A DNA stretch of 64,000 nucleotides, from the NCBI GenBank assembly GCA_004294095.1, contig RDZR01000029.1, positions 1 through 64,000 on the forward strand, given 5' to 3'. This stretch comes from Verrucomicrobiota bacterium. GTDB taxonomy: Bacteria > Verrucomicrobiota > Verrucomicrobiia > Verrucomicrobiales > Akkermansiaceae. Under the pieces are notes generated by a model, which was not told the origin of the DNA, made no database searches, and was given only the letters and a program-made list of their open reading frames with translations. Both the position numbers and the translations under genes were made by a program. Each line of letters starts with the position of its first letter. The first letter of the stretch is position 1. Shown here piece by piece: positions 1 through 64,000 of the stretch.

Positions 1-174
1 TCCCCAAAATCATTGATTTGTCAACGATTTTTGGAAAGTCGTGCGTGTATCGGGGGGTAAAGGGTTCTATTTTTTTGATGGGCTAATCTAGCAGATATCA
101 AGCGAGCGAGGGAGAATTGCAAGAGGGTGGGCTGGGGAAAAAAGAGTGATTTGCGCGGAACGCCGCAGACTCAT

Positions 175-292
175 CGTGGCGGCGGATTTCATCTTCCAAG
201 CAGATTATTCTTAGAGAAAATTGCATGGGTTACCACTTCTTGCTTGCTGGCAATTTTTGGGCATGGCGGTTGAAAACCGCCGCCACGATTTA
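175..292. repeat. Inverted GC-rich repeat in an otherwise empty leader region
   Basis: Positions 1-505 contain no convincing gene. The only structure seen is an inverted repeat: CGTGGCGGCGG near 175 pairs with CCGCCGCCACG near 276-288. The right arm also carries its own small hairpin (GGCGGTTGAAAACCGCC, about 264-280). It could be an intergenic repeat of the REP type; no function is evident. Confidence 0.35.
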
Positions 293-505
293 GATGAGCG
301 GGAGATCTATAAAAAGCCTAGTTTTTTGCAATATCGCGTGGCAATCAATCTCGCGGAAGGGAAGATGAACCCGCTAGGCGAATGATAGATGAATTCCGCT
401 ACGGATATTCGTTAGGAGTTTCTATTTATATACATTTTTTCACCATGGTAGATAGGTGATTTCCTAGAGCCGAGCGCTCGTGGCGAGATCGGCGAGGCGC
501 AGGAA

Positions 506-862
506 TCAGGCCATGAGACGCACGCCGCCGCCGCGCAAAACGTCGGGTGGGTCGAGATAGTCAAAATGCTCGTTGGGCTTGGCGTAGCCAGAGCCGTGGT
601 TTTCCATGCGCTGGCGGGTTTCCATATTGCTTGGCGCGTTGTCAAAATCCCAGCGGCAGGAAATCACGTGAGGATGGCCGTTGAATCATGGCTCGATTGA
701 GATATTCGCACGAGCAGCTGCGGCGGCATCTCGGAAGGTCAGCTTGATTTCCTGCGAGTAGGTGACTGGCCGGAAATCCATTCCAGGGTCGGCAATGGCT
801 GGAACCCACGATTCTTGCCGAGTTAAACTATTTCCGAAATTGATGTTTTTTCTCACCCCTTT
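506..862 (-). pseudogene. Decayed C-terminal part of an unidentified protein
   Basis: On the minus strand a coherent reading frame runs from about 862 to a TGA at 506-508 and is interrupted by a single in-frame TGA near 690. It reads with normal protein composition: a segment containing QESWVPAIADPGMDF, then FRDAAAAARANISIEP, the stop, then ISCRWDFDNAPSNMETRQ and a tail ending RGGGVRLMA. No start codon or upstream domain is present, so this is the 3' remnant of a larger gene. The style loosely recalls large exported verrucomicrobial cassette proteins, but I cannot assign a family. The longest ATG-started ORF here (412-645) is in another frame and is probably not the real one. Confidence 0.4.
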
Positions 863-930
863 TCATGGTGCGTGAAAAATTCTCGAGGCCGGTTCAGCCT
901 AGATGCGCCGGGCTGCCGCTGCGCGTGTGG

Positions 931-1869
931 TTATTTGCCATCGGCTAACAGTTTTCGGCAATAATCGATGGTGCTATCGAGTCCTTGATCGAGGGCGATT
1001 TTGGGTTTCCAGCCAAGTTCGGTGGTGGCGAGCGTGATGTCTGGGCGGCGTTGTTTCGGGTCATCACCCGGCAGTGGGAGATGGGTGATTTTCGAGGAGC
1101 CGCCGATTTTTTTGAGCACGAGATCGGCGAGTTCGAGCATGGTGAATTCGCCTGGGTTGCCGATATTGACTGGGCCGAGCAAGGTCGGATGATTCATCAG
1201 GCGGATGAAGCCATCGACGAGATCGTCCACGTAGCAAAATGAACGGGTTTGCGTGCCATCGCCGTAGATGGTGAGGTCTTTTCCCTGCAACGCTTGCACG
1301 ATGAAATTGGAAACTACGCGGCCATCATCTGGCAGCATGCGCGGGCCGTAGGTATTAAAAATGCGGACTACTCGGATATCGACTTTGTTTTGACGATGGT
1401 AATCAAAAAACAACGTTTCTGCGCAGCGTTTTCCTTCATCATAGCAGGCGCGAATTCCAATCGGATTGACGCTGCCTTTGTAAGATTCTGGCTGCGGGTG
1501 GACTTCGGGATCACCGTAAACTTCGGAGGTCGAGGCTTGGAAAACGCGGGCTCCGGTGCGTTTGGCAAGGCCGAGGCAATGAATTGCGCCAAGCACCGAG
1601 GTTTTGACTGTTTTAATCGGATTGTGCTGGTAGTGCGGCGGCGATGCCGGACAGGCGAGGTTGTAAATTTGATCCACTTCGTAGCGAAATGGCTCGGTCA
1701 CGTCATGGCGCACGAGCTCAAAGTAGGGATTGCTCAGCAAATGGGCGATGTTGCGTTTTCTGCCGGTGTAAAAATTATCCATGCAAATAATTTCATGGCC
1801 TTCGTTGAGCAATCGTTCTGATAGGTGGGAGCCGAGAAATCCTGCACCGCCGGTGATTAAAATGCGCAT
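931..1869 (-). CDS. uxs: UDP-glucuronate decarboxylase (UDP-xylose synthase)
   Basis: Extended short-chain dehydrogenase/reductase of 312 residues that converts UDP-glucuronate to UDP-xylose, a cytoplasmic nucleotide-sugar step. The N-terminal Rossmann motif [10 protein letters not shown] lies at residues 7-16. The catalytic tyrosine and lysine are in YDEGKR, and the family-typical segment ending FNTYGPRM follows. The open frame extends upstream to 1944, but the start at 1869 (MRILITGG) places the nucleotide-binding motif correctly; the extra 25 residues look non-coding. It is divergent from the regulator at 1986. The rest of the sugar block is transcribed in the opposite direction, which suggests a shared regulatory region at 1870-1985. 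Confidence 0.9.
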
Positions 1870-1985
1870 GGCTCGAATGAGCAAAATCCATCGGGCAAGG
1901 CAAGACATGTTGCTATGGAAAAACTGCCGAATAAGTTTGTTCAAAAAAGTTTGAACAAGCGGCTGCGATTGGGTATCAGTCTGTC

Positions 1986-2495
1986 ATGCATGATTCTGCA
2001 GAGGAAATGCCCACTGCTTTGGACCCGCTGGAGCAACAAATGGTCGCATTTTTTGTCGATGGCGTGCGCGTGATCGGTTTGCCTCCCTCGATTGGGCAAA
2101 TTTACGGACTGCTCTTCATTTCGCGCCAGCCGCTGGCATTGGATGATTTGGTCAAACGCTTGGAGATGAGTAAAGGATCGGTGAGCCAAGGCCTCAGAAC
2201 TTTAAAAACGTTAGGCGCAGTGCGCGAAGTCACCGCAACCGATGCCGCTGACCGCAAGACGTATTATGAACCGGCAGTGGAATTGAAGCGGCTCGTCGGC
2301 GGCTTTATCCGTGAACAAATCCTGCCTCATTTGCTCAGTGGCACGGAAAAAGCGGAATCGATCAGATCACTTGCGGCGAATCACCCGGATCAAGAGCAGC
2401 GCACTTTTCTAATCAATCGTATTTCTCGCTTAGACAAGTGGATGCGCAGCGGCAGGCGCATGTTGCCAATCATTCAACGAATTCTTGGCGAATGA
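1986..2495 (+). CDS. GbsR/MarR-type winged-helix transcriptional regulator
   Basis: 169-residue protein resembling the GbsR branch of MarR regulators. An N-terminal helix (ALDPLEQQMVAFFVDG) precedes a winged-helix DNA-binding core (residues about 35-85, SIGQIYGLLFISRQPL and MSKGSVSQGLRTLKTLGAV), followed by a helical C-terminus that may mediate dimerisation. Its stop codon overlaps the start of the NusG-like gene (ATGA at 2492), so the two are translationally coupled and probably act together on the sugar genes downstream. The ligand is unknown. Family assignment rests on the HTH pattern only. Confidence 0.75.
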   Translation: MHDSAEEMPTALDPLEQQMVAFFVDGVRVIGLPPSIGQIYGLLFISRQPLALDDLVKRLEMSKGSVSQGLRTLKTLGAVREVTATDAADRKTYYEPAVELKRLVGGFIREQILPHLLSGTEKAESIRSLAANHPDQEQRTFLINRISRLDKWMRSGRRMLPIIQRILGE

Positions 2496-3043
2496 ATCCA
2501 TCATCCGAATGCTCAAGCAGCGCACGCTGGTATGGCGTGCGTTGCCAAACCAAGCGCGAGCACATCGCCGCCGAACAATTGCGCCACCTCGATGGCGTGG
2601 AAGTCTTCTGCCCGCGGATCCGCTACCGCAAGGCGACGCGGCGCGGGAAAATTTGGTGGCACGAAGCTCTTTTTCCCGGCTATTTGCTTGCCCGATTTGA
2701 GCTGAGCCGGATGGAGCGCGGCGTCTCATTTTGCCAAGGTGTGCGTGGTTTGGTGCGCTTCGGCAGCGAGGTTCCGCCGATTCCTGAAGGTTTTATCGAA
2801 ACGCTTCGGCAGGAATGTAAAAGTCCTCTCTCGGATCAGACTCAAGACCTCATTGAGTTGAGCCCGACCATTGAAATCGGCGATGAAGTCGAAATCGCTT
2901 ACGGCGCGATGCGCGGCCTCACCGGCACCGTGATCAGCATGCCGACGGCCACCGAGAGGGTGAAAATTCTGATGGACTTCCTCGGCCAAGCTCAGCCAAT
3001 CGATATCGATCTTTTCGCGCTATTGTTGCCGCGGCATCGATAG
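2492..3043 (+). CDS. NusG/RfaH-like transcription antitermination factor
   Basis: 183-residue NusG paralogue. The NGN domain begins at RWYGVRCQTKREHIAAEQL and contains the typical FPGYLLARFEL segment. A C-terminal KOW domain is seen at EIGDEVEIAYGAMRGLTGTVI. Specialised paralogues of this kind (RfaH, UpxY, LoaP) ride with RNA polymerase to allow full transcription of long polysaccharide operons. Its position upstream of glf-fcl-gmd fits that role. I chose the start at 2492 because it overlaps the previous stop as ATGA; an earlier ATG at 2438 would lie deep inside the previous gene. The housekeeping nusG is expected elsewhere. Confidence 0.85.
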   Translation: MNPSSECSSSARWYGVRCQTKREHIAAEQLRHLDGVEVFCPRIRYRKATRRGKIWWHEALFPGYLLARFELSRMERGVSFCQGVRGLVRFGSEVPPIPEGFIETLRQECKSPLSDQTQDLIELSPTIEIGDEVEIAYGAMRGLTGTVISMPTATERVKILMDFLGQAQPIDIDLFALLLPRHR

Positions 3044-3190
3044 GCGATGGAGGATTTTCACCAAACCCGGCCAATTTAGAAAATTTACTTTGTATTTACA
3101 TAATAAAATATCTCGCTATTTGTCATTGGTTCGCGTGGTATCGCCATGCCAATCACACAGCGGCACTGAACTCCATCCCCAGCAGCGACA

Positions 3191-4375
3191 TTGCCTAGCG
3201 AATTGAACACCGATTTTTTGATCATTGGCGCGGGATTTAGCGGACTGGTGGCGGCGCATCAACTTTCCCAAGCAGGCTGGAAGTGTGTGGTGGTGGACCG
3301 GCGCAATCATTTGGGAGGAAATGCGTATGACGGATACGATGCGGCAGGCGTTTTGCTGCACCATTACGGGCCGCATTATTTCCGGACCAATTCGCCGCGC
3401 ATTGTGGAATACCTATCCGCATTTACCGAGTGGCGCGAGGTTGCCTACACGATCAAGAGCCATGTGCAGGGGCGGCTGTGGAGCTTCCCGATCAATCTCA
3501 ATACGTATGAGGAATTGATCGGACGCGCGGCGGAAAGTGAGGAATTCCAAGAATGGTTAGAGCGGAATCGGCTGCCGATCGAATCGCCTCAAAATTCCGA
3601 GGAAGTCATCCTATCGCAAGTTGGCCATCAGCTCTATGAGATGTTTTTTGAGGGTTACACGATGAAGCAATGGCAACGTCACCCACGTGAGTTGGATCGT
3701 TCCGTGTGCGGGCGCATCCCGATTCGCACCAATCGCGACGATCGTTACCTAACAGAAAATTTTCAAGCGTTGCCCAAAGCGGGCTACACGAAGATGTTAG
3801 AAAAAATGTTAGACGCATCGCCTAGTGTGCAATTATTTTTGAATATGGATGCCGCGGAAGCGCGGGCAAAGTGGAATTACAAGTATCTCATTTTCAGCGG
3901 AGCGATAGATGATTTCTATCAGAAAAAATTTGGTCCCCTGCCCTATCGCTCGTTGCGCTTCGAGCCGGAATCTTTCACTGCTGGGCAGCTCGCGGAGCGG
4001 CAAAAATTGTTAGGTGAAAATGCCGCGCCTGACGGATTTTGGCAAACGGCCATGCAGATCAATTATCCGGAGCAAAACGTGCCGTGGACGCGTATTGTGG
4101 AAATCAAACACGCGACTGGCCAGCAGATCGATGCGACGACGATTGTGAGAGAATATCCGAAAGATTGGACGCCGGATGATGAGCCATTTTATCCAGTGCC
4201 GACTTTGGAATCGCAAGCGATTTACCGCCGTTATCAAGAACTCGCAACCGCTGAGCAAAATGTCACATTTATTGGCAGGCTCGCCACATATCGTTATTAC
4301 AATATGGACCAAGTCACCGGCATGGCTCTAACAGCGAGCCAAAATCTCATCCAACGCTTCGGAACCCAATTATGA
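3191..4375 (+). CDS. glf: UDP-galactopyranose mutase
   Basis: Flavoenzyme of 394 residues that interconverts UDP-galactopyranose and UDP-galactofuranose for polysaccharide synthesis. The FAD-binding GAGFSGLVAAHQL motif is at residues 13-25, followed by VVDRRNHLGGNAYDGYD and GPHYFRT. The C-terminus contains FIGRLATYRYYNMDQ, the conserved flavin-contact region. The start codon is TTG at 3191; no in-frame ATG lies nearby upstream. The AT-rich gap at 3044-3190 probably holds the promoter, but I cannot define boxes. The stop overlaps the next gene as ATGA at 4372. Confidence 0.92.
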   Translation: MPSELNTDFLIIGAGFSGLVAAHQLSQAGWKCVVVDRRNHLGGNAYDGYDAAGVLLHHYGPHYFRTNSPRIVEYLSAFTEWREVAYTIKSHVQGRLWSFPINLNTYEELIGRAAESEEFQEWLERNRLPIESPQNSEEVILSQVGHQLYEMFFEGYTMKQWQRHPRELDRSVCGRIPIRTNRDDRYLTENFQALPKAGYTKMLEKMLDASPSVQLFLNMDAAEARAKWNYKYLIFSGAIDDFYQKKFGPLPYRSLRFEPESFTAGQLAERQKLLGENAAPDGFWQTAMQINYPEQNVPWTRIVEIKHATGQQIDATTIVREYPKDWTPDDEPFYPVPTLESQAIYRRYQELATAEQNVTFIGRLATYRYYNMDQVTGMALTASQNLIQRFGTQL

Positions 4376-5310
4376 AAAAGTGCTTTATTTCAGGTCATCG
4401 TGGAATGGTCGGCTCCGCACTCGTGCGCCACGCCGAGCAGCTCGGAAATCATCAACTACTCACCGCGGCTCGGGGTGAATTGGACTTATGCGATCAAGCA
4501 GCGGTCTTTGATTTTCTCAAACAACATCAGCCAGACCAAGTCATCATCGCTGCGGCCAAAGTCGGCGGGATTTACGCCAATGCCACGTATCCTGCGGATT
4601 TTATTTATGAAAATTTGAGCATCGCTAGCAATCTAATTGAAGGCTCTCGCCGCGCTGGTGTGTCGCGGGTTTTGTTTCTGGGATCATCCTGCATTTACCC
4701 GCGGATGGCACCGCAGCCGATGCCCGAGTCATGCTTGCTGACAAGTCCGTTAGAAGAATCCAACGAAGCCTACGCCATTGCAAAAATCGTCGGTCTGAAA
4801 ATGTGCCAACATTATCGCGCCCAGCATGGATTGCTCTATCATAGTGCGATGCCCACCAATCTTTATGGCCCGGGCGATAACTACCATCCGGAAAATTCCC
4901 ACGTCATTCCTGCACTCATCCGGCGTTTTCATGAAGCTGCCGAGCAGGGTGCCGCGTCGGTGACGATCTGGGGCAGCGGCACACCGCGGCGTGAATTCCT
5001 GCACGTCGATGATCTCGCGAGTGCTTGCTTTCACTTGTTAGAAATGGCCAATCCGCCAGATTGGGCGAACGTGGGAGTTGGCAGCGATGTGACGATATAC
5101 GAACTCGCCTCACTCATCGCGCAAACGGTTGGTTTCAAAGGTGAAATTCTAACGGATCCAAGTAAACCGGACGGCACCCCTAGAAAGCTGTTAGATTGTT
5201 CCTTGATCCAATCCACAGGATGGCAGCCCACAGTTGATTTCCGAGAAGGCCTCAAGGCCGCTCACCAAGATTTTATCTCATCCTTGGCCCACGCCACCGC
5301 TCGACTCTAA
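4372..5310 (+). CDS. fcl: GDP-L-fucose synthase
   Basis: 312-residue SDR epimerase/reductase that turns GDP-4-keto-6-deoxymannose into GDP-L-fucose using NADPH. It shows the GHRGMVGSALVRH nucleotide motif at the N-terminus, the family segment GSSCIYPRMAPQPMPE, and the catalytic YAIAK. It is translationally coupled to glf (ATGA overlap at 4372). The preceding enzyme of the same pathway, GDP-mannose 4,6-dehydratase, follows 26 bp downstream, so this operon supplies GDP-fucose. Confidence 0.93.
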   Translation: MKKCFISGHRGMVGSALVRHAEQLGNHQLLTAARGELDLCDQAAVFDFLKQHQPDQVIIAAAKVGGIYANATYPADFIYENLSIASNLIEGSRRAGVSRVLFLGSSCIYPRMAPQPMPESCLLTSPLEESNEAYAIAKIVGLKMCQHYRAQHGLLYHSAMPTNLYGPGDNYHPENSHVIPALIRRFHEAAEQGAASVTIWGSGTPRREFLHVDDLASACFHLLEMANPPDWANVGVGSDVTIYELASLIAQTVGFKGEILTDPSKPDGTPRKLLDCSLIQSTGWQPTVDFREGLKAAHQDFISSLAHATARL

Positions 5311-5336
5311 ACGAACCAATCAACATTTAATCAAAT

Positions 5337-6452
5337 ATGAAACGCGCACTTATCACTGGCATTACCGGACAAGACGGATCTTACCTCGCCGAATTTTTGT
5401 TAGAAAAAGGCTACGAAGTCCACGGCATCAAACGCAGAGCATCGCTTTTTAACACGCAGCGCATTGATCACATTTACGAAGATCCGCACGTTGAAAATTC
5501 GCGTTTTCACCTGCATTACGGAGATCTAACAGACTCTTCTAACTTAACTCGCATTCTGAGCGAGGTTAAGCCGGACGAGGTTTATAACTTAGGCGCACAA
5601 TCGCACGTCGCTGTGTCATTTGAATCCCCAGAATACACCGCAGATGTGGATGCAATTGGCACGCTTCGTTTGTTAGAATCAATTCGGTTTTTGCATTTAG
5701 AAAAAAACACGCGTTTCTACCAAGCATCGACATCTGAATTGTATGGGCAAGTGCGCGAAATTCCTCAGACAGAGAAAACTCCTTTTCATCCGCGCTCACC
5801 CTATGCGGTGGCAAAAATGTATGCCTATTGGATTACCGTGAATTATCGCGAGGCATATGGCATGTATGCGTGCAATGGAATCTTGTTCAATCACGAATCG
5901 CCACGCCGTGGTGAGACGTTCGTGACTCGCAAAATCACACGAGCGCTGGCCAACATTGCGCAAGGTTTGGAATCTTGTTTGTTCTTGGGCAACATCGATT
6001 CTTTACGCGATTGGGGACACGCAAAAGATTATGTGAGAATGCAATGGCTGATGCTGCAGCAAGAAGAGGCAGAGGATTATGTGATCGCAACCGGCAAGCA
6101 AATTTCAGTGCGTGAGTTTGTTAGAATGTCCGCCGCACATGCAGGCATCACGCTGGAATTCCGTGGCAGCGGAATTGATGAGATTGGTGTCGTGACTAGC
6201 GTAAATCCAGAGATCGCACCAGCTGTGAAGACTGGCGATGTGATTGTTAAAATTGATCCTCGTTATTTCCGGCCTGCCGAAGTAGAAACGTTGTTAGGCG
6301 ATCCAAGCAAAGCACGCGAAAAACTTGGCTGGGTTCCGGAAATCACCGTCGAGGAAATGTGCCGCGAAATGGTCGTTGGAGATCTTGATGTCGCTCGCCG
6401 CCACGCATTACTCAAATCACATGGCCATCATGTGTCCGTCTCTAAAGAATAA
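5337..6452 (+). CDS. gmd: GDP-mannose 4,6-dehydratase
   Basis: 371-residue SDR dehydratase catalysing the first committed step to GDP-L-fucose. The motif [19 protein letters not shown] is at residues 7-25, the substrate and cofactor segment [12 protein letters not shown] follows, and the catalytic YAVAK is present. [17 protein letters not shown] is typical of Gmd. The length is normal. It is probably co-transcribed with fcl. The gene carries several copies of the TGTTAGA-type motif described in the findings. Confidence 0.95.
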
Positions 6453-6465
6453 CAGTTAGAAAAAA

Positions 6466-6771
6466 TTAATTTTTCGGCAGCAACATCGATTGGTGGCGCT
6501 TGAGTTTTGAGTCTAGAAAAAACGGTGCTCCGGGAAGTAGCGAGGCAATTCCGATGAGCACTCCCAGCTTGAATGGCAGCTTCGCATAAAAAAGTGCCAT
6601 CAGGCCAGAGATGAACAAGCCTGTAAACATCGCACCATGCACCCAACCGACGTAGGTCACAGCGATGGGCATGCCAGCGAGGTATTTGAGCGGCATCGCA
6701 ATCAACATCAGTATCAGATACGAAATGCCATCTGCAATTGACATCACCCGCAGCGTTTTCATCCAAAACAT
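6466..6771 (-). CDS. DUF3817 integral membrane protein
   Basis: 101-residue protein with three hydrophobic segments (ISYLILMLIAMPL, GAMFTGLFISGLMALFY, GVLIGIASLLPGAPFF) and the DUF3817 signature MPLKYLAGMP followed by VGWVHGAMF. The family is small and membrane-embedded, with no established biochemical role. It converges on gmd and stands alone. Confidence 0.75.
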   Translation of the reverse strand: MFWMKTLRVMSIADGISYLILMLIAMPLKYLAGMPIAVTYVGWVHGAMFTGLFISGLMALFYAKLPFKLGVLIGIASLLPGAPFFLDSKLKRHQSMLLPKN

Positions 6772-6918
6772 GACGATCTATATGCTGCTAACGCTCGTTT
6801 CGCAATCGCCGAGATTTGATTATCTCACCTAACAGATCATGACTTCCGAGCTCGGCTAAACTTTGATATCTATGGATTGACTGACAAGCGACGCAAGGTA
6901 ATCTGCATTCGTTACATC

Positions 6919-8022
6919 ATGCCAATAAACATACCTGAACGAATTCTGATGGGCCCCGGCCCGAGCACCGTTCCTCAACGGATTCTTAACGCTCTCGGAT
7001 CCCCTACCCTGGGTCATCTCGATCCCCGCTACATCGAAATCATGGACGAAACCTGCGTCATGCTACGCAACGTGTTTCAAACTAAAAATGCGATCACCTT
7101 TCCTGTTTCCGCAACAGGCATGGCGGGAATGGAATGCGTCATCACGAACTTGATGGAACCCGGAGACGAAGTGATCGTCTGCGTCAACGGGGTCTTTGGC
7201 AATCGTATGGTGGATGTGATGGAGCGGGCAGGAGTGACCGTTCACCGCATCGATGTGGAGTGGGGAAAAATTTTCAGCGATGAAATGATTGCTGAAGCAG
7301 TCGAGCGTCATCCAAAATGCAAAGCGCTCGGGATTGTCCATGCTGAGACATCGACGGGCGCACATCAACCGTTAGAGTCCGTCTCCAAAATTGTGCACGA
7401 TGCCGGCATGCTATTCATCGTCGATGCCGTGACCTCTTTGAGTGGCCACACCTTAAAAGTGGATGAGTGGAAAATCGATGCCATTTACTCGGGAACTCAA
7501 AAATGTCTATCATGCCCGCCCGGTCTCTCGCCGGTTTCCTTTTCTGAAGCAGCCGTCGAGGTATCTGAGCGCCGGAAAACGAAAGTGCAGAGTTGGTATT
7601 TTGACATCAGCATGCTGAAGGACTACTACAAAGGTAGTGGCAAACGTGCGTATCATCACACTGCACCGGTAAATATGATTTACGCGCTGCACGAGGCCCT
7701 CGCCATCGTTCTTGAAGAAGGCCTTGAGCAACGCATCGAGCGTCACGCGGTGATGCACAAGCGCCTGCGCAAAGGGTTAGAAGAAATGGGTATTTCATAC
7801 ATCCCGGAGCATTCTTTACATACCCTCAATTGCGTTTCGATTCCAGATGGAGTGGATGACGCAGAAGTCCGCAACAAATTACTTAACAACTATCAGTTAG
7901 AGATTGGTTCAGGACTTGGGCCATTCGCCGGAAAGGCGTGGCGCATCGGCCTGATGGGACATAATGCGAACCAAGCGAACGTCGATTTGGTGCTTGCTGC
8001 TCTCAGAGATTGTTTGAACTGA
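6919..8022 (+). CDS. Class V aminotransferase (alanine-glyoxylate / serine-pyruvate type)
   Basis: 367-residue PLP enzyme of fold type I. LMGPGPSTVPQRIL at the N-terminus and HAETSTGAHQPLE are hallmarks of the alanine-glyoxylate/serine-pyruvate aminotransferase group. The PLP lysine is in SGTQKCLSCPPGLSPV. The C-terminal GLGPFAGKAWRIGLMG is also typical. I chose ATG 6919 (MPINIPERILMGPGPS) because the family usually begins just before this motif; the frame is open up to a TTG at 6877. It could serve glycine/serine metabolism or photorespiration-like glyoxylate removal; the precise substrate pair cannot be read from sequence. Confidence 0.85.
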   Translation: MPINIPERILMGPGPSTVPQRILNALGSPTLGHLDPRYIEIMDETCVMLRNVFQTKNAITFPVSATGMAGMECVITNLMEPGDEVIVCVNGVFGNRMVDVMERAGVTVHRIDVEWGKIFSDEMIAEAVERHPKCKALGIVHAETSTGAHQPLESVSKIVHDAGMLFIVDAVTSLSGHTLKVDEWKIDAIYSGTQKCLSCPPGLSPVSFSEAAVEVSERRKTKVQSWYFDISMLKDYYKGSGKRAYHHTAPVNMIYALHEALAIVLEEGLEQRIERHAVMHKRLRKGLEEMGISYIPEHSLHTLNCVSIPDGVDDAEVRNKLLNNYQLEIGSGLGPFAGKAWRIGLMGHNANQANVDLVLAALRDCLN

Positions 8023-8079
8023 AATCGATGAACATTGTCTCATCGCTGGAGAACTATCACCTGTTAAACACAAAAAGCA

Positions 8080-8649
8080 ATGCGCTGCCCTTATTGTCAG
8101 AGTCCCGTGATGAAACAAGCGACCGAGTGTCCGGTTTGCCATCTGACGTTCCCAAGGACAAATTTGTTAGTCGGCTCGGTGCCTCGTTTGAATCCATCGA
8201 TTGCGGATACAACTGGCCATCTCAACTCCAAGCATTTTTTAAAGATCAAAAAGCGGGTTATCAACATCGAAAACCGCTTCCCGCAATTGGTTTTGCAAGT
8301 CGTGATGCATCAATTTGTCGAAGCGCATCCCTTCGCCATGCACGCATTTTGGCTACTTAATGCGGGACAGTTCGCAGGCAGTGCTCACCGCGGGAAAGAC
8401 AACCATACCTTGTTATTTGTAATCGATCCATTTCGTAAAGAATCTGCCATCGCTCTTGGTTATGGCTTGGAGCAATATATGAAAGATGAGGCATTGAATC
8501 ATTTGTTAGATCTTGCGGCTCCATCATGGAAACGAGGATTGTGGGAACAGGGAATTCTCATAGTGTTAGATGGACTCGATGCTTGGCTCGAATCGATTGC
8601 CGTGCGCGAATCAGCCATGACGCGCACAGGTTCCGAAGATTGGTTTTAA
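8080..8649 (+). CDS. Zinc-ribbon plus TPM-domain-like protein
   Basis: 189-residue protein. The N-terminus has a four-cysteine zinc ribbon (MRCPYC then CPVCHLTF, residues 1-24). Residues about 50-170 resemble a TPM domain (TLP18.3/Psb32/MOLO-1), with KIKKRVINIENRFPQLVL, LLNAGQFAG and TLLFVIDPFRKESAIALGYGLE. No signal peptide or transmembrane helix is present, so it is probably cytoplasmic, unlike many exported TPM proteins. It overlaps the convergent next gene by four bases. The function is unknown. Confidence 0.55.
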   Translation: MRCPYCQSPVMKQATECPVCHLTFPRTNLLVGSVPRLNPSIADTTGHLNSKHFLKIKKRVINIENRFPQLVLQVVMHQFVEAHPFAMHAFWLLNAGQFAGSAHRGKDNHTLLFVIDPFRKESAIALGYGLEQYMKDEALNHLLDLAAPSWKRGLWEQGILIVLDGLDAWLESIAVRESAMTRTGSEDWF

Positions 8650-9488
8650 GATAAATAGCCATTGCTAGGGCAAAGGCTTCTAATGAGTCGCTCAATCAAT
8701 TCGCTATCCTCGGTCCTCGCTAAGCGATCATACTCTCTTTTAAGCTCTGCCAAAAAATCGAGCATCAATTCCCCCAAGCAGGAATTGCGGCAAACGAGCA
8801 ATCGATTTCTAACAGAATCTAACGAACTAATATTTTCAATTGATTCTCCACGCATTGCACAATCGATGATTTCCGAATGCCCATGATGGTGATAACGCGG
8901 GAAAAATGCTTCTTGATGCCGCAAGATCGCTACGTCGAAATCGAGACGCCTCGCGACGAGAGCATAGATCAAACACAGCGTGAGACGATTGCCTAATCCA
9001 TGCGCAATGCCCCATGATAGATCATAAATAGCAGGACAGAATTGCGATGGAGCGGCTGGGCGCAGCAATGATTTTGCAAATAAAAATTGAGCCAACGCAT
9101 GCTCCGATTGCACGCCTGCTGAATCTGCCTCTTCTGCTAGCAAATCGATGGCATCCCCGAGCGATTGGCGCACGGTCAGTCCATCGTGCAGAAAATCAGA
9201 AACCATACGCAGCATCGCTTCAAAAGTCTCCCAATCGTCATTGAGACCCGCGGCATAATTCGATGGAGCGATCCATTCTGAGGCGAGAGTCTCACGGCGA
9301 AGCGGCTGCAAAATTTCAGTGAGTAAGAATGCCTGCCGTGGGTTCAGCGTGATTTCACCATGGGCAAGATACTCACTGAGATCGCCACCGGTTGCGGCCA
9401 AGCGTTCGGCGATTCGCTGCTGGATACCAGGCGTATCGTCATCTAACAGGCGAAGCAAAGCGCCAATTTCTTGAGGCGAAGGAGTCAC
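8646..9488 (-). CDS. Transglutaminase-like (SirB1-type) protein
   Basis: 280-residue protein with mostly helical N- and C-terminal parts and a SirB1/transglutaminase-like central region around residues 155-200 (WGIAHGLGNRLTLCLIYALVARRLDF then VAILRHQEAFFPRY). In SirB1 proteins the GNPI.L motif and the loop after it hold the papain-like fold. A catalytic cysteine aligned with active transglutaminases is not obvious, so it may be non-enzymatic. The start codon ATG at 9488 is the last chromosomal coding position before the island's left boundary at 9524. Confidence 0.5.
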   Translation of the reverse strand: MTPSPQEIGALLRLLDDDTPGIQQRIAERLAATGGDLSEYLAHGEITLNPRQAFLLTEILQPLRRETLASEWIAPSNYAAGLNDDWETFEAMLRMVSDFLHDGLTVRQSLGDAIDLLAEEADSAGVQSEHALAQFLFAKSLLRPAAPSQFCPAIYDLSWGIAHGLGNRLTLCLIYALVARRLDFDVAILRHQEAFFPRYHHHGHSEIIDCAMRGESIENISSLDSVRNRLLVCRNSCLGELMLDFLAELKREYDRLARTEDSELIERLIRSLCPSNGYLS

Positions 9489-9523
9489 TGCGAATGATGC
9501 AGGAGCTTAGGATTAAAATCAAC

Positions 9524-9554
9524 ATCATGGTGCGCGATACTGGGTTCGAACCAG
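9524..9554. other. attL: 31-bp copy of the tRNA-Val 3' end
   Basis: This stretch (ATCATGGTGCGCGATACTGG and the following 11 bases) is identical over 31 bp to 20002-20032, which spans the CCA end, 3' acceptor strand and T-arm of the intact tRNA-Val. The remaining part of a tRNA is absent here, so it is a duplicate attachment-site half. It marks the left edge of the island. Confidence 0.85.
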
Positions 9555-9664
9555 CCAAAGCAGCCGATGTGACGAAAATTTCTGATTTCCAACGTATCGC
9601 AGATTTCCATGAAAGCAATATGCCGCAGGTTGGAGAGCGGAAAAAGCAAGGTGTTCATGTCTTC

Positions 9665-9829
9665 ATGAAAAAACAAAAAGGATCCAGCGTTTGGCAAGCC
9701 CAATACAAACTCGCCTGCCGCCATCGCACAAATCCATCATTCTATCCCCACTGGAAATCGCCGCACCCTGCGATGTTCAGAATCATTTCGGATTCGATGG
9801 AAAATGAGGGTCGATCAGCACGCGACTGA
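9665..9829 (+). pseudogene. Possible truncated integrase N-terminus
   Basis: Just inside attL a short frame opens MKKQKGSSVWQAQYKLACR and then loses any recognisable pattern before the stop at 9829. Basic residues followed by a W-x-A-x-Y pattern resemble the N-terminal arm of phage-type tyrosine recombinases. No catalytic domain follows, so if the identification is right the integrase has been deleted. This is a weak call based on about 20 residues. Confidence 0.25.
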
Positions 9830-10052
9830 CGGGCGATTTCTCCATTCCTGCAATACCGGTAAATGTTCCATGACGGTTTGTTTTCTATTGATAGTGGGCT
9901 CAAAAATTTTGTTAATAGAAGCAGCAGCGTGGATTTAGGACATGTTCGGAATCATATGCAGCAGATACCTAAACAGAACTCTCTGAAATTTCGGGTTACT
10001 CCCGTTTTTGTCAGAGCACTTCTGCTGAGGCGTCTTTTTCATTTATCACCCC

Positions 10053-11519
10053 ATGTTCGAACAAAACTTCAAAAACATCGACGACGTCCTGCGGAAAGAC
10101 GCCGGATGCACCAGCGAACTCGACTACACCGAGCAGACCTCGTGGCTGCTTTTCCTTAAATTCCTCGACGCCCTCGAGCGTGACAAGGCCACCGAAGCCG
10201 CCCTCGACGGCAAGAAATACTCCCACATCCTCGACAAACCCTATCACTGGGAGTCCTGGGCCGCGCCCCGCGTCGGCGGGGGCAAGGACGGCAAGATCGA
10301 CCACAACACCGCCCTTACCGGCGACGACCTCATCGCATTCGTCAACGGCAAGCTCTTCCCCTACCTGCACGGCTTCAAGGCCAAGGCCACCGGGCCGAAC
10401 ACCATCGAATACAAGATCGGCGAAATCTTCGGCGAGATAAAGAACCGCATCCAGAGCGGCTACAACCTGCGCGAGATCATCGACCACATCGACGAACTCC
10501 GCTTCGCCTCCCAGACCGAGAAGCACGAGCTCTCCCATCTCTACGAGGCCAAGATCAAAAACATGGGTAACGCCGGGCGCAACGGCGGCGAGTATTACAC
10601 CCCGCGCCCGCTCATTCGCGCCATCGTCGCCGTCACCGCGCCCCGGCTCGGCGAGACCATCTGCGACCCCGCCGTCGGCTCGGCCGGCTTCCTCTGCGAA
10701 GCCTTCGATTACCTCCGTGCCCAGAACCCCCAGCGCACCACCGCCCAGGACCGCGCCCTGCAAGAGCGCACCTTCTACGGCAAGGAAAAGAAGTCCCTCG
10801 CCTACGTCATCGCGATCATGAACATGATCCTGCACGGCATCGAGGCACCGAATATCATCCACACCAACACGCTCGCCGAGAACCTCGCCGACGTGCAGGA
10901 GAAGGACCGCTTCCACATCATCGTCGCCAATCCGCCCTTCGGCGGCAAAGAGCGCAAGGAAGTGCAGCAAAACTTCCCCATCCGCACCGGCGAGACCGCG
11001 TTCCTCTTTCTCCAGCACTTCATCAAAATCCTCAAGGCCGGCGGACGCGCCGGCATCGTCATCAAGAACACCTTTCTCTCCAACACCGACAACGCCTCCG
11101 TCAGCCTGCGCCAGAAACTCCTCAAAGAATGCAACCTCCACACCGTGCTCGACTGCCCCGGCGGCACGTTCATCGGCGCGGGCGTGAAGACCGTGGTGCT
11201 CTTTTTTGAGAAAGGCTCAAAAACGCGAAAAGTCTGGTTCTACCAGCTCGACCCCGGCCGCAACATGGGGAAGACCAACCCGCTCAACGACGCCGACCTC
11301 GCCGAGTTTATCACGCTGCAAAAGACCAAGGCCGACTCGCCCAAAAGCTGGAGTGTGGATGTCGCCGCCATCGACCCGACGACCTTTGATCTATCCGTGA
11401 AAAACCCCAATGGCGGCGAGGAAATCGCGCACCGCAGCCCGGCGGCGATCCTCGACGAAATCGCCAGCCTCGACCAAGAAGCCGCCGAAGTGCTCACTGG
11501 TATCCGCGCGCTGTTATGA
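10053..11519 (+). CDS. hsdM: Type I restriction-modification DNA methyltransferase subunit HsdM
   Basis: 488-residue N6-adenine methyltransferase of a type I restriction system. HsdM works with HsdS to methylate the recognition sequence. The N-terminal helical domain (FKNIDDVLRKDAGCTSELDY) is followed by the AdoMet motif DPAVGSAGFLCEAF and the catalytic NPPFGG. The C-terminus ends in AAEVLTGIRALL, and the stop overlaps the next start as ATGA at 11516. The 220 bases upstream (9830-10052) hold no gene and probably carry the operon promoter. G+C content and codon choice (GCC, CTC, AAG) are visibly higher than in the flanking chromosome, in line with acquisition by transfer. Confidence 0.95.
   Translation: MFEQNFKNIDDVLRKDAGCTSELDYTEQTSWLLFLKFLDALERDKATEAALDGKKYSHILDKPYHWESWAAPRVGGGKDGKIDHNTALTGDDLIAFVNGKLFPYLHGFKAKATGPNTIEYKIGEIFGEIKNRIQSGYNLREIIDHIDELRFASQTEKHELSHLYEAKIKNMGNAGRNGGEYYTPRPLIRAIVAVTAPRLGETICDPAVGSAGFLCEAFDYLRAQNPQRTTAQDRALQERTFYGKEKKSLAYVIAIMNMILHGIEAPNIIHTNTLAENLADVQEKDRFHIIVANPPFGGKERKEVQQNFPIRTGETAFLFLQHFIKILKAGGRAGIVIKNTFLSNTDNASVSLRQKLLKECNLHTVLDCPGGTFIGAGVKTVVLFFEKGSKTRKVWFYQLDPGRNMGKTNPLNDADLAEFITLQKTKADSPKSWSVDVAAIDPTTFDLSVKNPNGGEEIAHRSPAAILDEIASLDQEAAEVLTGIRALL
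11481..11519 (+). repeat. HsdM 3'-end, copy 1 (true end of hsdM)
   Basis: These 39 bases encode AAEVLTGIRALL and the TGA stop of hsdM. A second version lies at 12268-12306; 8 of 12 encoded residues and 25 of 39 bases agree, and both end in ATGA overlapping the next gene's start. Confidence 0.75.
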
Positions 11520-12208
11520 AAGATCAGGGGAAGAATGAGAAGCATGGGAGTGATGGGAAACATACCTCCCATACCTCTTCTAATTCCCATCCCTCCCATC
11601 CTCCGACCACGCCATCTCCCGCCCCCGAGCGCATCCTCCCCCCGCGCGGCGATTACCAGACCCTCCTCTCCTACCAAAAAGCCGAGGTCGTCTACGACAT
11701 CACCCACCGCTTCGCCCACAAATATCTCGGTCGTGGCGACCGCACCGTGGATCAAATGATCCAGTCCGCGCGCTCGGGTAAACAGAACATCCTTGAGGGC
11801 AGCAAAGCTGCGCAGACCTCCAAGGAAACCGAGATCAAGCTTACCAACGTGGGCCGGGCCAGTCTCGAAGAGCTGCTAGCCGACTATCGCGATTACCTGC
11901 GCGTGCGCGATCACGCCATCTGGGACAAGGATTCCAAGGAGGCGCAGTTCGCGCGCCGCCTTGGCCGAAAGACTCCTCACACTTTTGAGCTTTATCGAGA
12001 GTTCATGGAGACCCGCCCGCCGGAGGTGATTGCGAATATTGCGATCTGCCTGATTCACCAGACCAACTACCTATTAGACCAGCAGCTCAAGCGATTGGAG
12101 CAGGATTTTCTCAAGCAAGGTGGCCTCCGCGAGCGCATGACCCGCGCCCGTCTTGCGAGTAGGAATCAGGTGAATAATGCAAAGTATGGCCCACCCCAAA
12201 ATTCATAA
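11516..12208 (+). CDS. Four-helix-bundle suffix-domain protein within the RM operon
   Basis: 230-residue protein. Residues 1-40 are low-complexity, rich in His, Ser and Pro, and coincide with a terminal inverted repeat in the DNA. From residue 45 it matches the four-helix-bundle suffix family: YQTLLSYQKAEVVYDITHRF, then DRTVDQMIQSARSGKQNI, then KLTNVGRASLEELLADYRDYL. Related four-helix-bundle proteins are encoded by intervening sequences of 23S rRNA genes and also occur as riders in defence loci; their activity is unknown. It is coupled to hsdM by ATGA. The gene and its flanks look like a cassette inserted at the hsdM/hsdS junction. Confidence 0.8.
   Translation: MKDQGKNEKHGSDGKHTSHTSSNSHPSHPPTTPSPAPERILPPRGDYQTLLSYQKAEVVYDITHRFAHKYLGRGDRTVDQMIQSARSGKQNILEGSKAAQTSKETEIKLTNVGRASLEELLADYRDYLRVRDHAIWDKDSKEAQFARRLGRKTPHTFELYREFMETRPPEVIANIAICLIHQTNYLLDQQLKRLEQDFLKQGGLRERMTRARLASRNQVNNAKYGPPQNS
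11539..11563. repeat. Left inverted repeat of the four-helix-bundle cassette
   Basis: GAAGCATGGGAGTGATGGGA plus 5 bases; 22 of 25 positions match the reverse complement of 12214-12238. The repeat lies inside the start of the four-helix-bundle gene and explains its low-complexity N-terminus. Confidence 0.7.
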
Positions 12209-12213
12209 TTCCC

Positions 12214-12238
12214 ATGTTTCCCCTCATTCCCATGCCTC
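12214..12238. repeat. Right inverted repeat of the four-helix-bundle cassette
   Basis: ATGTTTCCCCTCATTCCCAT plus 5 bases, the partner of 11539-11563 in inverted orientation (22/25). It lies just after the four-helix-bundle stop codon. Paired ends of this sort suggest that the gene moved as a unit. Confidence 0.7.
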
Positions 12239-12267
12239 CCCTAAATTCCATCAGCCTCCGCGCCGAG

Positions 12268-12306
12268 AGCGCGGAAGTGCTGGGCAACATCAAGGCGCTG
12301 CTATGA
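12268..12306 (+). repeat. HsdM 3'-end, copy 2 (remnant in front of hsdS)
   Basis: Encodes SAEVLGNIKALL and TGA, the same tail as hsdM, but detached from any methyltransferase domain. Its TGA overlaps the hsdS start as ATGA at 12303, the arrangement expected of an uninterrupted hsdM-hsdS junction. It is therefore most simply the end of a former hsdM, separated from the present hsdM by the inserted cassette. Confidence 0.7.
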
Positions 12307-13511
12307 AGAAGGGGTGGCAGACAAAGACGCTGGGCGACGTGTGCTCGTTACTGAACCGCGGCATCTCGCCAGCGTATTTCGAAGAAGGCGGCGTCTGCGT
12401 CCTCAATCAGAAGTGCATTCGTGACCACGAGGTAAGCTATGAGCCTTCGCGTCGGCATGATCCAAAAGCAAAGAAGGTCGCCGCAGAACGGTTCATTCAA
12501 CTCGGTGATGTGTTGGTGAACTCTACGGGCACTGGCACACTTGGGCGCGTAGCACAGGTGCGAGACGAACCGGAAGAAGCGACGACCGTTGATTCTCACG
12601 TGACCATCGTGCGACCCAAACCAGGTCTCTTTCATCTCGATTTCTTTGGTTACATGCTGGTCGTCATCGAAGACGCCATCAAGGAAGCCGGTGAAGGTTG
12701 CGGCGGCCAAACCGAACTTGCTCGGTCAGTTCTAGCGGAGCGTTTCTCGGTGAGCTATCCCGAGTCGCTGGCCGAACAGCAGCGGATCGTCGGGCTGCTG
12801 GACGAAGCGTTTGAGGGCCTCGCCACCGCCAAAGCCAACGCCGAAAAGAACCTCCAAAACGCCCGCGCCCTCTTCGAAAGCCACCTCCAATCCGTCTTCG
12901 CGGACCAATGGCAAACTGGCGAGTTGGTCACGCTCACAGACTTGGCAACTGACATCACAGACGGTGATCATTTGCCTCCGCCGAAATCTCCAACCGGCGT
13001 TCCGTTCATCACGATCGGAAACATCGTGAAGGAAACCCGCAAAATTGATTTCAGTGACACCTTCATGGTGCCCCACGCTTACTATAACGCTCTGAAGCCA
13101 TACAAGAAGCCTCGGCAAGGCGACGTGCTTTACACCGTCACCGGCTCATTCGGAATCCCCGTGATTGTATGCGATGATGCCGAGTTCTGCTTCCAGCGGC
13201 ACATTGGCCTTGTTCGTCCGAAGCCGGAGACAAGCAGCTCTTGGCTATACTACCTTCTCATGTCTCCCCAGTTGCTCAAACAAGCAAACGAAGGTGCGAC
13301 AGGCACAGCACAAAAGACCGTTTCATTGAAGCTGCTGCGGGGTTTCGTGGTGCCGAAGGTTTCGCCGAAGCAACAGAAGCAAGCCGTGGAAAAGCTCGAC
13401 GCCCTGTCGGAAGAAACCCAACGCCTCGCCCGCCTCTACGAGCAAAAACTCGCCGCGCTGGAGGCGTTGAAGAAGTCGCTGCTGCACCAAGCCTTCACTG
13501 GAGAATTATGA
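12303..13511 (+). CDS. hsdS: Type I restriction-modification specificity subunit HsdS
   Basis: 402-residue DNA sequence-recognition subunit. Target recognition domain 1 covers residues about 5-150 (TKTLGDVCSLLNRGISP). A central conserved helix region follows at about 155-205 (EQQRIVGLLDEAFEGLATAK). Target recognition domain 2 follows at about 210-350 (LVTLTDLATDITDGDHLPPP), and a distal conserved helix ends in LEALKKSLLHQAFTGEL. The frame is open upstream to 12177, but the start at 12303 is fixed by the ATGA overlap with the hsdM-tail remnant and by homology starting at KKGWQTKTLGDV. The 3' end is duplicated twice downstream. Confidence 0.93.
   Translation: MKKGWQTKTLGDVCSLLNRGISPAYFEEGGVCVLNQKCIRDHEVSYEPSRRHDPKAKKVAAERFIQLGDVLVNSTGTGTLGRVAQVRDEPEEATTVDSHVTIVRPKPGLFHLDFFGYMLVVIEDAIKEAGEGCGGQTELARSVLAERFSVSYPESLAEQQRIVGLLDEAFEGLATAKANAEKNLQNARALFESHLQSVFADQWQTGELVTLTDLATDITDGDHLPPPKSPTGVPFITIGNIVKETRKIDFSDTFMVPHAYYNALKPYKKPRQGDVLYTVTGSFGIPVIVCDDAEFCFQRHIGLVRPKPETSSSWLYYLLMSPQLLKQANEGATGTAQKTVSLKLLRGFVVPKVSPKQQKQAVEKLDALSEETQRLARLYEQKLAALEALKKSLLHQAFTGEL
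13413..13511 (+). repeat. HsdS 3'-end direct repeat, copy 1
   Basis: The true end of hsdS. 85 of its 99 bases match copy 3 at 15597-15695, including a perfect 38-bp core. Copy 2 at 13686-13756 preserves the protein sequence LEALKKSLLHQAFTGEL but has diverged at synonymous sites. Confidence 0.85.
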
Positions 13512-13533
13512 ACGGACGCTTCCACAAAGTCTT

Positions 13534-13679
13534 GGGGAGCGCGCCCGCCCCGGGCGCAGCCAACGACGCCCTCGTCGTTGGCCTCGGCGGCGTGGCCAGC
13601 ACTGCGATCTGTTCACCTCACCACGCTCAGGTTGGCCGCGAGGGCGCGACCAACCGCAGCCGGGGCGGCTACGCTCCCC
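13534..13679. repeat. 146-bp palindromic (REP/MITE-like) element
   Basis: The ends form an inverted repeat, GGGGAGCGCGCCCGCCCCGG (13534-13553) against CCGGGGCGGCTACGCTCCCC (13660-13679), with 17 of 20 positions pairing. Inside are two more hairpins: 13559-13582 with a perfect 9-bp stem (GCCAACGAC/GTCGTTGGC), and 13630-13655 (GGTTGGCCGCGA/GCGCGACCAACC). This nested hairpin layout is that of an intergenic REP-type or miniature mobile element. Further copies elsewhere in the genome are expected but not visible in this window. Confidence 0.6.
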
Positions 13680-13685
13680 ACTACT

Positions 13686-13756
13686 CGCGCAAACTCGCCC
13701 CGCTGGAAGCGCTAAAAAAATCACTCCTCCACCAAGCCTTCACCGGAGAACTCTGA
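13686..13756 (+). repeat. HsdS 3'-end direct repeat, copy 2
   Basis: Encodes KLAPLEALKKSLLHQAFTGEL and TGA, 20 of 21 residues the same as the hsdS end, but with many synonymous changes, so it was not created by a recent local duplication. It directly precedes darT. Confidence 0.75.
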
Positions 13757-13762
13757 GTTGCT

Positions 13763-14407
13763 ATGTCAACCGACCTGAACCCCGCCAAAGCCCTCATCTT
13801 CCGCATCGTGCATGTGGACTGCGTGCCGTGGATTCTCAAACACGGTCTGCATTGCCGGAACTCGCCCGACCAAGACCCTCACTACGTCAACATCGGCAGC
13901 GCGTCACTTATCGACAAACGCTCCCGCCATGTCGTGCCGATCCGGCCCGGCGGCACCTTGAGCGACTACGTGCCGTTCTACTTCACCCCGTGGTCGATGA
14001 TGATGCTCAACATCCATACGGGCTATGGCGGCATCACCCGGCGGACAAACAAAGACATCGTGATCTTCGTCTCCTCGCTGCGCCGCGTCCACCAACTGAA
14101 TCTTCGCTTCGTCTTCACCAACCAGCACGCCTACGCGGCAGACACCGATTATTTCGATGATTTGGCCAACCTGTCGCAGATCGACTGGCCGCTGCTCCAG
14201 AGTCGTAACTTCAAAACCAGCGACGCCGACCCCGGTCGGCAGCTTCGCTACCAGGCCGAAGCGCTGGTCCATCGGCATGTGCCATTAACGGCGTTGCGGG
14301 GAATCGGCTGCCACAATGATGTTGTAAAGCAAAAGCTCGAATCGATGATTGACGCCCGTGGTCTAGACCTTACCATCGAAGTCACACCCAGCTGGTATTT
14401 CTCATGA
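13763..14407 (+). CDS. darT: DarT-type DNA ADP-ribosyltransferase toxin
   Basis: 214-residue protein of the DarT family (DUF4433), which uses NAD+ to ADP-ribosylate bases in single-stranded DNA and acts as a growth-arresting or anti-phage toxin. Visible family features are the N-terminal FRIVHVDCVPWILKHGL, the NAD-pocket region around IDKRSRHVV, the signature VPFYFTPWSMMMLNI, and the catalytic-glutamate region YQAEALVHRHVPL near residue 170. The length is normal. The stop overlaps darG as ATGA at 14404, so toxin and antitoxin are coupled. It sits immediately after a second HsdS tail. Confidence 0.9.
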   Translation: MSTDLNPAKALIFRIVHVDCVPWILKHGLHCRNSPDQDPHYVNIGSASLIDKRSRHVVPIRPGGTLSDYVPFYFTPWSMMMLNIHTGYGGITRRTNKDIVIFVSSLRRVHQLNLRFVFTNQHAYAADTDYFDDLANLSQIDWPLLQSRNFKTSDADPGRQLRYQAEALVHRHVPLTALRGIGCHNDVVKQKLESMIDARGLDLTIEVTPSWYFS

Positions 14408-15528
14408 TCCGCTTCACCCAAGGTAATTTGCTCAATGCCCGCGTGGACGCGGTGGTGAACACCGTAAATACGGTCGGCGTCATGGGCAAAGGCATCGCGC
14501 TGATGTTCAAGGAGCGTTTTCCTGAAAACTTCTCCGCCTACGAAGCCGCCTGCAAAGCGGGCGAGGTTCAGGTTGGCCGCATGTTTATCCAAGCCGGTGT
14601 CGAGCTCGACGGTCCGCGCTGGATCATCAATTTTCCGACGAAAAAGCACTGGCGCCAGCCGACGCAGATCGAATGGATCGACGCTGGCCTCCTTGATTTG
14701 AAGAACGTTATCCAGGCAAAAGGCATCCGCTCGATCGCCCTGCCTCCGCTCGGCTGCGGCAACGGCGGTCTTGAGTGGAACGAGGTGCGGCCGAAAATCG
14801 AGGCGGCGTTGGGCAGCTTGGAGAACGTCGAGGTCGTGGTCTTCGAGCCGATCGCCAAATATCAGAACGTCGCCAAGAAAAAGGGCGTGGAAGCCCTGAC
14901 GCCCGCCCGGGCCTTGATCGCTGAACTCGTGCGCCGTTACTGGGTGCTCGGCATCGAATGCACGCTCATCGAGACGCAAAAGCTCGCCTGGTGTCTCGAA
15001 CGCACGATCAAACGGATGGGCTTGCCCGATCCGCTCGACCTGCGGTTCGAGGCAAATCGTTACGGACCATATGCGCAGCGACTCACTCACCTGCTCGACG
15101 GTTTGGACGGCAGCTATCTGCACTGCGACAAGCGGCTGGCCGACGCCGATCCCTTCGACACCATCTGGTTTGAAGAGACGAAGGCCGAGAAAGTTGATTT
15201 CTACCTAAAGAGCGCCGAGGCCCGCGACTACCTGCCCGCGCTCGAGGCCACGGATGCGTTGATCGATGGTTTCCAGTCTCCTCTCGGCATGGAGGTTCTC
15301 GCCACGGTGGATTGGCTGGTCGCACGAGAAGGAGCCACGGCGACGCTCGCAGGCGTTCGCGCCGGCCTTAGCCGCTGGCCCGCAGGAGCCTCAGCGGCGG
15401 AGCGCAAGCAACGGCTCTTCACGGATCGCTTGATCACGCTGGCCTTGGAGCGACTGAAACCCGCGACCGGAGCTATGTGCCGTTCTGGGCCTGATTTCTC
15501 TTATAAAAGCAACCCCGAGAAACTATAG
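14404..15528 (+). CDS. darG: DarG-type macrodomain antitoxin (DNA ADP-ribosyl glycohydrolase)
   Basis: 374-residue partner of DarT. The N-terminal macrodomain (residues 1-155) shows GNLLNARVDAVVNTVNTVG and MGKGIALMFKERFP, the TARG1/DarG-type pocket, then LPPLGCGNGGLEW. DarG removes ADP-ribose from DNA. The C-terminal part (about 170-355, YWVLGIECTLIETQKLAWC and RFEANRYGPYAQRL) is the usual DarG extension that binds and blocks DarT. The final 15 residues after LERL may be a read-through extension. Expressed from the darT message by ATGA coupling. Confidence 0.9.
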   Translation: MIRFTQGNLLNARVDAVVNTVNTVGVMGKGIALMFKERFPENFSAYEAACKAGEVQVGRMFIQAGVELDGPRWIINFPTKKHWRQPTQIEWIDAGLLDLKNVIQAKGIRSIALPPLGCGNGGLEWNEVRPKIEAALGSLENVEVVVFEPIAKYQNVAKKKGVEALTPARALIAELVRRYWVLGIECTLIETQKLAWCLERTIKRMGLPDPLDLRFEANRYGPYAQRLTHLLDGLDGSYLHCDKRLADADPFDTIWFEETKAEKVDFYLKSAEARDYLPALEATDALIDGFQSPLGMEVLATVDWLVAREGATATLAGVRAGLSRWPAGASAAERKQRLFTDRLITLALERLKPATGAMCRSGPDFSYKSNPEKL

Positions 15529-15596
15529 AAATATTGTGCATCCCCTTGAATTTCAGACAGAATCTTCCTTAAAAGCAAAACCGGACAAGCCGCGCC

Positions 15597-15695
15597 GAAA
15601 CCCAACGCCTCGCCCGCCTCTATGAGCATAAGCCAGCGGCGCTGGAGGCGTTGAAGAAGTCGCTGCTGCACCAAGCGTTCGTGGGCGCACTGTGA
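15597..15695 (+). repeat. HsdS 3'-end direct repeat, copy 3
   Basis: 99 bases, 85 identical to 13413-13511, encoding RLARLYEHKPAALEALKKS and a tail ending in AL and TGA. There is no target recognition domain upstream, so it is a detached hsdS end. With copies 1 and 2 it brackets the darTG module. The perfect core GCGCTGGAGGCGTTGAAGAA continues unbroken for 38 bp. Confidence 0.85.
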
Positions 15696-15762
15696 GGAGA
15701 GAGCAAAAGGTCATTGAAGACGAGGGTTGACAAATCATTCATTTTACATTTTCTTGTAACCC

Positions 15763-16863
15763 ATGCAGGAGATGAATAACAAACAACGCTTTGGCGAGCG
15801 CCTGCGCCGCGCACGGTTGATGCGTGGGATGACGCTGCGTCAGCTGGCCGACAAGCTGGCAGAGCTGGGAAGCCAGCTCTCACACGCCGCGCTGCAAAAA
15901 TACGAGAAGGGTCTGATGGGACCAGACTCAACGGTAGTGCTCGCCTTGGCGCGTGTTTTTGATATAGATACCGGCTATTTCTTCCGTCAGAAGGCAGTGA
16001 CTCTGGCCAATGTGGAGTTCCGCAAGCTGACCAAGTTCCCTCAACGGGACGTTGATCGGGTGCGTGAGGCGGCAGCGGACTACTTTGAGCAGTATTTGCA
16101 GATCGAGGAGATTTTGGAAATCAAAAGCGCGGGGCTACCACGCGCAGACCTCAGCACACTTCAGGTTGAGGATGAGGCGATGCTGGGACTGGAGGCTGAG
16201 AAGGCTGCCAACATGATCCGACAAAAATGGAAGCTAGGCGAAGATGCGCTAACGAATGTGCATGAGATGCTGGAAGAGCACGGCGTGAAGGTGACCGAGG
16301 TGAAGGCCAACGAGGCGTTCAATGGCTTCTCCGGCTGGGCGGACGCCGATACCCCCGTGATCGTGCTCGCAGAATGGTTCAATACGGACCTGCCGCGCAA
16401 GCGATTGACTGCATTGCATGAGCTGGGCCATCTGGTCATGAAGCTGCCCGAAGGCGTGGGCCACAAACTCAAAGAAACGCTTTGCTACCGCTTCGCCGCT
16501 GCCCTGCTGCTGCCTGCGGTAGCTCTGCATGCACGCGTGGGCCAGAAACGTCCCGATGGCATCAGTCCGCGTGAGCGTATTGGCATCAAAGAGGACTGGG
16601 GCATCTCCATCGCCGCGCTGATGCGGCGTGCGGCGGATCTCAAGATCATCACTGCAGGCCAGCTCAAGTCCTTCCACTTTCAAAACAGCAAAAATCGCAA
16701 GATGGAGCCCGGCCTCTGGCTCGGCGGGGAGAAAGCCAACCGCTACGAACAACTGGTCTATCGGGCCGCGGCACAGGAGCTGATCACACGAGCGAAGGCG
16801 GCGGAGTTTCTCGGTGTCAGCCTGCGGGAGTTCGATAAGCTTTTTGCCTCGGAAGCATACTAA
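15763..16863 (+). CDS. XRE-family HTH plus ImmA/IrrE metallopeptidase
   Basis: 366-residue two-domain protein. Residues 5-65 are an XRE helix-turn-helix (FGERLRRARLMRGMTLRQLA). Residues about 140-260 are an ImmA/IrrE (COG2856, DUF955) zinc peptidase with the active-site motif HELGH in LTALHELGHLVMKLPEG. ImmA-type proteins cleave cognate repressors or antitoxins, and XRE-COG2856 genes have been predicted as antitoxins of paired toxins. Alternative ATG codons at 15763 and 15772 are both possible. A TTGACA-like box at 15727 suggests its own promoter. It is 9 bp upstream of the PIN gene. Confidence 0.85.
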   Translation: MQEMNNKQRFGERLRRARLMRGMTLRQLADKLAELGSQLSHAALQKYEKGLMGPDSTVVLALARVFDIDTGYFFRQKAVTLANVEFRKLTKFPQRDVDRVREAAADYFEQYLQIEEILEIKSAGLPRADLSTLQVEDEAMLGLEAEKAANMIRQKWKLGEDALTNVHEMLEEHGVKVTEVKANEAFNGFSGWADADTPVIVLAEWFNTDLPRKRLTALHELGHLVMKLPEGVGHKLKETLCYRFAAALLLPAVALHARVGQKRPDGISPRERIGIKEDWGISIAALMRRAADLKIITAGQLKSFHFQNSKNRKMEPGLWLGGEKANRYEQLVYRAAAQELITRAKAAEFLGVSLREFDKLFASEAY

Positions 16864-16881
16864 CCCGACCGAGTGCCCTTG

Positions 16882-17385
16882 ATGAAGATCGCCGTTCAGG
16901 ATGCCAATGTGTTGATTGATCTGGAGTTGGCCGGTCTTTTTGACCTCTGGTTCCAGCTCGGGATTGAGACGCACACCACCGACCTGATCAAAGGCGAGCT
17001 GGAGTATGGCAACCATTTGCAGGCACTTGCCTACTTTAAAAGCGGGCAGGTGCAGGAGCATAGGCTGAGCTTTGAGGAATTGGATCAGGTCTCCAAACTG
17101 GAGCAGGAGGTAGGCAGTAGGGCTAAGTTCAATGATTGCTCCGTGCTCTTTCTGGCCGTAAAGCTAGATGCCATGCTGATCTCTGGCGACAAGCCGCTCA
17201 GGAAAGCGGGCGAGGTGCGCTGCGTTGAGGTCCATGGCACGCTATGGATCATGGATAAGCTCGTTGCCGCCAAAGTGATGTCCGGAGACATAGCCGCCGC
17301 GAAGCTGGAGCATCTGCTATCTATGGAGAGGTATCTACCTGCCGAGGAATGTCAGATGCGCTTAAAGAAATGGAAACAATCCTAA
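16882..17385 (+). CDS. PIN-domain protein, probable RNase toxin partner
   Basis: 167 residues from ATG 16882 (a GTG at 16873 is also possible). PIN-domain acidic positions are visible at QDANVLIDLE, IKGELEYG, KFNDCSVLFL and LISGDKPLRK, in the order expected of this Mg-dependent RNase fold. It follows the XRE-ImmA gene so closely that they are probably co-transcribed. XRE-COG2856/PIN pairs have been predicted as toxin-antitoxin systems, which is the likely role here; direct evidence from this locus is only the gene pairing. Confidence 0.7.
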   Translation: MKIAVQDANVLIDLELAGLFDLWFQLGIETHTTDLIKGELEYGNHLQALAYFKSGQVQEHRLSFEELDQVSKLEQEVGSRAKFNDCSVLFLAVKLDAMLISGDKPLRKAGEVRCVEVHGTLWIMDKLVAAKVMSGDIAAAKLEHLLSMERYLPAEECQMRLKKWKQS

Positions 17386-17405
17386 ATCACAGCTAGATTT
17401 TTTCT

Positions 17406-19739
17406 ATGAACGAAGCCGAAACCAGAGCCGAGCACATTGACCCCGCGTTGAAAGTGGCGGGTTGGGGTGTCGTCGAGGGTAGCAAAATCCTGCGCGAATA
17501 TCCCATCACGCCGGGCCGCATCGAGGGCCACGGCAAGCGTGGTAAGGCGCTCACCGCTGATTACGTATTGGTCTATCGCAACCGCAAGCTGGCGGTGGTG
17601 GAAGCCAAGGCGTGGGACAAACCGCTGACGGAGGGCGTGGGCCAGGCCAAAGATTATTCGGGTAAGATGGCTGTGCGCTTCGCATACGCCACCAACGGCC
17701 AGGGCATCTACGCCATCGACATGCAGACCGGCAAGGAAGGCGAAATCGCCTCCTACCCCACGCCGGACCAACTTTGGGCCATGACCTTTGCCGATGCGAA
17801 TGTCTGGCGCGATCGTTTCGCCGACATCCCGTTCGAGGACAAGGGCGGCTCGCATCCCAGCCGGTATTATCAGGACATCGCCATCGAGCAAGTGATGCAG
17901 GCCATCGCGGCCAATCATCAGCGCATTCTGCTCACGCTAGCCACCGGCACCGGCAAGACGTTCATCGCGTTCCAGATCGCATGGAAAATCTTCCATGCCC
18001 GATGGAATCTGTCTTCGGTAGGCTCAGACACTGGGTATATTGCGCGGCGCCCGCGCATTCTGTTCCTGGCCGACCGGAACATCCTGGCGAATCAGGCTTA
18101 CAATGCCTTCTCGGCATTCCCGGAAGACGCACTGGTGCGAATCGAGCCGACGGACATCAAAAAGAAGGGCAAAGTGCCGAAGAATGGTAGCCTGTTCTTC
18201 ACGATTTTTCAAACTTTCATGTCCGGCCCGCCGAAGGATGGCCAGCCGTCACCCTACTTCGGCGAGTATCCGCCCGACTTCTTCGACTTCATCGTCATTG
18301 ACGAGTGCCATCGCGGCGGCGCGAACGATGAAAGCAACTGGCGCGGCATTTTAGATTACTTTGCGCCCGCCGTGCAGCTAGGCCTAACAGCTACCCCCAA
18401 GCGCAAGGACAACGTGGACACCTACGCCTACTTCGGCGAGCCGGTCTATATCTACTCGCTCAAGGAAGGCATCAACGACGGCTTCCTCACGCCATTCAAG
18501 GTGAAGCAGATTCAGACGACGCTTGATTACTACGTTTACACCTCTGACGACGCCGTAGTGGAAGGAGAAATCCAGGCAGGAAAAGTTTACGAGGAAGGGG
18601 ACTTCAACCGCAGCATCGAGATCCGCGAACGCGAAAAGAAGCGCGTGCAAATCTTCCTCTCGCAGATCAACCAGAGCGAGAAGACGCTGGTCTTCTGCGC
18701 CAACCAATCCCACGCGCTTCTCGTCCGGGACCTTATCAACCAGCTCAAGACGAACTCAGACTCTAACTACTGTGCGCGGGTGACGGCGGATGACGGCTTG
18801 CTTGGTGAGCAACACTTGCGGGACTTTCAGGACAACGAGAAAACGATCCCGACGATCCTGACCACGTCGCAAAAGCTCTCGACCGGCGTGGATGCCCGAA
18901 ACATCCGCAACATTGTCCTGATGCGCCCGATCAATTCCATGATCGAATTTAAACAGATCATCGGCCGCGGCACGCGGCTCTACGATGGAAAGGATTACTT
19001 CACGATTTATGATTTCGTGAAAGCGCACCTACATTTCTGCGATCCAGAATGGGATGGCGAGCCGATTGATCCAGAGCCAAAGCCTTCACCCTTACCTCCG
19101 GGTCCGCCGAAGCCGGGGCCCCAACCCACACCTCCCCCACCACGCCAGAAAGTGCGTGTGAAACTCGCCGACGGCAAGGAGCGCACCATCCAGCACATGA
19201 TGATGACGGCCTTCTGGCATCCCGACGGCACGCCGATGTCCGCGCAGCAATTCATGGAACTGCTCTTCGGCAAGCTGCCCGACTTTTTCCAGAGCGAAGC
19301 TGAACTCCGAAACCTGTGGAGCGCCCCCGACACCCGGGCCAAGCTCCTGCAAGGTCTGGCCGACAAGGATTTCGGCCACGACAAGCTGGTAGCCATGCAG
19401 CAGCTCATCGAAGCCGAGAAAAGCGACCTCTTCGATGTGCTCGCTTATGTAGCCTATGCCATGCCGCCGGTGACTCGTGCGGTTCGCGCCGACCATGCGC
19501 GGGTGCATATCAATTCCCAATTCAACGCCAAGCAGCAAGCCTTCCTCGATTTCGTTCTCCAGCACTACGTCACCGAAGGTGTGGAAGAACTGGAGCAGAG
19601 CAAACTGAACCCGTTGCTCCGGTTGAAATATCACGACTCCATCACTGACGCCGTTGCCGACCTCGGTGGCAAGCCGGAGGAAATCAGCACTGTCTTCGCT
19701 GGCTTTCAGAAATACCTCTACGCCTTGCGCTCGGCCTAG
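17406..19739 (+). CDS. hsdR: Type I restriction endonuclease/translocase subunit HsdR
   Basis: 777-residue EcoEI-type motor subunit. The N-terminal nuclease shows DYVLVYRNRKLAVVEAKAWD, a PD-(D/E)xK-type site. The superfamily 2 helicase has Walker A LATGTGKTFIAF, the DECH box in IVIDECHRGG, LGLTATPKRKD, and motif VI IGRGTRLYDG. A proline-rich linker (PEPKPSPLPPGPPKPG) precedes the C-terminal EcoEI-type region that contacts the methylase complex. It is complete and in frame. It is separated from hsdS by about 3.9 kb of inserted modules. The start is ATG 17406 with no Shine-Dalgarno. Confidence 0.95.
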   Translation: MNEAETRAEHIDPALKVAGWGVVEGSKILREYPITPGRIEGHGKRGKALTADYVLVYRNRKLAVVEAKAWDKPLTEGVGQAKDYSGKMAVRFAYATNGQGIYAIDMQTGKEGEIASYPTPDQLWAMTFADANVWRDRFADIPFEDKGGSHPSRYYQDIAIEQVMQAIAANHQRILLTLATGTGKTFIAFQIAWKIFHARWNLSSVGSDTGYIARRPRILFLADRNILANQAYNAFSAFPEDALVRIEPTDIKKKGKVPKNGSLFFTIFQTFMSGPPKDGQPSPYFGEYPPDFFDFIVIDECHRGGANDESNWRGILDYFAPAVQLGLTATPKRKDNVDTYAYFGEPVYIYSLKEGINDGFLTPFKVKQIQTTLDYYVYTSDDAVVEGEIQAGKVYEEGDFNRSIEIREREKKRVQIFLSQINQSEKTLVFCANQSHALLVRDLINQLKTNSDSNYCARVTADDGLLGEQHLRDFQDNEKTIPTILTTSQKLSTGVDARNIRNIVLMRPINSMIEFKQIIGRGTRLYDGKDYFTIYDFVKAHLHFCDPEWDGEPIDPEPKPSPLPPGPPKPGPQPTPPPPRQKVRVKLADGKERTIQHMMMTAFWHPDGTPMSAQQFMELLFGKLPDFFQSEAELRNLWSAPDTRAKLLQGLADKDFGHDKLVAMQQLIEAEKSDLFDVLAYVAYAMPPVTRAVRADHARVHINSQFNAKQQAFLDFVLQHYVTEGVEELEQSKLNPLLRLKYHDSITDAVADLGGKPEEISTVFAGFQKYLYALRSA

Positions 19740-19752
19740 CCTGATCACCCAA

Positions 19753-19830
19753 ATGAAACAAAGCGTGACCATCGACTGGGCACTGCGCGAAAGCACCCGC
19801 GCCAAAATCAAATCGTTGAGGAAGCAGGGA
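19753..19830 (+). pseudogene. Remnant of a second HsdR C-terminus
   Basis: Fourteen bases after hsdR a short frame reads VTIDWALRESTRAKIKSL. The pattern DW-x-RE-x-RAK is the start of the C-terminal helical segment of another HsdR clade (DUF3387 type). It breaks off at once into unrelated sequence. The match is from memory over about 18 residues. It suggests that remains of a different restriction locus lie at this island end. Confidence 0.45.
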
Positions 19831-19864
19831 AATGAGCCGCAATCATCGGGGCCTGCGCATGGAG

Positions 19865-19883
19865 AAGGGATTTTCAATCCCTT
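19865..19883. other. Small hairpin downstream of hsdR
   Basis: AAGGGATTTTCAATCCCTT: a perfect 8-bp stem with a 3-base loop. It has no T-run, so it may be a repeat element, not a terminator. It pairs stylistically with the hairpin at 19922-19940. Confidence 0.4.
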
Positions 19884-19921
19884 AGCGGAGGACTGGGAAG
19901 TGCATTCGCTAGTTTTGTGCA

Positions 19922-19940
19922 AAGGGGTTGCAAACCCCTT
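19922..19940 (+). terminator. Possible terminator or repeat hairpin at the island end
   Basis: AAGGGGTTGCAAACCCCTT: a perfect 8-bp GC-rich stem with a 3-base loop, followed by TCTCCTTAAC. The T-rich tail is weak, so termination of the hsdR transcript is plausible but not certain. Confidence 0.4.
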
Positions 19941-20001
19941 CTCCTTAACACCCGGCTAAGGCATTAGTTCTGAAGAATCAAAAAAAAACCCGCATCAGAT
20001 G

Positions 20002-20032
20002 ATCATGGTGCGCGATACTGGGTTCGAACCAG
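20002..20032. other. attR: island boundary inside tRNA-Val
   Basis: The 31 bp identical to 9524-9554. Here the repeat forms the CCA end, 3' acceptor strand and T-arm of the intact tRNA-Val gene. This is the typical site for tyrosine-recombinase integration, with the tRNA kept functional by the element's copy. Confidence 0.85.
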
Positions 20033-20080
20033 TGACCCCCTCCGTGTCAGGGAGGTGCTCTACCACTGAGCTAACCGCGC
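20006..20080 (-). tRNA. tRNA-Val (anticodon GAC)
   Basis: 75-nt cloverleaf on the minus strand. Acceptor stem GCGCGGT/ATCGCGC (one G-T pair), D-arm GCTCAGTGGTAGAGC, anticodon stem CCTCC/GGAGG with loop CTGACAC giving anticodon GAC, T-arm ACTGG-TTCGAAC-CCAGT, and an encoded CCA end. It decodes GUC and GUU valine codons. It is the insertion target of the island to its left. Confidence 0.97.
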
Positions 20081-20148
20081 GGCTTATGATGAAGCGGGAC
20101 GCAAACTAGGGCTTGAAGCGCATGGCTGGCAACACCTTTTTTCTGAAA

Positions 20149-21732
20149 TTATCCTTGGTTCCTCCACAAGCGCAGCTCAGCCGCCGCTTTCCAGAAGGCT
20201 TGCGTTTGCTCTTCATCTGGATGCACCACCAAGAGCCTCGCTCCCTCCACGGGTTGTTCCAAAATATCCAGATCATCGATGCACTTGATGGCGTGCTCGG
20301 AAAAGCCCCAAAATTTCCCAAGCATTGCCAAATCATGCTGATGAGAGTTTAGCATCCATTCCTGCGCACGCGAACTCATCAAGGATAGCCTTGGCAGCCT
20401 TTGAAAAATTTTCCCGCCCCTATTGTGGATGATGGCGAGCACGCGTCCTTGTTGCTCGATGCCTCCGGAAATAAGCGGAGCTGTTAGATCGTAAAGTGCG
20501 GTGAGATCACCAACGATGGCCCACGCGTTCGTTTGATGTGCCGTGCAGCCGAGCCAAGTGGAGAGCTGGCCATCAATTCCATTTGCACCACGGTTGGCCC
20601 GAACTTCCGGAACTGGAAAGCGCCATTGCGCGAAGCGATTCCATTCGCGGATCGGCAGGCTATTGCCTAAAAATAGAGAATTCGCGATCGCAACATGATG
20701 CGAAAGATGGCGAAACCATGCTGGCTCGCTATCTGGAAATGCTTCTAACAATTCATCCATTAGCGCCTGCCGCGCAGCCGAACCCTCAAGCAGGCCGATG
20801 GCATCATCTAACATTTCCACCTCACCCAGAGCAGGAATCACGCGTTCTAACGGACCGCAAGTGACATGCGAATCGCGCGCCAAGCCTGGTAAGCCATTGC
20901 GGCAGATCGACCACACTGAGACATCTAACAGATTTTCCAAATCTCGCCAGAATCGTCCACTCGGCACTTGCCCGAGGCGCAACACTTTCCCCGGCGGTTT
21001 TGCGGCCAAAACTCGATCTTCATCATGAATTGCCAGCGCCTGCAATGCCTCGCGCAGGCCACTTGTCCCTTCAGCAACCACCGGAACTGCTAGATTTTGG
21101 CAAAAATGAAATACATCCTCGCGCTCGCCAGCCTCCAAGCCACCGATCATCACCACCATCCCTCGGTGCACACCTTCCCGCAGCCAACGGGCCAAACCTG
21201 CTAGATCCAAGCGATCCTTGGCAGGTTTAAAACATGCCACGGAAGCATTCATGAAATCGGTGGCGTCAAACAACAACCCTTCATCTAACGGAATATTCAA
21301 ATGCAACGGTTGCTTGCCTTTCCATGCCTCCAAGCCATTCGCCGCGGCATACACGCCAAAGATCCCTTCTTGCTCGATCGCCTGCGGTGCACCTGAGCCG
21401 CGGAATTCTTGTGGCCGATCCGCGGTGATCGCCACCAACGGCTTGGCCTGATAAAATGCCTCAATCACGGCCGGTAGAAGTTCCGCTGCTGCCGTTCCAC
21501 TGGTGGTCACGACTGCGCAGGGCTGAGCTGAATCCATAATCCGCCCGAGGGCGAAAAATCCGGCACTGCGTTCTTCAAAATGCCACCACACCCGCACTTT
21601 TCCTGCGGCTTCGGCACGGGCGATGGCTTCTAACAAAGAACCATTGCGGGCACCTGCACAAATCACAAACTCGGCGACTCCTGCAGCCAAGCACGATTCC
21701 ACCACATCCACTGCATCACGCCATGAGCTCAC
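20149..21732 (-). CDS. menD: 2-succinyl-5-enolpyruvyl-6-hydroxy-3-cyclohexene-1-carboxylate synthase
   Basis: 527-residue thiamine-diphosphate enzyme of menaquinone synthesis, joining isochorismate and 2-oxoglutarate. The N-terminus has FVICAGARNGSLLEAIA, then WHFEERSAGFFALG (catalytic-glutamate region), VVTTSGTAAAELLPAVIEA and ITADRPQEFRGSGAPQAIEQ. A C-terminal thiamine-diphosphate segment contains GDLTALYDLTAPL. Somewhat shorter than some MenD proteins (about 550-570). The start is GTG at 21732. No other men genes are in the window. Confidence 0.9.
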   Translation of the reverse strand: MSSWRDAVDVVESCLAAGVAEFVICAGARNGSLLEAIARAEAAGKVRVWWHFEERSAGFFALGRIMDSAQPCAVVTTSGTAAAELLPAVIEAFYQAKPLVAITADRPQEFRGSGAPQAIEQEGIFGVYAAANGLEAWKGKQPLHLNIPLDEGLLFDATDFMNASVACFKPAKDRLDLAGLARWLREGVHRGMVVMIGGLEAGEREDVFHFCQNLAVPVVAEGTSGLREALQALAIHDEDRVLAAKPPGKVLRLGQVPSGRFWRDLENLLDVSVWSICRNGLPGLARDSHVTCGPLERVIPALGEVEMLDDAIGLLEGSAARQALMDELLEAFPDSEPAWFRHLSHHVAIANSLFLGNSLPIREWNRFAQWRFPVPEVRANRGANGIDGQLSTWLGCTAHQTNAWAIVGDLTALYDLTAPLISGGIEQQGRVLAIIHNRGGKIFQRLPRLSLMSSRAQEWMLNSHQHDLAMLGKFWGFSEHAIKCIDDLDILEQPVEGARLLVVHPDEEQTQAFWKAAAELRLWRNQG

Positions 21733-21793
21733 GGTTTTTGATGTAATGGAGCGCTCAGCGCCTGTCGAGATTTGGCATGCATTACGACCGATT

Positions 21794-22333
21794 TCATTTT
21801 TTCACGGCCTGATCCACGGCGGCGATAATTTCTGCTAGATTGGAGAGGCGCCCGATCCCTTGGTAGCCGCAAGCAAGGTCACCGCGATCGGGCCCGATGA
21901 AGTGGCAACCATCCGAAGTGAGTTTTTCGACATTTCTCTGAGTGGCAGGATGCTCCCACATGCGGCCATTCATCGCGGGCGCAATGATCACTGGCGTGCT
22001 GCGCGGCAGTGCCAGATAGATCGATGACAACGGATCTGGCGCGAGGCCGTTGGCAAAATTTCCTAACACATTTGAAGATGCTGGAGCGACCACAAAAATT
22101 TCTGCTAGATCGGCGAGAGCGATGTGACCCGGCTTCCAAGCAAGTTTTTCATCTTCGAGCGAAATGAGCACCGGCTGGCGAGTTAATGTCTGCAAGGTAA
22201 GCGGTGTGATAAATTCCACAGCAGCTTGAGTCATCACCGCATGGACTTCGTGGCCCATTTTGACCCAATGCGAGGCGAGTTCGGCCGCTTTGTAGGCGGC
22301 GATGGATCCTGATATACCGAGAACGATGTGCAT
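21794..22333 (-). CDS. coaC: Phosphopantothenoylcysteine decarboxylase-type flavoprotein
   Basis: 179-residue HFCD-family flavoprotein equal to the CoaC half of CoaBC, forming 4'-phosphopantetheine in coenzyme A synthesis. Key segments are LGISGSIAAYKAAELAS, the active-site histidine region KPGHIALADLAEIFVVAPAS, the PAMNGRMW motif, and the cysteine flap DRGDLACGYQGIGRL. CoaB is not fused and is not adjacent, so this is a stand-alone decarboxylase. The frame is open to 22411, but MHIVLGISGS at 22333 is the natural start. Confidence 0.85.
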   Translation of the reverse strand: MHIVLGISGSIAAYKAAELASHWVKMGHEVHAVMTQAAVEFITPLTLQTLTRQPVLISLEDEKLAWKPGHIALADLAEIFVVAPASSNVLGNFANGLAPDPLSSIYLALPRSTPVIIAPAMNGRMWEHPATQRNVEKLTSDGCHFIGPDRGDLACGYQGIGRLSNLAEIIAAVDQAVKK

Positions 22334-22358
22334 GATTGCAAAATAAATGATAGAAAAT

Positions 22359-23579
22359 CTAACGAAGCATCGAGACCGCTTTATGCACCGAGCTGGTGAG
22401 TGCATCGACATCTTTTTCCGTGTTATAAATTCCGAAAGATGCGCGCACCGTGCCTGTGATGCCGAAGCGAGCCATCAGCGGTTGGCAACAATGGTGGCCG
22501 GTGCGAACAGCAACTCCCATCTGATCGATCAAGGTGCCTAAATCGTAATGATGGATTCCCTCGATGCCGAAAGATAATGCGCAAGTGCGCTCGGCGGGTC
22601 CGTAAAGATGAATGCCCGGAACTGAATCCGTTAGAGATTGCGCTGCGATTTCTAACAAATTTGCTTCGTGTTGGCGAATTTCGTCCATGCCTAACTCATC
22701 GAGGTAATCAAAGGCGGCCGCGAGACTAATCGCGCCTTCGATGTTAGGCGTGCCCGCTTCAAACTTGAAAGGAAGCTCGTTGTAAGTGGTTTTTTCAAAC
22801 GTCACTTCCTTGATCATCTCTCCACCACCGCGCCATGGTGGCAAAGAATCAAGAACATCGGCCCGCCCCCAAAGCACGCCAATTCCCGTGTTGGCATACA
22901 CTTTGTGGCCGGAAAAAACAAGGAAGTCCGCACCTATCGCCGGCACATCCATCGTCATGTGGGGTGCCGCTTGAGCCGCATCGATTAACACGAGCGCGCC
23001 AGATTTTTTCGCTTCTGCAGTGAGCCGATGAATCGGGTGGGCCACTCCAAAACTGTTAGAAATCCAGACCAGTGCCAGCACCTTGGTTTGTTTTCCTAAC
23101 AACTGATGAAAAGCAACTTCATCGATCGTGCCGTCTTCTGCACACGGAACGACGCGTAAGATCGCGCCTGTTTGTTCGCAGAGCATTTGCCACGGCACGA
23201 TATTCGCGTGATGCTCGAGCGTTGAGATGAGAATTTCATCACCGACGCCGATTTTCCCGGAACGAGCGAGCGATTGTGCCACGAGATTGATGCTATCCGT
23301 TGCGCCCGACGTGAAAATAATTTCGCGAGGATCGAGCACGTGGAGATGACGAGCGACAGTTTTCCGCGCATTTTCATAAGCATCGGTCGCGAGGCGCGCG
23401 AGGAAATGGGTGCCGCGGTGGATGTTAGAATTGACGGCTTCGTAGTAATGACGGGATGCCATCAGCACGGGCATCGGTTTTTGAGTCGTCGCCGCGTTAT
23501 CTAAATACACCAAGCGCTGGCCGTTGACCTTTCGATCAAGGATGGGGAAATCAGAAATTAGCGATTCGATATCGAGCAT
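22359..23579 (-). CDS. sufS: Cysteine desulfurase, SufS type
   Basis: 406-residue class II cysteine desulfurase supplying sulfur for Fe-S cluster assembly. The N-terminus is LVYLDNAATTQKP, the substrate and cofactor region is ISTLEHHANIVPWQML, the PLP lysine is in SGHKVYANTGIGVLWG, and the persulfide cysteine is in RTGHHCCQPLM. Other suf genes are not adjacent in this window. The start is ATG 23579. Confidence 0.92.
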   Translation of the reverse strand: MLDIESLISDFPILDRKVNGQRLVYLDNAATTQKPMPVLMASRHYYEAVNSNIHRGTHFLARLATDAYENARKTVARHLHVLDPREIIFTSGATDSINLVAQSLARSGKIGVGDEILISTLEHHANIVPWQMLCEQTGAILRVVPCAEDGTIDEVAFHQLLGKQTKVLALVWISNSFGVAHPIHRLTAEAKKSGALVLIDAAQAAPHMTMDVPAIGADFLVFSGHKVYANTGIGVLWGRADVLDSLPPWRGGGEMIKEVTFEKTTYNELPFKFEAGTPNIEGAISLAAAFDYLDELGMDEIRQHEANLLEIAAQSLTDSVPGIHLYGPAERTCALSFGIEGIHHYDLGTLIDQMGVAVRTGHHCCQPLMARFGITGTVRASFGIYNTEKDVDALTSSVHKAVSMLR

Positions 23580-23744
23580 GTGCGTGTCTTAACAAGGTGC
23601 AGATTTACTGTGTGCTAGGGCGTTGGATCCTGCAATGGCAGAATTTTTTGCCCCTTTTTAAGCGAGGCAGGCGGGAATTGCCGTTGAAATAAAAGCGAGT
23701 CTTGCGAAGGTTAGGGCAGGTGGCTTTGATGGCCGAGCAGACGC

Positions 23745-24989
23745 ATGTATTTGTTAAAAAAAGTCATCCAGTTCCGGGAACATTCTCACCCGGATCATGA
23801 GAAGCCATTCCTCGAACATCTCGAGGATTTGCGAGTGATGGTTACTCGGATCGTGATCACTCTACTCGTCGCGGTGATTGCCTGTTTTGCTTACAATCAG
23901 CAATTGATGGCATTTTTTCGCAAGCCGGTGGATCAGGTGTTGGTCGGGCAATTGCAATCAACGCTGCCTACCAAAGCACCGCAGCCGGTGACAGCTGCGC
24001 TGTGGAGCGAGGCCCGAAAACTCGAGCACGCGGCGACGAGCCTGAAAGATGATGAACGGCAACTTTTCTATCAGCGGTTGAATAACCCAACGATTGTCTT
24101 TCATGCACATTCTATCAGCTTGCTGCGGGCGTTGATGTCGTTGCCGGAAGATCAGCGTAAATCGTTCATCGATGATTTACCGGAGAGCGCGGAGATGAAA
24201 AAGCAATTGCACGCGCTGTTAGAAACTAAGCCGAACACGGAAATCAACTCTCGCGGCGAATTAACGATGATGTCCGCGCTGAGGCCCACGGAGGGATTCA
24301 TGCTCTCGATGAAAGTCTCATTCGTCGCGGGCATCGTAATTTCCTTCCCCCTGCTGCTGTTGTTTATTTTGCAATTCGTGCTGCCTGGATTGCACCAAAA
24401 TGAGAAAAAAGTGATGTGGCCGGCACTTGGAATTGGCTTCGGGCTTTTTCTATCAGGTGCGGCCTTTGCCTATTATTTGGTTTTACCAAGAGCCTTGTTA
24501 TTTTTCTATCAGTGGAGTGGGAACATGGGAATTTCCAACGATTGGCGGATTGGGGAATACATATCATTTGCCACACAATTCACGCTTTTATTTGGTGTCG
24601 CATTTGAGCTGCCGGTGGTGGTGATGGTGTTCGTGAAATTGGGGATGCTCACGTATGAAACGATGTCCAGCACGCGGTCGTATGCGATTGTGGCCATCGC
24701 GGTGGCGGCGGCATTGCTCACGCCCACACCGGATTTTTTCACGATGCTATTGATGGCAGCGCCGATGATCATTTTGTATGAAGCGTGCATTTGGCTGGCC
24801 TACTTCGATGGTAAGAAAAAGCGCCGCGAGGAAGATCTCGCGCGAATGGAAGCCGAGAAATACCAAGCACCCGCAAATGACCCCGCCGGTGGCTGGGAAA
24901 AGGAGGTGCCCGCTGGCGATGAGCACGCCGATCTAACAACAGCTCATCCACCGGAAATTCTAACAGATCCGGACAGTCATCGTTCGTAA
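23745..24989 (+). CDS. tatC: Twin-arginine translocase subunit TatC with a long periplasmic insertion
   Basis: 414-residue inner-membrane receptor of the Tat pathway for folded proteins. The signature PFLEHLEDLRVMVTRI is followed by TM1. The usual short first periplasmic loop is replaced by roughly 110 residues of charged helical sequence (KLEHAATSLKDDERQLF to SRGELTMMSALRPTEGF). Then come TM2-TM6, including KVMWPALGIGFGLFLSGAAF and LLTPTPDFFTMLLMAAPM. A charged C-terminal tail of about 70 residues ends the protein. Standard TatC has about 250 residues. No tatA is adjacent. Confidence 0.9.
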   Translation: MYLLKKVIQFREHSHPDHEKPFLEHLEDLRVMVTRIVITLLVAVIACFAYNQQLMAFFRKPVDQVLVGQLQSTLPTKAPQPVTAALWSEARKLEHAATSLKDDERQLFYQRLNNPTIVFHAHSISLLRALMSLPEDQRKSFIDDLPESAEMKKQLHALLETKPNTEINSRGELTMMSALRPTEGFMLSMKVSFVAGIVISFPLLLLFILQFVLPGLHQNEKKVMWPALGIGFGLFLSGAAFAYYLVLPRALLFFYQWSGNMGISNDWRIGEYISFATQFTLLFGVAFELPVVVMVFVKLGMLTYETMSSTRSYAIVAIAVAAALLTPTPDFFTMLLMAAPMIILYEACIWLAYFDGKKKRREEDLARMEAEKYQAPANDPAGGWEKEVPAGDEHADLTTAHPPEILTDPDSHRS

Positions 24990-25014
24990 AGCGAGCATAT
25001 TTTTGCCGATCGAT

Positions 25015-25863
25015 ATGTCATCACCTCTTCAATCACAGACTGCGCGTTCACCCATCGCCGGATGTGGAATTTTCATCGCTGCGGTGGCGATGATCGTTTT
25101 CCTAGTCGGCTTCTCGATCTATGCATTATTCAAGCAATTCGATGCGATTCGGCAATTTACCGAAGAAAAGCCACGCCAGATCGAAACCACAGCCTTGATT
25201 GGCAATGAACCAGCGCTGGGAAAATTAAGAAGTGAAATGCTGGCATTTCAAACGGCATTGGATGGCAACGAGCTGGCATCGATCAAGCTGAGCGCGGCTG
25301 ACATCAATTTACTCATTGCGGCAGATGAACGCTTTCGCGATTTGCGCGGCACATTTCGAGTCGAGAAAATTGCATCCGATGCGATGCATCTAACCATTAG
25401 TTTTCCGCTCAATGGCAAGCCACGTTTTACACGCGATGGTGAGAGCGGAATCATCACCTCGGACATGCGTTATTTGAATGGCACTCTAATCGCGCGGCCT
25501 GGTTTGTTAAAAAAAGAAATTGTTCTGAAGATTGAGCAAATCACCGATACTCCTAACAAGGTTCCTGAAGAATTCATTGGCCAAATGTCGCCCTATCGAA
25601 TCAGCGAGCGCTATCTAACAGATTCAGTCATCGGGCCGGTGATGAGTAAATTGACACGAGTGGAACTCTCGGAGGGAGCCGTTGTTTTTTCACGAAAGCC
25701 CGGTGAGCTGCCCGCAGATGCGTTTAGCGACGTGCAAGTGGAATCGGCCAGCCAGCGGCTATTTATCGTTCTCGGCATCGTGGCGACGGTTTTTCTTATT
25801 TTCGTAGCGGGCATGATTTTTTGGCAGCAGCGGCGCCGAGCAAGTGCTGCCAAAGAACCATGA
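25015..25863 (+). CDS. Membrane protein of unknown function with two TM helices
   Basis: 282 residues from ATG 25015 (a TTG at 25003 is possible). Hydrophobic helices lie near both ends (AVAMIVFLVGFSIYALF and LFIVLGIVATVFLIFVAGMIFW). They enclose about 190 residues of predicted extracytoplasmic beta-rich domain with segments LSAADINLLIAADERF and YRISERYLTDSVIGPVM. No family recognised. It follows tatC by 25 bp and precedes the ClpP-like gene, probably in one operon. Confidence 0.65.
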   Translation: MSSPLQSQTARSPIAGCGIFIAAVAMIVFLVGFSIYALFKQFDAIRQFTEEKPRQIETTALIGNEPALGKLRSEMLAFQTALDGNELASIKLSAADINLLIAADERFRDLRGTFRVEKIASDAMHLTISFPLNGKPRFTRDGESGIITSDMRYLNGTLIARPGLLKKEIVLKIEQITDTPNKVPEEFIGQMSPYRISERYLTDSVIGPVMSKLTRVELSEGAVVFSRKPGELPADAFSDVQVESASQRLFIVLGIVATVFLIFVAGMIFWQQRRRASAAKEP

Positions 25864-25906
25864 AGATGAGTTGCTCCAAGCGGAGATTCACTTATGCTTC
25901 GCATGT

Positions 25907-27145
25907 ATGATCACTCGAACAAGCATCTCAATCCTAGCCGCCAAGCTGATTCTATTTGGCGCATTGTGGGCGCAGGAACCCGCTGCGCAAGCGCCACCTA
26001 GTGCTGCGCCAGCACCGCACGATCCTGCCTCGAGAGAACTAGAATCACTGGAAAAAGCGAACAAACTCGCCGATGAACGCCTCGCGAGTTCGACTCGCGC
26101 ACTGCGTGATGAGATCGCAAAAATCAAACTGGAAAAAGAACAGTTGAGCGAATCATTGGAGCTCGAAGCACTCAAACGCCAAGCGACGATGAAGACTGAA
26201 TTGGCAAAGCTTGATTCTGAGAAAAACCTTCTCATGGGCCAAGCGGAACTCGCCAAAGCGAAAGCGGAAAAGCTCACTCACGAATTAAAAACGATCCAAA
26301 CCGAAGCCGCACTTCGAGTGAATCAGATGGAGGAAGAAATCAGCCGTTTCGCAACTCGAAATGAGCGCAATAGCTTTACCGATGCCGAGCCAGTCTATTT
26401 GAAAAAACCACTGACGGATGATGGGATTTTAGTGATTTCTGATAGAAACATTCCGCTCAATGGGCCGATCACTGAGCGCACGGCTGATTTCGTCACCGAC
26501 CGCATCCAATATTGGAATAATCGGAATCGCGAATTGCCCATTTTCATCGTCATCGATGCCAGTCCGGGCGGCTCGGTGATGGCGGGTTACCGGATTTTAA
26601 AATCGATGGAGTCGAGCGATGCGCCGATCCATGTGGTTGTAAAATCTTTTGCCGCATCGATGGCGGCGGCAATCACCACGCTTGCGGAAGAATCTTATGC
26701 CTATCCAAATTCGGTGATCTTACATCACCAAATTAGCTCGATGATTTTCGGCCAGTTGAATCTAACAGAGCAAAAGGAATTACAGAAGGAAAGCCAGCGA
26801 TGGTGGGAACGCTTGGCGACGCCGATCGCTAACAAAATGGGCATCACGCCGGAAGTGTTGATCCAAAAGATGTATGAACATTCATCGAGTGGAGATTGGA
26901 GTGAATTTGGCGAGCAAGCCAAAGAACTCAAATGGGTGAACCACGTGATTCAAGGCGTGAATGAAACGGCCATCGTGCTCAATCCAGACTCGGTGAAAGT
27001 GAGTGCCAAGCAAAAGCCGCAGGAAGAAGAGATGTTCTCAGAGCAGCTTGATGCCGAGGGCCGGCCTTTCGTTTGGCTGCCGCAACTCACGCCCAAGGAT
27101 GTCTATTTTATTTACAATCCGCGTGGTTATTACCGGATGCGTTAG
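25907..27145 (+). CDS. Secreted coiled-coil ClpP-like serine protease
   Basis: 412 residues from ATG 25907, chosen because MITRTSISILAAKLILFGALWAQ is a good signal peptide; the frame is open from 25844. A Pro/Ala linker and a coiled coil of about 100 residues (rich in KLEKEQLSESLELEALKRQ-type heptads) lead to a ClpP/crotonase-fold domain in the C-terminal half. The triad is preserved: Ser in KSFAASMAAAI, His in NSVILHHQIS, Asp in SGDWSEFGEQAKEL. IDASPGGSVMAGYRI is the ClpP oxyanion-region equivalent. Cytoplasmic ClpP has neither signal peptide nor coiled coil. The target is unknown. Confidence 0.75.
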   Translation: MITRTSISILAAKLILFGALWAQEPAAQAPPSAAPAPHDPASRELESLEKANKLADERLASSTRALRDEIAKIKLEKEQLSESLELEALKRQATMKTELAKLDSEKNLLMGQAELAKAKAEKLTHELKTIQTEAALRVNQMEEEISRFATRNERNSFTDAEPVYLKKPLTDDGILVISDRNIPLNGPITERTADFVTDRIQYWNNRNRELPIFIVIDASPGGSVMAGYRILKSMESSDAPIHVVVKSFAASMAAAITTLAEESYAYPNSVILHHQISSMIFGQLNLTEQKELQKESQRWWERLATPIANKMGITPEVLIQKMYEHSSSGDWSEFGEQAKELKWVNHVIQGVNETAIVLNPDSVKVSAKQKPQEEEMFSEQLDAEGRPFVWLPQLTPKDVYFIYNPRGYYRMR

Positions 27146-27148
27146 AAT

Positions 27149-27931
27149 ATGTTAGAGGATGATTATTGCTATGTGGTGCGCAAGGCACTTAAAGGCCACG
27201 GAATCGATTTGACCACTTTGGCCAAGCGCTGCATGTGCACGATGGAGGTGTTAGAAAATTGGCTGCAGGGAGCGCGCAATGATGATCTCGCTCGAAAAGT
27301 TTCGGCCATTTTACAGCTCAAAGCAGATGCGTTGATTCATCACGCGAGCTACTTACCCAAGGCGCAATCTTCGCCATCCATTCACCGTATTGATTTGCCA
27401 TTTCGCGATGAGCGAGTGAATGCATGGCTGATTTGGACCCACGATGCGGTGATGTTGTTTGATACTGGATTTGTGCGGGGCACCTGCATGGTCGCAGTCG
27501 ATGCGATGGCACCGCCGCGCATCGATCATGTGTGGGTCACGCATGGGCATGTCGATCACATCGGTGGCCTAACAGATTTTTCGCAACGAGGGTTGGACAT
27601 TCGAGGGCCTCTCGGTCTTGGCGTGAAAGAAATCAAAGCTAAGGAAAGCATGCGATGTGGCTCGCTTGAGGTGCGCGCATGGGATTTATCTGGCCACGCG
27701 AATCCGGCGTTAGGCTATCAAGTGTTAGGATTGAAATCACCGGTGTGGGTGGTGGGAGACGCGTTGTTTGCTGGCTCGATCGGTGGCTGCGCGAGCCCGG
27801 CTCTTTACCGCCACGCTCTGGCGCGATTGCATGCGGTGCTGGATGAGCAAGCGGACGATTGTGTGCTTTTACCTGGCCATGGACCGGCGACGACGTTGGG
27901 TGAAGAACGGGCGCATAATCCGTTTTGGTAA
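27149..27931 (+). CDS. HTH-like N-terminus fused to a metallo-beta-lactamase-fold hydrolase
   Basis: 260 residues. Residues 1-65 resemble a short XRE-like helical domain (GHGIDLTTLAKRCMCTMEVLENWLQG). From residue 78 on is an MBL fold with the metal motif THGHVDHIGG, then LSGHANPALGYQV, GDALFAGSIGG, and a terminal LLPGHGPATTLGEERAHNPF, as in glyoxalase II-like enzymes. The start is 3 bp after the previous stop, so it is in the same operon. The substrate is unknown; the helical part may be a regulatory or dimerisation module. Confidence 0.75.
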   Translation: MLEDDYCYVVRKALKGHGIDLTTLAKRCMCTMEVLENWLQGARNDDLARKVSAILQLKADALIHHASYLPKAQSSPSIHRIDLPFRDERVNAWLIWTHDAVMLFDTGFVRGTCMVAVDAMAPPRIDHVWVTHGHVDHIGGLTDFSQRGLDIRGPLGLGVKEIKAKESMRCGSLEVRAWDLSGHANPALGYQVLGLKSPVWVVGDALFAGSIGGCASPALYRHALARLHAVLDEQADDCVLLPGHGPATTLGEERAHNPFW

Positions 27932-27973
27932 AATGATCTGAGAAGCCATTTCAAGCATTGCATCACCTCAAGG

Positions 27974-29059
27974 ATGAGTGAACATGCGGCAGCTATGAGT
28001 CCAGATTTTGTCCGTGAAGCGCTTAAACAGGTGCGCTACCCAGGTTTTTCCCGAGATATTGTTTCTTTCGGCCTCGTTAAGCAGATCGATTGCCAAGCAG
28101 GCAGCACCACGGTCAAAATCGAAGTGGCCACGCGTGATCCGAAAGTGCCGCAGCAAATTTTCGAGCAATGCCATCAAGTGCTCGATGCGTTACCAGACAT
28201 CGGTGCGGTGAAAATCGATATCGATGTCAAAGATGCTCCTGCGAGTGGTGCAGCGGCTGGCTCGGCAGTGGGCACTTCTTCCATTCCCGGCGTGCAAAAA
28301 ATCATCGCGGTAGCATCCGGAAAAGGCGGCGTCGGCAAATCGACCGTGGCCAGCAATCTCGCCATCGCATTGGCGGCGGCGGGCGCGCGCGTTGGCCTTT
28401 GTGATTGTGATTTATACGGCCCATCGATGGCTCAAATGTTTGCCGTTCGCGAAAAGCCGATGGCCAATGAGCAGGATGAAATTATCCCGATCGAAGCACA
28501 CGGCTTGCAATTGATGTCCATGGGATTTCTGTTAGACGATCGCTCGCCCGTGATTGTGCGTGGCCCGATGGCAACGCGGTATATCCAGCAGTTTTTGCGA
28601 CAAGTGGCATGGGATTCGTTAGATTTCCTCGTCCTTGATTTACCGCCTGGCACTGGCGATATCCAACTCACCATTGTGCAGACCGTGCGAGTGGATGGCT
28701 GCATCATTGTGACCACACCGCAGGAAGTCGCATTGATCGATGCGCGCAAGGCGGTGAGCATGTTCGCCAAAGTCAATGTGCCGATCTTAGGGCTGATCGA
28801 AAACATGGCATGGTTCGAGTGCGATGCGGGAAAACGCTACCCAATCTTCGGAGAAAACGGCGGCGTCAAGGAAGCCGAGTTTTTAGGGATTCCTCTGTTA
28901 GGGCAAATTCCGATCGATATCGAAACGCGCTCTCGGGGAGACCGCGGCGAACCCGTGGCACTGCTAGACGAATCACTCAATCCGGTCTCACGTGCATTTC
29001 ACCAAATAGCAGGACAGATCCGCGATAGGCTCTCTCTGTTAGAAAATGCAACGAGCTAG
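27974..29059 (+). CDS. mrp: Mrp/ApbC-type P-loop Fe-S carrier ATPase
   Basis: 361-residue MinD-related ATPase that binds and transfers Fe-S clusters. An N-terminal MIP18-like (DUF59) domain (residues 10-85) precedes the deviant Walker A ASGKGGVGKSTVASNLA, DLYGPSMAQMF, and the Walker B region LDFLVLDLPPGTGDIQL. The usual C-terminal CxxC metal motif is not seen: the region after ENMAWFECDAGKRYPIFG keeps one Cys. ATG 27974 is used; a second ATG at 27995 is possible. Confidence 0.85.
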   Translation: MSEHAAAMSPDFVREALKQVRYPGFSRDIVSFGLVKQIDCQAGSTTVKIEVATRDPKVPQQIFEQCHQVLDALPDIGAVKIDIDVKDAPASGAAAGSAVGTSSIPGVQKIIAVASGKGGVGKSTVASNLAIALAAAGARVGLCDCDLYGPSMAQMFAVREKPMANEQDEIIPIEAHGLQLMSMGFLLDDRSPVIVRGPMATRYIQQFLRQVAWDSLDFLVLDLPPGTGDIQLTIVQTVRVDGCIIVTTPQEVALIDARKAVSMFAKVNVPILGLIENMAWFECDAGKRYPIFGENGGVKEAEFLGIPLLGQIPIDIETRSRGDRGEPVALLDESLNPVSRAFHQIAGQIRDRLSLLENATS

Positions 29060-29060
29060 A

Positions 29061-29321
29061 TCAAGAAATCAAAGTGCCCATGTATGCCGCGAGCGAGGTT
29101 GGGGACTTGAGGATTTTATCTGTTAGATCTTTCGTTTCAAGTTCCACATGGTAGAGATCCTCAAGCGCGACTAACAGTTTTGCAATCGCAGCAGCATCTA
29201 AGCCTGCACCTGCTAGACTTCCTTGCTCAGGAAAGTCCCAGTCCAATTCTAAAATATCTTCATCGTTCAACCAATCGATGACTTCAGTAGGGGTGAGAAT
29301 TTTTTTCTTCGAGTCTGGCAT
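29061..29321 (-). CDS. Acyl-carrier-protein-like protein lacking the prosthetic-group serine
   Basis: 86 residues from ATG 29321 (the frame is open to 29426). The helical pattern and motif order follow acyl/D-alanyl carrier proteins: AGAGLDAAAIAKLLVALEDLY, then VELETKDLTDKI, then SLAAYM. In carrier proteins the second helix begins LDSL or LDSM, where Ser takes the 4'-phosphopantetheine. Here the equivalent reads LDAA, so the arm cannot attach. It may be a structural or regulatory relic. It converges on mrp with only two bases between them. Confidence 0.6.
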   Translation of the reverse strand: MPDSKKKILTPTEVIDWLNDEDILELDWDFPEQGSLAGAGLDAAAIAKLLVALEDLYHVELETKDLTDKILKSPTSLAAYMGTLIS

Positions 29322-29459
29322 ACGCGCGCAAAAATTGGCTGGCAGCAACGATCCCATCAAGAGGAAATAGTGAAAAAATGCATGTTTGTTGGCAGGCTGA
29401 TTCTCAGCTTGAGATGCGTGCTGCATTTCTCCTATCGTGTGGCTGGCAAGCCATCTGGC

Positions 29460-30245
29460 CTACTTCGGATCTTCGATAAAATCGGCTCCGTAAAAGCTCT
29501 TGATATAGCCGAATTCGACAAGCGTGTCATCCCAAGCCGCGATGGTATTTGGGTCCGTAAAAATACGCCGCGCAATGCCTAACCATTCCTCTGCCTTGAG
29601 TTCATCACCATCGGCGAAAGCAAGGGCCGCTTTGGAGTAATAATAAAATGGGGAATCATCCAAAAAATCATATTTTTCAGCGAGAATTTTCACCTCATCA
29701 TGGCGGCCTAACTTTTTCAAGCAGAGCAGTTTTTTGAACTCCACTAAGCGACCTTGAATGATGTTTTCTGGTGGCATGACCTGCATAATTTCTTCATACA
29801 GAGGCACCGCCTTTGCCCATTGGCCTGTGACAAAATAGACCTCCGCTACGTTAAATTTGATGTTGGTGCTGTTAGGATCGAGAGCGAGCGCAGCTTTAAA
29901 CCAGAATTCGCCGTTCTTAAAATCGCGAAACTCAACGAAGCAACTTGCTTTGAGATTTAAAAGTTGTGGGCTATCGCTAAAAATGAGTTCTGCTAAACGA
30001 ATTTCTTCCATCGCCTCGAAGATTCGCTTTTGTTGAAAATAGCGGGATGCTTCGCCGATGTGTTTGGCAAAATCCTTGCGGGATTCTTCCGGCAGGTTGA
30101 GAAACTTTTCCTGAGTCGGGGTGAGTTTTTTCGGTTGCTCAGCTTGCTCGGGCGTCACCTCTGGAGTTGGGGTGGCCTCGACGGCTGGCTGCGCATGCGA
30201 AATGACTGCTGTGAGAAGCAGGGAAATGAGAGTAATGGGCTTCAT
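29460..30245 (-). CDS. Exported TPR-repeat protein
   Basis: 261 residues with a signal peptide (MKPITLISLLLTAVISHAQ), a Pro/Glu/Thr-rich linker, then helical TPR-like repeats (AMEEIRLAELIFSDSPQLLNL, GEFWFKAALALDPNSTNIKF, WAKAVPLYEEIMQVMPPEN). Probably a periplasmic scaffold; no specific family recognised. The stop at 29460 faces the carrier-like gene. Confidence 0.7.
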   Translation of the reverse strand: MKPITLISLLLTAVISHAQPAVEATPTPEVTPEQAEQPKKLTPTQEKFLNLPEESRKDFAKHIGEASRYFQQKRIFEAMEEIRLAELIFSDSPQLLNLKASCFVEFRDFKNGEFWFKAALALDPNSTNIKFNVAEVYFVTGQWAKAVPLYEEIMQVMPPENIIQGRLVEFKKLLCLKKLGRHDEVKILAEKYDFLDDSPFYYYSKAALAFADGDELKAEEWLGIARRIFTDPNTIAAWDDTLVEFGYIKSFYGADFIEDPK

Positions 30246-30453
30246 ACGATAAAGTGTTCGTGCAGACTAATCTGAGATTAAGGACTCGGCAAGCAACGAT
30301 CCTGCACATATCCAGATAAATTCGGTATGACGATTACCTGAGCAATTCAAGCGCAGAATGTTGATCCCACACATTTCTCGCTTTTTCAGAAAACTCCGAA
30401 CGCAGCTGTCTCACAGACGTGCCTCAATTTTGCGCACGAGCAAATGCGTTGGC

Positions 30454-31143
30454 TCATGGAGGAGTCACGGGAATGGTCGCTTCGCTGGGTGTTTGATAAG
30501 CTTTTTGTTCTGGCTTGATCTCGGGAGGCGGAGTTGTGGCAGCGGTCTCAGTTGGCTTTTCAGCCTCGGTTTTCTCGGGCTCTAGTTTATCCACTTTAAC
30601 GGCTTGAAACAGCATGTTGAAATTATGTCGTAGCACCGCCGGAAAGGAAACGCGCCCTGCTTCAACTAATTTTTCCCGCAACAATTTCGCAGATAAATCA
30701 GCCACCATGTCCGTGCCAATCTGGACCGCACGGTCCGCGCCAGCTAACTTTTTGCTTGCCTCATTGCCGCTGCGAATCACATCGCTAGAAATCGAGCGGC
30801 CTTGAATCGCAATGTTAGATTGTGCAGAAATCACATGGCCTTTGGCATTGTAGGTGACTTCCAATGTCGCATGATCGTCCGATGACAGCCATCCGCGCAC
30901 ATGGTCAATGCGCACAGAAACGAACAACCCGCCATCCGGTGTGGCCGTAATTTCTGGCTTGTAAGTGCGATACATCGAGCCCGAGTGACGATACTCAGCG
31001 CACAGGCCATCGCGCTTGGTCCAACCGCCCAATGGAGTGCCAAACGCCTCAATATCCACGCGGACTTGAGAATGCGCTGAATTTACAAGCAGCAAAAGTG
31101 CGACCAGAAGCCAGCGTGAAATCAGAAAAGATCGAGTAACCAT
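30454..31143 (-). CDS. Exported protein of unknown function
   Basis: 229 residues from ATG 31143. MVTRSFLISRWLLVALLLLV and the following HSQ give a clear signal peptide. The mature part contains EAFGTPLGGWTKRDGLCAEY and a conserved-looking helical segment GADRAVQIGTDMVADLSAKL. It ends in a charged then Pro/Thr-rich tail (EPEKTEAEKPTETAATTPPP). No recognised domain. The 200-base gap at 30246-30453 contains no gene. Confidence 0.6.
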   Translation of the reverse strand: MVTRSFLISRWLLVALLLLVNSAHSQVRVDIEAFGTPLGGWTKRDGLCAEYRHSGSMYRTYKPEITATPDGGLFVSVRIDHVRGWLSSDDHATLEVTYNAKGHVISAQSNIAIQGRSISSDVIRSGNEASKKLAGADRAVQIGTDMVADLSAKLLREKLVEAGRVSFPAVLRHNFNMLFQAVKVDKLEPEKTEAEKPTETAATTPPPEIKPEQKAYQTPSEATIPVTPP

Positions 31144-31190
31144 AAACAATGGTAGATTGACTAAATTTTCATCCAAATTATTCAAGCGGA

Positions 31191-31574
31191 TTAGAGAGAC
31201 GGCGGTGAAATATCCGGGCCTAACAAAATATCTGCCTTCATGCGCGCTTTGTCCTTATGCTCTGACTTGATGTATGCTGCGACAGTGCCAAGCGCAGCCA
31301 CGAGAGCCCCCCAATCGTCGCCATAACCAGCGCCCGGAATGATGTCCGGAATCATATCCAGAGGAAAAATCAAATAGCCAAGAGCGCCAATAATCACCCC
31401 TTTGGCCCAAGTCGGCGTGTCTTTATCTTGCAGACAATAAAACAAGGTCAAAACCATGAGAATCGTTTTTCGGCCGAGAAATCCCAAGACCGACGTGATC
31501 TTTTTCCACAGCCTCGGTTCTGAATAAGCACGCTCTGCTTTGCGAATCATCATAGGATCTATCGGATCGTTCAT
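31191..31574 (-). CDS. DUF1232 (YkvA-like) membrane protein
   Basis: 127 residues from ATG 31574; the frame is open far upstream (31913), but that part is the antisense of fabF. The DUF1232 signature is clear: GALGYLIFPLDMIPDIIPG followed by GYGDDWGALVAALGTVA. This is a short membrane-associated family with no established activity. It is divergent from fabF. Confidence 0.8.
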   Translation of the reverse strand: MNDPIDPMMIRKAERAYSEPRLWKKITSVLGFLGRKTILMVLTLFYCLQDKDTPTWAKGVIIGALGYLIFPLDMIPDIIPGAGYGDDWGALVAALGTVAAYIKSEHKDKARMKADILLGPDISPPSL

Positions 31575-31682
31575 GATTGACTGTGCTCTATTTCTCCAAC
31601 TTCGGCAAGTGTCCATGCGATTCACTCTGCACGAAGAGACTTGCGCCATGGCAAGTTCGCCTTCAGTCTTCTCCGACGAACT

Positions 31683-32930
31683 ATGAACGAACGGCGCGTT
31701 GTCATCACCGGAATTGGCTGTCTCACCCCCTTGGGCAATGATCTCAGCAGCACTTGGCATGGTCTGAAAAATGGCCTCAGCGGGATTGCGCGCATCAGCC
31801 GAATCGATGCCGAAGCATTTGATTGTAAAATCGCAGGGGAAATTCGTGATTTCAATGCAGATCACTATTTCCGCACACCGAAAGATGCTCGGCGTTCCGA
31901 TCGCTACGTGCAATATGCGGTGGCTGCCTCAAAAATGGCGATGGAAGATTCTGGGGTGGAGGTGGATCGCATTGATCCACGGCGCTTCGGCGTGATGGTG
32001 GGCAGCGGCATCGGCGGACTCGCCACTTTGGAAAACGAGCACAGCACGTATCTCACCAAAGGTGCCAAGCGAGTTTCTCCTTTCACTATTCCGATGATGA
32101 TTTCTAACATCGCAAGTGGAATCATCTCTATGGAATACGGCCTCTGCGGGCCAAATATGGTCATCGTCACCGCCTGCGCAACTTCCAATCACAACATCGG
32201 CGAAGCATGGCGTATCATCAAATTTGGCGATGCCGATGCCTTCCTTTGCGGCGGTGCTGAAGCGGCTGTATTGCCCATGGGCTTGTGCGGATTTGCCAAC
32301 ATGAAGGCACTCAGCACTCGCAATGACGATCCAGAAGCCGCGTCGCGTCCTTTCGATTTACATCGCGATGGCTTCGTGATGGGCGAGGGCGCTGGTGTGA
32401 TCGTGATCGAAGAACTCAGCCACGCGATTAAGCGCGGTGCAAAAATTTACGCAGAGCTCATCGGCTACGGCGTGAGTGCAGATGCTTATCACCTCAGCGC
32501 ACCATCACCCGATGGCAGCGGCCCAGCGTATGCGATTCAAATGGCACTTCGCCACGGACGTAAAAACCCGGAAGATGTGCAGTATCTCAACGCCCACGCC
32601 ACCTCCACCGGCCTCGGCGATATCGCCGAAACCAAAGCGATCAAATTGGCCTTTGGCGATTATGCGAAAAATGGCCTCATGGTCAGCTCCACCAAATCGA
32701 TGACGGGCCACATGTTAGGTGCCGCCGGTGGAGTTGAATTGATCGCCAGCATCATGGCCATCAAAGAGTCCATTATCCCGCCAACAATCAACGTGGACGA
32801 GCAAGATCCAGAGTGCGATCTCGATGTGGTGCCCAATGTCGCCCGCGAGTGCAAAGTGAATGTGGCACTATCTAACAGCTTCGGCTTCGGTGGTCACAAT
32901 GCCTCCGTGCTAGTGAGCCGTTTCGAGTAA
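31683..32930 (+). CDS. fabF: Beta-ketoacyl-ACP synthase II
   Basis: 415-residue condensing enzyme of fatty acid elongation. The catalytic Cys is in VTACATSNHNIGEAW, and the two His are in NAHATSTGLGDIAE and KSMTGHMLGAAGGVE. The N-terminus RRVVITGIGCLTPLGND fixes the start at ATG 31683 (the frame is open to 31641). The thioesterase gene follows after 10 bp. No fabD, fabG or acpP is adjacent, so this is not the usual fab cluster. Confidence 0.93.
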   Translation: MNERRVVITGIGCLTPLGNDLSSTWHGLKNGLSGIARISRIDAEAFDCKIAGEIRDFNADHYFRTPKDARRSDRYVQYAVAASKMAMEDSGVEVDRIDPRRFGVMVGSGIGGLATLENEHSTYLTKGAKRVSPFTIPMMISNIASGIISMEYGLCGPNMVIVTACATSNHNIGEAWRIIKFGDADAFLCGGAEAAVLPMGLCGFANMKALSTRNDDPEAASRPFDLHRDGFVMGEGAGVIVIEELSHAIKRGAKIYAELIGYGVSADAYHLSAPSPDGSGPAYAIQMALRHGRKNPEDVQYLNAHATSTGLGDIAETKAIKLAFGDYAKNGLMVSSTKSMTGHMLGAAGGVELIASIMAIKESIIPPTINVDEQDPECDLDVVPNVARECKVNVALSNSFGFGGHNASVLVSRFE

Positions 32931-32940
32931 ATTTCTTTTT

Positions 32941-33345
32941 ATGGAAAACATCGCCCATCGGCAGCATCACACCATTGCCTTTGGCGATACAGATGCCAGC
33001 AGTTGGCTGCATTTTCCTAACATTTTTCGCTTCATTGAAGCCACCGAACACGATTTTTTGAAATCGCGGGATGTGATCGTTTTCGATCGCGCACTCGGCG
33101 GATGGCCACGCGTGCATGTGCAGTGCGATTATCATGCACCGCTCGTAGCGGGCGACGAAATTGAAGTGATTCTCAGCTTGGGAAAAATAGGAACCACCTC
33201 ACTCACATGGAATTTTCAAGTCGTCCGCCTGCCTGAGCAACTCGCCGCGAGCGGTCAGATCGTCACCGTGCGAGTCGATGCCACCGGCAAAACGCAAGTG
33301 ATCTCGGAAAAAGAACGCACGGCACTCACGCGCTCTAACACCTAA
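32941..33345 (+). CDS. Acyl-CoA thioesterase, 4HBT hotdog fold
   Basis: 134 residues resembling YbgC-type thioesterases. The active-site region is FGDTDASSWLHFPNIFRFIE, with the Asp where the 4HBT family has its catalytic acid, followed by the hotdog helix EATEHDFL. Central strands contain VQCDYHAPLVAGDEIEV. Substrate is unknown. It is probably co-transcribed with fabF and rsmI. Confidence 0.8.
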   Translation: MENIAHRQHHTIAFGDTDASSWLHFPNIFRFIEATEHDFLKSRDVIVFDRALGGWPRVHVQCDYHAPLVAGDEIEVILSLGKIGTTSLTWNFQVVRLPEQLAASGQIVTVRVDATGKTQVISEKERTALTRSNT

Positions 33346-33353
33346 CAATTTTA

Positions 33354-34088
33354 ATGGAGCCTCCGACACATCCGCGCGGCCGAGTGGTGATCGTGCCCAC
33401 ACCGATTGGAAATCTAACAGACATCACGCTGCGCGCGCTCGAAGTCCTGCGCGCGGCGGACCGCATCGCATGTGAAGATACGCGGCACTCAGCTCCGCTG
33501 CTTGCTCATCACGGCATATCGGGAAAAACGCTCGTCGCCATGCACGATCACAACGAAGCGCGCCGCGCGCCAGAACTCATCGCCGCCGCCATCGCAGGAG
33601 AATGCATCGCGGTGATTAGTGATGCCGGCATGCCGGGCATTTCAGATCCTGGCTATCGTCTGATCCACGGCTGCATTGAGCGCGGCGTGCCCGTCGAAGT
33701 TCTGCCCGGGCCATCGGCAGTCATCACCGCGCTGATTGGTTCTGGCTTTCCGTGCCATGCATTTCACTTCCGCGGTTTTCTTCCGCTCAAGCAAGGCAAA
33801 CGCCGCAGCGCCTTGCGCTCCACACTCGTCTCGGAAGAAACTGGCATTTTTTTCGAGTCTCCCCATCGCCTGCTTTCCACATTGAATCTGTTAGGCGAGC
33901 TGCACCCAAGTGCGAGAGTTTGCGTAGCTCGCGAACTTTCCAAAAAATTTGAAACGTATCACCGCGGCAGCGCCAGTGAGCTAATCGCATGGTTCGAGCA
34001 GCACCCACCGAAGGGCGAAATTGTATTGCTCGTGCACTGCGGAGAAGAACGTTTCAAATTGTTAGAAACTACGGAGTCTCCAGAGTAA
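33354..34088 (+). CDS. rsmI: 16S rRNA 2'-O-ribose C1402 methyltransferase
   Basis: 244-residue tetrapyrrole-methylase-fold enzyme modifying the ribose of C1402 in 16S rRNA. Signature segments are VPTPIGNLTDITLRAL, CEDTRHSAPLL, VISDAGMPGISDPGYRL and VLPGPSAVITALIGSG. It is shorter at the C-terminus than the 286-residue E. coli protein. The 3' end overlaps the convergent xthA gene by 20 bp. Confidence 0.93.
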   Translation: MEPPTHPRGRVVIVPTPIGNLTDITLRALEVLRAADRIACEDTRHSAPLLAHHGISGKTLVAMHDHNEARRAPELIAAAIAGECIAVISDAGMPGISDPGYRLIHGCIERGVPVEVLPGPSAVITALIGSGFPCHAFHFRGFLPLKQGKRRSALRSTLVSEETGIFFESPHRLLSTLNLLGELHPSARVCVARELSKKFETYHRGSASELIAWFEQHPPKGEIVLLVHCGEERFKLLETTESPE

Positions 34089-34833
34089 TCGAGACCGGGC
34101 AATGGTCCGAGCCTAACACATGCGGCATGATCGAGGCATGTTTGAGTTTGCTTTCAAGCTCTCGCGCCACACCAAAGTAATCGATGCGCCAGCCCACATT
34201 ATTTTGCCGAGCACCCGCGCGGTAGGACCACCACGAATACGCACCCGTTTGCTGCGGATGCAGGGCACGGTAAGTATCAACAAAGCCAGAATCTAACAAT
34301 TTACTAAACCCATCCCTCTCGCCATCGGAAAATCCCGGATTGAGCCGATTTTCTCGCGGGCGGGCCAAATCGATCTCGTGATGCGCCACATTCAAATCAC
34401 CGCAAAAAACGACGGGTTTGCTTTTTCCTAATTTCACCAGAAACAAACGAAACGCAGCATCCCACTCCATGCGATACGGTAATCTGCGCAATCCGTCCTG
34501 TGCATTGGGCGTGTAAACATTCACTAAAATAAACGTCTCAAACTCCGCACAAATCACGCGCCCTTCGCGATCGTGATCTGATAATTCCATGCCGGACCAC
34601 ACGCGCTGTGGTTCTTCGCGGCTGAATAGCGCCACGCCGGAATATCCCGCCTTTTCCGCAGAGTTCCAATACCCATGGTAGTCCTTCATCGAGTCCGGCA
34701 GCGTAACTTGATGTTGCATCGCTTTGGTCTCTTGCAAGCACAACACGTCCGGCTGCTCTTGCTGGACAAACTCACCCAGCCCCTTGCCAATCGCCGCACG
34801 AATGCCATTCACGTTCCATGAAATTAAATGCAT
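34069..34833 (-). CDS. xthA: Exodeoxyribonuclease III / AP endonuclease
   Basis: 254-residue Mg-dependent base-excision-repair nuclease. Motifs are SWNVNGIRAAIGKG, VLCLQETKAM, FCGDLNVAHHEIDLARPREN and LGSDHCPVSITL, which hold the metal ligand Glu and the catalytic Asp/His. Full length for the family. Convergent with rsmI. Confidence 0.95.
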   Translation of the reverse strand: MHLISWNVNGIRAAIGKGLGEFVQQEQPDVLCLQETKAMQHQVTLPDSMKDYHGYWNSAEKAGYSGVALFSREEPQRVWSGMELSDHDREGRVICAEFETFILVNVYTPNAQDGLRRLPYRMEWDAAFRLFLVKLGKSKPVVFCGDLNVAHHEIDLARPRENRLNPGFSDGERDGFSKLLDSGFVDTYRALHPQQTGAYSWWSYRAGARQNNVGWRIDYFGVARELESKLKHASIMPHVLGSDHCPVSITLETP

Positions 34834-34854
34834 AAATCTATCTGATAGAAAATG

Positions 34855-35847
34855 TTAGAGAATCAACATGCAATCTCCGTAACTGTAAAATCGGTAACGT
34901 TCTTTGACAGCGTGCTCATAGGCCGCCATCGCTAATGATTTTCCAGCAAACGCGCAAACCAGCATGATCAACGTGCTCTTGGGTAAATGAAAATTGGTAA
35001 GAAGCCCATCCACCGCGCGAAACTGATAGGGAGGATGTAAAAAAATCGCCGTTTCGCCTGCCTGCGCATCGCCGGCAATGCGCTGCTGCCCAGATGGCAG
35101 CGCGAGCGATTCGAGCACACGCGTCACCGTGGTGCCGATCGCGATGACTCGCTCTGCCCGATTGACCGCCTCCGCAGTCTCAGCGGAGACCAGATATTTT
35201 TCTGAATGCATCACATGGTCCGTCACCACTTCCGCAGAGACTGGACGGAATGTGCCGACTCCGACGTGAAGTGTTAGAAATGTGTGCGGCACACTTGCTA
35301 AAATTTCCGGACTGAAATGCAGCCCGGCGGTCGGCGCCGCGATGGCACCTTCATTGCGCGCATAGATCGTTTGATATCGCTCGCGATCAGCAAGTTCATC
35401 GTCGCGGCCCATGTAATGAGGCAGCGCAAGATGGCCATGCTCATTCAAATCAAGTGGGCGCTCCCAAGTAATCAGGCGATCTCCATTTTCATCCACATGC
35501 GTCACCGTGCCGCGGCAGCCGCCGACAGTGAGGTGGTGCCCCAAGCGCAACGATTTACCCGGCTTGACCAAACAACGCCAAACGCACTCGCTGGGCCGAT
35601 CTAACACTAACAGTTCTTTTCTCCCGTCATCTGACCACAAGCGCGCGGGAATGACCTTGGTATCATTGAGCACCACACAATCGCCTGGGTTGATGAACTT
35701 CGAAAAATCGGCAAACTTGCGATCTTCGATTTCCCCGGAATCACGATGCACCACCAACATCCGCGAACTACTGCGATTTTCTAACGGATGACTCGCGATC
35801 AATTCCTTAGGCAAATGGTAATCGTAATCGCGGACGTGAAGTGACAT
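34855..35847 (-). CDS. queA: S-adenosylmethionine:tRNA ribosyltransferase-isomerase
   Basis: 330-residue enzyme that transfers the ribosyl moiety of SAM onto preQ1 in tRNA, in queuosine synthesis. Clear signatures are DYDYHLPKELIASHPLENR, VVLNDTKVIPARL, GAIAAPTAGLHFSPEIL, HVGVGTFRPVSAE and FHLPKSTLIMLVCAFAG. The start is ATG 35847; an upstream codon at 35868 is less likely. Twenty-one bases separate it from xthA. Confidence 0.95.
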   Translation of the reverse strand: MSLHVRDYDYHLPKELIASHPLENRSSSRMLVVHRDSGEIEDRKFADFSKFINPGDCVVLNDTKVIPARLWSDDGRKELLVLDRPSECVWRCLVKPGKSLRLGHHLTVGGCRGTVTHVDENGDRLITWERPLDLNEHGHLALPHYMGRDDELADRERYQTIYARNEGAIAAPTAGLHFSPEILASVPHTFLTLHVGVGTFRPVSAEVVTDHVMHSEKYLVSAETAEAVNRAERVIAIGTTVTRVLESLALPSGQQRIAGDAQAGETAIFLHPPYQFRAVDGLLTNFHLPKSTLIMLVCAFAGKSLAMAAYEHAVKERYRFYSYGDCMLIL

Positions 35848-35929
35848 GGTGTAAGTTGCCAGAAGCAACTAAAGCAAATTGCCCATGATGCAAGATCGCA
35901 TCCATGGTGCTTAATTAAATCCACCAAAG

Positions 35930-36006
35930 TGGTCGGGGCGGCCAGATTCGAACTGACGACATCCTGCTCCCAAAGCAGGCGCTCTACCAGGCTGAGCTAC
36001 GCCCCG
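35930..36006 (-). tRNA. tRNA-Pro (anticodon TGG)
   Basis: 77-nt cloverleaf on the minus strand. Acceptor CGGGGCG/CGCCCCG with the C1-G72 pair characteristic of bacterial tRNA-Pro, D-arm GCTCAGCCTGGTAGAGC, anticodon stem CCTGC/GCAGG with loop TTTGGGA giving TGG, T-arm GTCAG-TTCGAAT-CTGGC, discriminator A and encoded CCA. No island-like duplication of its 3' end is seen. Confidence 0.97.
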
Positions 36007-36201
36007 TGCACGCGCGGACACTTGGTGAATCATCAAAGTGAATCAAGCAATTCTTTTCAAAAAATTTAAAGAAGCGATTTAAAAGGCCCGCGGCTGAGAA
36101 TGGCGAGGCCCGTGCAACGCCAGATCCCGCCGTGACTTTCAGCTTGCAAGGCCATCCGCCCTCGGCTACATCCTGCCTGCACAACTTCTGACGCAAGTAA
36201 G

Positions 36202-36226
36202 GAGTGGGTCTCGCACCCACTCTTTT
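36202..36226. terminator. Hairpin between tRNA-Pro and nusA
   Basis: GAGTGGGT-CTCGC-ACCCACTC, an 8-bp perfect stem, followed by TTTT at 36223-36226. It resembles a short intrinsic terminator on the plus strand. Since no plus-strand gene precedes it, it may instead be an intergenic repeat or part of the nusA leader. Apart from this and the tRNA, 35848-36263 holds no gene. Confidence 0.4.
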
Positions 36227-36263
36227 GCGTCTCTAGGGATCAGCACTCTGCGCATTTGCCATC

Positions 36264-37535
36264 ATGACTAACGATATTGTCGCCCTCATCGAGTATTACG
36301 AAAAAGAAAAGAGCATTGATCGTGCTAAGGTCCTTGCCGCGCTTGAATTTGCCTTCATTTCTGCTTATCGCAAAATGGTCCCAGGTGCTGAATCCATCGA
36401 TACTCTGCGCGCGGATTGCAATTTAAAGAAAGGCGAGACGAAAATTTACGCTATGCTTCAAGCCGTGGAGGATGCTGAGCTGACGGATAAATTCAACCAA
36501 GTCCCACTCAGCACTGCCCGCAAAAAGAATCCCACCATCGAGGCGGAAGAATTTATCGAATTCAATGTGACTCCCAAAGACTTCGGGCGCATCGCGGTGC
36601 AAACTGCCAAGCAAACGATGATGCAGCGCCTCCGCCAAGCAGAGAAGGAAATGATTTACGAGGAGTTTAAGGACCGCGCGGGCGATATCGTTTCCGGCAC
36701 CGTGCGCCGCTTTGATCGTAATGATGTGATGGTCGATCTCGGGAAATTTGAGGGAATCATGCCCAACCGCGAGCGCGTGCAAGGTGAAGATTACAATATA
36801 GGCGATCGCATTCGCGCATACGTTTTGGCCGTGGAAAATGAAGGCCGCGGACCTGAAATCATCCTCTCGCGCAGTCATCCCAATTTTGTCCGCCGTTTAT
36901 TCGAGGCGGAAGTTAATGAAATCTCAGATCGCACCGTGGAAATCCGCGCCATCGCTCGCGAAGCCGGTTTCCGCACGAAAGTGGCCGTCTGGAGCAGCGA
37001 CCCGAAAGTCGATCCGGTAGGTGCCTGCGTCGGCATGCGTGGTGCACGAGTCAAAAACATCGTTCGCGAGCTCAATAATGAGAAAGTGGACATTATTCGC
37101 TGGAGCGATGATCCAGCGGAACTCGTTCGCGAGGCTCTCAAGCCTGCCGAGCTGATCTCCATCACCGTCAATACCGAAGGACGCTCGGTGAACGTGACTG
37201 TCAATGAGGCTGATTTAAGTAAGGCGATTGGCCGCAAGGGACAAAACGCGCGGCTCTCATCTCGCCTCATGGGCTGGGACGTGCAAGTCAAGCGCGATGA
37301 ATCCAAAGCCGAGCAATTTAAGGAAAAAATGGGTGGCGTGGCACACAGCCTTAGCGAACAGTTAGGCATCACCGATGAGTTGGGTGAAAAGCTCATGCTC
37401 ATCGGCGGAGTCAGCGCGGAAATGATCGTGGATATGCCAGCGGATTTCATCTCTGGAACTCTTGATATTTCGCTGGACGAAGCAGAATCCATTCTCGAAC
37501 GCGCCAATGCATTGGTTTCTAACAGCCAAGACTAA
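36264..37535 (+). CDS. nusA: Transcription termination/antitermination factor NusA
   Basis: 423-residue RNA polymerase-binding factor. The N-terminal domain (residues 1-130) is followed by an S1 domain (DIVSGTVRRFDRNDVMVDLG) and two KH domains, including DPVGACVGMRGARVKNIV and KAIGRKGQNARLSSRLMGW. A short acidic helical C-terminal region may match a helix-hairpin-helix. Start of the nusA-infB-rbfA translation operon. rimP, which often precedes nusA, is absent here. Confidence 0.95.
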   Translation: MTNDIVALIEYYEKEKSIDRAKVLAALEFAFISAYRKMVPGAESIDTLRADCNLKKGETKIYAMLQAVEDAELTDKFNQVPLSTARKKNPTIEAEEFIEFNVTPKDFGRIAVQTAKQTMMQRLRQAEKEMIYEEFKDRAGDIVSGTVRRFDRNDVMVDLGKFEGIMPNRERVQGEDYNIGDRIRAYVLAVENEGRGPEIILSRSHPNFVRRLFEAEVNEISDRTVEIRAIAREAGFRTKVAVWSSDPKVDPVGACVGMRGARVKNIVRELNNEKVDIIRWSDDPAELVREALKPAELISITVNTEGRSVNVTVNEADLSKAIGRKGQNARLSSRLMGWDVQVKRDESKAEQFKEKMGGVAHSLSEQLGITDELGEKLMLIGGVSAEMIVDMPADFISGTLDISLDEAESILERANALVSNSQD

Positions 37536-37616
37536 GGCCATTTCTAACATTTTCTCAAATCATCTATCATTTCATCGCTAGCCAATTTTTGTTAGTTCAT
37601 TTTTAATCATTTCCGG

Positions 37617-39749
37617 ATGCCCAAAGACAGCGAAAGCTCCCCCAAAAAAGAAAAGGTTCTCGATTTAATCGATGGAACCAAGAAGCCATCGCGTCGTGAG
37701 CGCCAACGCAAGGAGGCGGAAGTCGTGCCTGCTCTACCGAGCGCGCTTGATGCAAAAAAAGCGAATGCTCTCGATCTATTTGCCGAGGAAAAAAAGCCTA
37801 AAGTGCGAAAAACGGCACCTGCGGGGAAAGGGGTGATCAAACCGATTTCTAAATTGTTAGATAGCGAGGAGAAAGCCACCGCCAGCGAACCGATTCCTGT
37901 GGTGATCGAAGCACCGGTGGTCATCGCAGAAAGCGAACCCGAAGAGTCTCAGGATGTCTCGGATGATCCCAAGCTCATCGTCATCAAACCGCCAATTTTG
38001 GTAGCCGTCTTGGCGGCGAAGTTGGGGCTCAAGCCGTTCAATATCATGGCGGATTTGATCAAGCTCGGAGTTTTTCCAGCGCCGAATCAACCGCTGGAGC
38101 CGGACATTGCCGCGAAAGTTTGTGAGAGCCACGGCTTCGTCTTTGAGCGTGAAAAGCGCGATAAAGAAAAAGGCGTGCACAAAATCGAAGAGGTCATCAA
38201 AGAGCCGGAATTACCCGCCGCTGAGCCCGAAGATTTACTCAAGCCCCGGCCGCCGATTATCACCATCATGGGCCACGTCGATCACGGGAAAACATCCCTC
38301 CTCGATTACTTGCGCAAAAGCCGCATCACCTCGGGAGAAGCGGGTGGAATTACTCAACACATCGGTGCCTATCAGATTATCCATCAGGAAAATGAAATCA
38401 CATTTCTGGATACTCCTGGCCACGCAATTTTCTCAGACATGCGCGCCCGCGGTGCGGACATCACCGACATCATCGTGCTCGTGGTGGCTGCCAATGACGG
38501 CATCATGCCGCAGACGATTGAAGCCATCGAACACGCTAAAAAAGCTAACAAAACCGTCATCGTCGCCATCAATAAATGCGACTTGCCCTCCGCCAATGTC
38601 GAGCGCGTGAAAAGCCAACTCGCGGAAAAAGGCCTGCAAACCACCGACTACGGCGGCGATACCGAATTTGCCGAAGTCTCCGCCCTCACCGGCCACGGCA
38701 TGGATGATCTGTTAGACTTGATCGCTCTCCAAGCCGAGGTGATGGAACTCAAAGCGAATCCGAAAACCACGGCCCGCGCCACGATCATCGAAGCCCGCGT
38801 GGTGCCCGGTCGCGGCACGACGGCCACGGTGATCATCGAATCCGGCACCCTCAAGGTAGGCACTCCATTCATCTGTGGCCCATTTGCCGGAAAAGTGCGC
38901 TCGTTAATTAACGATTGCGGAGCAACGGTAAAAACGGCCCATCCGGGTATGCCAGTGGAAGTCATCGGCTTTGAAGAATTGCCAAACGTCGGCGATCATC
39001 TCACGGAAATGCGCTCGGAGCGCGAAGCCAAAGTGCTCGCCACGGAGCGCCAAGAAGTGCAACGCCTTGCCCGCCTCAAGCCGCAGCATCGCAACCGCAT
39101 GCAAGATCTTTATTCCCTCGTCCGTGATGGCGGCGGGAAAGCTCAGCTCAAGCTGATCCTCAAGTGCGATGTGCAAGGCTCAGTCGAGGCGATCAAAAAA
39201 GCCATCTTGGCCATCGAGTCGGACAAAGTGGAATGCCTATTCATCACCGCTGCCGCCGGCCCGATCACCGAATCGGACGTCGCGTATGCCACTTCTACTG
39301 GAGCGACCATTCTCGGCTTCAACGTCAAAGTGGAAGCCAAGGCCGTCAAATCCGCCAAGGCGGGCGAGGTGGAAATTAAACTCTACTCCGTGGTTTATGA
39401 ATTGATCGACCAAGTGCGCGAAGCGATGCTCGGCCTGCTTGAGCCGCTCACTCGCGAAACCGTCATCGGCCACGCAGAAGTTCGCAAAGTCTTCAAGCTC
39501 ACTCGCGGACGTGCTGCCGGCTCGTTCGTCACCGATGGCCGCATCCATCGCAAGGCCCACGCTCGCATCATCCGCGGTGGCGTGCCAGTGTTCGATGGAA
39601 AAATGTCCACCCTCCGCCGTGAGCGCGACGAAGTCGAAGAAGTTCGCGTGAACTTCGAGTGCGGTATTCGCCTCAGTGACTTTAACGAATACGAAGAGGG
39701 CGATATCGTCGAGTGCTATAAACTCGAAAAAGTTGCGCAAACGCTGTGA
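37617..39749 (+). CDS. infB: Translation initiation factor IF-2
   Basis: 710-residue GTPase that brings initiator tRNA to the 30S subunit. The N-terminal region (1-210) is short and charged, with an IF2N-like segment [20 protein letters not shown]. The G domain has [22 protein letters not shown] and [10 protein letters not shown]. Domains II-IV follow, including [19 protein letters not shown]. Shorter than E. coli IF-2 (890 residues) because of the compact N-terminus. Confidence 0.96.
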
Positions 39750-39798
39750 GCTGTTTGCCATTTAGTATCTGATAGATTGTTAGAAATTGATAGTTGCT

Positions 39799-40167
39799 AT
39801 GTCGCGTCGCCTAGATCGAGTGAATGAATTGCTCCGCAGAGAAATCGGTTCCTTGGTGCAACGCGATTTCGAGTGGCATGGAAAATTAGTCACCATCCGC
39901 GATGTGGAAGTGACCCAAGACCTCAAAGAAGCGAAAGTTTGGGTGAGTGTGCTTGGAGGAGATGCCACGCCGATTTTAGATAAATTGAACCGCGCGCATG
40001 GCATGATCCAAAGCAAAGTGATGAAGCGAGTGGTGCTCAAGTCCACTCCCGTGCTGAGGTTTTGCCTCGATGTTTCTACGGAGCGCGGCGTGCATTTGGT
40101 GAATCTGTTAGAAGAAGTCGATCAATTGCCAAAAGCTCCGGAGCTGACTCCAAGCGAGGAAGCTTGA
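39799..40167 (+). CDS. rbfA: Ribosome-binding factor A
   Basis: 122 residues from ATG 39799 (the TTG at 39787 is less likely). MSRRLDRVNELLRREIGSLV and the KH-like core with EVTQDLKEAKVWVSVLGG are typical. It assists 30S maturation. It follows infB by 49 bp, completing the operon. Confidence 0.92.
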   Translation: MSRRLDRVNELLRREIGSLVQRDFEWHGKLVTIRDVEVTQDLKEAKVWVSVLGGDATPILDKLNRAHGMIQSKVMKRVVLKSTPVLRFCLDVSTERGVHLVNLLEEVDQLPKAPELTPSEEA

Positions 40168-40246
40168 GCGGATGCGATAAGAAATTTTTCGATCCGGCAC
40201 AAAACAAGCTGGCATGGTGGGTTAGGTTTATTAGAATCCACCGATC

Positions 40247-41374
40247 ATGGCCACTCTTGCAACGACTGTTAACGGAATTTCATTTGCCAACCCATTTGTC
40301 ATCGGTTCGGGCCCTCCGGGGACCAACGTCAAGGTGATCAAACGAGCCTTCAAAGATGGCTGGGGCGGCGTGATTGCAAAAACGGTTAGCCTTGATTGCA
40401 GCAAAGTGATCAACGTCAGCCCGCGCTATGCCAAGCTGCATGCCAATGATGGCAAGGAAGTGATCGGCTGGGAAAACATCGAATTAATCAGCGACCGCAA
40501 ATTTGAAATTTGGTTAGATGAATTCAAAGAAGCCAAAGATGCCTACCCCGAGGGCGTGTTGATCGCCTCTGTCATGGAGGAATACAACAAAGATGCGTGG
40601 TGCGAAATGATCGAGCGCTGCCAAGACGCGGGTGTCGATGCCTTTGAACTCAATTTTTCCTGCCCGCACGGTTTGCCAGAACGCAAAATGGGTGCTGCGA
40701 TGGGACAAGATCCGGCGATTCTTGAAGAAGTCTGCAGCTGGGTGATGGGCGTGGCCAAGATTCCAGTTTGGGCAAAAATGACTCCTAACGTCACCCACAT
40801 TGAAGAGCCAACAGCCGCCGCATTGCGTGCGGGCTGCGATGGTGTTTCAGCGATCAATACCATCCGCAGCGTGATGGGGGTAAATCTGGAAACGTTGCGG
40901 CCAGAGCCAAGCGTCGAAGGTTACACCACGCCCGGCGGCTACTCGTCCAAGGCGGTCAAGCCGATTGCTCTGCGCATGGTGATGGAGATTGCTCAATTGA
41001 TCCGCAAGGAATTTCCAGGGCGCACACTTTCCGGCTTGGGCGGCGTGGAAACTGGAAAAGATGCCGCGCAGTTTATTCTGTTAGGGAGCGACACCGTGCA
41101 AGTCTGCACTGGTGTCATGAAATTTGGCTACGGCATGGTGACTCAGCTCTGCGAAGAATTGTTAGAGTTCATGGAAGGCAAAGGGTTCAACACGCTGGAT
41201 GAATTCAAAGGCCTCAGCTTGCCCTATTTTACCAGCCACGCAGAATTGGTGCGCATGCAAACTGCTCGCAAGGCGGAAGAAGCGGCAGCTAAAGAACGCG
41301 CCGGCATGGTCAAGAGCGATGGCGAGTGGGATGGGGATGATTTTGTCAAACAATCCAACGCGCTCTCACGCTGA
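40247..41374 (+). CDS. Dihydropyrimidine dehydrogenase / dihydroorotate dehydrogenase-like flavoprotein
   Basis: 375-residue TIM-barrel FMN enzyme resembling PreA. The FMN-site segments are FVIGSGPPGTNVKVIKRAF and IAKTVSLDCSKV. The active-site region ELNFSCPHGLPERKMGAAMG has the Cys used by dihydropyrimidine dehydrogenases, and VWAKMTPNVTHI follows. PreA usually carries a C-terminal 2[4Fe-4S] ferredoxin-like domain and pairs with PreT; neither is visible here, and the C-terminus is short and charged. The role could be pyrimidine reduction or an uncharacterised homologue. Confidence 0.75.
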   Translation: MATLATTVNGISFANPFVIGSGPPGTNVKVIKRAFKDGWGGVIAKTVSLDCSKVINVSPRYAKLHANDGKEVIGWENIELISDRKFEIWLDEFKEAKDAYPEGVLIASVMEEYNKDAWCEMIERCQDAGVDAFELNFSCPHGLPERKMGAAMGQDPAILEEVCSWVMGVAKIPVWAKMTPNVTHIEEPTAAALRAGCDGVSAINTIRSVMGVNLETLRPEPSVEGYTTPGGYSSKAVKPIALRMVMEIAQLIRKEFPGRTLSGLGGVETGKDAAQFILLGSDTVQVCTGVMKFGYGMVTQLCEELLEFMEGKGFNTLDEFKGLSLPYFTSHAELVRMQTARKAEEAAAKERAGMVKSDGEWDGDDFVKQSNALSR

Positions 41375-41381
41375 CAAGCAT

Positions 41382-41446
41382 CAAGGAGAGTGGGCATCTT
41401 GCCCACATCCATATGAAGATTGTGGGCATGATGCCCACGCTCCTTG
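41382..41446. terminator. Bidirectional hairpin between convergent genes
   Basis: A 16-base outer arm CAAGGAGAGTGGGCAT pairs with ATGCCCACGCTCCTTG (15/16). Each half also forms its own hairpin: GTGGGCATCTTGCCCAC (41390-41406) and GTGGGCATGATGCCCAC (41422-41438). It lies between the convergent PreA-like gene and carB, where a bidirectional terminator is expected, although T-runs are short. A repeat-family origin is also possible. Confidence 0.5.
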
Positions 41447-41456
41447 AGAAATGTGG

Positions 41457-44400
41457 CTAAGCCCCAACCCGCGGATGATACTCTTGCAGGCACTTGACTG
41501 CGAGTTCGCTCGCTTTGAGTGAGCGCATCGCCTTCACGGATGCCTCGGCGGCGGCCAAGTTGGTGGCGTGAGAAATTTTCTGGGCGATGGCAGACGAGCG
41601 GATGAGCACTTCGTCCGCGCGAGATTCGTGGCTGCTTGGGGTATTGATGATGAAATGAATTTCGTGGTTTTTCATCATATCCAAAATGTTAGGACGGGCT
41701 TGTTCTAACACTTTGTAAACTCGCGTCGAAGGGATTCCCTCTTCAATGAATCGTTGATGCGTGCCACCCGTCGAGCAAATGTGAAAGCCAAGCTCGACTA
41801 AATCTTTGGCAATTTTCACCGCGCGGTCTTTATCGCGATCCGCCACGGAGAGGAAGACGTTGCCGTGAGTCGGAAGTGGATTGAAGGCGGCGATTTGAGA
41901 TTTTGCGTAGGCCATGCCCCAATCGGCATCGATGCCCATCACCTCGCCAGTTGATTTCATTTCAGGACCGAGCACGATATCGATGCCGGGAAAGCGGTTC
42001 CATGGAAAGACGGCTTCTTTGACTGAGAAGTGGGTGGGTCTAACCGTTTCGGTATAGCCAAGGTCTTTGAGTTTTTGGCCAACCATGACTTTCGCAGCCA
42101 ACTTCGCCAGAGAGATGCCAGTGGCCTTGCTCACAAATGGCACGGTGCGCGAGGCGCGTGGATTGACTTCAATCACGTAGAGTTGCTCATCTTTCACCGC
42201 GAATTGGATATTCATCAGCCCGCAGACATTGAGTTCTTTGGCGAGTGCCTTGGCAGCGCGTGTGATTTCTTCTTGGATCGATGCGCTGAGTGAGAATGCC
42301 GGAATCACACAAGCCGAATCGCCGGAATGAATGCCGGCTTGTTCGATGTGTTCCATGATTGCGCCGACGACAGATGTTTCCCCATCGCTGATACAATCGA
42401 CATCCACTTCTGTTGCATTGTCCAGAAAGCGGTCCACCAAAACCGGACGCTCCGGGGATGCCGTCACCGCTTCTCTCATGTAGCGCGAGAGTTCATCATC
42501 CGAATAAACAATCATCATCGCTCGCCCACCTAACACAAATGACGGACGCACCAAAACGGGATAGCCAATGCGGTTGGCAATCAAGAGTGCTTCCGCTGCA
42601 TTCGTCGCGGTGCCGGCGTCTGCCTGCTTCAAGCCGAGTTTATCTAACAGGCTTGAGAAAAATTTACGATCCTCCGCCTGTTCGATTGATTTTGGGCAAG
42701 TGCCAATGATCGGCACGCCATGGCGCTCGAGATCAGCGGCGAGGTTCAGCGGAGTTTGTCCGCCGAATTGCACGATCACGCCGACTGGTTTTTCCTGATC
42801 ACAAATGTTCAAAACATCTTCAAGCGTCAGTGGCTCGAAAAATAATTTATCCGAGGTGTCATAATCGGTTGAAACGGTTTCCGGGTTGGAATTGACCATG
42901 ATTGTCTCATAGCCAAGTTCTTTCAATGCGAAGGCTGCATGCACACAGCAGTAATCAAACTCAATGCCTTGACCGATTCTGTTAGGCCCGCCACCGAGGA
43001 TGACAATCTTTGGCCGCTGCGAGTCGCGCGCTTCATTTTCATCGCCATACGTTGAGTAGAAATACGGCGTGTAGGCTTCAAACTCTGCGGCGCAGGTATC
43101 GACCAAACGATAGGTTGGGATGATTCCATGAGCCAGCCGCAGCGCGCGCACTTCTGACTCGGTGGTGTCCGCGGCGCGGGCGATTTGGCGATCTGAGAAG
43201 CCAAGTTTTTTCAGACGGCGCAGCTCGGCAGGCTCGCTCGGCAGCGTGCCAAGTGCGTTGAGCTGGTCTCCCTCATGAGCGAGTTGCTGCAAGTGGCGCA
43301 AGAACCATGGATCGATCTGTGTGACTTCGTTGACCTGCTCCAATGTCCATCCGTTAGAAAAGGCGGTTTGCAGCCAGAAAATGCGCTCGGCGTTGGGGAT
43401 TTGAAGTTTGCGCTGGATTTCATCTCGCGATGGCGCGGCCGGCATCTTGGAATCAAAGCCAAATCCCCAGCGTCCGGTTTCTAACGAGCGCAGGCATTTT
43501 TGCATGCTTTCTTTGAATGTCCGGCCGATCGCCATCGCTTCGCCCACCGACTTCATCGAGGTGGTAAGAACAGCATTGGCAGTGGGAAATTTCTCGAAGG
43601 TGAAGCGCGGAATTTTCGTCACCACGTAATCAATGGTCGGCTCAAATGACGCCGGAGTCTCGCGCGTGATGTCGTTGGGCAGTTCATCCAGCGTGTAGCC
43701 AACAGCGAGCTTGGCGGCAATTTTTGCAATCGGAAATCCAGTCGCTTTGGATGCCAGTGCTGAGCTGCGCGAAACGCGCGGATTCATCTCGATGACGATC
43801 ATGCGGCCCGTTTGAGGATCGGTGGCGAATTGGATATTCGAGCCGCCGGTTTCCACGCCGATTTCGCGAATCACGGCGAATGAGGCATCGCGCATGATTT
43901 GGTATTCTCTATCTGTTAGAGTTTGAATGGGTGCGACGGTGATCGAATCTCCGGTATGCACGCCCATCGGATCTAGATTTTCAATCGAGCAAATGACCAC
44001 GCAGTTGTCGGCGCAATCACGCATGACTTCCATTTCAAATTCTTTCCAGCCTAACAGAGATTCATCGATCAGCACTTCGGAAACGGGCGAGAGATCCAAG
44101 CCCCGCGCGATGATTTGCTCGTATTCTTCGCGGTTGTATGCGATGCCGCCGCCTTGCCCGCCTAGAGTGAATGCCGGCCGGATGATGAGTGGAAAGGTGC
44201 CGATTTCTTCCGCCACTTTGCGTGCTTCATCGAGTGTGTGAGCGATGCCCGAGCGAGGCATATCGAGGCCAATTTTCATCATCGCTTCTTTGAATAATTG
44301 GCGGTCCTCACCCTTATCGATCGCCTCAGCATTGGCGCCGATCATGCGCACGCCATGCTTGGCCAGCGTGCCGCTTTTGAATAACGACATCGAAGTATTC

Positions 44401-44687
44401 AGCGCAGTTTGTCCGCCAAGAGTGGGCAGCAAGGCATCCGGTTTTTCCCGAATGATGATTTTTTCCACCACTTCCGGCGTGATCGGCTCGATGTAGGTGC
44501 GATCGGCAAATTCTGGATCCGTCATGATCGTCGCCGGATTGGAATTCACTAAAATGACGAAGAATCCTTCTTCTTTGAGCGCCTTGCACGCTTGCACTCC
44601 GGAGTAGTCAAACTCACAGCCTTGGCCGATCACAATCGGGCCTGAACCAATGACGAGAATCTTTTGAATGCTGGGATCTTTTGGCAT
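41457..44687 (-). CDS. carB: Carbamoyl-phosphate synthase large subunit
   Basis: 1076-residue enzyme making carbamoyl phosphate for arginine and pyrimidines. Two ATP-grasp halves are visible: [20 protein letters not shown] and [20 protein letters not shown]. The C-terminal MGS-type regulatory domain ([20 protein letters not shown] to the end) is present. The N-terminal extension of the frame to 44735 is probably untranslated; [11 protein letters not shown] at 44687 is the natural start. carA is not in this window. Confidence 0.96.
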
Positions 44688-44807
44688 GAGAAAAAAATGG
44701 AAGGTGCTGTCCGCCATCGGCGTGGGCGGGGGCAAATTTCGAGGTATGTGGCAGGGAATCCGCCGCTTGTAAAGGGCGGCGTGGAAATCACTGCAAAATC
44801 GACGTTT

Positions 44808-45965
44808 TCACAACGACTTGAGCATGCGTTCCAGCTCGTCAAGCCGTAGATCATCTGGGAAATCCCGCCGCAAGCATTCTGCAAAGTAAGTTGCTTTACC
44901 AGACATGCCCAAGCGAGCGGAGAGCCGCGCGGCATGAAATAGGCTGGCTTGGCGCTGGGATGGCAGGGAAAATCGTTCGGCCATGGCAGCATGCATGTCC
45001 AAGGCGGATTCTAACAGGCCCTGCTGTTCTTGAATGACGGCCAATGAGGCCATTTTGAGCCAATCGATCGATGATTCTGATGCTTGATTTTCCAGCCAGC
45101 GCGAATGCTGTGGGTGGCGATTTGATGCACCGGCATTTTTTTGCAGCTGATCTAACACATCATCGCTGCTTGGGATGAGCTGATAGACGACTCCGGCGGC
45201 AGTGTATTGCTTTGCTTCTAACAAAATGCGAGCGATTTCTAACAATGCGTGGCTATCGTCAAACGCGAGCTCCGCTTGGGGGCGCAGCAGGGATTGATTT
45301 TTTCTCACCCAATCGATCATCGCTTGGGGCTCGTTGCTTTTGATCACCGCCTGAGCAAGCACTTGCATGGCGGCCCAAATTCCTTCTCGTGGAGTTTGAA
45401 ATGCATCTCGGTTTTGCAGAGCGATTTCAAAATTTTCGTTACCCGCTGGTAGCTCGCCTAACTGATAGAAACAGACTGCACGATTGAGATAAAACAATCC
45501 TTGCGGGAAACGATCTCGTTCCTTGTCGCGTTCTAACCGAAATTTTTCAAACAGATCTAAAGCGGTGCGCCATTGCTGATCAGCCATGGCCGCCTCCGCC
45601 CATTTGAGTAGAGCATGCTTGTGAAAAACATTGCCGCCGATGCCTTGGTAGGGCTCGGGATTGGGAAAGTAGCGGTAGCATATCCCAAACGAATGCATCG
45701 CATTTTTCCACATCTTGAGCTTCATTTCGCATAAGCCTCTGCGGAAATAAAGCACTCCGATTTCGGGCTCTAACCGATCGTTCGATGCATCTTGATTGAT
45801 CTCAGCAATGAGCTGATCATGTGCCGCCATAGCGTTAGCCCAGTTGCCTTCGGCCATCGCGGCCAGCGCGCGATCCGCCCGCAGTGCGAGAGGACCACTC
45901 TCTTGAATCAACGCAAATCCGACCGCTGGCAAACAAGCGATGAGGACGGCGAGCGCAAGCTTCAT
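44808..45965 (-). CDS. Exported TPR-rich protein
   Basis: 385 residues from ATG 45965, chosen for its signal peptide MKLALAVLIACLPAVGFA. The mature protein is nearly all helical repeats (MAEGNWANAMAAHDQLIAEI, IGVLYFRRGLCEMKLKMWKN, WRTALDLFEKFRLERDKERD). Probably a periplasmic TPR scaffold; no specific family recognised. Several TCTAACA motifs occur within it. Confidence 0.7.
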   Translation of the reverse strand: MKLALAVLIACLPAVGFALIQESGPLALRADRALAAMAEGNWANAMAAHDQLIAEINQDASNDRLEPEIGVLYFRRGLCEMKLKMWKNAMHSFGICYRYFPNPEPYQGIGGNVFHKHALLKWAEAAMADQQWRTALDLFEKFRLERDKERDRFPQGLFYLNRAVCFYQLGELPAGNENFEIALQNRDAFQTPREGIWAAMQVLAQAVIKSNEPQAMIDWVRKNQSLLRPQAELAFDDSHALLEIARILLEAKQYTAAGVVYQLIPSSDDVLDQLQKNAGASNRHPQHSRWLENQASESSIDWLKMASLAVIQEQQGLLESALDMHAAMAERFSLPSQRQASLFHAARLSARLGMSGKATYFAECLRRDFPDDLRLDELERMLKSL

Positions 45966-46002
45966 ATGCCACACTAAACGGCATTTTGCGGCGCGGTGCA
46001 AA

Positions 46003-46839
46003 TCAAGACCGCGGCGGCTCTTCGGCGGGAGATTCTTCGGTTGGTGGCGCTTCGGGTTCAACGGCGGTGTATTCGATAATTTCGCCGTTAAATTGATCGC
46101 GAATGCCTTGCATGAGTTGCTCCGCGGGTTGGCCTTGTTCTTTTTTAAATCCGCCGTAAGTGAGGCCATCGATGCGCAGGCGCCCTTTGCCAGATGGTCC
46201 GTCGTAATCGATGAATGCGAGGCCTTTGGTGTTCCATTTTCTGAGGTCGAGTGACTTCATTTCGGAAATAGGCACTCGTTTGCCATTTTGGGAAGTCACC
46301 GTCGCACCCTCCAAACGAATCGAGCGGCGCAAGGTGCGGATGAGGAAAAATGCGGCACCCAAAGTGAGCGCGAGGCAGATCCAAAGCACAATCCATTGCT
46401 CGCGGATTTTTTTAGCATTGAAGGGTTCCTCTTTCGGTTCGGCATCGAGGCCTTCATTTTTAGAATACTCGCGCCACAGGATGTTCCACTGCAGCGGCTT
46501 CATTTTTTCAAAGTCGTGAAGAATATCAGGCCACGACATCGGCAGCTTCAGACTGGCGGGCAAAACGCTGCGGTCTTCGGGAAAATCGACCGTCTGCGTG
46601 GCTGCGAACGTTTTCCACTCAGTCGGCTGGAGTTGGCCATTTTGATTCATCCGCGAGAAATCATTATTTGCCCGTTGGAATGTTTTATGAAGATAGAACT
46701 CGTAGTTTTTCTCGCGATAGCCGGTTGAGCCGTCTTTGTAAAAAAGTGCGGAGAATACGCCAAACATCACTAGCATCGCGAGCGCGCGAAGAATGAACCA
46801 GGGCGTTGGTTTGCAAATGACGGGCTGCATTTCTGACAT
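46003..46839 (-). CDS. Membrane protein of unknown function with two TM helices
   Basis: 278 residues from MSEMQPVICKP at 46839 (the frame begins at 46848). TM1 is WFILRALAMLVMFGVFSALF; TM2 is WIVLWICLALTLGAAFFLI. The region between them (about 110 residues) is hydrophilic. After TM2 comes a basic domain with RLEGATVTSQNGKRVPIS and GPSGKGRLRIDGLTYGGFKK, then a Pro/Glu tail. It is probably in an operon with the TPR gene, 38 bp downstream. Function unknown. Confidence 0.65.
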   Translation of the reverse strand: MSEMQPVICKPTPWFILRALAMLVMFGVFSALFYKDGSTGYREKNYEFYLHKTFQRANNDFSRMNQNGQLQPTEWKTFAATQTVDFPEDRSVLPASLKLPMSWPDILHDFEKMKPLQWNILWREYSKNEGLDAEPKEEPFNAKKIREQWIVLWICLALTLGAAFFLIRTLRRSIRLEGATVTSQNGKRVPISEMKSLDLRKWNTKGLAFIDYDGPSGKGRLRIDGLTYGGFKKEQGQPAEQLMQGIRDQFNGEIIEYTAVEPEAPPTEESPAEEPPRS

Positions 46840-46927
46840 GAGTGCCAAAAGAAAATGATTTCACGTTCCATTTGGCAAGTGACAAGTGACATGATAGTTT
46901 TAAACAGTGGGGATTAACCCATATGGA

Positions 46928-47333
46928 CTAATCACTTCTGTCAGAGTTCTCGGCACTCGCTGCTTCGATCCTTGCGTAAACGGTCACCCGCTTGGTTTGG
47001 GGATTTTCAAGAATCATCTGTTTCGCGCTGATTTCTTTGACGATGAAGACGATTTGCTTTCCTGGTTCCTTGTAGGTCATCGTGAAAATTTGCTCCCCCC
47101 CTTTTAGCGACACCGTGCAGGTGCCGAAAAACTGCTCCCCGTCTTGAGCAGTGATGCTGAATCTTCCATCTTTATGAATCATCAATTGGGGGGAAATTCT
47201 CTCGTCCATCGGCTCGACCCCTTGCGGTATCCAAGTGCCGTGCAGTGGGTTCTCGATCGCTACTTCGCCAGATTTTTCGGGGGCGTCTGTTTGGGCTCTG
47301 GCCGTGAGTCCGGTGAGAGTAAAATGTCATGCC
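46928..47333 (-). pseudogene. Small exported protein with a probable frameshift in the signal peptide
   Basis: An ATG-started frame (47209-46928) encodes 93 residues (GRFSITAQDGEQFFGTCTVS, KQIVFIVKEISAKQMILENP). The same frame continues upstream without a start and reads LTGLTARAQTDAPEKSGEVA then PLHGTWIPQGVEP, which looks like the end of a signal peptide (cleavage at ARA-Q) plus mature sequence. The missing signal-peptide start (MNAATIIGM) is found in a different frame about 30 bases upstream. A single indel near 47315-47330 would join them. It is either a sequencing indel or a true lesion. The family is unknown. Confidence 0.5.
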
Positions 47334-47371
47334 TATAATTGTGGCGGCATTCATGTGTGGGAAGATAAAAG

Positions 47372-48088
47372 CTACAGATAAAGGGCTTTTTGGCCTTCGG
47401 GATACCAATTCTCTGGGGGCCACGGGAGCCTCCTAAATTCATCTTTTGCAACAGACAAGCTGTCTAATGGATGAAAGTAGAGGTGATCCCATTGAGTTTC
47501 TCGCGCTATTTCGACGAATTTTCGACTACAATGAATTTCTCCAAAAGAACTAGGCTTATTGATGTTAAAAAAATCGTGAACAGGCGACTCATCAGGAACA
47601 ATGTAACGATATGCGTGTTGCCCCCAATCATTTCTTCCCCTAATCTCGACAATACGAGCGTCATCATGATCATTCGCTGAAAAAAGGAAAACATATCTTA
47701 GTTGCCCCCCTGATGCAATCTCTATCTGATACACTTCGATCGTAGTCGGCATCGTTACGGTAGCTTTAGCGAGATAGTATTGTGGAGTAGTTTTTTCAAA
47801 CTTCGACTTACGGTTCAATTTGGATATTTTTATGGGTTCAAAAGCTAAACCAGTGAGGCTATTTTGCCCGATGAATTGAACTACGTCCTCATGAAGTGCA
47901 AACGGCTCGTGTGAGTGAAATGGGGAAATACAAGAAGGCCAGCTCTTGCGTATCCCGCCGAGCTCGGCGTTCGGAATTTCTAGTGGAAAGCCCGAGGAGT
48001 AATCATAGTAGTGAATTGCCTTGATGACCGGCGATGAGTTGGAGGCAAATCCTGTAAATGCAAAAAACTGCGGATTTAAAGCTTTCAT
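47372..48088 (-). CDS. Probable immunity protein for the adjacent toxin
   Basis: 238 residues from ATG 48088, two bases after the toxin stop; an ATG at 48112 would overlap it. The protein has no signal peptide and is acidic and aromatic-rich (NPQFFAFTGFASNSSPVIKA, ARIVEIRGRNDWGQHAYRY, RRLPWPPENWYPEGQ). I recognise no family with confidence. Its position right after a secreted nuclease-toxin gene, its low G+C and its cytoplasmic character fit an immunity protein of a polymorphic toxin system. This role is inference from context. Confidence 0.55.
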   Translation of the reverse strand: MKALNPQFFAFTGFASNSSPVIKAIHYYDYSSGFPLEIPNAELGGIRKSWPSCISPFHSHEPFALHEDVVQFIGQNSLTGLAFEPIKISKLNRKSKFEKTTPQYYLAKATVTMPTTIEVYQIEIASGGQLRYVFLFSANDHDDARIVEIRGRNDWGQHAYRYIVPDESPVHDFFNINKPSSFGEIHCSRKFVEIARETQWDHLYFHPLDSLSVAKDEFRRLPWPPENWYPEGQKALYL

Positions 48089-48090
48089 TA

Positions 48091-51000
48091 TTATGGTTTT
48101 GGATACCTCCACTGAATTTTCGATACATCCACATTAGGGTTAGCTGTGAGTCCTCGCATAAAATCGCGGAACTCCATAATTTGCTCGGCGGTGGCGTTGA
48201 GATTTGCGGCGAAGAACTTGTCCCATTGATGATTCCAAGGAGAACCTCTGACCCTCCCCCAACCGCTGCCGCTATGCAATTTCTTGTGGAAATCAGCCGG
48301 CAGGAATCGGCCAGTTGCAGCTCCTTGATTGATGTCGATTCCGGCTCTAAGGAATTGTAAATCAAATCCAACAGGGAGATCGTGGTGCGCGACTTCGCGC
48401 CATTTCTTTGTCACTGACAACTGGGCTTCTAGGTTCGTTCGTAGAACGGCAGACGCATTGTTTTTATACTTCAAAAAGCCTCCCCGATATAGCGCATCAA
48501 CCAAATTGGCACTAATGGTTCCATCACGGATGAAAGGGGCGAGCGTGCTCATCCGCTCAACGCGGGTCACGTCCTTGAGCACCGTTTGCGCTAGGGCCGC
48601 TTGTGCATCCGGAAGGATGGAGAATGGGTTTCCAGGGAGGTCCACTCGCAGCACTTTACCAGCGGCACTGAGGCGTCCGCAAACGAAGGGAATCACCGCG
48701 AGGGCAGCGGTGGCACTGCCTTGAACGATCTCTCCCTCACGATAATGCTCTACTGCTAGGGAGAACGACATCACGTAGTCGAGAGGTTCATTGATGATGG
48801 TCAAGCCTATGATGGCCGCTGTGGAGAATGCTTCCAGAGCATCACCGATCGCACCGAGACGCGCTTCATGCAGTTCCCTGTAAACCAACTCGAAATTCCC
48901 GTCGCTCGCAATCGCGTCATTGAGGACGTTGTCAAAGACGGCTAATCTCAGATCGTCCCGCACATACCATTTTTTCAAACTGTAGAGGCCCTCGAACATC
49001 GCGACGGTTGCCCTGCTCACATCCTTGAGTTCATGGTCGATCCACAGTTCGGGGCGCAGGCCAAGCTGTTTATCTCGAGGTGTGAAATTTTTCCTGATCC
49101 AATCTCGTGCATCAATGTCCCAGACGTTTGTCATCTGGATTTTAAGACCTCGGCCTTCCATTGATTCTTTGAGAATTTTCCCATACTCCATGAAAATCAG
49201 GTCATAATACTCGAAGACTTGCCTCTGGGTGTAATTCCCCGTTGAACGCGCGGCAATCGATGGTCCTCCGCCGTCGAGCGGTGGGGGGCTGGGGGGAAAA
49301 GTGGCCGGTTCTTTCAGCAGGGCCCATCTAGAATTGGCGACCGGCTGCCCGATCGCCTTGTTCCACAAAATCGCGCTTAGTGTGCTCCTTTGAAAAAGGT
49401 TTACCGGTGCCAAAGTGCCGCTTTGATTGGGAGAAGCACTGAACAATTTGGGAATCCCACCTTCTGCGGCGTATGCCCATGACATGCCAGTGGGCGGACT
49501 TTCACCGGGAATGAGGGAATTGTTTACCACCACTGGGTAAGAGACATTGTTGATCTCGAAACGGTAGGCATCTCCGATCTGGGAAAGCGTATTACTTGGG
49601 AACGCCAGCCGGATCACAAAAGGTTTGACACTGCCCTCTAGTGAGCGAGTTCCCTTCGCGACGTGCGCCACTCTGAGGGGAGCCTGAGCCATGATGCCGC
49701 TGTTCTCGATACCAGTCTTCGCTGCGGGAGTGAAGACACCAGTGCTGGCATCAGTTTCCTGCCACCTTAAGAGAACTTCGCTGGTCGCTCCCGCGCTGGT
49801 GGACTGCAACCAGCCATGCACTTGGTCCACGGAAGAGGTAAGCTTTGTCTGCGGGTTGAGGATCACACGGACAGGCTTAGAGCTTGCTGCGTCAATCACG
49901 GTGCCTGTGAACTCAAGCGACGTGCTGCTTGTTTCCGAGAGCACCGCTTCGACACCCGTCCCGAAGCGGCCATAAATAATGTCAACACTGCTGCTTGACG
50001 TTCCTAAAAGACGAATGGCGAAATTGGTTCCAGCGGTTCCTTCCACTTCATCGGCACCGGCCCGTGTCAGCAGCACTGATGCGATGTCCCAGCCTTGGTT
50101 TCCTGCTGGATTGACTCCCGTTTCCGCCCGTATGTTCACCGCTCCGGTCCGCGCCGAGTGGATGATAAATGTGCGCTGGATAGTGACCTGCGACGCGGCG
50201 GGCTGCCAAACCGACAGAGTGCCTCCCCCGCTGACCCTTTCTGGGAGATTAGTGACGCTCTCAACCAACTCGCCGTCGAGGTAAAGGTTCAATTCTTGCA
50301 GGCGGAGAGCTGGATTGGAAATCAGCTCGGAAATAGGATCACGAACTGTGCAACTGATATCGATCTCCACATTTCCAGAACTGAGAACCCGAGTGCCCGT
50401 GACATTCAGACTGACGGAGGGAATGGGACGCGCTTGCTCAATCAGCCCTGTTCCTAGCGTAAAGTTGCCTGCAAGTTCATCGCGATAAATAAGGTCGATG
50501 CCGAATTCGGCTGGGCGGAGCAGGCCGTAGATAGACGGCACTGCCTGCCCGATATTGTATGCGCTAGCAAAGATCGTTCCTGAATCGTTGATCCCTTGAC
50601 CACTGATATTCAGGCGCCCCAGGGCCGCGACCTGCGGCGACAAGCTAATCAGGCTGCGGCTCTCGCCATTGCGCCAGATACTTGTCCCCTGGAGAAATTC
50701 CCCTCTCTTGTTGGCAGCGGACGCGAAGACGATACTGGTCGTTTGTGCCCAGGAACCATCGGGCCTCGCAAAAAAGCAGGCGTTCCCCCAAGTCCCAGCG
50801 GAACCGGCCACCATGCCTCTGCCATTTGGAAGAACCTCAACTTCGTTGACTGAAAAATATGACGGAATGTTGGTGGCAAGCGTTGTGTATAAACCATTTT
50901 GGTAAGCTTGCAGGTCCTGCCGAGTGGTTAGATTAGGATTCACGTAGTAGCGGGCACCCGCACCTAGCTGCCGGTGAGCGATCGCGGCTGTTTGTCTGGT

Positions 51001-52417
51001 CTTGAGAGGGCCTCCTGAGAATGGAAGAAAATAGTTGTATGAAAACTGATTGGTCGCCTGTGCCGTGCTGGTATTGGCTGTAGTGTAAAATTGCCCGCCC
51101 GGAGCCCAATCGCGAACACCTGAAACATGAATCGTGCCGTCGTTGGCGATCACTGGAACTCCATACCAGTGGTGAACGAGACCCTGCCCCCTGCCGATGA
51201 TAGCGGGAGTGGCCGATGGTGAAGACCAATAGACCGCTGCCGATTCAGTCTGGAATCCACTAGACCACTTAACTCTGGCAGTTCCCACGATCTGACCTGC
51301 ATCGTTGAAGTGAGACGCGATGGCATCTGTGATCTGCTGGGGGCTAGTCATATTCCGGATCAAGGGCTGCCAAGCTCCCGAAGGAAGAATGACACCGTTG
51401 GTGAAGTAAATCGCATCGTTGTTTCCGATTCCAAGGGAGATCGCCGCCGCAGCCGGTAAAAAAAGAGGCGTCCAGCTATAAAGTGTGTCATCCACTTTCT
51501 CCCAATCTAACAATGCATTGCTAGGATGAACATCAAGATAGTTGGGAATTCTATCAGCATCGTTATCTGCTAGATCTGCGGGGTTGAGGGGGCTAAAACC
51601 CATTAACAGTTCGTCACCATCGTCGTATAGGTCGCCATCACTGTTTTTGGAAAAGGGGCTAGTTCCTGTATCCATCAATTCACGACTATCATGGATTCCG
51701 TCGCCGTCCGTATCGGGACTTGCGTGCTTTTTGATGCGGTAAAACTGCCGTAATCCTGTTTCGGTGACCTTCGGTGGCCGAGCAATCGGGTCGGACGCGA
51801 TGTTTCCTGAGCTTACCACCGCATTGAAAGTCGCAAGATTACTTTGGAAGGCCGAAAGCATCGTCGCGTCCAAGGAGCTTACAGGAGTGGTTGCGGGGGG
51901 ATTGACCGTTGTGAGTGTGGAGTTCTTGCGGATGAAAAAGCGATGCCCTCCGCCGCTCTTGGAGATCAACGGTGGGCCAGTTTGGGTGCAGTGTGCTTGA
52001 AGCCAAATAAACCTGCTGAGCGGAGCCATTATCCAATGATCTCCAAGAAACAACGAGGCCGGTTCCACCCACCCCAGGCTCCACCAACAAGCTGATTGCT
52101 GGATCGGAGTAATTGGAGTCACCGTTCGCCGGACCGGTGGTGTTCGATCCGGCAAAAAGGTTCTGTTGCACCTCTTGGCCCAAGCCATACCACTCTTTGA
52201 CAGTGACCCAGTCATTGAATCCAGATGAAATCTCCAGCCCATACAGCTCTCCGGGTTTGGCTGCGAGCTTAAGGGCTTTTGTAGCGGGTGTGCTTTCGTA
52301 AAATTCGCTCTCTATCAACAGCTGCGCTAATAACACAGGACAAAGCATCCAAGCAACCATACCGCGGAGGAAAATTGCGGCAGCGAGGCGAGTATGGGGT
52401 GAAATTGATTGGCACAC
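48091..52417 (-). CDS. Large exported protein with C-terminal HNH/AHH-like nuclease toxin domain, frameshifted near the N-terminus
   Basis: About 1440 residues if one frameshift near 52000-52010 is repaired; otherwise an open frame from 52242 lacks the signal. The 5' part (from 52417) begins with a signal peptide ending VAWMLCPVLLAQ. After the shift come calcium-binding DTDGDGIHDSREL and NSDGDLYDDGDELL repeats, HAF-like extracellular repeats (HFNDAGQIVGTARV), beta-rich segments, a helical hydrophobic stretch near residue 1180 of the frame (AFSTAAIIGLTIINEPLDYV), and a C-terminal domain with REVAHHDLPVGFDL, GRFLPADFHKKLHSG and GSPWNHQWDKFFAANL. That end pattern resembles AHH/DUF2380-type toxins. 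The G+C and motif content differ from the neighbours. Confidence 0.6.
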
Positions 52418-52572
52418 GAAATATCAATTTTTTACTATATTAAGAATTTGGTGAGTGATATTCTAATGTCAATCGATTTTTAGGCCAATTTTTGTAACAA
52501 GGCGTGAAGACTGATTTTTTTGGGATTCTACGCTTGTCGATGGTGGAGTCAGTCGCTAGGCAAGGCGGCGTT

Positions 52573-53604
52573 ATGCCAATCGCAACTCCTGCACAATATC
52601 GCGCTATGCTCGATGCCGCTCAACAAGGTGGCTATGCTTATCCCGCAATCAACGTCACTTCACTGCCAACTCTCAATGGTGCCCTGCGCGCTTTTGCGGA
52701 ATCAAAATCAGACGGTATTATTCAAATTTCCACCGGCGGCGGCGAGTTCGCATCCGGCACCTCAGTCAAGGATGCGGCACTCGGTGCGATCGTGCTGGCT
52801 GAAGCATGCCACACGCTGGCTGAGAAGTATCCGGTGCTGATCGCGCTGCATACGGATCATTGCCAACCGAAGAAGGTGGAGAGCTTTTTGCGCCCGCTGT
52901 TAGATGCTTCTCGCGCAAGGATTGCCGCAGGTAAAGGACCACTTTTCCAAAGCCACATGTTAGATGCATCTGAGCTGCCGTTGGAGGAAAATTTAGCACT
53001 CTCGACGAAATTGCTCCAAGAGTGCGCCGAGCTGGAGATCATTTTAGAAGTCGAAGCCGGCGTCGTCGGCGGTGAAGAAGATGGCCATGACACATCGGGA
53101 GTTGCGGCGGAGAAACTTTACACCACACCGGAAGACATGCTGGCGGTGTATGAGGCGCTGCAGCCGCTTGGCCGGTTTTTGTTTGCCGCTACTTTTGGCA
53201 ATGTGCACGGGGCATACAAACCAGGTGCCGTAAAGCTCAAGCCAACGATTCTGCGCGATGGCCAAAAGGCCGTCACCGACAAATACGGCGCAAGTGCGGA
53301 AATGGACCTCGTCTTCCACGGCGGGTCGGGCTCAGCTCTTGAGGAAATTCGCGAAACGCTCGACTACGGCGTGGTGAAGATGAACATCGATACGGATACG
53401 CAATATGCCTTCACACGGCCGATTGTGACTCACATCTGCCAAAACATCGAAGGTGTGCTCAAAATCGATGGCGAAGTAGGCGATAAAAAAGCCTACGATC
53501 CTCGCGCATATTTGAAAAAAGGCGAGCTGAGCCTGTGCGAGAGAATGAAGGTGGCATGTGACGATTTGCGCTCCACCGGCAACACGATTTTTGGCAAAGC
53601 CTAA
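52573..53604 (+). CDS. fbaA: Class II fructose-bisphosphate aldolase
   Basis: 343-residue zinc-dependent aldolase of glycolysis and gluconeogenesis. LHTDHCQPKKVESF holds the first zinc ligand and catalytic Asp. EVEAGVVGGEEDGHD, FGNVHGAYKPGAVKLKP and VFHGGSGS follow in the order of the long FbaA subgroup. ATG 52573 (MPIATPAQYRAML) is chosen because the family starts here; the frame is open from 52504. A strong terminator follows. Confidence 0.94.
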   Translation: MPIATPAQYRAMLDAAQQGGYAYPAINVTSLPTLNGALRAFAESKSDGIIQISTGGGEFASGTSVKDAALGAIVLAEACHTLAEKYPVLIALHTDHCQPKKVESFLRPLLDASRARIAAGKGPLFQSHMLDASELPLEENLALSTKLLQECAELEIILEVEAGVVGGEEDGHDTSGVAAEKLYTTPEDMLAVYEALQPLGRFLFAATFGNVHGAYKPGAVKLKPTILRDGQKAVTDKYGASAEMDLVFHGGSGSALEEIRETLDYGVVKMNIDTDTQYAFTRPIVTHICQNIEGVLKIDGEVGDKKAYDPRAYLKKGELSLCERMKVACDDLRSTGNTIFGKA

Positions 53605-53621
53605 AATCTGAACTATCCACT

Positions 53622-53658
53622 GCCTCGGAATGTTCACTGCATTTCCGAGGCTTTTTTT
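53622..53658 (+). terminator. Rho-independent terminator after fbaA
   Basis: Stem GCCTCGGAA / TTCCGAGGC with a 12-base loop, followed by seven T residues. It ends the fbaA transcript 18 bp after the stop codon. Confidence 0.85.
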
Positions 53659-53682
53659 GATAAACATGTTAGATCGCCCCCA

Positions 53683-54459
53683 ATGAGCCAGGCACCTGCA
53701 AAGCAAGAAAACTCACTCGCGAATATCTTAATCAACGTGCTGATCCCGGTGATGATCCTGAGCTTTTTAAGCAAGGATCCGGCGATTCAGGAAAAGTTAG
53801 GCAAAGCCGTGCGGCCATGGCACATCGGGCCTGTTTACTCGATGGCCATCGCCCTTGCGCTGCCACTTGGCTACGGGATCTGGCATTTTATCAAGAGCCG
53901 CAAAGCCAACTTTTTTTCCGGGCTGGGTATGGTGTCAATTCTTCTAACAGGCGGGTTGACACTTTATTTATGGAATCAAGATGGCAGCGTGAAGCCAAAT
54001 GCTGGGATGCTCTTCGGCTTGAAAGAAGCGTGCATTCCGCTGGTGTTAGGAATCGCCATTTTATGCTCGGGAAAATCCAAATCGCCGTTGCTCAACACGT
54101 TTCTTTACAACGATGGATTGTTCGATATTCGGAAAATTGAGGCAACGATCGCAGCACGTAATAATCAGCTGGCTTATGCAAATTTGCTGAAGCGCGCCAC
54201 CGTGATGTTCTCTTGTTCATTCTTCACCAGCTCGGTGATGAATCTGTGCCTCGCGCTTTGGTTTTTCCGTGGATTCGACCACCAAGCGATCGATGCGTTG
54301 GAAAAGTATAACCAGATCGTCGGCAAATTGACCGGTTGGGGATTCGCGGTGATCGGCGTGCCCATCTTGATTTTCTTTTTCCTGATTTTGCGCTACCTAC
54401 TTAAAGGATTGCACATTCTAACAGGAATGAAGGACGATGAATTGATGTTGCCGCGATAA
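53683..54459 (+). CDS. VC0807-like integral membrane protein
   Basis: 258 residues with six or seven hydrophobic segments (ILINVLIPVMILSFLS, VYSMAIALALPLGYGIWHFI, FSGLGMVSILLTGGLTLYLW, KEACIPLVLGIAILC, LMLPR end). It keeps the family pattern KEACIPLVLG and a GFAVIGVPILIFFFLILRYL helix. The VC0807 family has no established function. It is separated from fbaA by a terminator, so it has its own promoter. Confidence 0.7.
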   Translation: MSQAPAKQENSLANILINVLIPVMILSFLSKDPAIQEKLGKAVRPWHIGPVYSMAIALALPLGYGIWHFIKSRKANFFSGLGMVSILLTGGLTLYLWNQDGSVKPNAGMLFGLKEACIPLVLGIAILCSGKSKSPLLNTFLYNDGLFDIRKIEATIAARNNQLAYANLLKRATVMFSCSFFTSSVMNLCLALWFFRGFDHQAIDALEKYNQIVGKLTGWGFAVIGVPILIFFFLILRYLLKGLHILTGMKDDELMLPR

Positions 54460-54460
54460 A

Positions 54461-54489
54461 ATTGTTAGAATCTGCTAGATTCTAACAAT
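54461..54489. terminator. Inverted TTGTTAGAATC pair forming a bidirectional terminator
   Basis: ATTGTTAGAATC (54461-54472), loop TGCTA, GATTCTAACAAT (54478-54489): a perfect 12-bp stem between two convergent genes. Each arm is one copy of the overrepresented TCTAACA motif. Inverted uptake-signal pairs act as terminators in Neisseria and Haemophilus; the same use is proposed here. Confidence 0.65.
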
Positions 54490-54506
54490 CATTGGATTCA
54501 TAAAAA

Positions 54507-54791
54507 TTAATCCACCAGATTATCGACGCGTTGGGCCAGCTCGATATCCAAATCCGTGAGACCGCCCATGTCATGCGTGGTCAAGCGCACGGTGACTTTG
54601 GTGTATTTGATGGTGATGTCAGGATGGTGCTGCGCTTCTTCGGCAATTTCTGCTAGATCGTTGACGAAATCGATCGCTTCCATGTATTCCTCAAATTCAA
54701 TGGTGCGGGTGATGGCTTTTTTTTCGTAATCCCATTCTGGGCATTTTTTCAATGCGGCCTTGAGATCGTTATCTTCGAGAAGTTCGGACAT
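54507..54791 (-). CDS. 4a-hydroxytetrahydrobiopterin dehydratase
   Basis: 94-residue pterin-4a-carbinolamine dehydratase. The motif EEAQHHPDITIKYTKVTVRL carries the HHP active-site signature, preceded by AIDFVNDLAEIAE. The real start is MSELLEDNDLKAAL at 54791. It may recycle pterin cofactor or serve molybdopterin enzymes; the partner hydroxylase is not in the window. Confidence 0.9.
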   Translation of the reverse strand: MSELLEDNDLKAALKKCPEWDYEKKAITRTIEFEEYMEAIDFVNDLAEIAEEAQHHPDITIKYTKVTVRLTTHDMGGLTDLDIELAQRVDNLVD

Positions 54792-54929
54792 GTTCGTTGG
54801 AATGTGAGAGGTGTGAGAAAAGATTGCTGCTCGGTATTCCCGATTGGCGGGGGAGATTGCAACCACATTTCTTTGAAAAATGCGCAGGCATGTCTTGCAA
54901 AAAAAATGCCCGCCGTGAAATTGATGATG

Positions 54930-55388
54930 ATGAAAGCAATTTTGAGTTTCGTAGGCATCGCATGCTTGGTGATTTCGTGCGCGCCAAGCACACCGGACTC
55001 GCGCATCGCCGCGCGGCCAGAAATCTATCAGTCACTTAGCGGCACTGAGCAAAGTCTGGTGCGCCAAGGGCTCGTCCGCCGCGGCATGTCGCGCGATGCA
55101 GTGCGCTTAGCGTGGGGTGAGCCGAGCCAAAAAATCATCGGAGCTGAAGGCCGGGTGGAAAAAGAGCGCTGGGATTACGCAGGCAACCGCCCGAGCTTTG
55201 AATCGCAGTTTTATAGCGGCTTCGGCTATGGCGACTATGGGCATCCCTATCGTCGCAGCCGATATGGCATGATTGGAGTGGGTTATGGGCCAGATGTGAC
55301 TTATGTGCCATATTTGAAAGCTTCGGTGACCTTTGCAAATCAACGCGTTGAATCATGGCAGCGCGCGATGGGAAATCGTGATGATTAA
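54930..55388 (+). CDS. Lipoprotein with a SmpA/OmlA-like fold
   Basis: 152 residues from ATG 54930 (ATG 54924 and 54927 precede it in frame). MKAILSFVGIACLVISC ends in a lipobox (LVISC). The segment LVRQGLVRRGMSRDAVRLAWGEPSQKI matches the SmpA/OmlA/BamE-like pattern (a short helix, GMS.D.V...WG.P). A Gly/Tyr-rich tail follows (FYSGFGYGDYGHPYRRS). Probably anchored in the outer membrane; function not certain. Confidence 0.7.
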   Translation: MKAILSFVGIACLVISCAPSTPDSRIAARPEIYQSLSGTEQSLVRQGLVRRGMSRDAVRLAWGEPSQKIIGAEGRVEKERWDYAGNRPSFESQFYSGFGYGDYGHPYRRSRYGMIGVGYGPDVTYVPYLKASVTFANQRVESWQRAMGNRDD

Positions 55389-55444
55389 CTTCCCGAGAAA
55401 AAGATCCTAAAAGATTGACGCTGGCAGCATGCAAGAGTAGCTGA

Positions 55445-56131
55445 ATGCCCATGAAAATGAATCACCTGATTTTCAGCGCAGCAGCCGTAATCGGCGCCCT
55501 AATGATGACATCATGCTCAGACATCAGCAGCACTGGCTCTGGTCTCGCGGCGTATCAAGCATATGATCGCCCAGCAAAATTGCCGAGCAATCCGGCGAAT
55601 GTGCGGGTTAAAGTTTCTTTGAGCAAACAGCGCACTTACGTGATGGAAGGCAATGAAATGCTGATGGTCATGCCAGTCTCGGTAGGCACTGCGAGCGATC
55701 CCACACCGAAGGGAAATTTCCGGATTATGAGCAAAGTGGTAAAGTATCGGGCCAATTCCCATGGCTACGCGTTCAAGGGGGATCAGGTGAAAAAAACCAA
55801 GCTCTCCGACAAGCCGGGTGGATGGTCATTCAAAGGCACGCCGATGCCGTATTGGGCAGAATTCGCGCCGCTTTATGGATTCCACACTGGCTGGATAAAG
55901 CACCATCCATGTTCACACGGATGCATCCGCATGCATGAAAATTTGGCACCTAAATTTTTCCAAATGGTGCGCGTTGGCACACCAGTCAACGTGGCCTACT
56001 CGCAGCCAGAAGATGCCACTCACGGGAAAATTCCGCTGCCTCCAGATGCTGGCCCGCTGCCAGATTATCCGGCATCGATGTATCTTGGTGATGGCTATTT
56101 CACTCGCCACAAGGCACCCAAATTCGATTGA
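55445..56131 (+). CDS. L,D-transpeptidase (YkuD) lipoprotein
   Basis: 228 residues. The signal ends in a lipobox (GALMMTSC). The YkuD domain spans about 50-190, starting VRVKVSLSKQRTYVMEGNEM. The catalytic motif is HPCSHGCIRMHENL, with the active Cys in SHGCIR. It cross-links peptidoglycan or attaches proteins to it. Follows the SmpA-like lipoprotein by 56 bp. The 220 bases after it (56132-56352) hold no gene. Confidence 0.9.
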   Translation: MPMKMNHLIFSAAAVIGALMMTSCSDISSTGSGLAAYQAYDRPAKLPSNPANVRVKVSLSKQRTYVMEGNEMLMVMPVSVGTASDPTPKGNFRIMSKVVKYRANSHGYAFKGDQVKKTKLSDKPGGWSFKGTPMPYWAEFAPLYGFHTGWIKHHPCSHGCIRMHENLAPKFFQMVRVGTPVNVAYSQPEDATHGKIPLPPDAGPLPDYPASMYLGDGYFTRHKAPKFD

Positions 56132-56352
56132 TCATATCGATTTGGAAAACTGGCCTAACAATTGCTCAAAAAAACCTCAGCCTTGAGCTTGGCTCTCAGT
56201 GGCAGCCATCTGTTTCAGGCGAAGCAGACTGCCTCGTAAAGTAGTAGGTGCTCATGGATGTGCTTTGACAATTCAAGCCGCGCGATTACGCTGCATGTCG
56301 CGTCGCGGCAAATAAAATTTTACATCCTTCGCACCAATTTTTGGAAGACACT

Positions 56353-59154
56353 ATGAATACACTTCGCACATTTACAACGGGTTACGGAACTGATGGTCAA
56401 TATCACTCACTGCCAGCTTTGGCCGCTGAGGGATTTCCACAAATCGCACGCATGCCCGCTTCGATTCGGATCGTGCTCGAATCCCTCGTGCGGAATTGCG
56501 ATGGCTTGAAAGTTTCACAAAAAGACGTTGAGAATTTGGCGCGTTATGAGGCGAAAAGCCCGGGCGATTATGAAATCCCATTCGTCGTCGCGCGCATCGT
56601 GCTGCAAGATTTCACAGGAGTTCCGTTGTTAGTGGACTTGGCGGCGATGCGCTCTGCCGTGCATTCGATGGGCCGCGATCCCAAGATGATCGAGCCGCTG
56701 GTGCCGGTGGATCTCGTCGTCGATCACTCGGTGCAAGTTGATTACGCGGGCACGAGTGATGCCCTTGGTCGCAATCTGGATTTGGAATTCCATCGCAATC
56801 GCGAGCGTTACGAATTTCTCAAATGGGGCGAGCAAGCATTTGATACATTCAAAGTCGTGCCTCCGGGCATCGGCATCGTGCACCAAGTGAATTTGGAATA
56901 CTTGGCCACCTGCGTGTTGGAAAAAAATGGCATGTTTTATCCAGACACCTTGGTCGGCACCGATTCACATACCACGATGATCAACGGCCTCGGAGTCGTC
57001 GGCTGGGGAGTTGGCGGCATCGAAGCAGAAGCAGGAATGCTCGGCCAGCCGGTGACGTTTTTGGTGCCGGAAGTCGTCGGCGTTTATCTAACAGGCGAGC
57101 TCGCAACTGGGGTGACAGCTACGGATTTGGTTCTGCGCATCACCGAGCTGCTCAGGCAAACGAAGGTGGTTGGAAAATTTGTCGAATTCTACGGCCCTGG
57201 TGCACGCGCCTTATCACTTCCTGATCGGGCAACGATTGCGAATATGGCTCCTGAATATGGAGCGACGATGGGCTTTTTCGGCATCGATGATGTCACCACC
57301 GGATATTTAAAAAGCACGGGCCGAGCACCGGAGCTTTGTGAAACGGTGGAAAATTATTACCGCGCACAAGATTTATGGGGCATCCCGCTGCAGCGCGATG
57401 CATTGGATTTTTCCCAAATTGTGGATCTCGATATTTCAAGCGTGCAGCCATGCGTCGCTGGTCCGAAACGGCCGCAAGATCGCATTGAAGTTTCAGCACT
57501 CAAAGAAACGTGGAGCAGCGCTCTAACAGCTCCGCTGCCGGCTGGCTATGGCAAGCAGCCAGAGATCGATACCCGCGCGGTGGAAAATTTACCGGCCACG
57601 CTCGATGAAGTGCCAGACCAAGGCAATGACCTTGCCGCCGCATTTGGGGCTCAAGTCGGAGTGGTTACGGAGCTCAATGAAGACCCAAGTTTCCCGATTT
57701 GGGAGGTGACGGTGGATAGCAAAGGCGGCACTCAAGATACGATCACGCACGGCTCAGTCCTCATCGCGGCGATCACTTCTTGCACCAATACCTCGAATCC
57801 AAGCGTGATGCTCGCTGCCGGACTTTTGGCCAAAAAAGCCAATGCCAGCGGTCTAACCATCAAGCCATCCGTCAAAACATCGCTCGGCCCTGGTTCGCGC
57901 GTGGTGACGGATTACCTGAACCAAACTGGCCTGCAAGCCGAGCTTGATCAACTTGGCTTCCAGACCGTGGGCTACGGTTGCACAACGTGCATCGGCAATT
58001 CCGGCCCACTCGATCCCGGCATCGAAGAGGTCGTCAAATCTCAAGACATCATCACCGCTTCGGTTCTATCAGGAAATCGCAACTTCGAAGCTCGTGTCCA
58101 TCAATCGATCAAAGCCAACTTTTTGATGTCGCCACCATTGGTCGTCGCCTTCGCAATCGCCGGGCGAGTGGACATCGATATGGAAAATGAACCACTCGGC
58201 TTCGGCAGCGATGGCCAACCGGTTTTCCTCAAAGACATCTGGCCATCCTGTGCGGAAATTGAAGAAGCGATGGTTTCTTCGCTGAAACCGGAAATTTTCC
58301 AACGCCTTTACACTGGCTTTGCCGATCAAAATCCGAAGTGGAATGAAATCCCTTCGAGCATCGGCCACGTTTATGAATGGAATCTTGAATCCACCTACAT
58401 CCAAGAGCCGCCATTTTTCGATCAATTCACTCCAGAACCACGCGATATTGAGGAAATCCACGGCGCGCGTCCGCTCGGAATTTTTGGTGACTCAGTCACG
58501 ACCGATCATATTTCACCAGCTGGCGCGATTAAAAAAGATAGCCCAGCCGGCCGCTATCTATCAGAAAACAACGTCACCTTCGCAGATTTTAATTCCTACG
58601 GTTCTCGCCGCGGCAATGACCGCGTGATGACGCGTGGCACGTTCGCCAATGTGCGGATTAAAAATTTAATGGTCTCCGGCACGGAAGGTGGCATCACTCG
58701 CGTGGGTAACGATGTGATGCCGATCTATGATGCGGCGGCAATCTATCAGAAAGAAAATACGCCCACCGTCATCATCGGCGGTGAAGACTACGGCATGGGT
58801 AGTAGCAGAGACTGGGCAGCCAAGGGCACCAGCTTGTTAGGCGTGAAAGCCGTCATCACCCAATCGTTCGAGCGTATTCACCGCTCGAATTTAGTCGGCA
58901 TGGGTGTGCTCCCGTGCAATTTCCTTAACAAAGATGATTACGCGAAAGTGAAAGATCACGCCGATGCAACGTTTGATCTGTTAGGTATTTCTAACGACCT
59001 CAAACCACAGCAGCAGGCGACCTTGCGCGTGCATCCTGCAAATGGAGCCGCGTTCGATATTCCGGTGGTGGTGCGCATCGATACCCCAGTGGAGAAAGAT
59101 TACTACCGCGCGGGCGGCATTCTCCCCTACGTGCTCAACCAAATTTTAGGCTAA
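56353..59154 (+). CDS. acnA: Aconitate hydratase A
   Basis: 933-residue [4Fe-4S] aconitase of the tricarboxylic acid cycle. [15 protein letters not shown] and [20 protein letters not shown] are typical. Cluster cysteines lie in [14 protein letters not shown] and [17 protein letters not shown]. The C-terminal swivelling domain has [17 protein letters not shown]. The start ATG 56353 is preceded by GGAAG, one of the few clear ribosome-binding sites in the window. Confidence 0.96.
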
Positions 59155-59273
59155 CAAAAAAAATCGCACTCTTTCACGCCGTTGCGATCACCTTCCCAAC
59201 GGGGAAAAATCACTGAAATTTTCTCCTGCTAATCCTTGCCAGCCATCGCGCGCTGGGTTAGTTCCCACTTCCT

Positions 59274-60869
59274 ATGGCTAGCTATCGTGTATTGGTTTCC
59301 GATCCCATTTCGGAAAAGGGCGTGGATGCACTCCGTGCCGCACCTGAAATTTCCGTCGATGTGAAAACTGGCCTCAAGCCGGACGAGCTTCTTAGCATCA
59401 TTGGCGAGTATCACGGCCTCGTCGTCCGTTCTCAGACCAAGGTCACTGCCGATGTTTTCGCCGCTGCGAAAAATCTCAAAGCGATCGGGCGCGCCGGTGT
59501 CGGCGTGGATAATATCGATCGCAACGCAGCGACGGATCATGGCGTGGTGGTCATGAATACCCCAAGCGGGAATACAATCTCCACCGCCGAGCATGCATTT
59601 ACTTTGATGCTTTCGCTCGCTCGCAATATCCCCCAAGCACACGCCTCGATCGTCGCTGGCAAATGGGACCGCAAGTCATATGAAGGCGTGGAGCTTTGCG
59701 GCAAACGCCTGGCCATTCTCGGCATGGGCCGCATCGGCACCGAGTTTGCCAAACGCGCTCAAGCCTTCGGCATGTCCGTCGTCGCGTATGATCCATTTCT
59801 CACCTCAGCGCGCGCGCAATCACTCAAAGTGGATCTCGCGGCGAGTGCCAACGAGGCCCTCACCGGCGCCGATGTTGTGACGCTCCATATCCCACTCACC
59901 GCCGAGACGCAGCATATCCTTGGTGCGGAATCGATCGCATTGATGAATCCCGGCGCTCTGGTGGTCAACTGCGCCCGCGGCGGGCTCGTCGATGAAGCTG
60001 CCGCGAAAGTGCACTTGGACTCTGGCCATCTCGCAGGCATCGCTTTGGATGTTTTTGAAATCGAGCCACCACCCGCAGATTTTCCACTTCTCAACTGCAA
60101 GAAATGCGTTTTCACCCCGCACCTCGGCGCATCGACTGCGGAAGCTCAGGAAAATGTCGGCATCGAAGTGGCGCACCAAGTGAAAAATTTTCTCATCACC
60201 GGGGAAATCGTCAACGCAGTGAACATGCCAAATCTCGATAGCCGCACGCTCGAAAGCGTTGGCCCGTATCTGGATCTCGCCTCATCGCTTGGCACCTTGC
60301 TTTGTAAAATTGCACCTGCCCAATCCGATGCCATCCGCGTTTCCTACCTTGGGCCCGTCTCGGAATTGGATACGGAATTGATCACTCGCAAAGTGCTTAC
60401 TGGATTTCTTGCCACCGCCCACTGCGAGGCCCAAGTCAATCTAGTCAACGCGCCAGCGATCGCCAAAGCCCACGGCATCCGCATCAGCGAGTCCACCGTC
60501 GCCCTCGCCACCAATTGCACCGAGCTCATCGAAGTTTCCGCCATCAAAGGCGATGAAATCTGCACCGTCGCCGGAACGTTCTTTGGCAACTCCGCACGCA
60601 TCGTGCACATCGCTGGCCACTACGTAGAAACCAACCCGATGGGGCGCTTTTTATTCGTCGAAAATGACGACCGTCCGGGCATCGTCGGCACCATCGGCAC
60701 GGCCCTAGGTGACGCATCGATCAACATTGCCAATATGGCTCTGAGCCGCAATGAAGATCGCTCGCGAGCCGTGACCGTCATCGAAGTGGATACTGCACCG
60801 CCGACAGCAATGCTCGATGCCTTGCGCGGAACTCCGGGGATCATCCGCGTGCTCAGCTTCGAGCTCTGA
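59274..60869 (+). CDS. serA: D-3-phosphoglycerate dehydrogenase
   Basis: 531-residue long-type enzyme of serine synthesis. The NAD fold shows LGMGRIGTEFAKRAQAFGM. Catalytic residues lie in VNCARGGLVDE, DVFEIEPP and FTPHLGASTAEA. An ASB domain (about 325-450) and a C-terminal ACT domain (FLFVENDDRPGIVGTIGTAL) allow serine feedback. Complete. Confidence 0.96.
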   Translation: MASYRVLVSDPISEKGVDALRAAPEISVDVKTGLKPDELLSIIGEYHGLVVRSQTKVTADVFAAAKNLKAIGRAGVGVDNIDRNAATDHGVVVMNTPSGNTISTAEHAFTLMLSLARNIPQAHASIVAGKWDRKSYEGVELCGKRLAILGMGRIGTEFAKRAQAFGMSVVAYDPFLTSARAQSLKVDLAASANEALTGADVVTLHIPLTAETQHILGAESIALMNPGALVVNCARGGLVDEAAAKVHLDSGHLAGIALDVFEIEPPPADFPLLNCKKCVFTPHLGASTAEAQENVGIEVAHQVKNFLITGEIVNAVNMPNLDSRTLESVGPYLDLASSLGTLLCKIAPAQSDAIRVSYLGPVSELDTELITRKVLTGFLATAHCEAQVNLVNAPAIAKAHGIRISESTVALATNCTELIEVSAIKGDEICTVAGTFFGNSARIVHIAGHYVETNPMGRFLFVENDDRPGIVGTIGTALGDASINIANMALSRNEDRSRAVTVIEVDTAPPTAMLDALRGTPGIIRVLSFEL

Positions 60870-60935
60870 AAAAATCATCAATCTGTAAAAAATCCGTTGC
60901 CAAGCCCCCACAGACATCTCTAACTTACTTCCAGC

Positions 60936-61367
60936 ATGAAAAAACTCTGCATTATTGCTACTACTCTCACCGTTCTAACAGGATTCGTCGCGGCTGATAT
61001 TCACGCGCCTCCAGGCTCCACCTACACCGCGACTCGGAAGCTTGGCCGCGCCCTCAGCAACATCGTTTATGGATTCATTGAAATTCCTGAACAGATCGTC
61101 CGCAAAGGTGACCAATACGGTCGCAAAGCTGGATTTAGCTATGGCGCAGTCGATGGCTCGCATCGTGCACTCCGCCGCCTTGGCTACGGCTTTTACGAGC
61201 TTTTCACTTTCACCTGCCCAACATACCGCGGCACGTTCAAGCCACCTTATGAGCGTTGTGGCGAAGACAACCGCATCGAGATGAATGTGCACGACGGTCT
61301 AAGCGAGTTCCCACCGGAGCTTGGCTTTGAAGGCTACTTTGATCATAGCCGCACTCAGCGCTATTGA
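60936..61367 (+). CDS. Exosortase-associated exported protein, TIGR04073 family
   Basis: 143 residues with a signal peptide (MKKLCIIATTLTVLTGFVAA). The mature part follows the TIGR04073 pattern: RKLGRALSNIVYGFIEIPEQ, then GAVDGSHRALRRLGYGFYELF and a terminal GFEGYFDH region. These small proteins are common in verrucomicrobial and related genomes, and their role is unknown. A strong terminator follows. Confidence 0.75.
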   Translation: MKKLCIIATTLTVLTGFVAADIHAPPGSTYTATRKLGRALSNIVYGFIEIPEQIVRKGDQYGRKAGFSYGAVDGSHRALRRLGYGFYELFTFTCPTYRGTFKPPYERCGEDNRIEMNVHDGLSEFPPELGFEGYFDHSRTQRY

Positions 61368-61395
61368 TTTTTCTAACTGCAGATCTTTAATTTCA

Positions 61396-61432
61396 AAAAC
61401 CGACAAGGCACCACGCTTTGTCGGTTTTTTTC
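61396..61432 (+). terminator. Rho-independent terminator after the TIGR04073 gene
   Basis: Stem AAACCGACAA / TTTGTCGGTTT around the loop GGCACCACGC, followed by a T-run ending near 61431. It lies between convergent genes and can serve both strands, since the left arm is preceded by A residues. Confidence 0.85.
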
Positions 61433-61436
61433 GATC

Positions 61437-63914
61437 TTAGTCCGTCCTTTGATGAAGCTCTAAAACCCATTTCACTCCCGAGTCCGCACCTGTTAGATCG
61501 CGAGGATAGACTGCATTGCCGAGCGAGTGAAAAATGCGAGCGCCACCATGGATTTCTTGGCGCTGAATCACGTGAGGATGGGATCCCGCGATGATTGAAG
61601 CACCTCGCGCAACCAACCACCGCGCCCATTGGCGTTGTTGGTCATTGACGCGCGAGTCATATTCATTCCCACCGTGGACCATGACCACGATTTTTTCCTG
61701 AGCGATCATGGCATCTTTGAATCGTTGCTCGAGGATCTCGCGGTGGATCGGCAGCGCCGCGACTCCAGCATGATTGGAGCCTGCATTTCCGACGTCGAGA
61801 TAACTGATGCCAAACACGGCGAGTTTGATTCCATTGCATTCCATCCGCCATGGCTGGCAGGCTTGCTGTTGATTTTCGCCAGCACCAAAACTAGCGATTC
61901 CCGCCTTTTTCAAGGCCGCAATGCCATCGATGAGCCCATCAAGGCCCGCATCGGTGGCATGGTTATTTGCGAGCGAAACGGCATCGATTCCACGTGATTT
62001 TAACAAGCTCAAGCGATCGGGTGGGAAACGAAAATCGTAGCGTTGCAGCTCCCCCGCCCCGCTCATGGATGGGATTCCTTCTAAGTTTGCGATAAAAACG
62101 TCGGCATCATTTTTTTCAAAATGTTGGATCACTTCACGTTCCTCCGCAGCCAGCACGACGTCTCCTGCGAACGCGATTCGGCAGGTCTTTGGGGTCAGCG
62201 GAATTCGCAAGGAAAACACTGGGCGCCTATCGGTGAGTTTGGCCAACTCGACGATTTCAGGAAATCCACCCAAGTGATGGACGACGAGATCACTTCCATC
62301 TAACAAGCCCAGTGGTTCGCGATCTTGCCACAGCGCGGCAACGTGTTTTCCGAAGTCGATGGCAATGCCTGCTTCAATTTCAGCGGAACTGATTTCAAGC
62401 CGATCCGCGAGGCCAACGTCCGCCGCTTTTGTGGCGAGTTGTGCGCGCAAACGACCAGGATCGCCCCAATTCATTGGGATGCCATTTCGCCTCCATGCAT
62501 GAATCAGGAGATTGGAGCAATCTGCACCCCAGCCGGATTCCACACCTGATAGATCGCTGCAACTTACGTCGGCGATGCCGAAGACGTAGGGCATGCCGAA
62601 GCACTCGGAAAGAGCACCGCGAAATCCCTCGGCGAGACGAATGCGTAACTCGATGCCGGTGACTGGAAACCAACCATGCGCGGTTTCAACTTCGGCTTCG
62701 ATGAGGAAACGCCCGCCAGTCTCGGGCTTCCATTGTTGAGGATGCAATTGAAAATCCGACGTCTCGCCCAAGCTACGGCGTTTATCGTAGATCCAGCGGG
62801 CGGGTGAATTTGAAAAACTTTTTCCAAGACCGGTATCTGGCCACAAATCGTAGGCTTTTCTAACAGATTCCCGCAGATACCAGCGGGTTTTTCCGGTTGC
62901 GTCTAACGGAGTCTCAATCCGCAGCACGGGAGCTTCTTTGTTAGAAAATCGCCAAACCTCATCACAGTCGATCTCGCCGTTGGTTGGAACGATGCGTGAT
63001 TTACCAAACTCATTTTTCCATGGCGACGCCAGCCAGCTCCCGTTCCGGTCGGTGATGGTGAGTCGCTCGCCCAGCTCAACTAGCTTCATCCGCGTGGCGG
63101 TTGAGGTGCTGCCGAGAGTCCAACGTGGCAATGATTGCTTGGATTCGGCAGCTTTCAATGAGTGGTCCGGCCGATCATCCAACGAAGCATCCAGTTCCAA
63201 CTTCGCGCCGCGAGTGAACCGCACAGCATCCACAGCGAGCGAGACCAAGGCATCTGCCTCGGCATCGTCTGTGAGCCATGGTCGCGAAACGGCAAAGGCG
63301 ACTCCGGCGAGTCCCGGCCAATCCATCGCTTTTTGCCAAATTTCTTCGAAATTCGCGGCACGCTCCGCCGGATCCAATCCGGCGAAGAAATCAAGATCGA
63401 TGGCAAGGATGACCTTCCGCGACCCCGGATCCCACTTGCGGAATTTTGCTAAATCGAAAGTGGTCCATCGCTGCTCGAACGATCCGGCGCTTCGAGGCTC
63501 TACTTCGAGCCTACCATCTAACAATTGAGTGGCTTCCAACGTCATCGCGCCTCGCTGTTCGTCACTCAGCACCGGAGATGCCAGCCAACCTACATGATCA
63601 AGCGGACGCGGCATCAAGGGTTCGATCCAATTAAAAGGCTGCAAACGGCCACTTTGCCGCCATTCTTCGATGCGGAGCGCACGTTCTGTTTCTGTCGGCA
63701 CTCGCCGCAATTGCTCGCGCATTTCCTCCGAGCGCTCAACTGCCGATGCATCGGAATGCGCATCGATCAGAACGAGGAAATGGGACTCATCCAGATCGAA
63801 ATTGCGAGTGATCCAGCCCGCCGTCTCGGCGTGGTTATCCGCAAGGAATACCGGTAGCTCCTGCGCTGCGCAGGCAAGAGACGCGGCGATGAGAAAACTA
63901 ACGGGCAGCTTCAA
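61437..63914 (-). CDS. Exported three-domain protein: UPF0489-like, NlpC/P60-like, CapA-type
   Basis: 825 residues with a signal peptide (MKLPVSFLIAASLACA). Residues 20-250 resemble UPF0489 (arginase-like core: VFLADNHAETAGW, LVLIDAHSDAS, VILAIDLDFFAG). Residues about 430-575 look NlpC/P60-like: YVFGIADVSC, GWGADCSNLLIHAW with a candidate catalytic Cys, and DGSDLVVHHLGG with a candidate His. From residue 590 there is a CapA/PGA-synthesis metallophosphoesterase fold: AFAGDVVLA, IANLEGIP, SLANNHATDAG, VHGGNEYDSR, GSHPHV. I know no described protein with this trio. It overlaps the upstream partial gene by 17 bp. Confidence 0.75.
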   Translation of the reverse strand: MKLPVSFLIAASLACAAQELPVFLADNHAETAGWITRNFDLDESHFLVLIDAHSDASAVERSEEMREQLRRVPTETERALRIEEWRQSGRLQPFNWIEPLMPRPLDHVGWLASPVLSDEQRGAMTLEATQLLDGRLEVEPRSAGSFEQRWTTFDLAKFRKWDPGSRKVILAIDLDFFAGLDPAERAANFEEIWQKAMDWPGLAGVAFAVSRPWLTDDAEADALVSLAVDAVRFTRGAKLELDASLDDRPDHSLKAAESKQSLPRWTLGSTSTATRMKLVELGERLTITDRNGSWLASPWKNEFGKSRIVPTNGEIDCDEVWRFSNKEAPVLRIETPLDATGKTRWYLRESVRKAYDLWPDTGLGKSFSNSPARWIYDKRRSLGETSDFQLHPQQWKPETGGRFLIEAEVETAHGWFPVTGIELRIRLAEGFRGALSECFGMPYVFGIADVSCSDLSGVESGWGADCSNLLIHAWRRNGIPMNWGDPGRLRAQLATKAADVGLADRLEISSAEIEAGIAIDFGKHVAALWQDREPLGLLDGSDLVVHHLGGFPEIVELAKLTDRRPVFSLRIPLTPKTCRIAFAGDVVLAAEEREVIQHFEKNDADVFIANLEGIPSMSGAGELQRYDFRFPPDRLSLLKSRGIDAVSLANNHATDAGLDGLIDGIAALKKAGIASFGAGENQQQACQPWRMECNGIKLAVFGISYLDVGNAGSNHAGVAALPIHREILEQRFKDAMIAQEKIVVMVHGGNEYDSRVNDQQRQWARWLVARGASIIAGSHPHVIQRQEIHGGARIFHSLGNAVYPRDLTGADSGVKWVLELHQRTD

Positions 63915-64000
63915 TTTTTGGTTTTTTGTCGAGCTTGGCTTGAAGTCGGATGCCGCTGACGCAAAGATCCTCGAACTGGCTTCCAGGCCATACCTCCTCG
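63898..64000 (-). CDS. 3' end of a gene running off the window
   Basis: A minus-strand frame enters from the right edge and ends at TAG 63898-63900, overlapping the next gene's start by 17 bp. The 33 visible residues include EVWPGSQFEDLCVSGIRLQ, a pattern seen at the end of discoidin-like or NADase-type glycan-binding domains. It is probably in the same operon as the three-domain protein. The rest is not visible. Confidence 0.55.
   Translation of the reverse strand, partial: EEVWPGSQFEDLCVSGIRLQAKLDKKPKIEAAR

What the first reader, a model, noticed from the sequence alone, without database searches (positions are those of the whole stretch)
61437..63914. Novel three-domain fusion: UPF0489-like, NlpC/P60-like and CapA-type
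An arginase-like UPF0489 module, a papain-like module and a poly-gamma-glutamate CapA-type module are joined in one exported polypeptide. CapA-type enzymes act on gamma-glutamyl polymers and NlpC/P60 enzymes cut gamma-D-glutamyl bonds, so the fusion may process a gamma-linked glutamyl cell-surface polymer.
Basis: partly seen in the sequence, partly recalled or inferred. Interest (0 to 1): 0.55.

Follow-up and report, generated by a model that had tools for sequence, protein, structure and literature searches.

The report
Exported three-enzyme fusion with arginine-tailed partner
Some Verrucomicrobia bacteria appear to export one long protein that joins three enzyme-like parts and is usually encoded right after a second exported protein that nearly always ends in the amino acid arginine, which suggests an unstudied protein-tailoring pair in the cell envelope.

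Summary
The fusion is real. Window 61437-63914(-) encodes an 825-residue, apparently exported protein: an arginase-fold domain closest to peptide arginase OspR (residues 19-293), an Ig-like sandwich (303-427), an NlpC/P60 domain (429-572) and a CapA/MslH-type domain (575-823). Profiles on the single protein clearly find only CapA; relatives and two predicted structures support the rest, and the expected catalytic residues are almost all invariant in 35 relatives. All 41 fusion loci found carry Verrucomicrobiota titles. The gamma-glutamyl-polymer idea is not supported: CapC was not found in 14 of 14 fusion genomes. New here is a partner, a DUF4424-like plus F5/8C-like protein encoded immediately upstream in 38 of 42 loci, with strong matches in exactly the 14 of 384 class genomes that hold the fusion. 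Its last residue is arginine in 61 of 63 copies, written with all six codons, changing twice on a tree where 11 of the 14 last positions change 10-27 times. My leading, unproven reading: the arginase-like domain acts on that C-terminal arginine (Arg to Orn). Equal rival: the tail is only a docking handle. The OspR Glu proposed to hold the guanidine is Asn/Ser/Asp here, which counts against simple Arg hydrolysis.

The parts
61437..63914 (-). Three-enzyme-domain fusion ORF, 825 aa, TTG start
   Evidence: full-length relatives; structure
63861..63914 (-). Probable signal peptide, about residues 1-18
   Evidence: sequence MKLPVSFLIAASLACAAQ; hydrophobic N-termini in the relatives, judged by eye; no signal-peptide program was run
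63036..63860 (-). UPF0489/peptide-arginase-like domain, residues 19-293; putative Mn ligands H28, D51, H53, D55, D173, D175
   Evidence: VIA-align Z 16.6 to OspR 8brp; profile search of PDB sequences returns only OspR (E 0.047) and RocF arginase (E 2) at E<=10; ligands 35 of 35
62634..63008 (-). Ig/FN3-like beta-sandwich, residues 303-427
   Evidence: mid-domain model pLDDT 92.7, Z about 8-9; a common arrangement, no function implied
62199..62630 (-). NlpC/P60 papain-like domain, residues 429-572; C466, H524, H546/H547
   Evidence: Z 11.6 to 8er5; C466 35/35, H524 34/35, H546 35/35
61446..62192 (-). CapA (PGA_cap)/MslH-like calcineurin-fold domain, residues 575-823
   Evidence: Pfam E 1.8e-47; Z 26.5 to MslH 8gq9; D585, E612, N651, H652, D655, H747, H781 35/35
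63898..64000 (-). 3' end of the upstream partner gene (continues to contig position 65214; 438 aa; DUF4424-like + NADase_transloc F5/8C-like), ending ...KIEAAR-stop; overlaps the fusion ORF by 17 nt
   Evidence: profile and C-terminus

Best explanation
SHOWN: a conserved gene pair encodes an apparently exported multidomain enzyme (arginase fold + Ig-like + NlpC/P60 + CapA/MslH type) and an apparently exported partner whose last residue is nearly always arginine. INFERRED: the enzyme tailors proteins in the envelope, and its resident substrate is the partner's C-terminal tail. The arginase-like domain would hydrolyse the guanidino group of the terminal arginine to ornithine. The MslH-like CapA domain, whose characterised relative works on a peptide's C-terminal residue, would bind or epimerise the same terminus. 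The NlpC/P60 domain would cut a peptide bond in, or transfer an acyl group to, the tail or the envelope polymer it is joined to. A terminal ornithine would give the partner a free side-chain amine, comparable to the C-terminal lysine by which Braun's lipoprotein is attached to peptidoglycan.
For: Fold and catalytic residues of all three domains. Partner directly upstream in 38 of 42 loci: 37 of 41 plus the window's own. Strong partner matches (E below 1e-40) and the fusion occur in exactly the same 14 of 384 class genomes. Terminal Arg in 55 of 56 distinct partner C-termini, with all six Arg codons; with seven further copies, added by hand, 61 of 63. Local background: 46 of 351 mechanically called ORFs end in R. 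On a tree of length 35.55 the terminal residue changes 2 times, whereas 11 of the last 14 positions change 10-27 times. Tandem partner copies not touching the fusion gene mostly also end in R, so gene overlap does not explain it. One fusion match per genome in the 14, while strong partner copies vary from one to five, as for an enzyme with several substrates.
Against: OspR Glu11, proposed to handle the guanidine (PMC10028609), is N/S/D here (22/12/1 of 35), so Arg specificity is not assured. MslH Ca ligand His261 is Gly or Asp here, 0 of 35 His. Two partner copies do not end in R: the adjacent copy in G375 (K) and one of five in A. glycaniphila (E). In G375 the fusion frame also carries an in-frame TGA early in the CapA part. 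One relative lacks the NlpC His (Y in L040). The fusion-free control is a single genus with a different tail register, so the link of terminal Arg to the fusion is only weakly controlled. No activity, interaction or modification was measured. Terminal Arg could serve binding alone. The partner is not adjacent in L030, L047 and L055, and L054 starts at a contig end.
Confidence: 0.3

Rival explanations
1. Docking model: the partner's Arg-ended tail is a handle that recruits or positions the fusion enzyme (or is read by a sorting system), and the enzyme acts on something else in the envelope. The partner's DUF4424-like and F5/8C-like domains would bind the real substrate.
For: Co-occurrence and adjacency fit any complex. 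DUF4424 was proposed to recognise substrate or take part in multi-enzyme complexes (PMC3848476, abstract and part of section 4 read). F5/8C-like NADase_transloc domain in 19 of 20 partners. Pro at -7 and Leu at -11 are also kept (2 and 4 changes), as in a binding motif.
Against: Strong partner copies vary from 1 to 5 against one fusion match. The residue kept is exactly the substrate residue of the enzyme's nearest characterised fold relative.
Confidence: 0.3
2. Peptidoglycan or muropeptide processing enzyme: NlpC/P60 cuts gamma-D-Glu-diamino acid bonds, and the two metal domains trim or modify stem peptides.
For: Best NlpC/P60 fold matches include peptidoglycan hydrolases and putative gamma-D-glutamyl-L-diamino acid endopeptidases. 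The protein looks exported (sequence).
Against: Usual peptidoglycan does not contain arginine (recalled), leaving the arginase-like domain without a role. Patchy distribution, 14 of 384 class genomes, for a core wall function.
Confidence: 0.2
3. Gamma-glutamyl polymer (PGA-like) processing at the cell surface.
For: PGA_cap matches in 35 of 35 relatives at E<=0.01; an NlpC/P60 neighbour domain.
Against: CapC not found in 14 of 14 fusion genomes with a positive control; nearest solved CapA relative is a peptide epimerase; no other capsule gene among the nine neighbouring ORFs scanned with Pfam.
Confidence: 0.05
4. Uptake or degradation of exogenous arginine-rich peptides: NlpC/P60 as peptidase, arginase-like domain releasing urea, partner as a surface binder.
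For: Exported enzyme (by sequence) and F5/8C-like domain of the partner.
Against: Neighbours beyond the partner are not shared: the next gene family is in 6 of 42 loci. It does not explain the terminal Arg.
Confidence: 0.1

Closest known systems
Peptide arginase OspR / UPF0489 (PF12640, FlmR/OhkR; PDB 8brp)
   Same: Arginase fold (Z 16.6, 210 aligned), DxHxD and IDLD-type motifs, all six putative Mn ligands in 35 of 35
   Different: Apparently exported and fused to two other enzymes; EEH(N/H)EAF motif altered (Glu11 position N/S/D); no single-protein Pfam hit for the window protein
MslH, lasso peptide C-terminal epimerase (PDB 8gq9), and CapA/PGA_cap family PF09587
   Same: Fold (Z 26.5), Pfam family, equivalents of MslH Asp11, Glu44, Asn87, His88, Asp91, His259 and His295 in 35 of 35
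   Different: MslH His261 is Gly/Asp; a His in GSHPH (25 of 35; Gly in 10) lies where MslH has Gly; exported fusion
NlpC/P60 peptidases (8er5, 3h41, Spr/MepS, RipB)
   Same: Fold and Cys-His pair, third residue His
   Different: DC[SA]N instead of the usual DCSG (recalled); placed between an Ig-like module and CapA
DUF4424 (PF14415; lpg2210) and NADase_transloc F5/8C (PF25302), for the partner
   Same: 18 of 20 and 19 of 20 partners match at E<=0.001
   Different: No YARHG domain among the Pfam matches; conserved L-x3-P-x5-R C-terminal tail; gene next to the fusion

Membership tests
UPF0489 / peptide arginase | Arginase alpha/beta/alpha fold | tested here: met
   8brp Z 16.6, rmsd 3.7, 210 aligned
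UPF0489 / peptide arginase | Six His/Asp Mn ligands (OspR His12, Asp39, His41, Asp43, Asp165, Asp167) | tested here: met
   H28, D51, H53, D55, D173, D175 in 35 of 35; the first four aligned to OspR by HMMER, the last two matched by motif (IDLD against LDIDLDYF), not by a residue alignment
UPF0489 / peptide arginase | EEH(N/H)EAF motif with guanidinium-side Glu11 | tested here: not met
   position 27 is N 22, S 12, D 1 of 35
UPF0489 / peptide arginase | Pfam/NCBIfam score over the curated cut-off | tested here: not met
   window protein: no UPF0489 at E<=1; pept_arginase 11.7 bits against 350
UPF0489 / peptide arginase | Arg to Orn activity on a peptide | not testable with these tools
   needs assay
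NlpC/P60 (PF00877) | Papain-like NlpC/P60 fold | tested here: met
   8er5 Z 11.6, rmsd 2.2, 110 aligned
NlpC/P60 (PF00877) | Catalytic Cys, His and third polar residue | tested here: met
   C466 35/35, H524 34/35 (Y in L040), H546 35/35
NlpC/P60 (PF00877) | Pfam profile match | tested here: inconclusive
   window protein none at E<=1; 3 of 35 relatives at E<=0.01, best 6.1e-4
CapA / PGA_cap (PF09587) | Pfam match over cut-off | tested here: met
   window protein 162.4 bits against 27; 35 of 35 relatives match at E<=0.01
CapA of poly-gamma-glutamate systems | Genome encodes the CapC synthase subunit | tested here: not met
   CapC in 0 of 14 fusion genomes, B. subtilis control positive; CapB not searched
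MslH-type Ca epimerase | Catalytic dyads His88/Asp91 and His295/Asp11, ligands Glu44, Asn87, His259 | tested here: met
   equivalents in 35 of 35
MslH-type Ca epimerase | Ca ligand His261 | tested here: not met
   Gly 34, Asp 1 of 35, aligned

The most novel reading that the evidence does not exclude
An extracytoplasmic protein-modification system in which a three-enzyme fusion converts the genetically encoded C-terminal arginine of its operon partner to (possibly D-) ornithine, a peptide-arginase chemistry so far described for RiPP precursors, to give the partner a side-chain amine for covalent attachment to peptidoglycan or another envelope polymer by the NlpC/P60 domain or an L,D-transpeptidase.
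Probability: 0.17. Interest if true: 0.88.

Novelty: new variant of a known kind. Interest (0 to 1): 0.6.

Why it matters
The peptide arginases of the two papers consulted here act in RiPP pathways; this one would be exported and joined to a papain-like and a CapA/MslH-type domain. The nearly invariant C-terminal arginine of its partner turns a domain puzzle into a direct test: measure the mass of one protein's C-terminus. If the modification is real it would be a new envelope protein modification and would suggest what a CapA domain does outside poly-gamma-glutamate synthesis.

Tried and rejected
Single-protein Pfam/NCBIfam barely see the first two domains; family-wise scans only weakly; structures were decisive. 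Foldseek on the whole model found MslH clearly but OspR only at E 9.4e-3, and Foldseek on the middle part gave no match at E<=0.001; VIA-align resolved both. I tried to collect other UPF0489 proteins for a profile-profile test: 0 of 28 genomes and none of 14 control genomes rang, so that test was not made and the call does not show absence. Gene overlap as the cause of the terminal Arg was rejected: all six codons are used and non-overlapping tandem copies mostly keep it. A shared wider gene cluster was looked for: after the partner, the next shared gene family is in only 6 of 42 loci. YkuD L,D-transpeptidases are in 14 of 14 fusion genomes, at least 8 matches each, but no fusion-free genomes were counted, so they argue neither way. 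Paper searches for the families and the architecture showed no description in their listings; bioRxiv and most subscription papers are not held.

Rows dropped: A2 used 30 of the 41 Verrucomicrobiota loci plus 5; left out were L023, L025, L046, L048, L052, L053, L054, L056, L060, L061 and L063 (near-copies, contig-end or damaged loci, and some others). L056 has 395 aa and seems to lack the middle; L061 and L054 are cut by contig ends. L028 (31 X) was in A2 but not in A3-A5, which used 32 rows. C-termini were counted only for copies reaching profile position 436 or further. The tree dropped rows with under 250 matched residues and repeated tails (56 fusion-genome rows and 11 controls kept; L135 dropped as a repeat). 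The Akkermansia controls are one genus, far from the fusion clade (branch 3.14), and their tail has Pro at -4, not -7, so the terminal residue is not strictly the same position.

Full report
WHAT IS THERE. The ORF at 61437-63914 (minus) is open for 825 codons from a TTG start, which lies 17 nt inside the 3' end of the upstream gene on the same strand (ttgaagctgcccgttag). Its N-terminus looks like a signal peptide (by eye). The window is the first 64,000 of 73,753 bases of contig G000:C20, so the upstream gene lies mostly outside the window.

DOMAINS. On the protein alone Pfam sees only PGA_cap. With 14 relatives as alignment, AlphaFold2 gave pLDDT 84.9 and pTM 0.84. VIA-align placed residues 19-293 on the peptide arginase OspR (Z 16.6) and 575-823 on the lasso-peptide epimerase MslH (Z 26.5). 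Residues 296-578 predicted alone with 32 rows gave pLDDT 92.7; residues 429-572 match NlpC/P60-type structures in the top 14 rows (Z 11.6 to 8.9; best rmsd 2.2), and 303-427 match Ig/FN3-type sandwiches at Z 8-9, a common arrangement. A profile of the first domain against all PDB sequences returned only two chains at E<=10, OspR (E 0.047) and the arginase RocF (E 2), both aligned over the first two metal motifs.

ACTIVE SITES. In 35 aligned relatives the six putative Mn ligands, the NlpC Cys and a third-position His, and seven MslH-equivalent residues are invariant; the NlpC His is in 34 of 35. Two departures matter: OspR Glu11 (PMC10028609, passages read) is N/S/D, and MslH His261 (PMC10406935, passages read; alignment) is G/D. 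So the metal centres look alive but substrate specificity need not be that of either model enzyme.

DISTRIBUTION. A scan of one genome for each of 84,980 species kept the best 79 loci of 172 relatives. In 41 (L023-L063) the match lies across the protein, or in L061 over the first domain up to the contig end; all 41 titles name Verrucomicrobiota. The other 38 (L064-L101) match only the CapA part. In a phylum sample, 112 of 387 genomes match the whole alignment but only 8 across the fusion, all in the window's class, and the first two-thirds searched alone gave the same 8: in this sample they were always followed by CapA sequence. In one of the 8, G375, an in-frame TGA interrupts the CapA part soon after its first metal motif. 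In the class sample the first two-thirds are in 14 of 384 (a 15th, G592, is a weak 84-position match).

THE PARTNER. Gene clustering and a profile scan show a two-domain protein with a signal-like N-terminus directly upstream on the same strand in 37 of 41 loci, plus the window's own: 38 of 42. Of the other four, L054 begins at the contig end; L030 has it 6.9 kb upstream; in A. glycaniphila (L047) five tandem copies lie on a contig of the same length (165,324), about 9 kb upstream by coordinates; in L055 it lies on a contig of another length. In alignment A6, NADase_transloc F5/8C matches 19 of 20 and DUF4424 18 of 20. In the class sample strong partner matches (E below 1e-40) occur in 14 of 384 genomes, the same 14 that hold the fusion; 22 further genomes have only weaker, mostly partial matches (best E 8.3e-27).

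THE C-TERMINAL ARGININE. Among 56 distinct partner C-termini followed by a stop, 55 end in Arg and one in Lys; codons CGT 15, CGA 15, CGC 11, CGG 10, AGG 2, AGA 2, AAA 1. Seven further copies (added by hand) give R six times and E once: 61 of 63. The Lys-ended copy is the one next to the interrupted fusion of G375, whose second copy ends in Arg. Background among other mechanically called ORFs of the loci is 46 of 351. On a tree of 56 rows built without the tail, length 35.55, the last residue changes twice; Pro at -7 changes twice and Leu at -11 four times, while the other eleven of the last 14 positions change 10 to 27 times. Related sequences count as related: this is conservation along a tree, not 63 independent events. 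Twelve related Akkermansia proteins from genomes without the fusion end in R 3, K 4, Q 5; 11 of them form a group of tree length 0.51 with 2 changes. That control is one genus and its tail is not in the same register.

HOW IT MAY WORK. Established: peptide arginases turn peptidyl Arg into Orn with a dinuclear Mn site (PMC10028609, PMC12703449, passages read), and MslH epimerises the C-terminal residue of its peptide at a metal site (PMC10406935, passages read). The partner offers an Arg that is also a C-terminus, kept with unusual strictness where the enzyme exists. The economical reading is that the partner's tail is what the fusion works on. Braun's lipoprotein shows why a terminal amine side chain can matter: its C-terminal Lys is linked to peptidoglycan (PMC8263019, passage read). 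The attachment step is speculation here. A docking role of the tail explains the same conservation about as well, and I hold the two equal.

The architecture call was right and made from sequence alone. The polymer idea is not supported.

NOVELTY. No listing described the fusion or the pair; only PMC10028609, PMC12703449, PMC10406935, PMC8263019 (passages) and PMC3848476 (abstract, first part of section 4) were opened. Each part is of a known family; the exported combination and its Arg-ended partner appear undescribed within those listings.

Noticed in passing
window 55445-56131 (+): YkuD L,D-transpeptidase family protein (E 9.5e-22) with a lipoprotein-like N-terminus (by eye); YkuD matches number at least 8 in each of the 14 fusion genomes searched.
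   Followed up: partly
window 60936-61367 (+): Exosortase-system-associated TIGR04073 protein (E 1.1e-21) next to the fusion and convergent with it; its family was not shared with another locus.
   Followed up: no
L143-L147 (G736:C18:5570-12635): Five tandem partner paralogues in Akkermansia glycaniphila, by coordinates upstream of the fusion; four end in Arg, one in Glu with a degenerate tail.
   Followed up: partly
L127-L137 and L139: Genomes of the Akkermansia-type genus g3 without the fusion keep a distant DUF4424/F5-8C-like protein whose last residue varies (R 3, K 4, Q 5).
   Followed up: partly
L107 (G375:C117:106170-108701): Fusion frame interrupted by a TGA early in the CapA part; the neighbouring partner copy is the one that ends in Lys. 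Could be decay, a sequencing error or chance.
   Followed up: partly
L056:7902-9089: A 395-aa version of the fusion that matches both ends of the query, as if the middle were deleted; may be an assembly artefact.
   Followed up: no
L033, L052, L053, L056 upstream genes: Partner genes split by apparent frameshifts in several assemblies, each with the Arg-ended 3' part intact.
   Followed up: no
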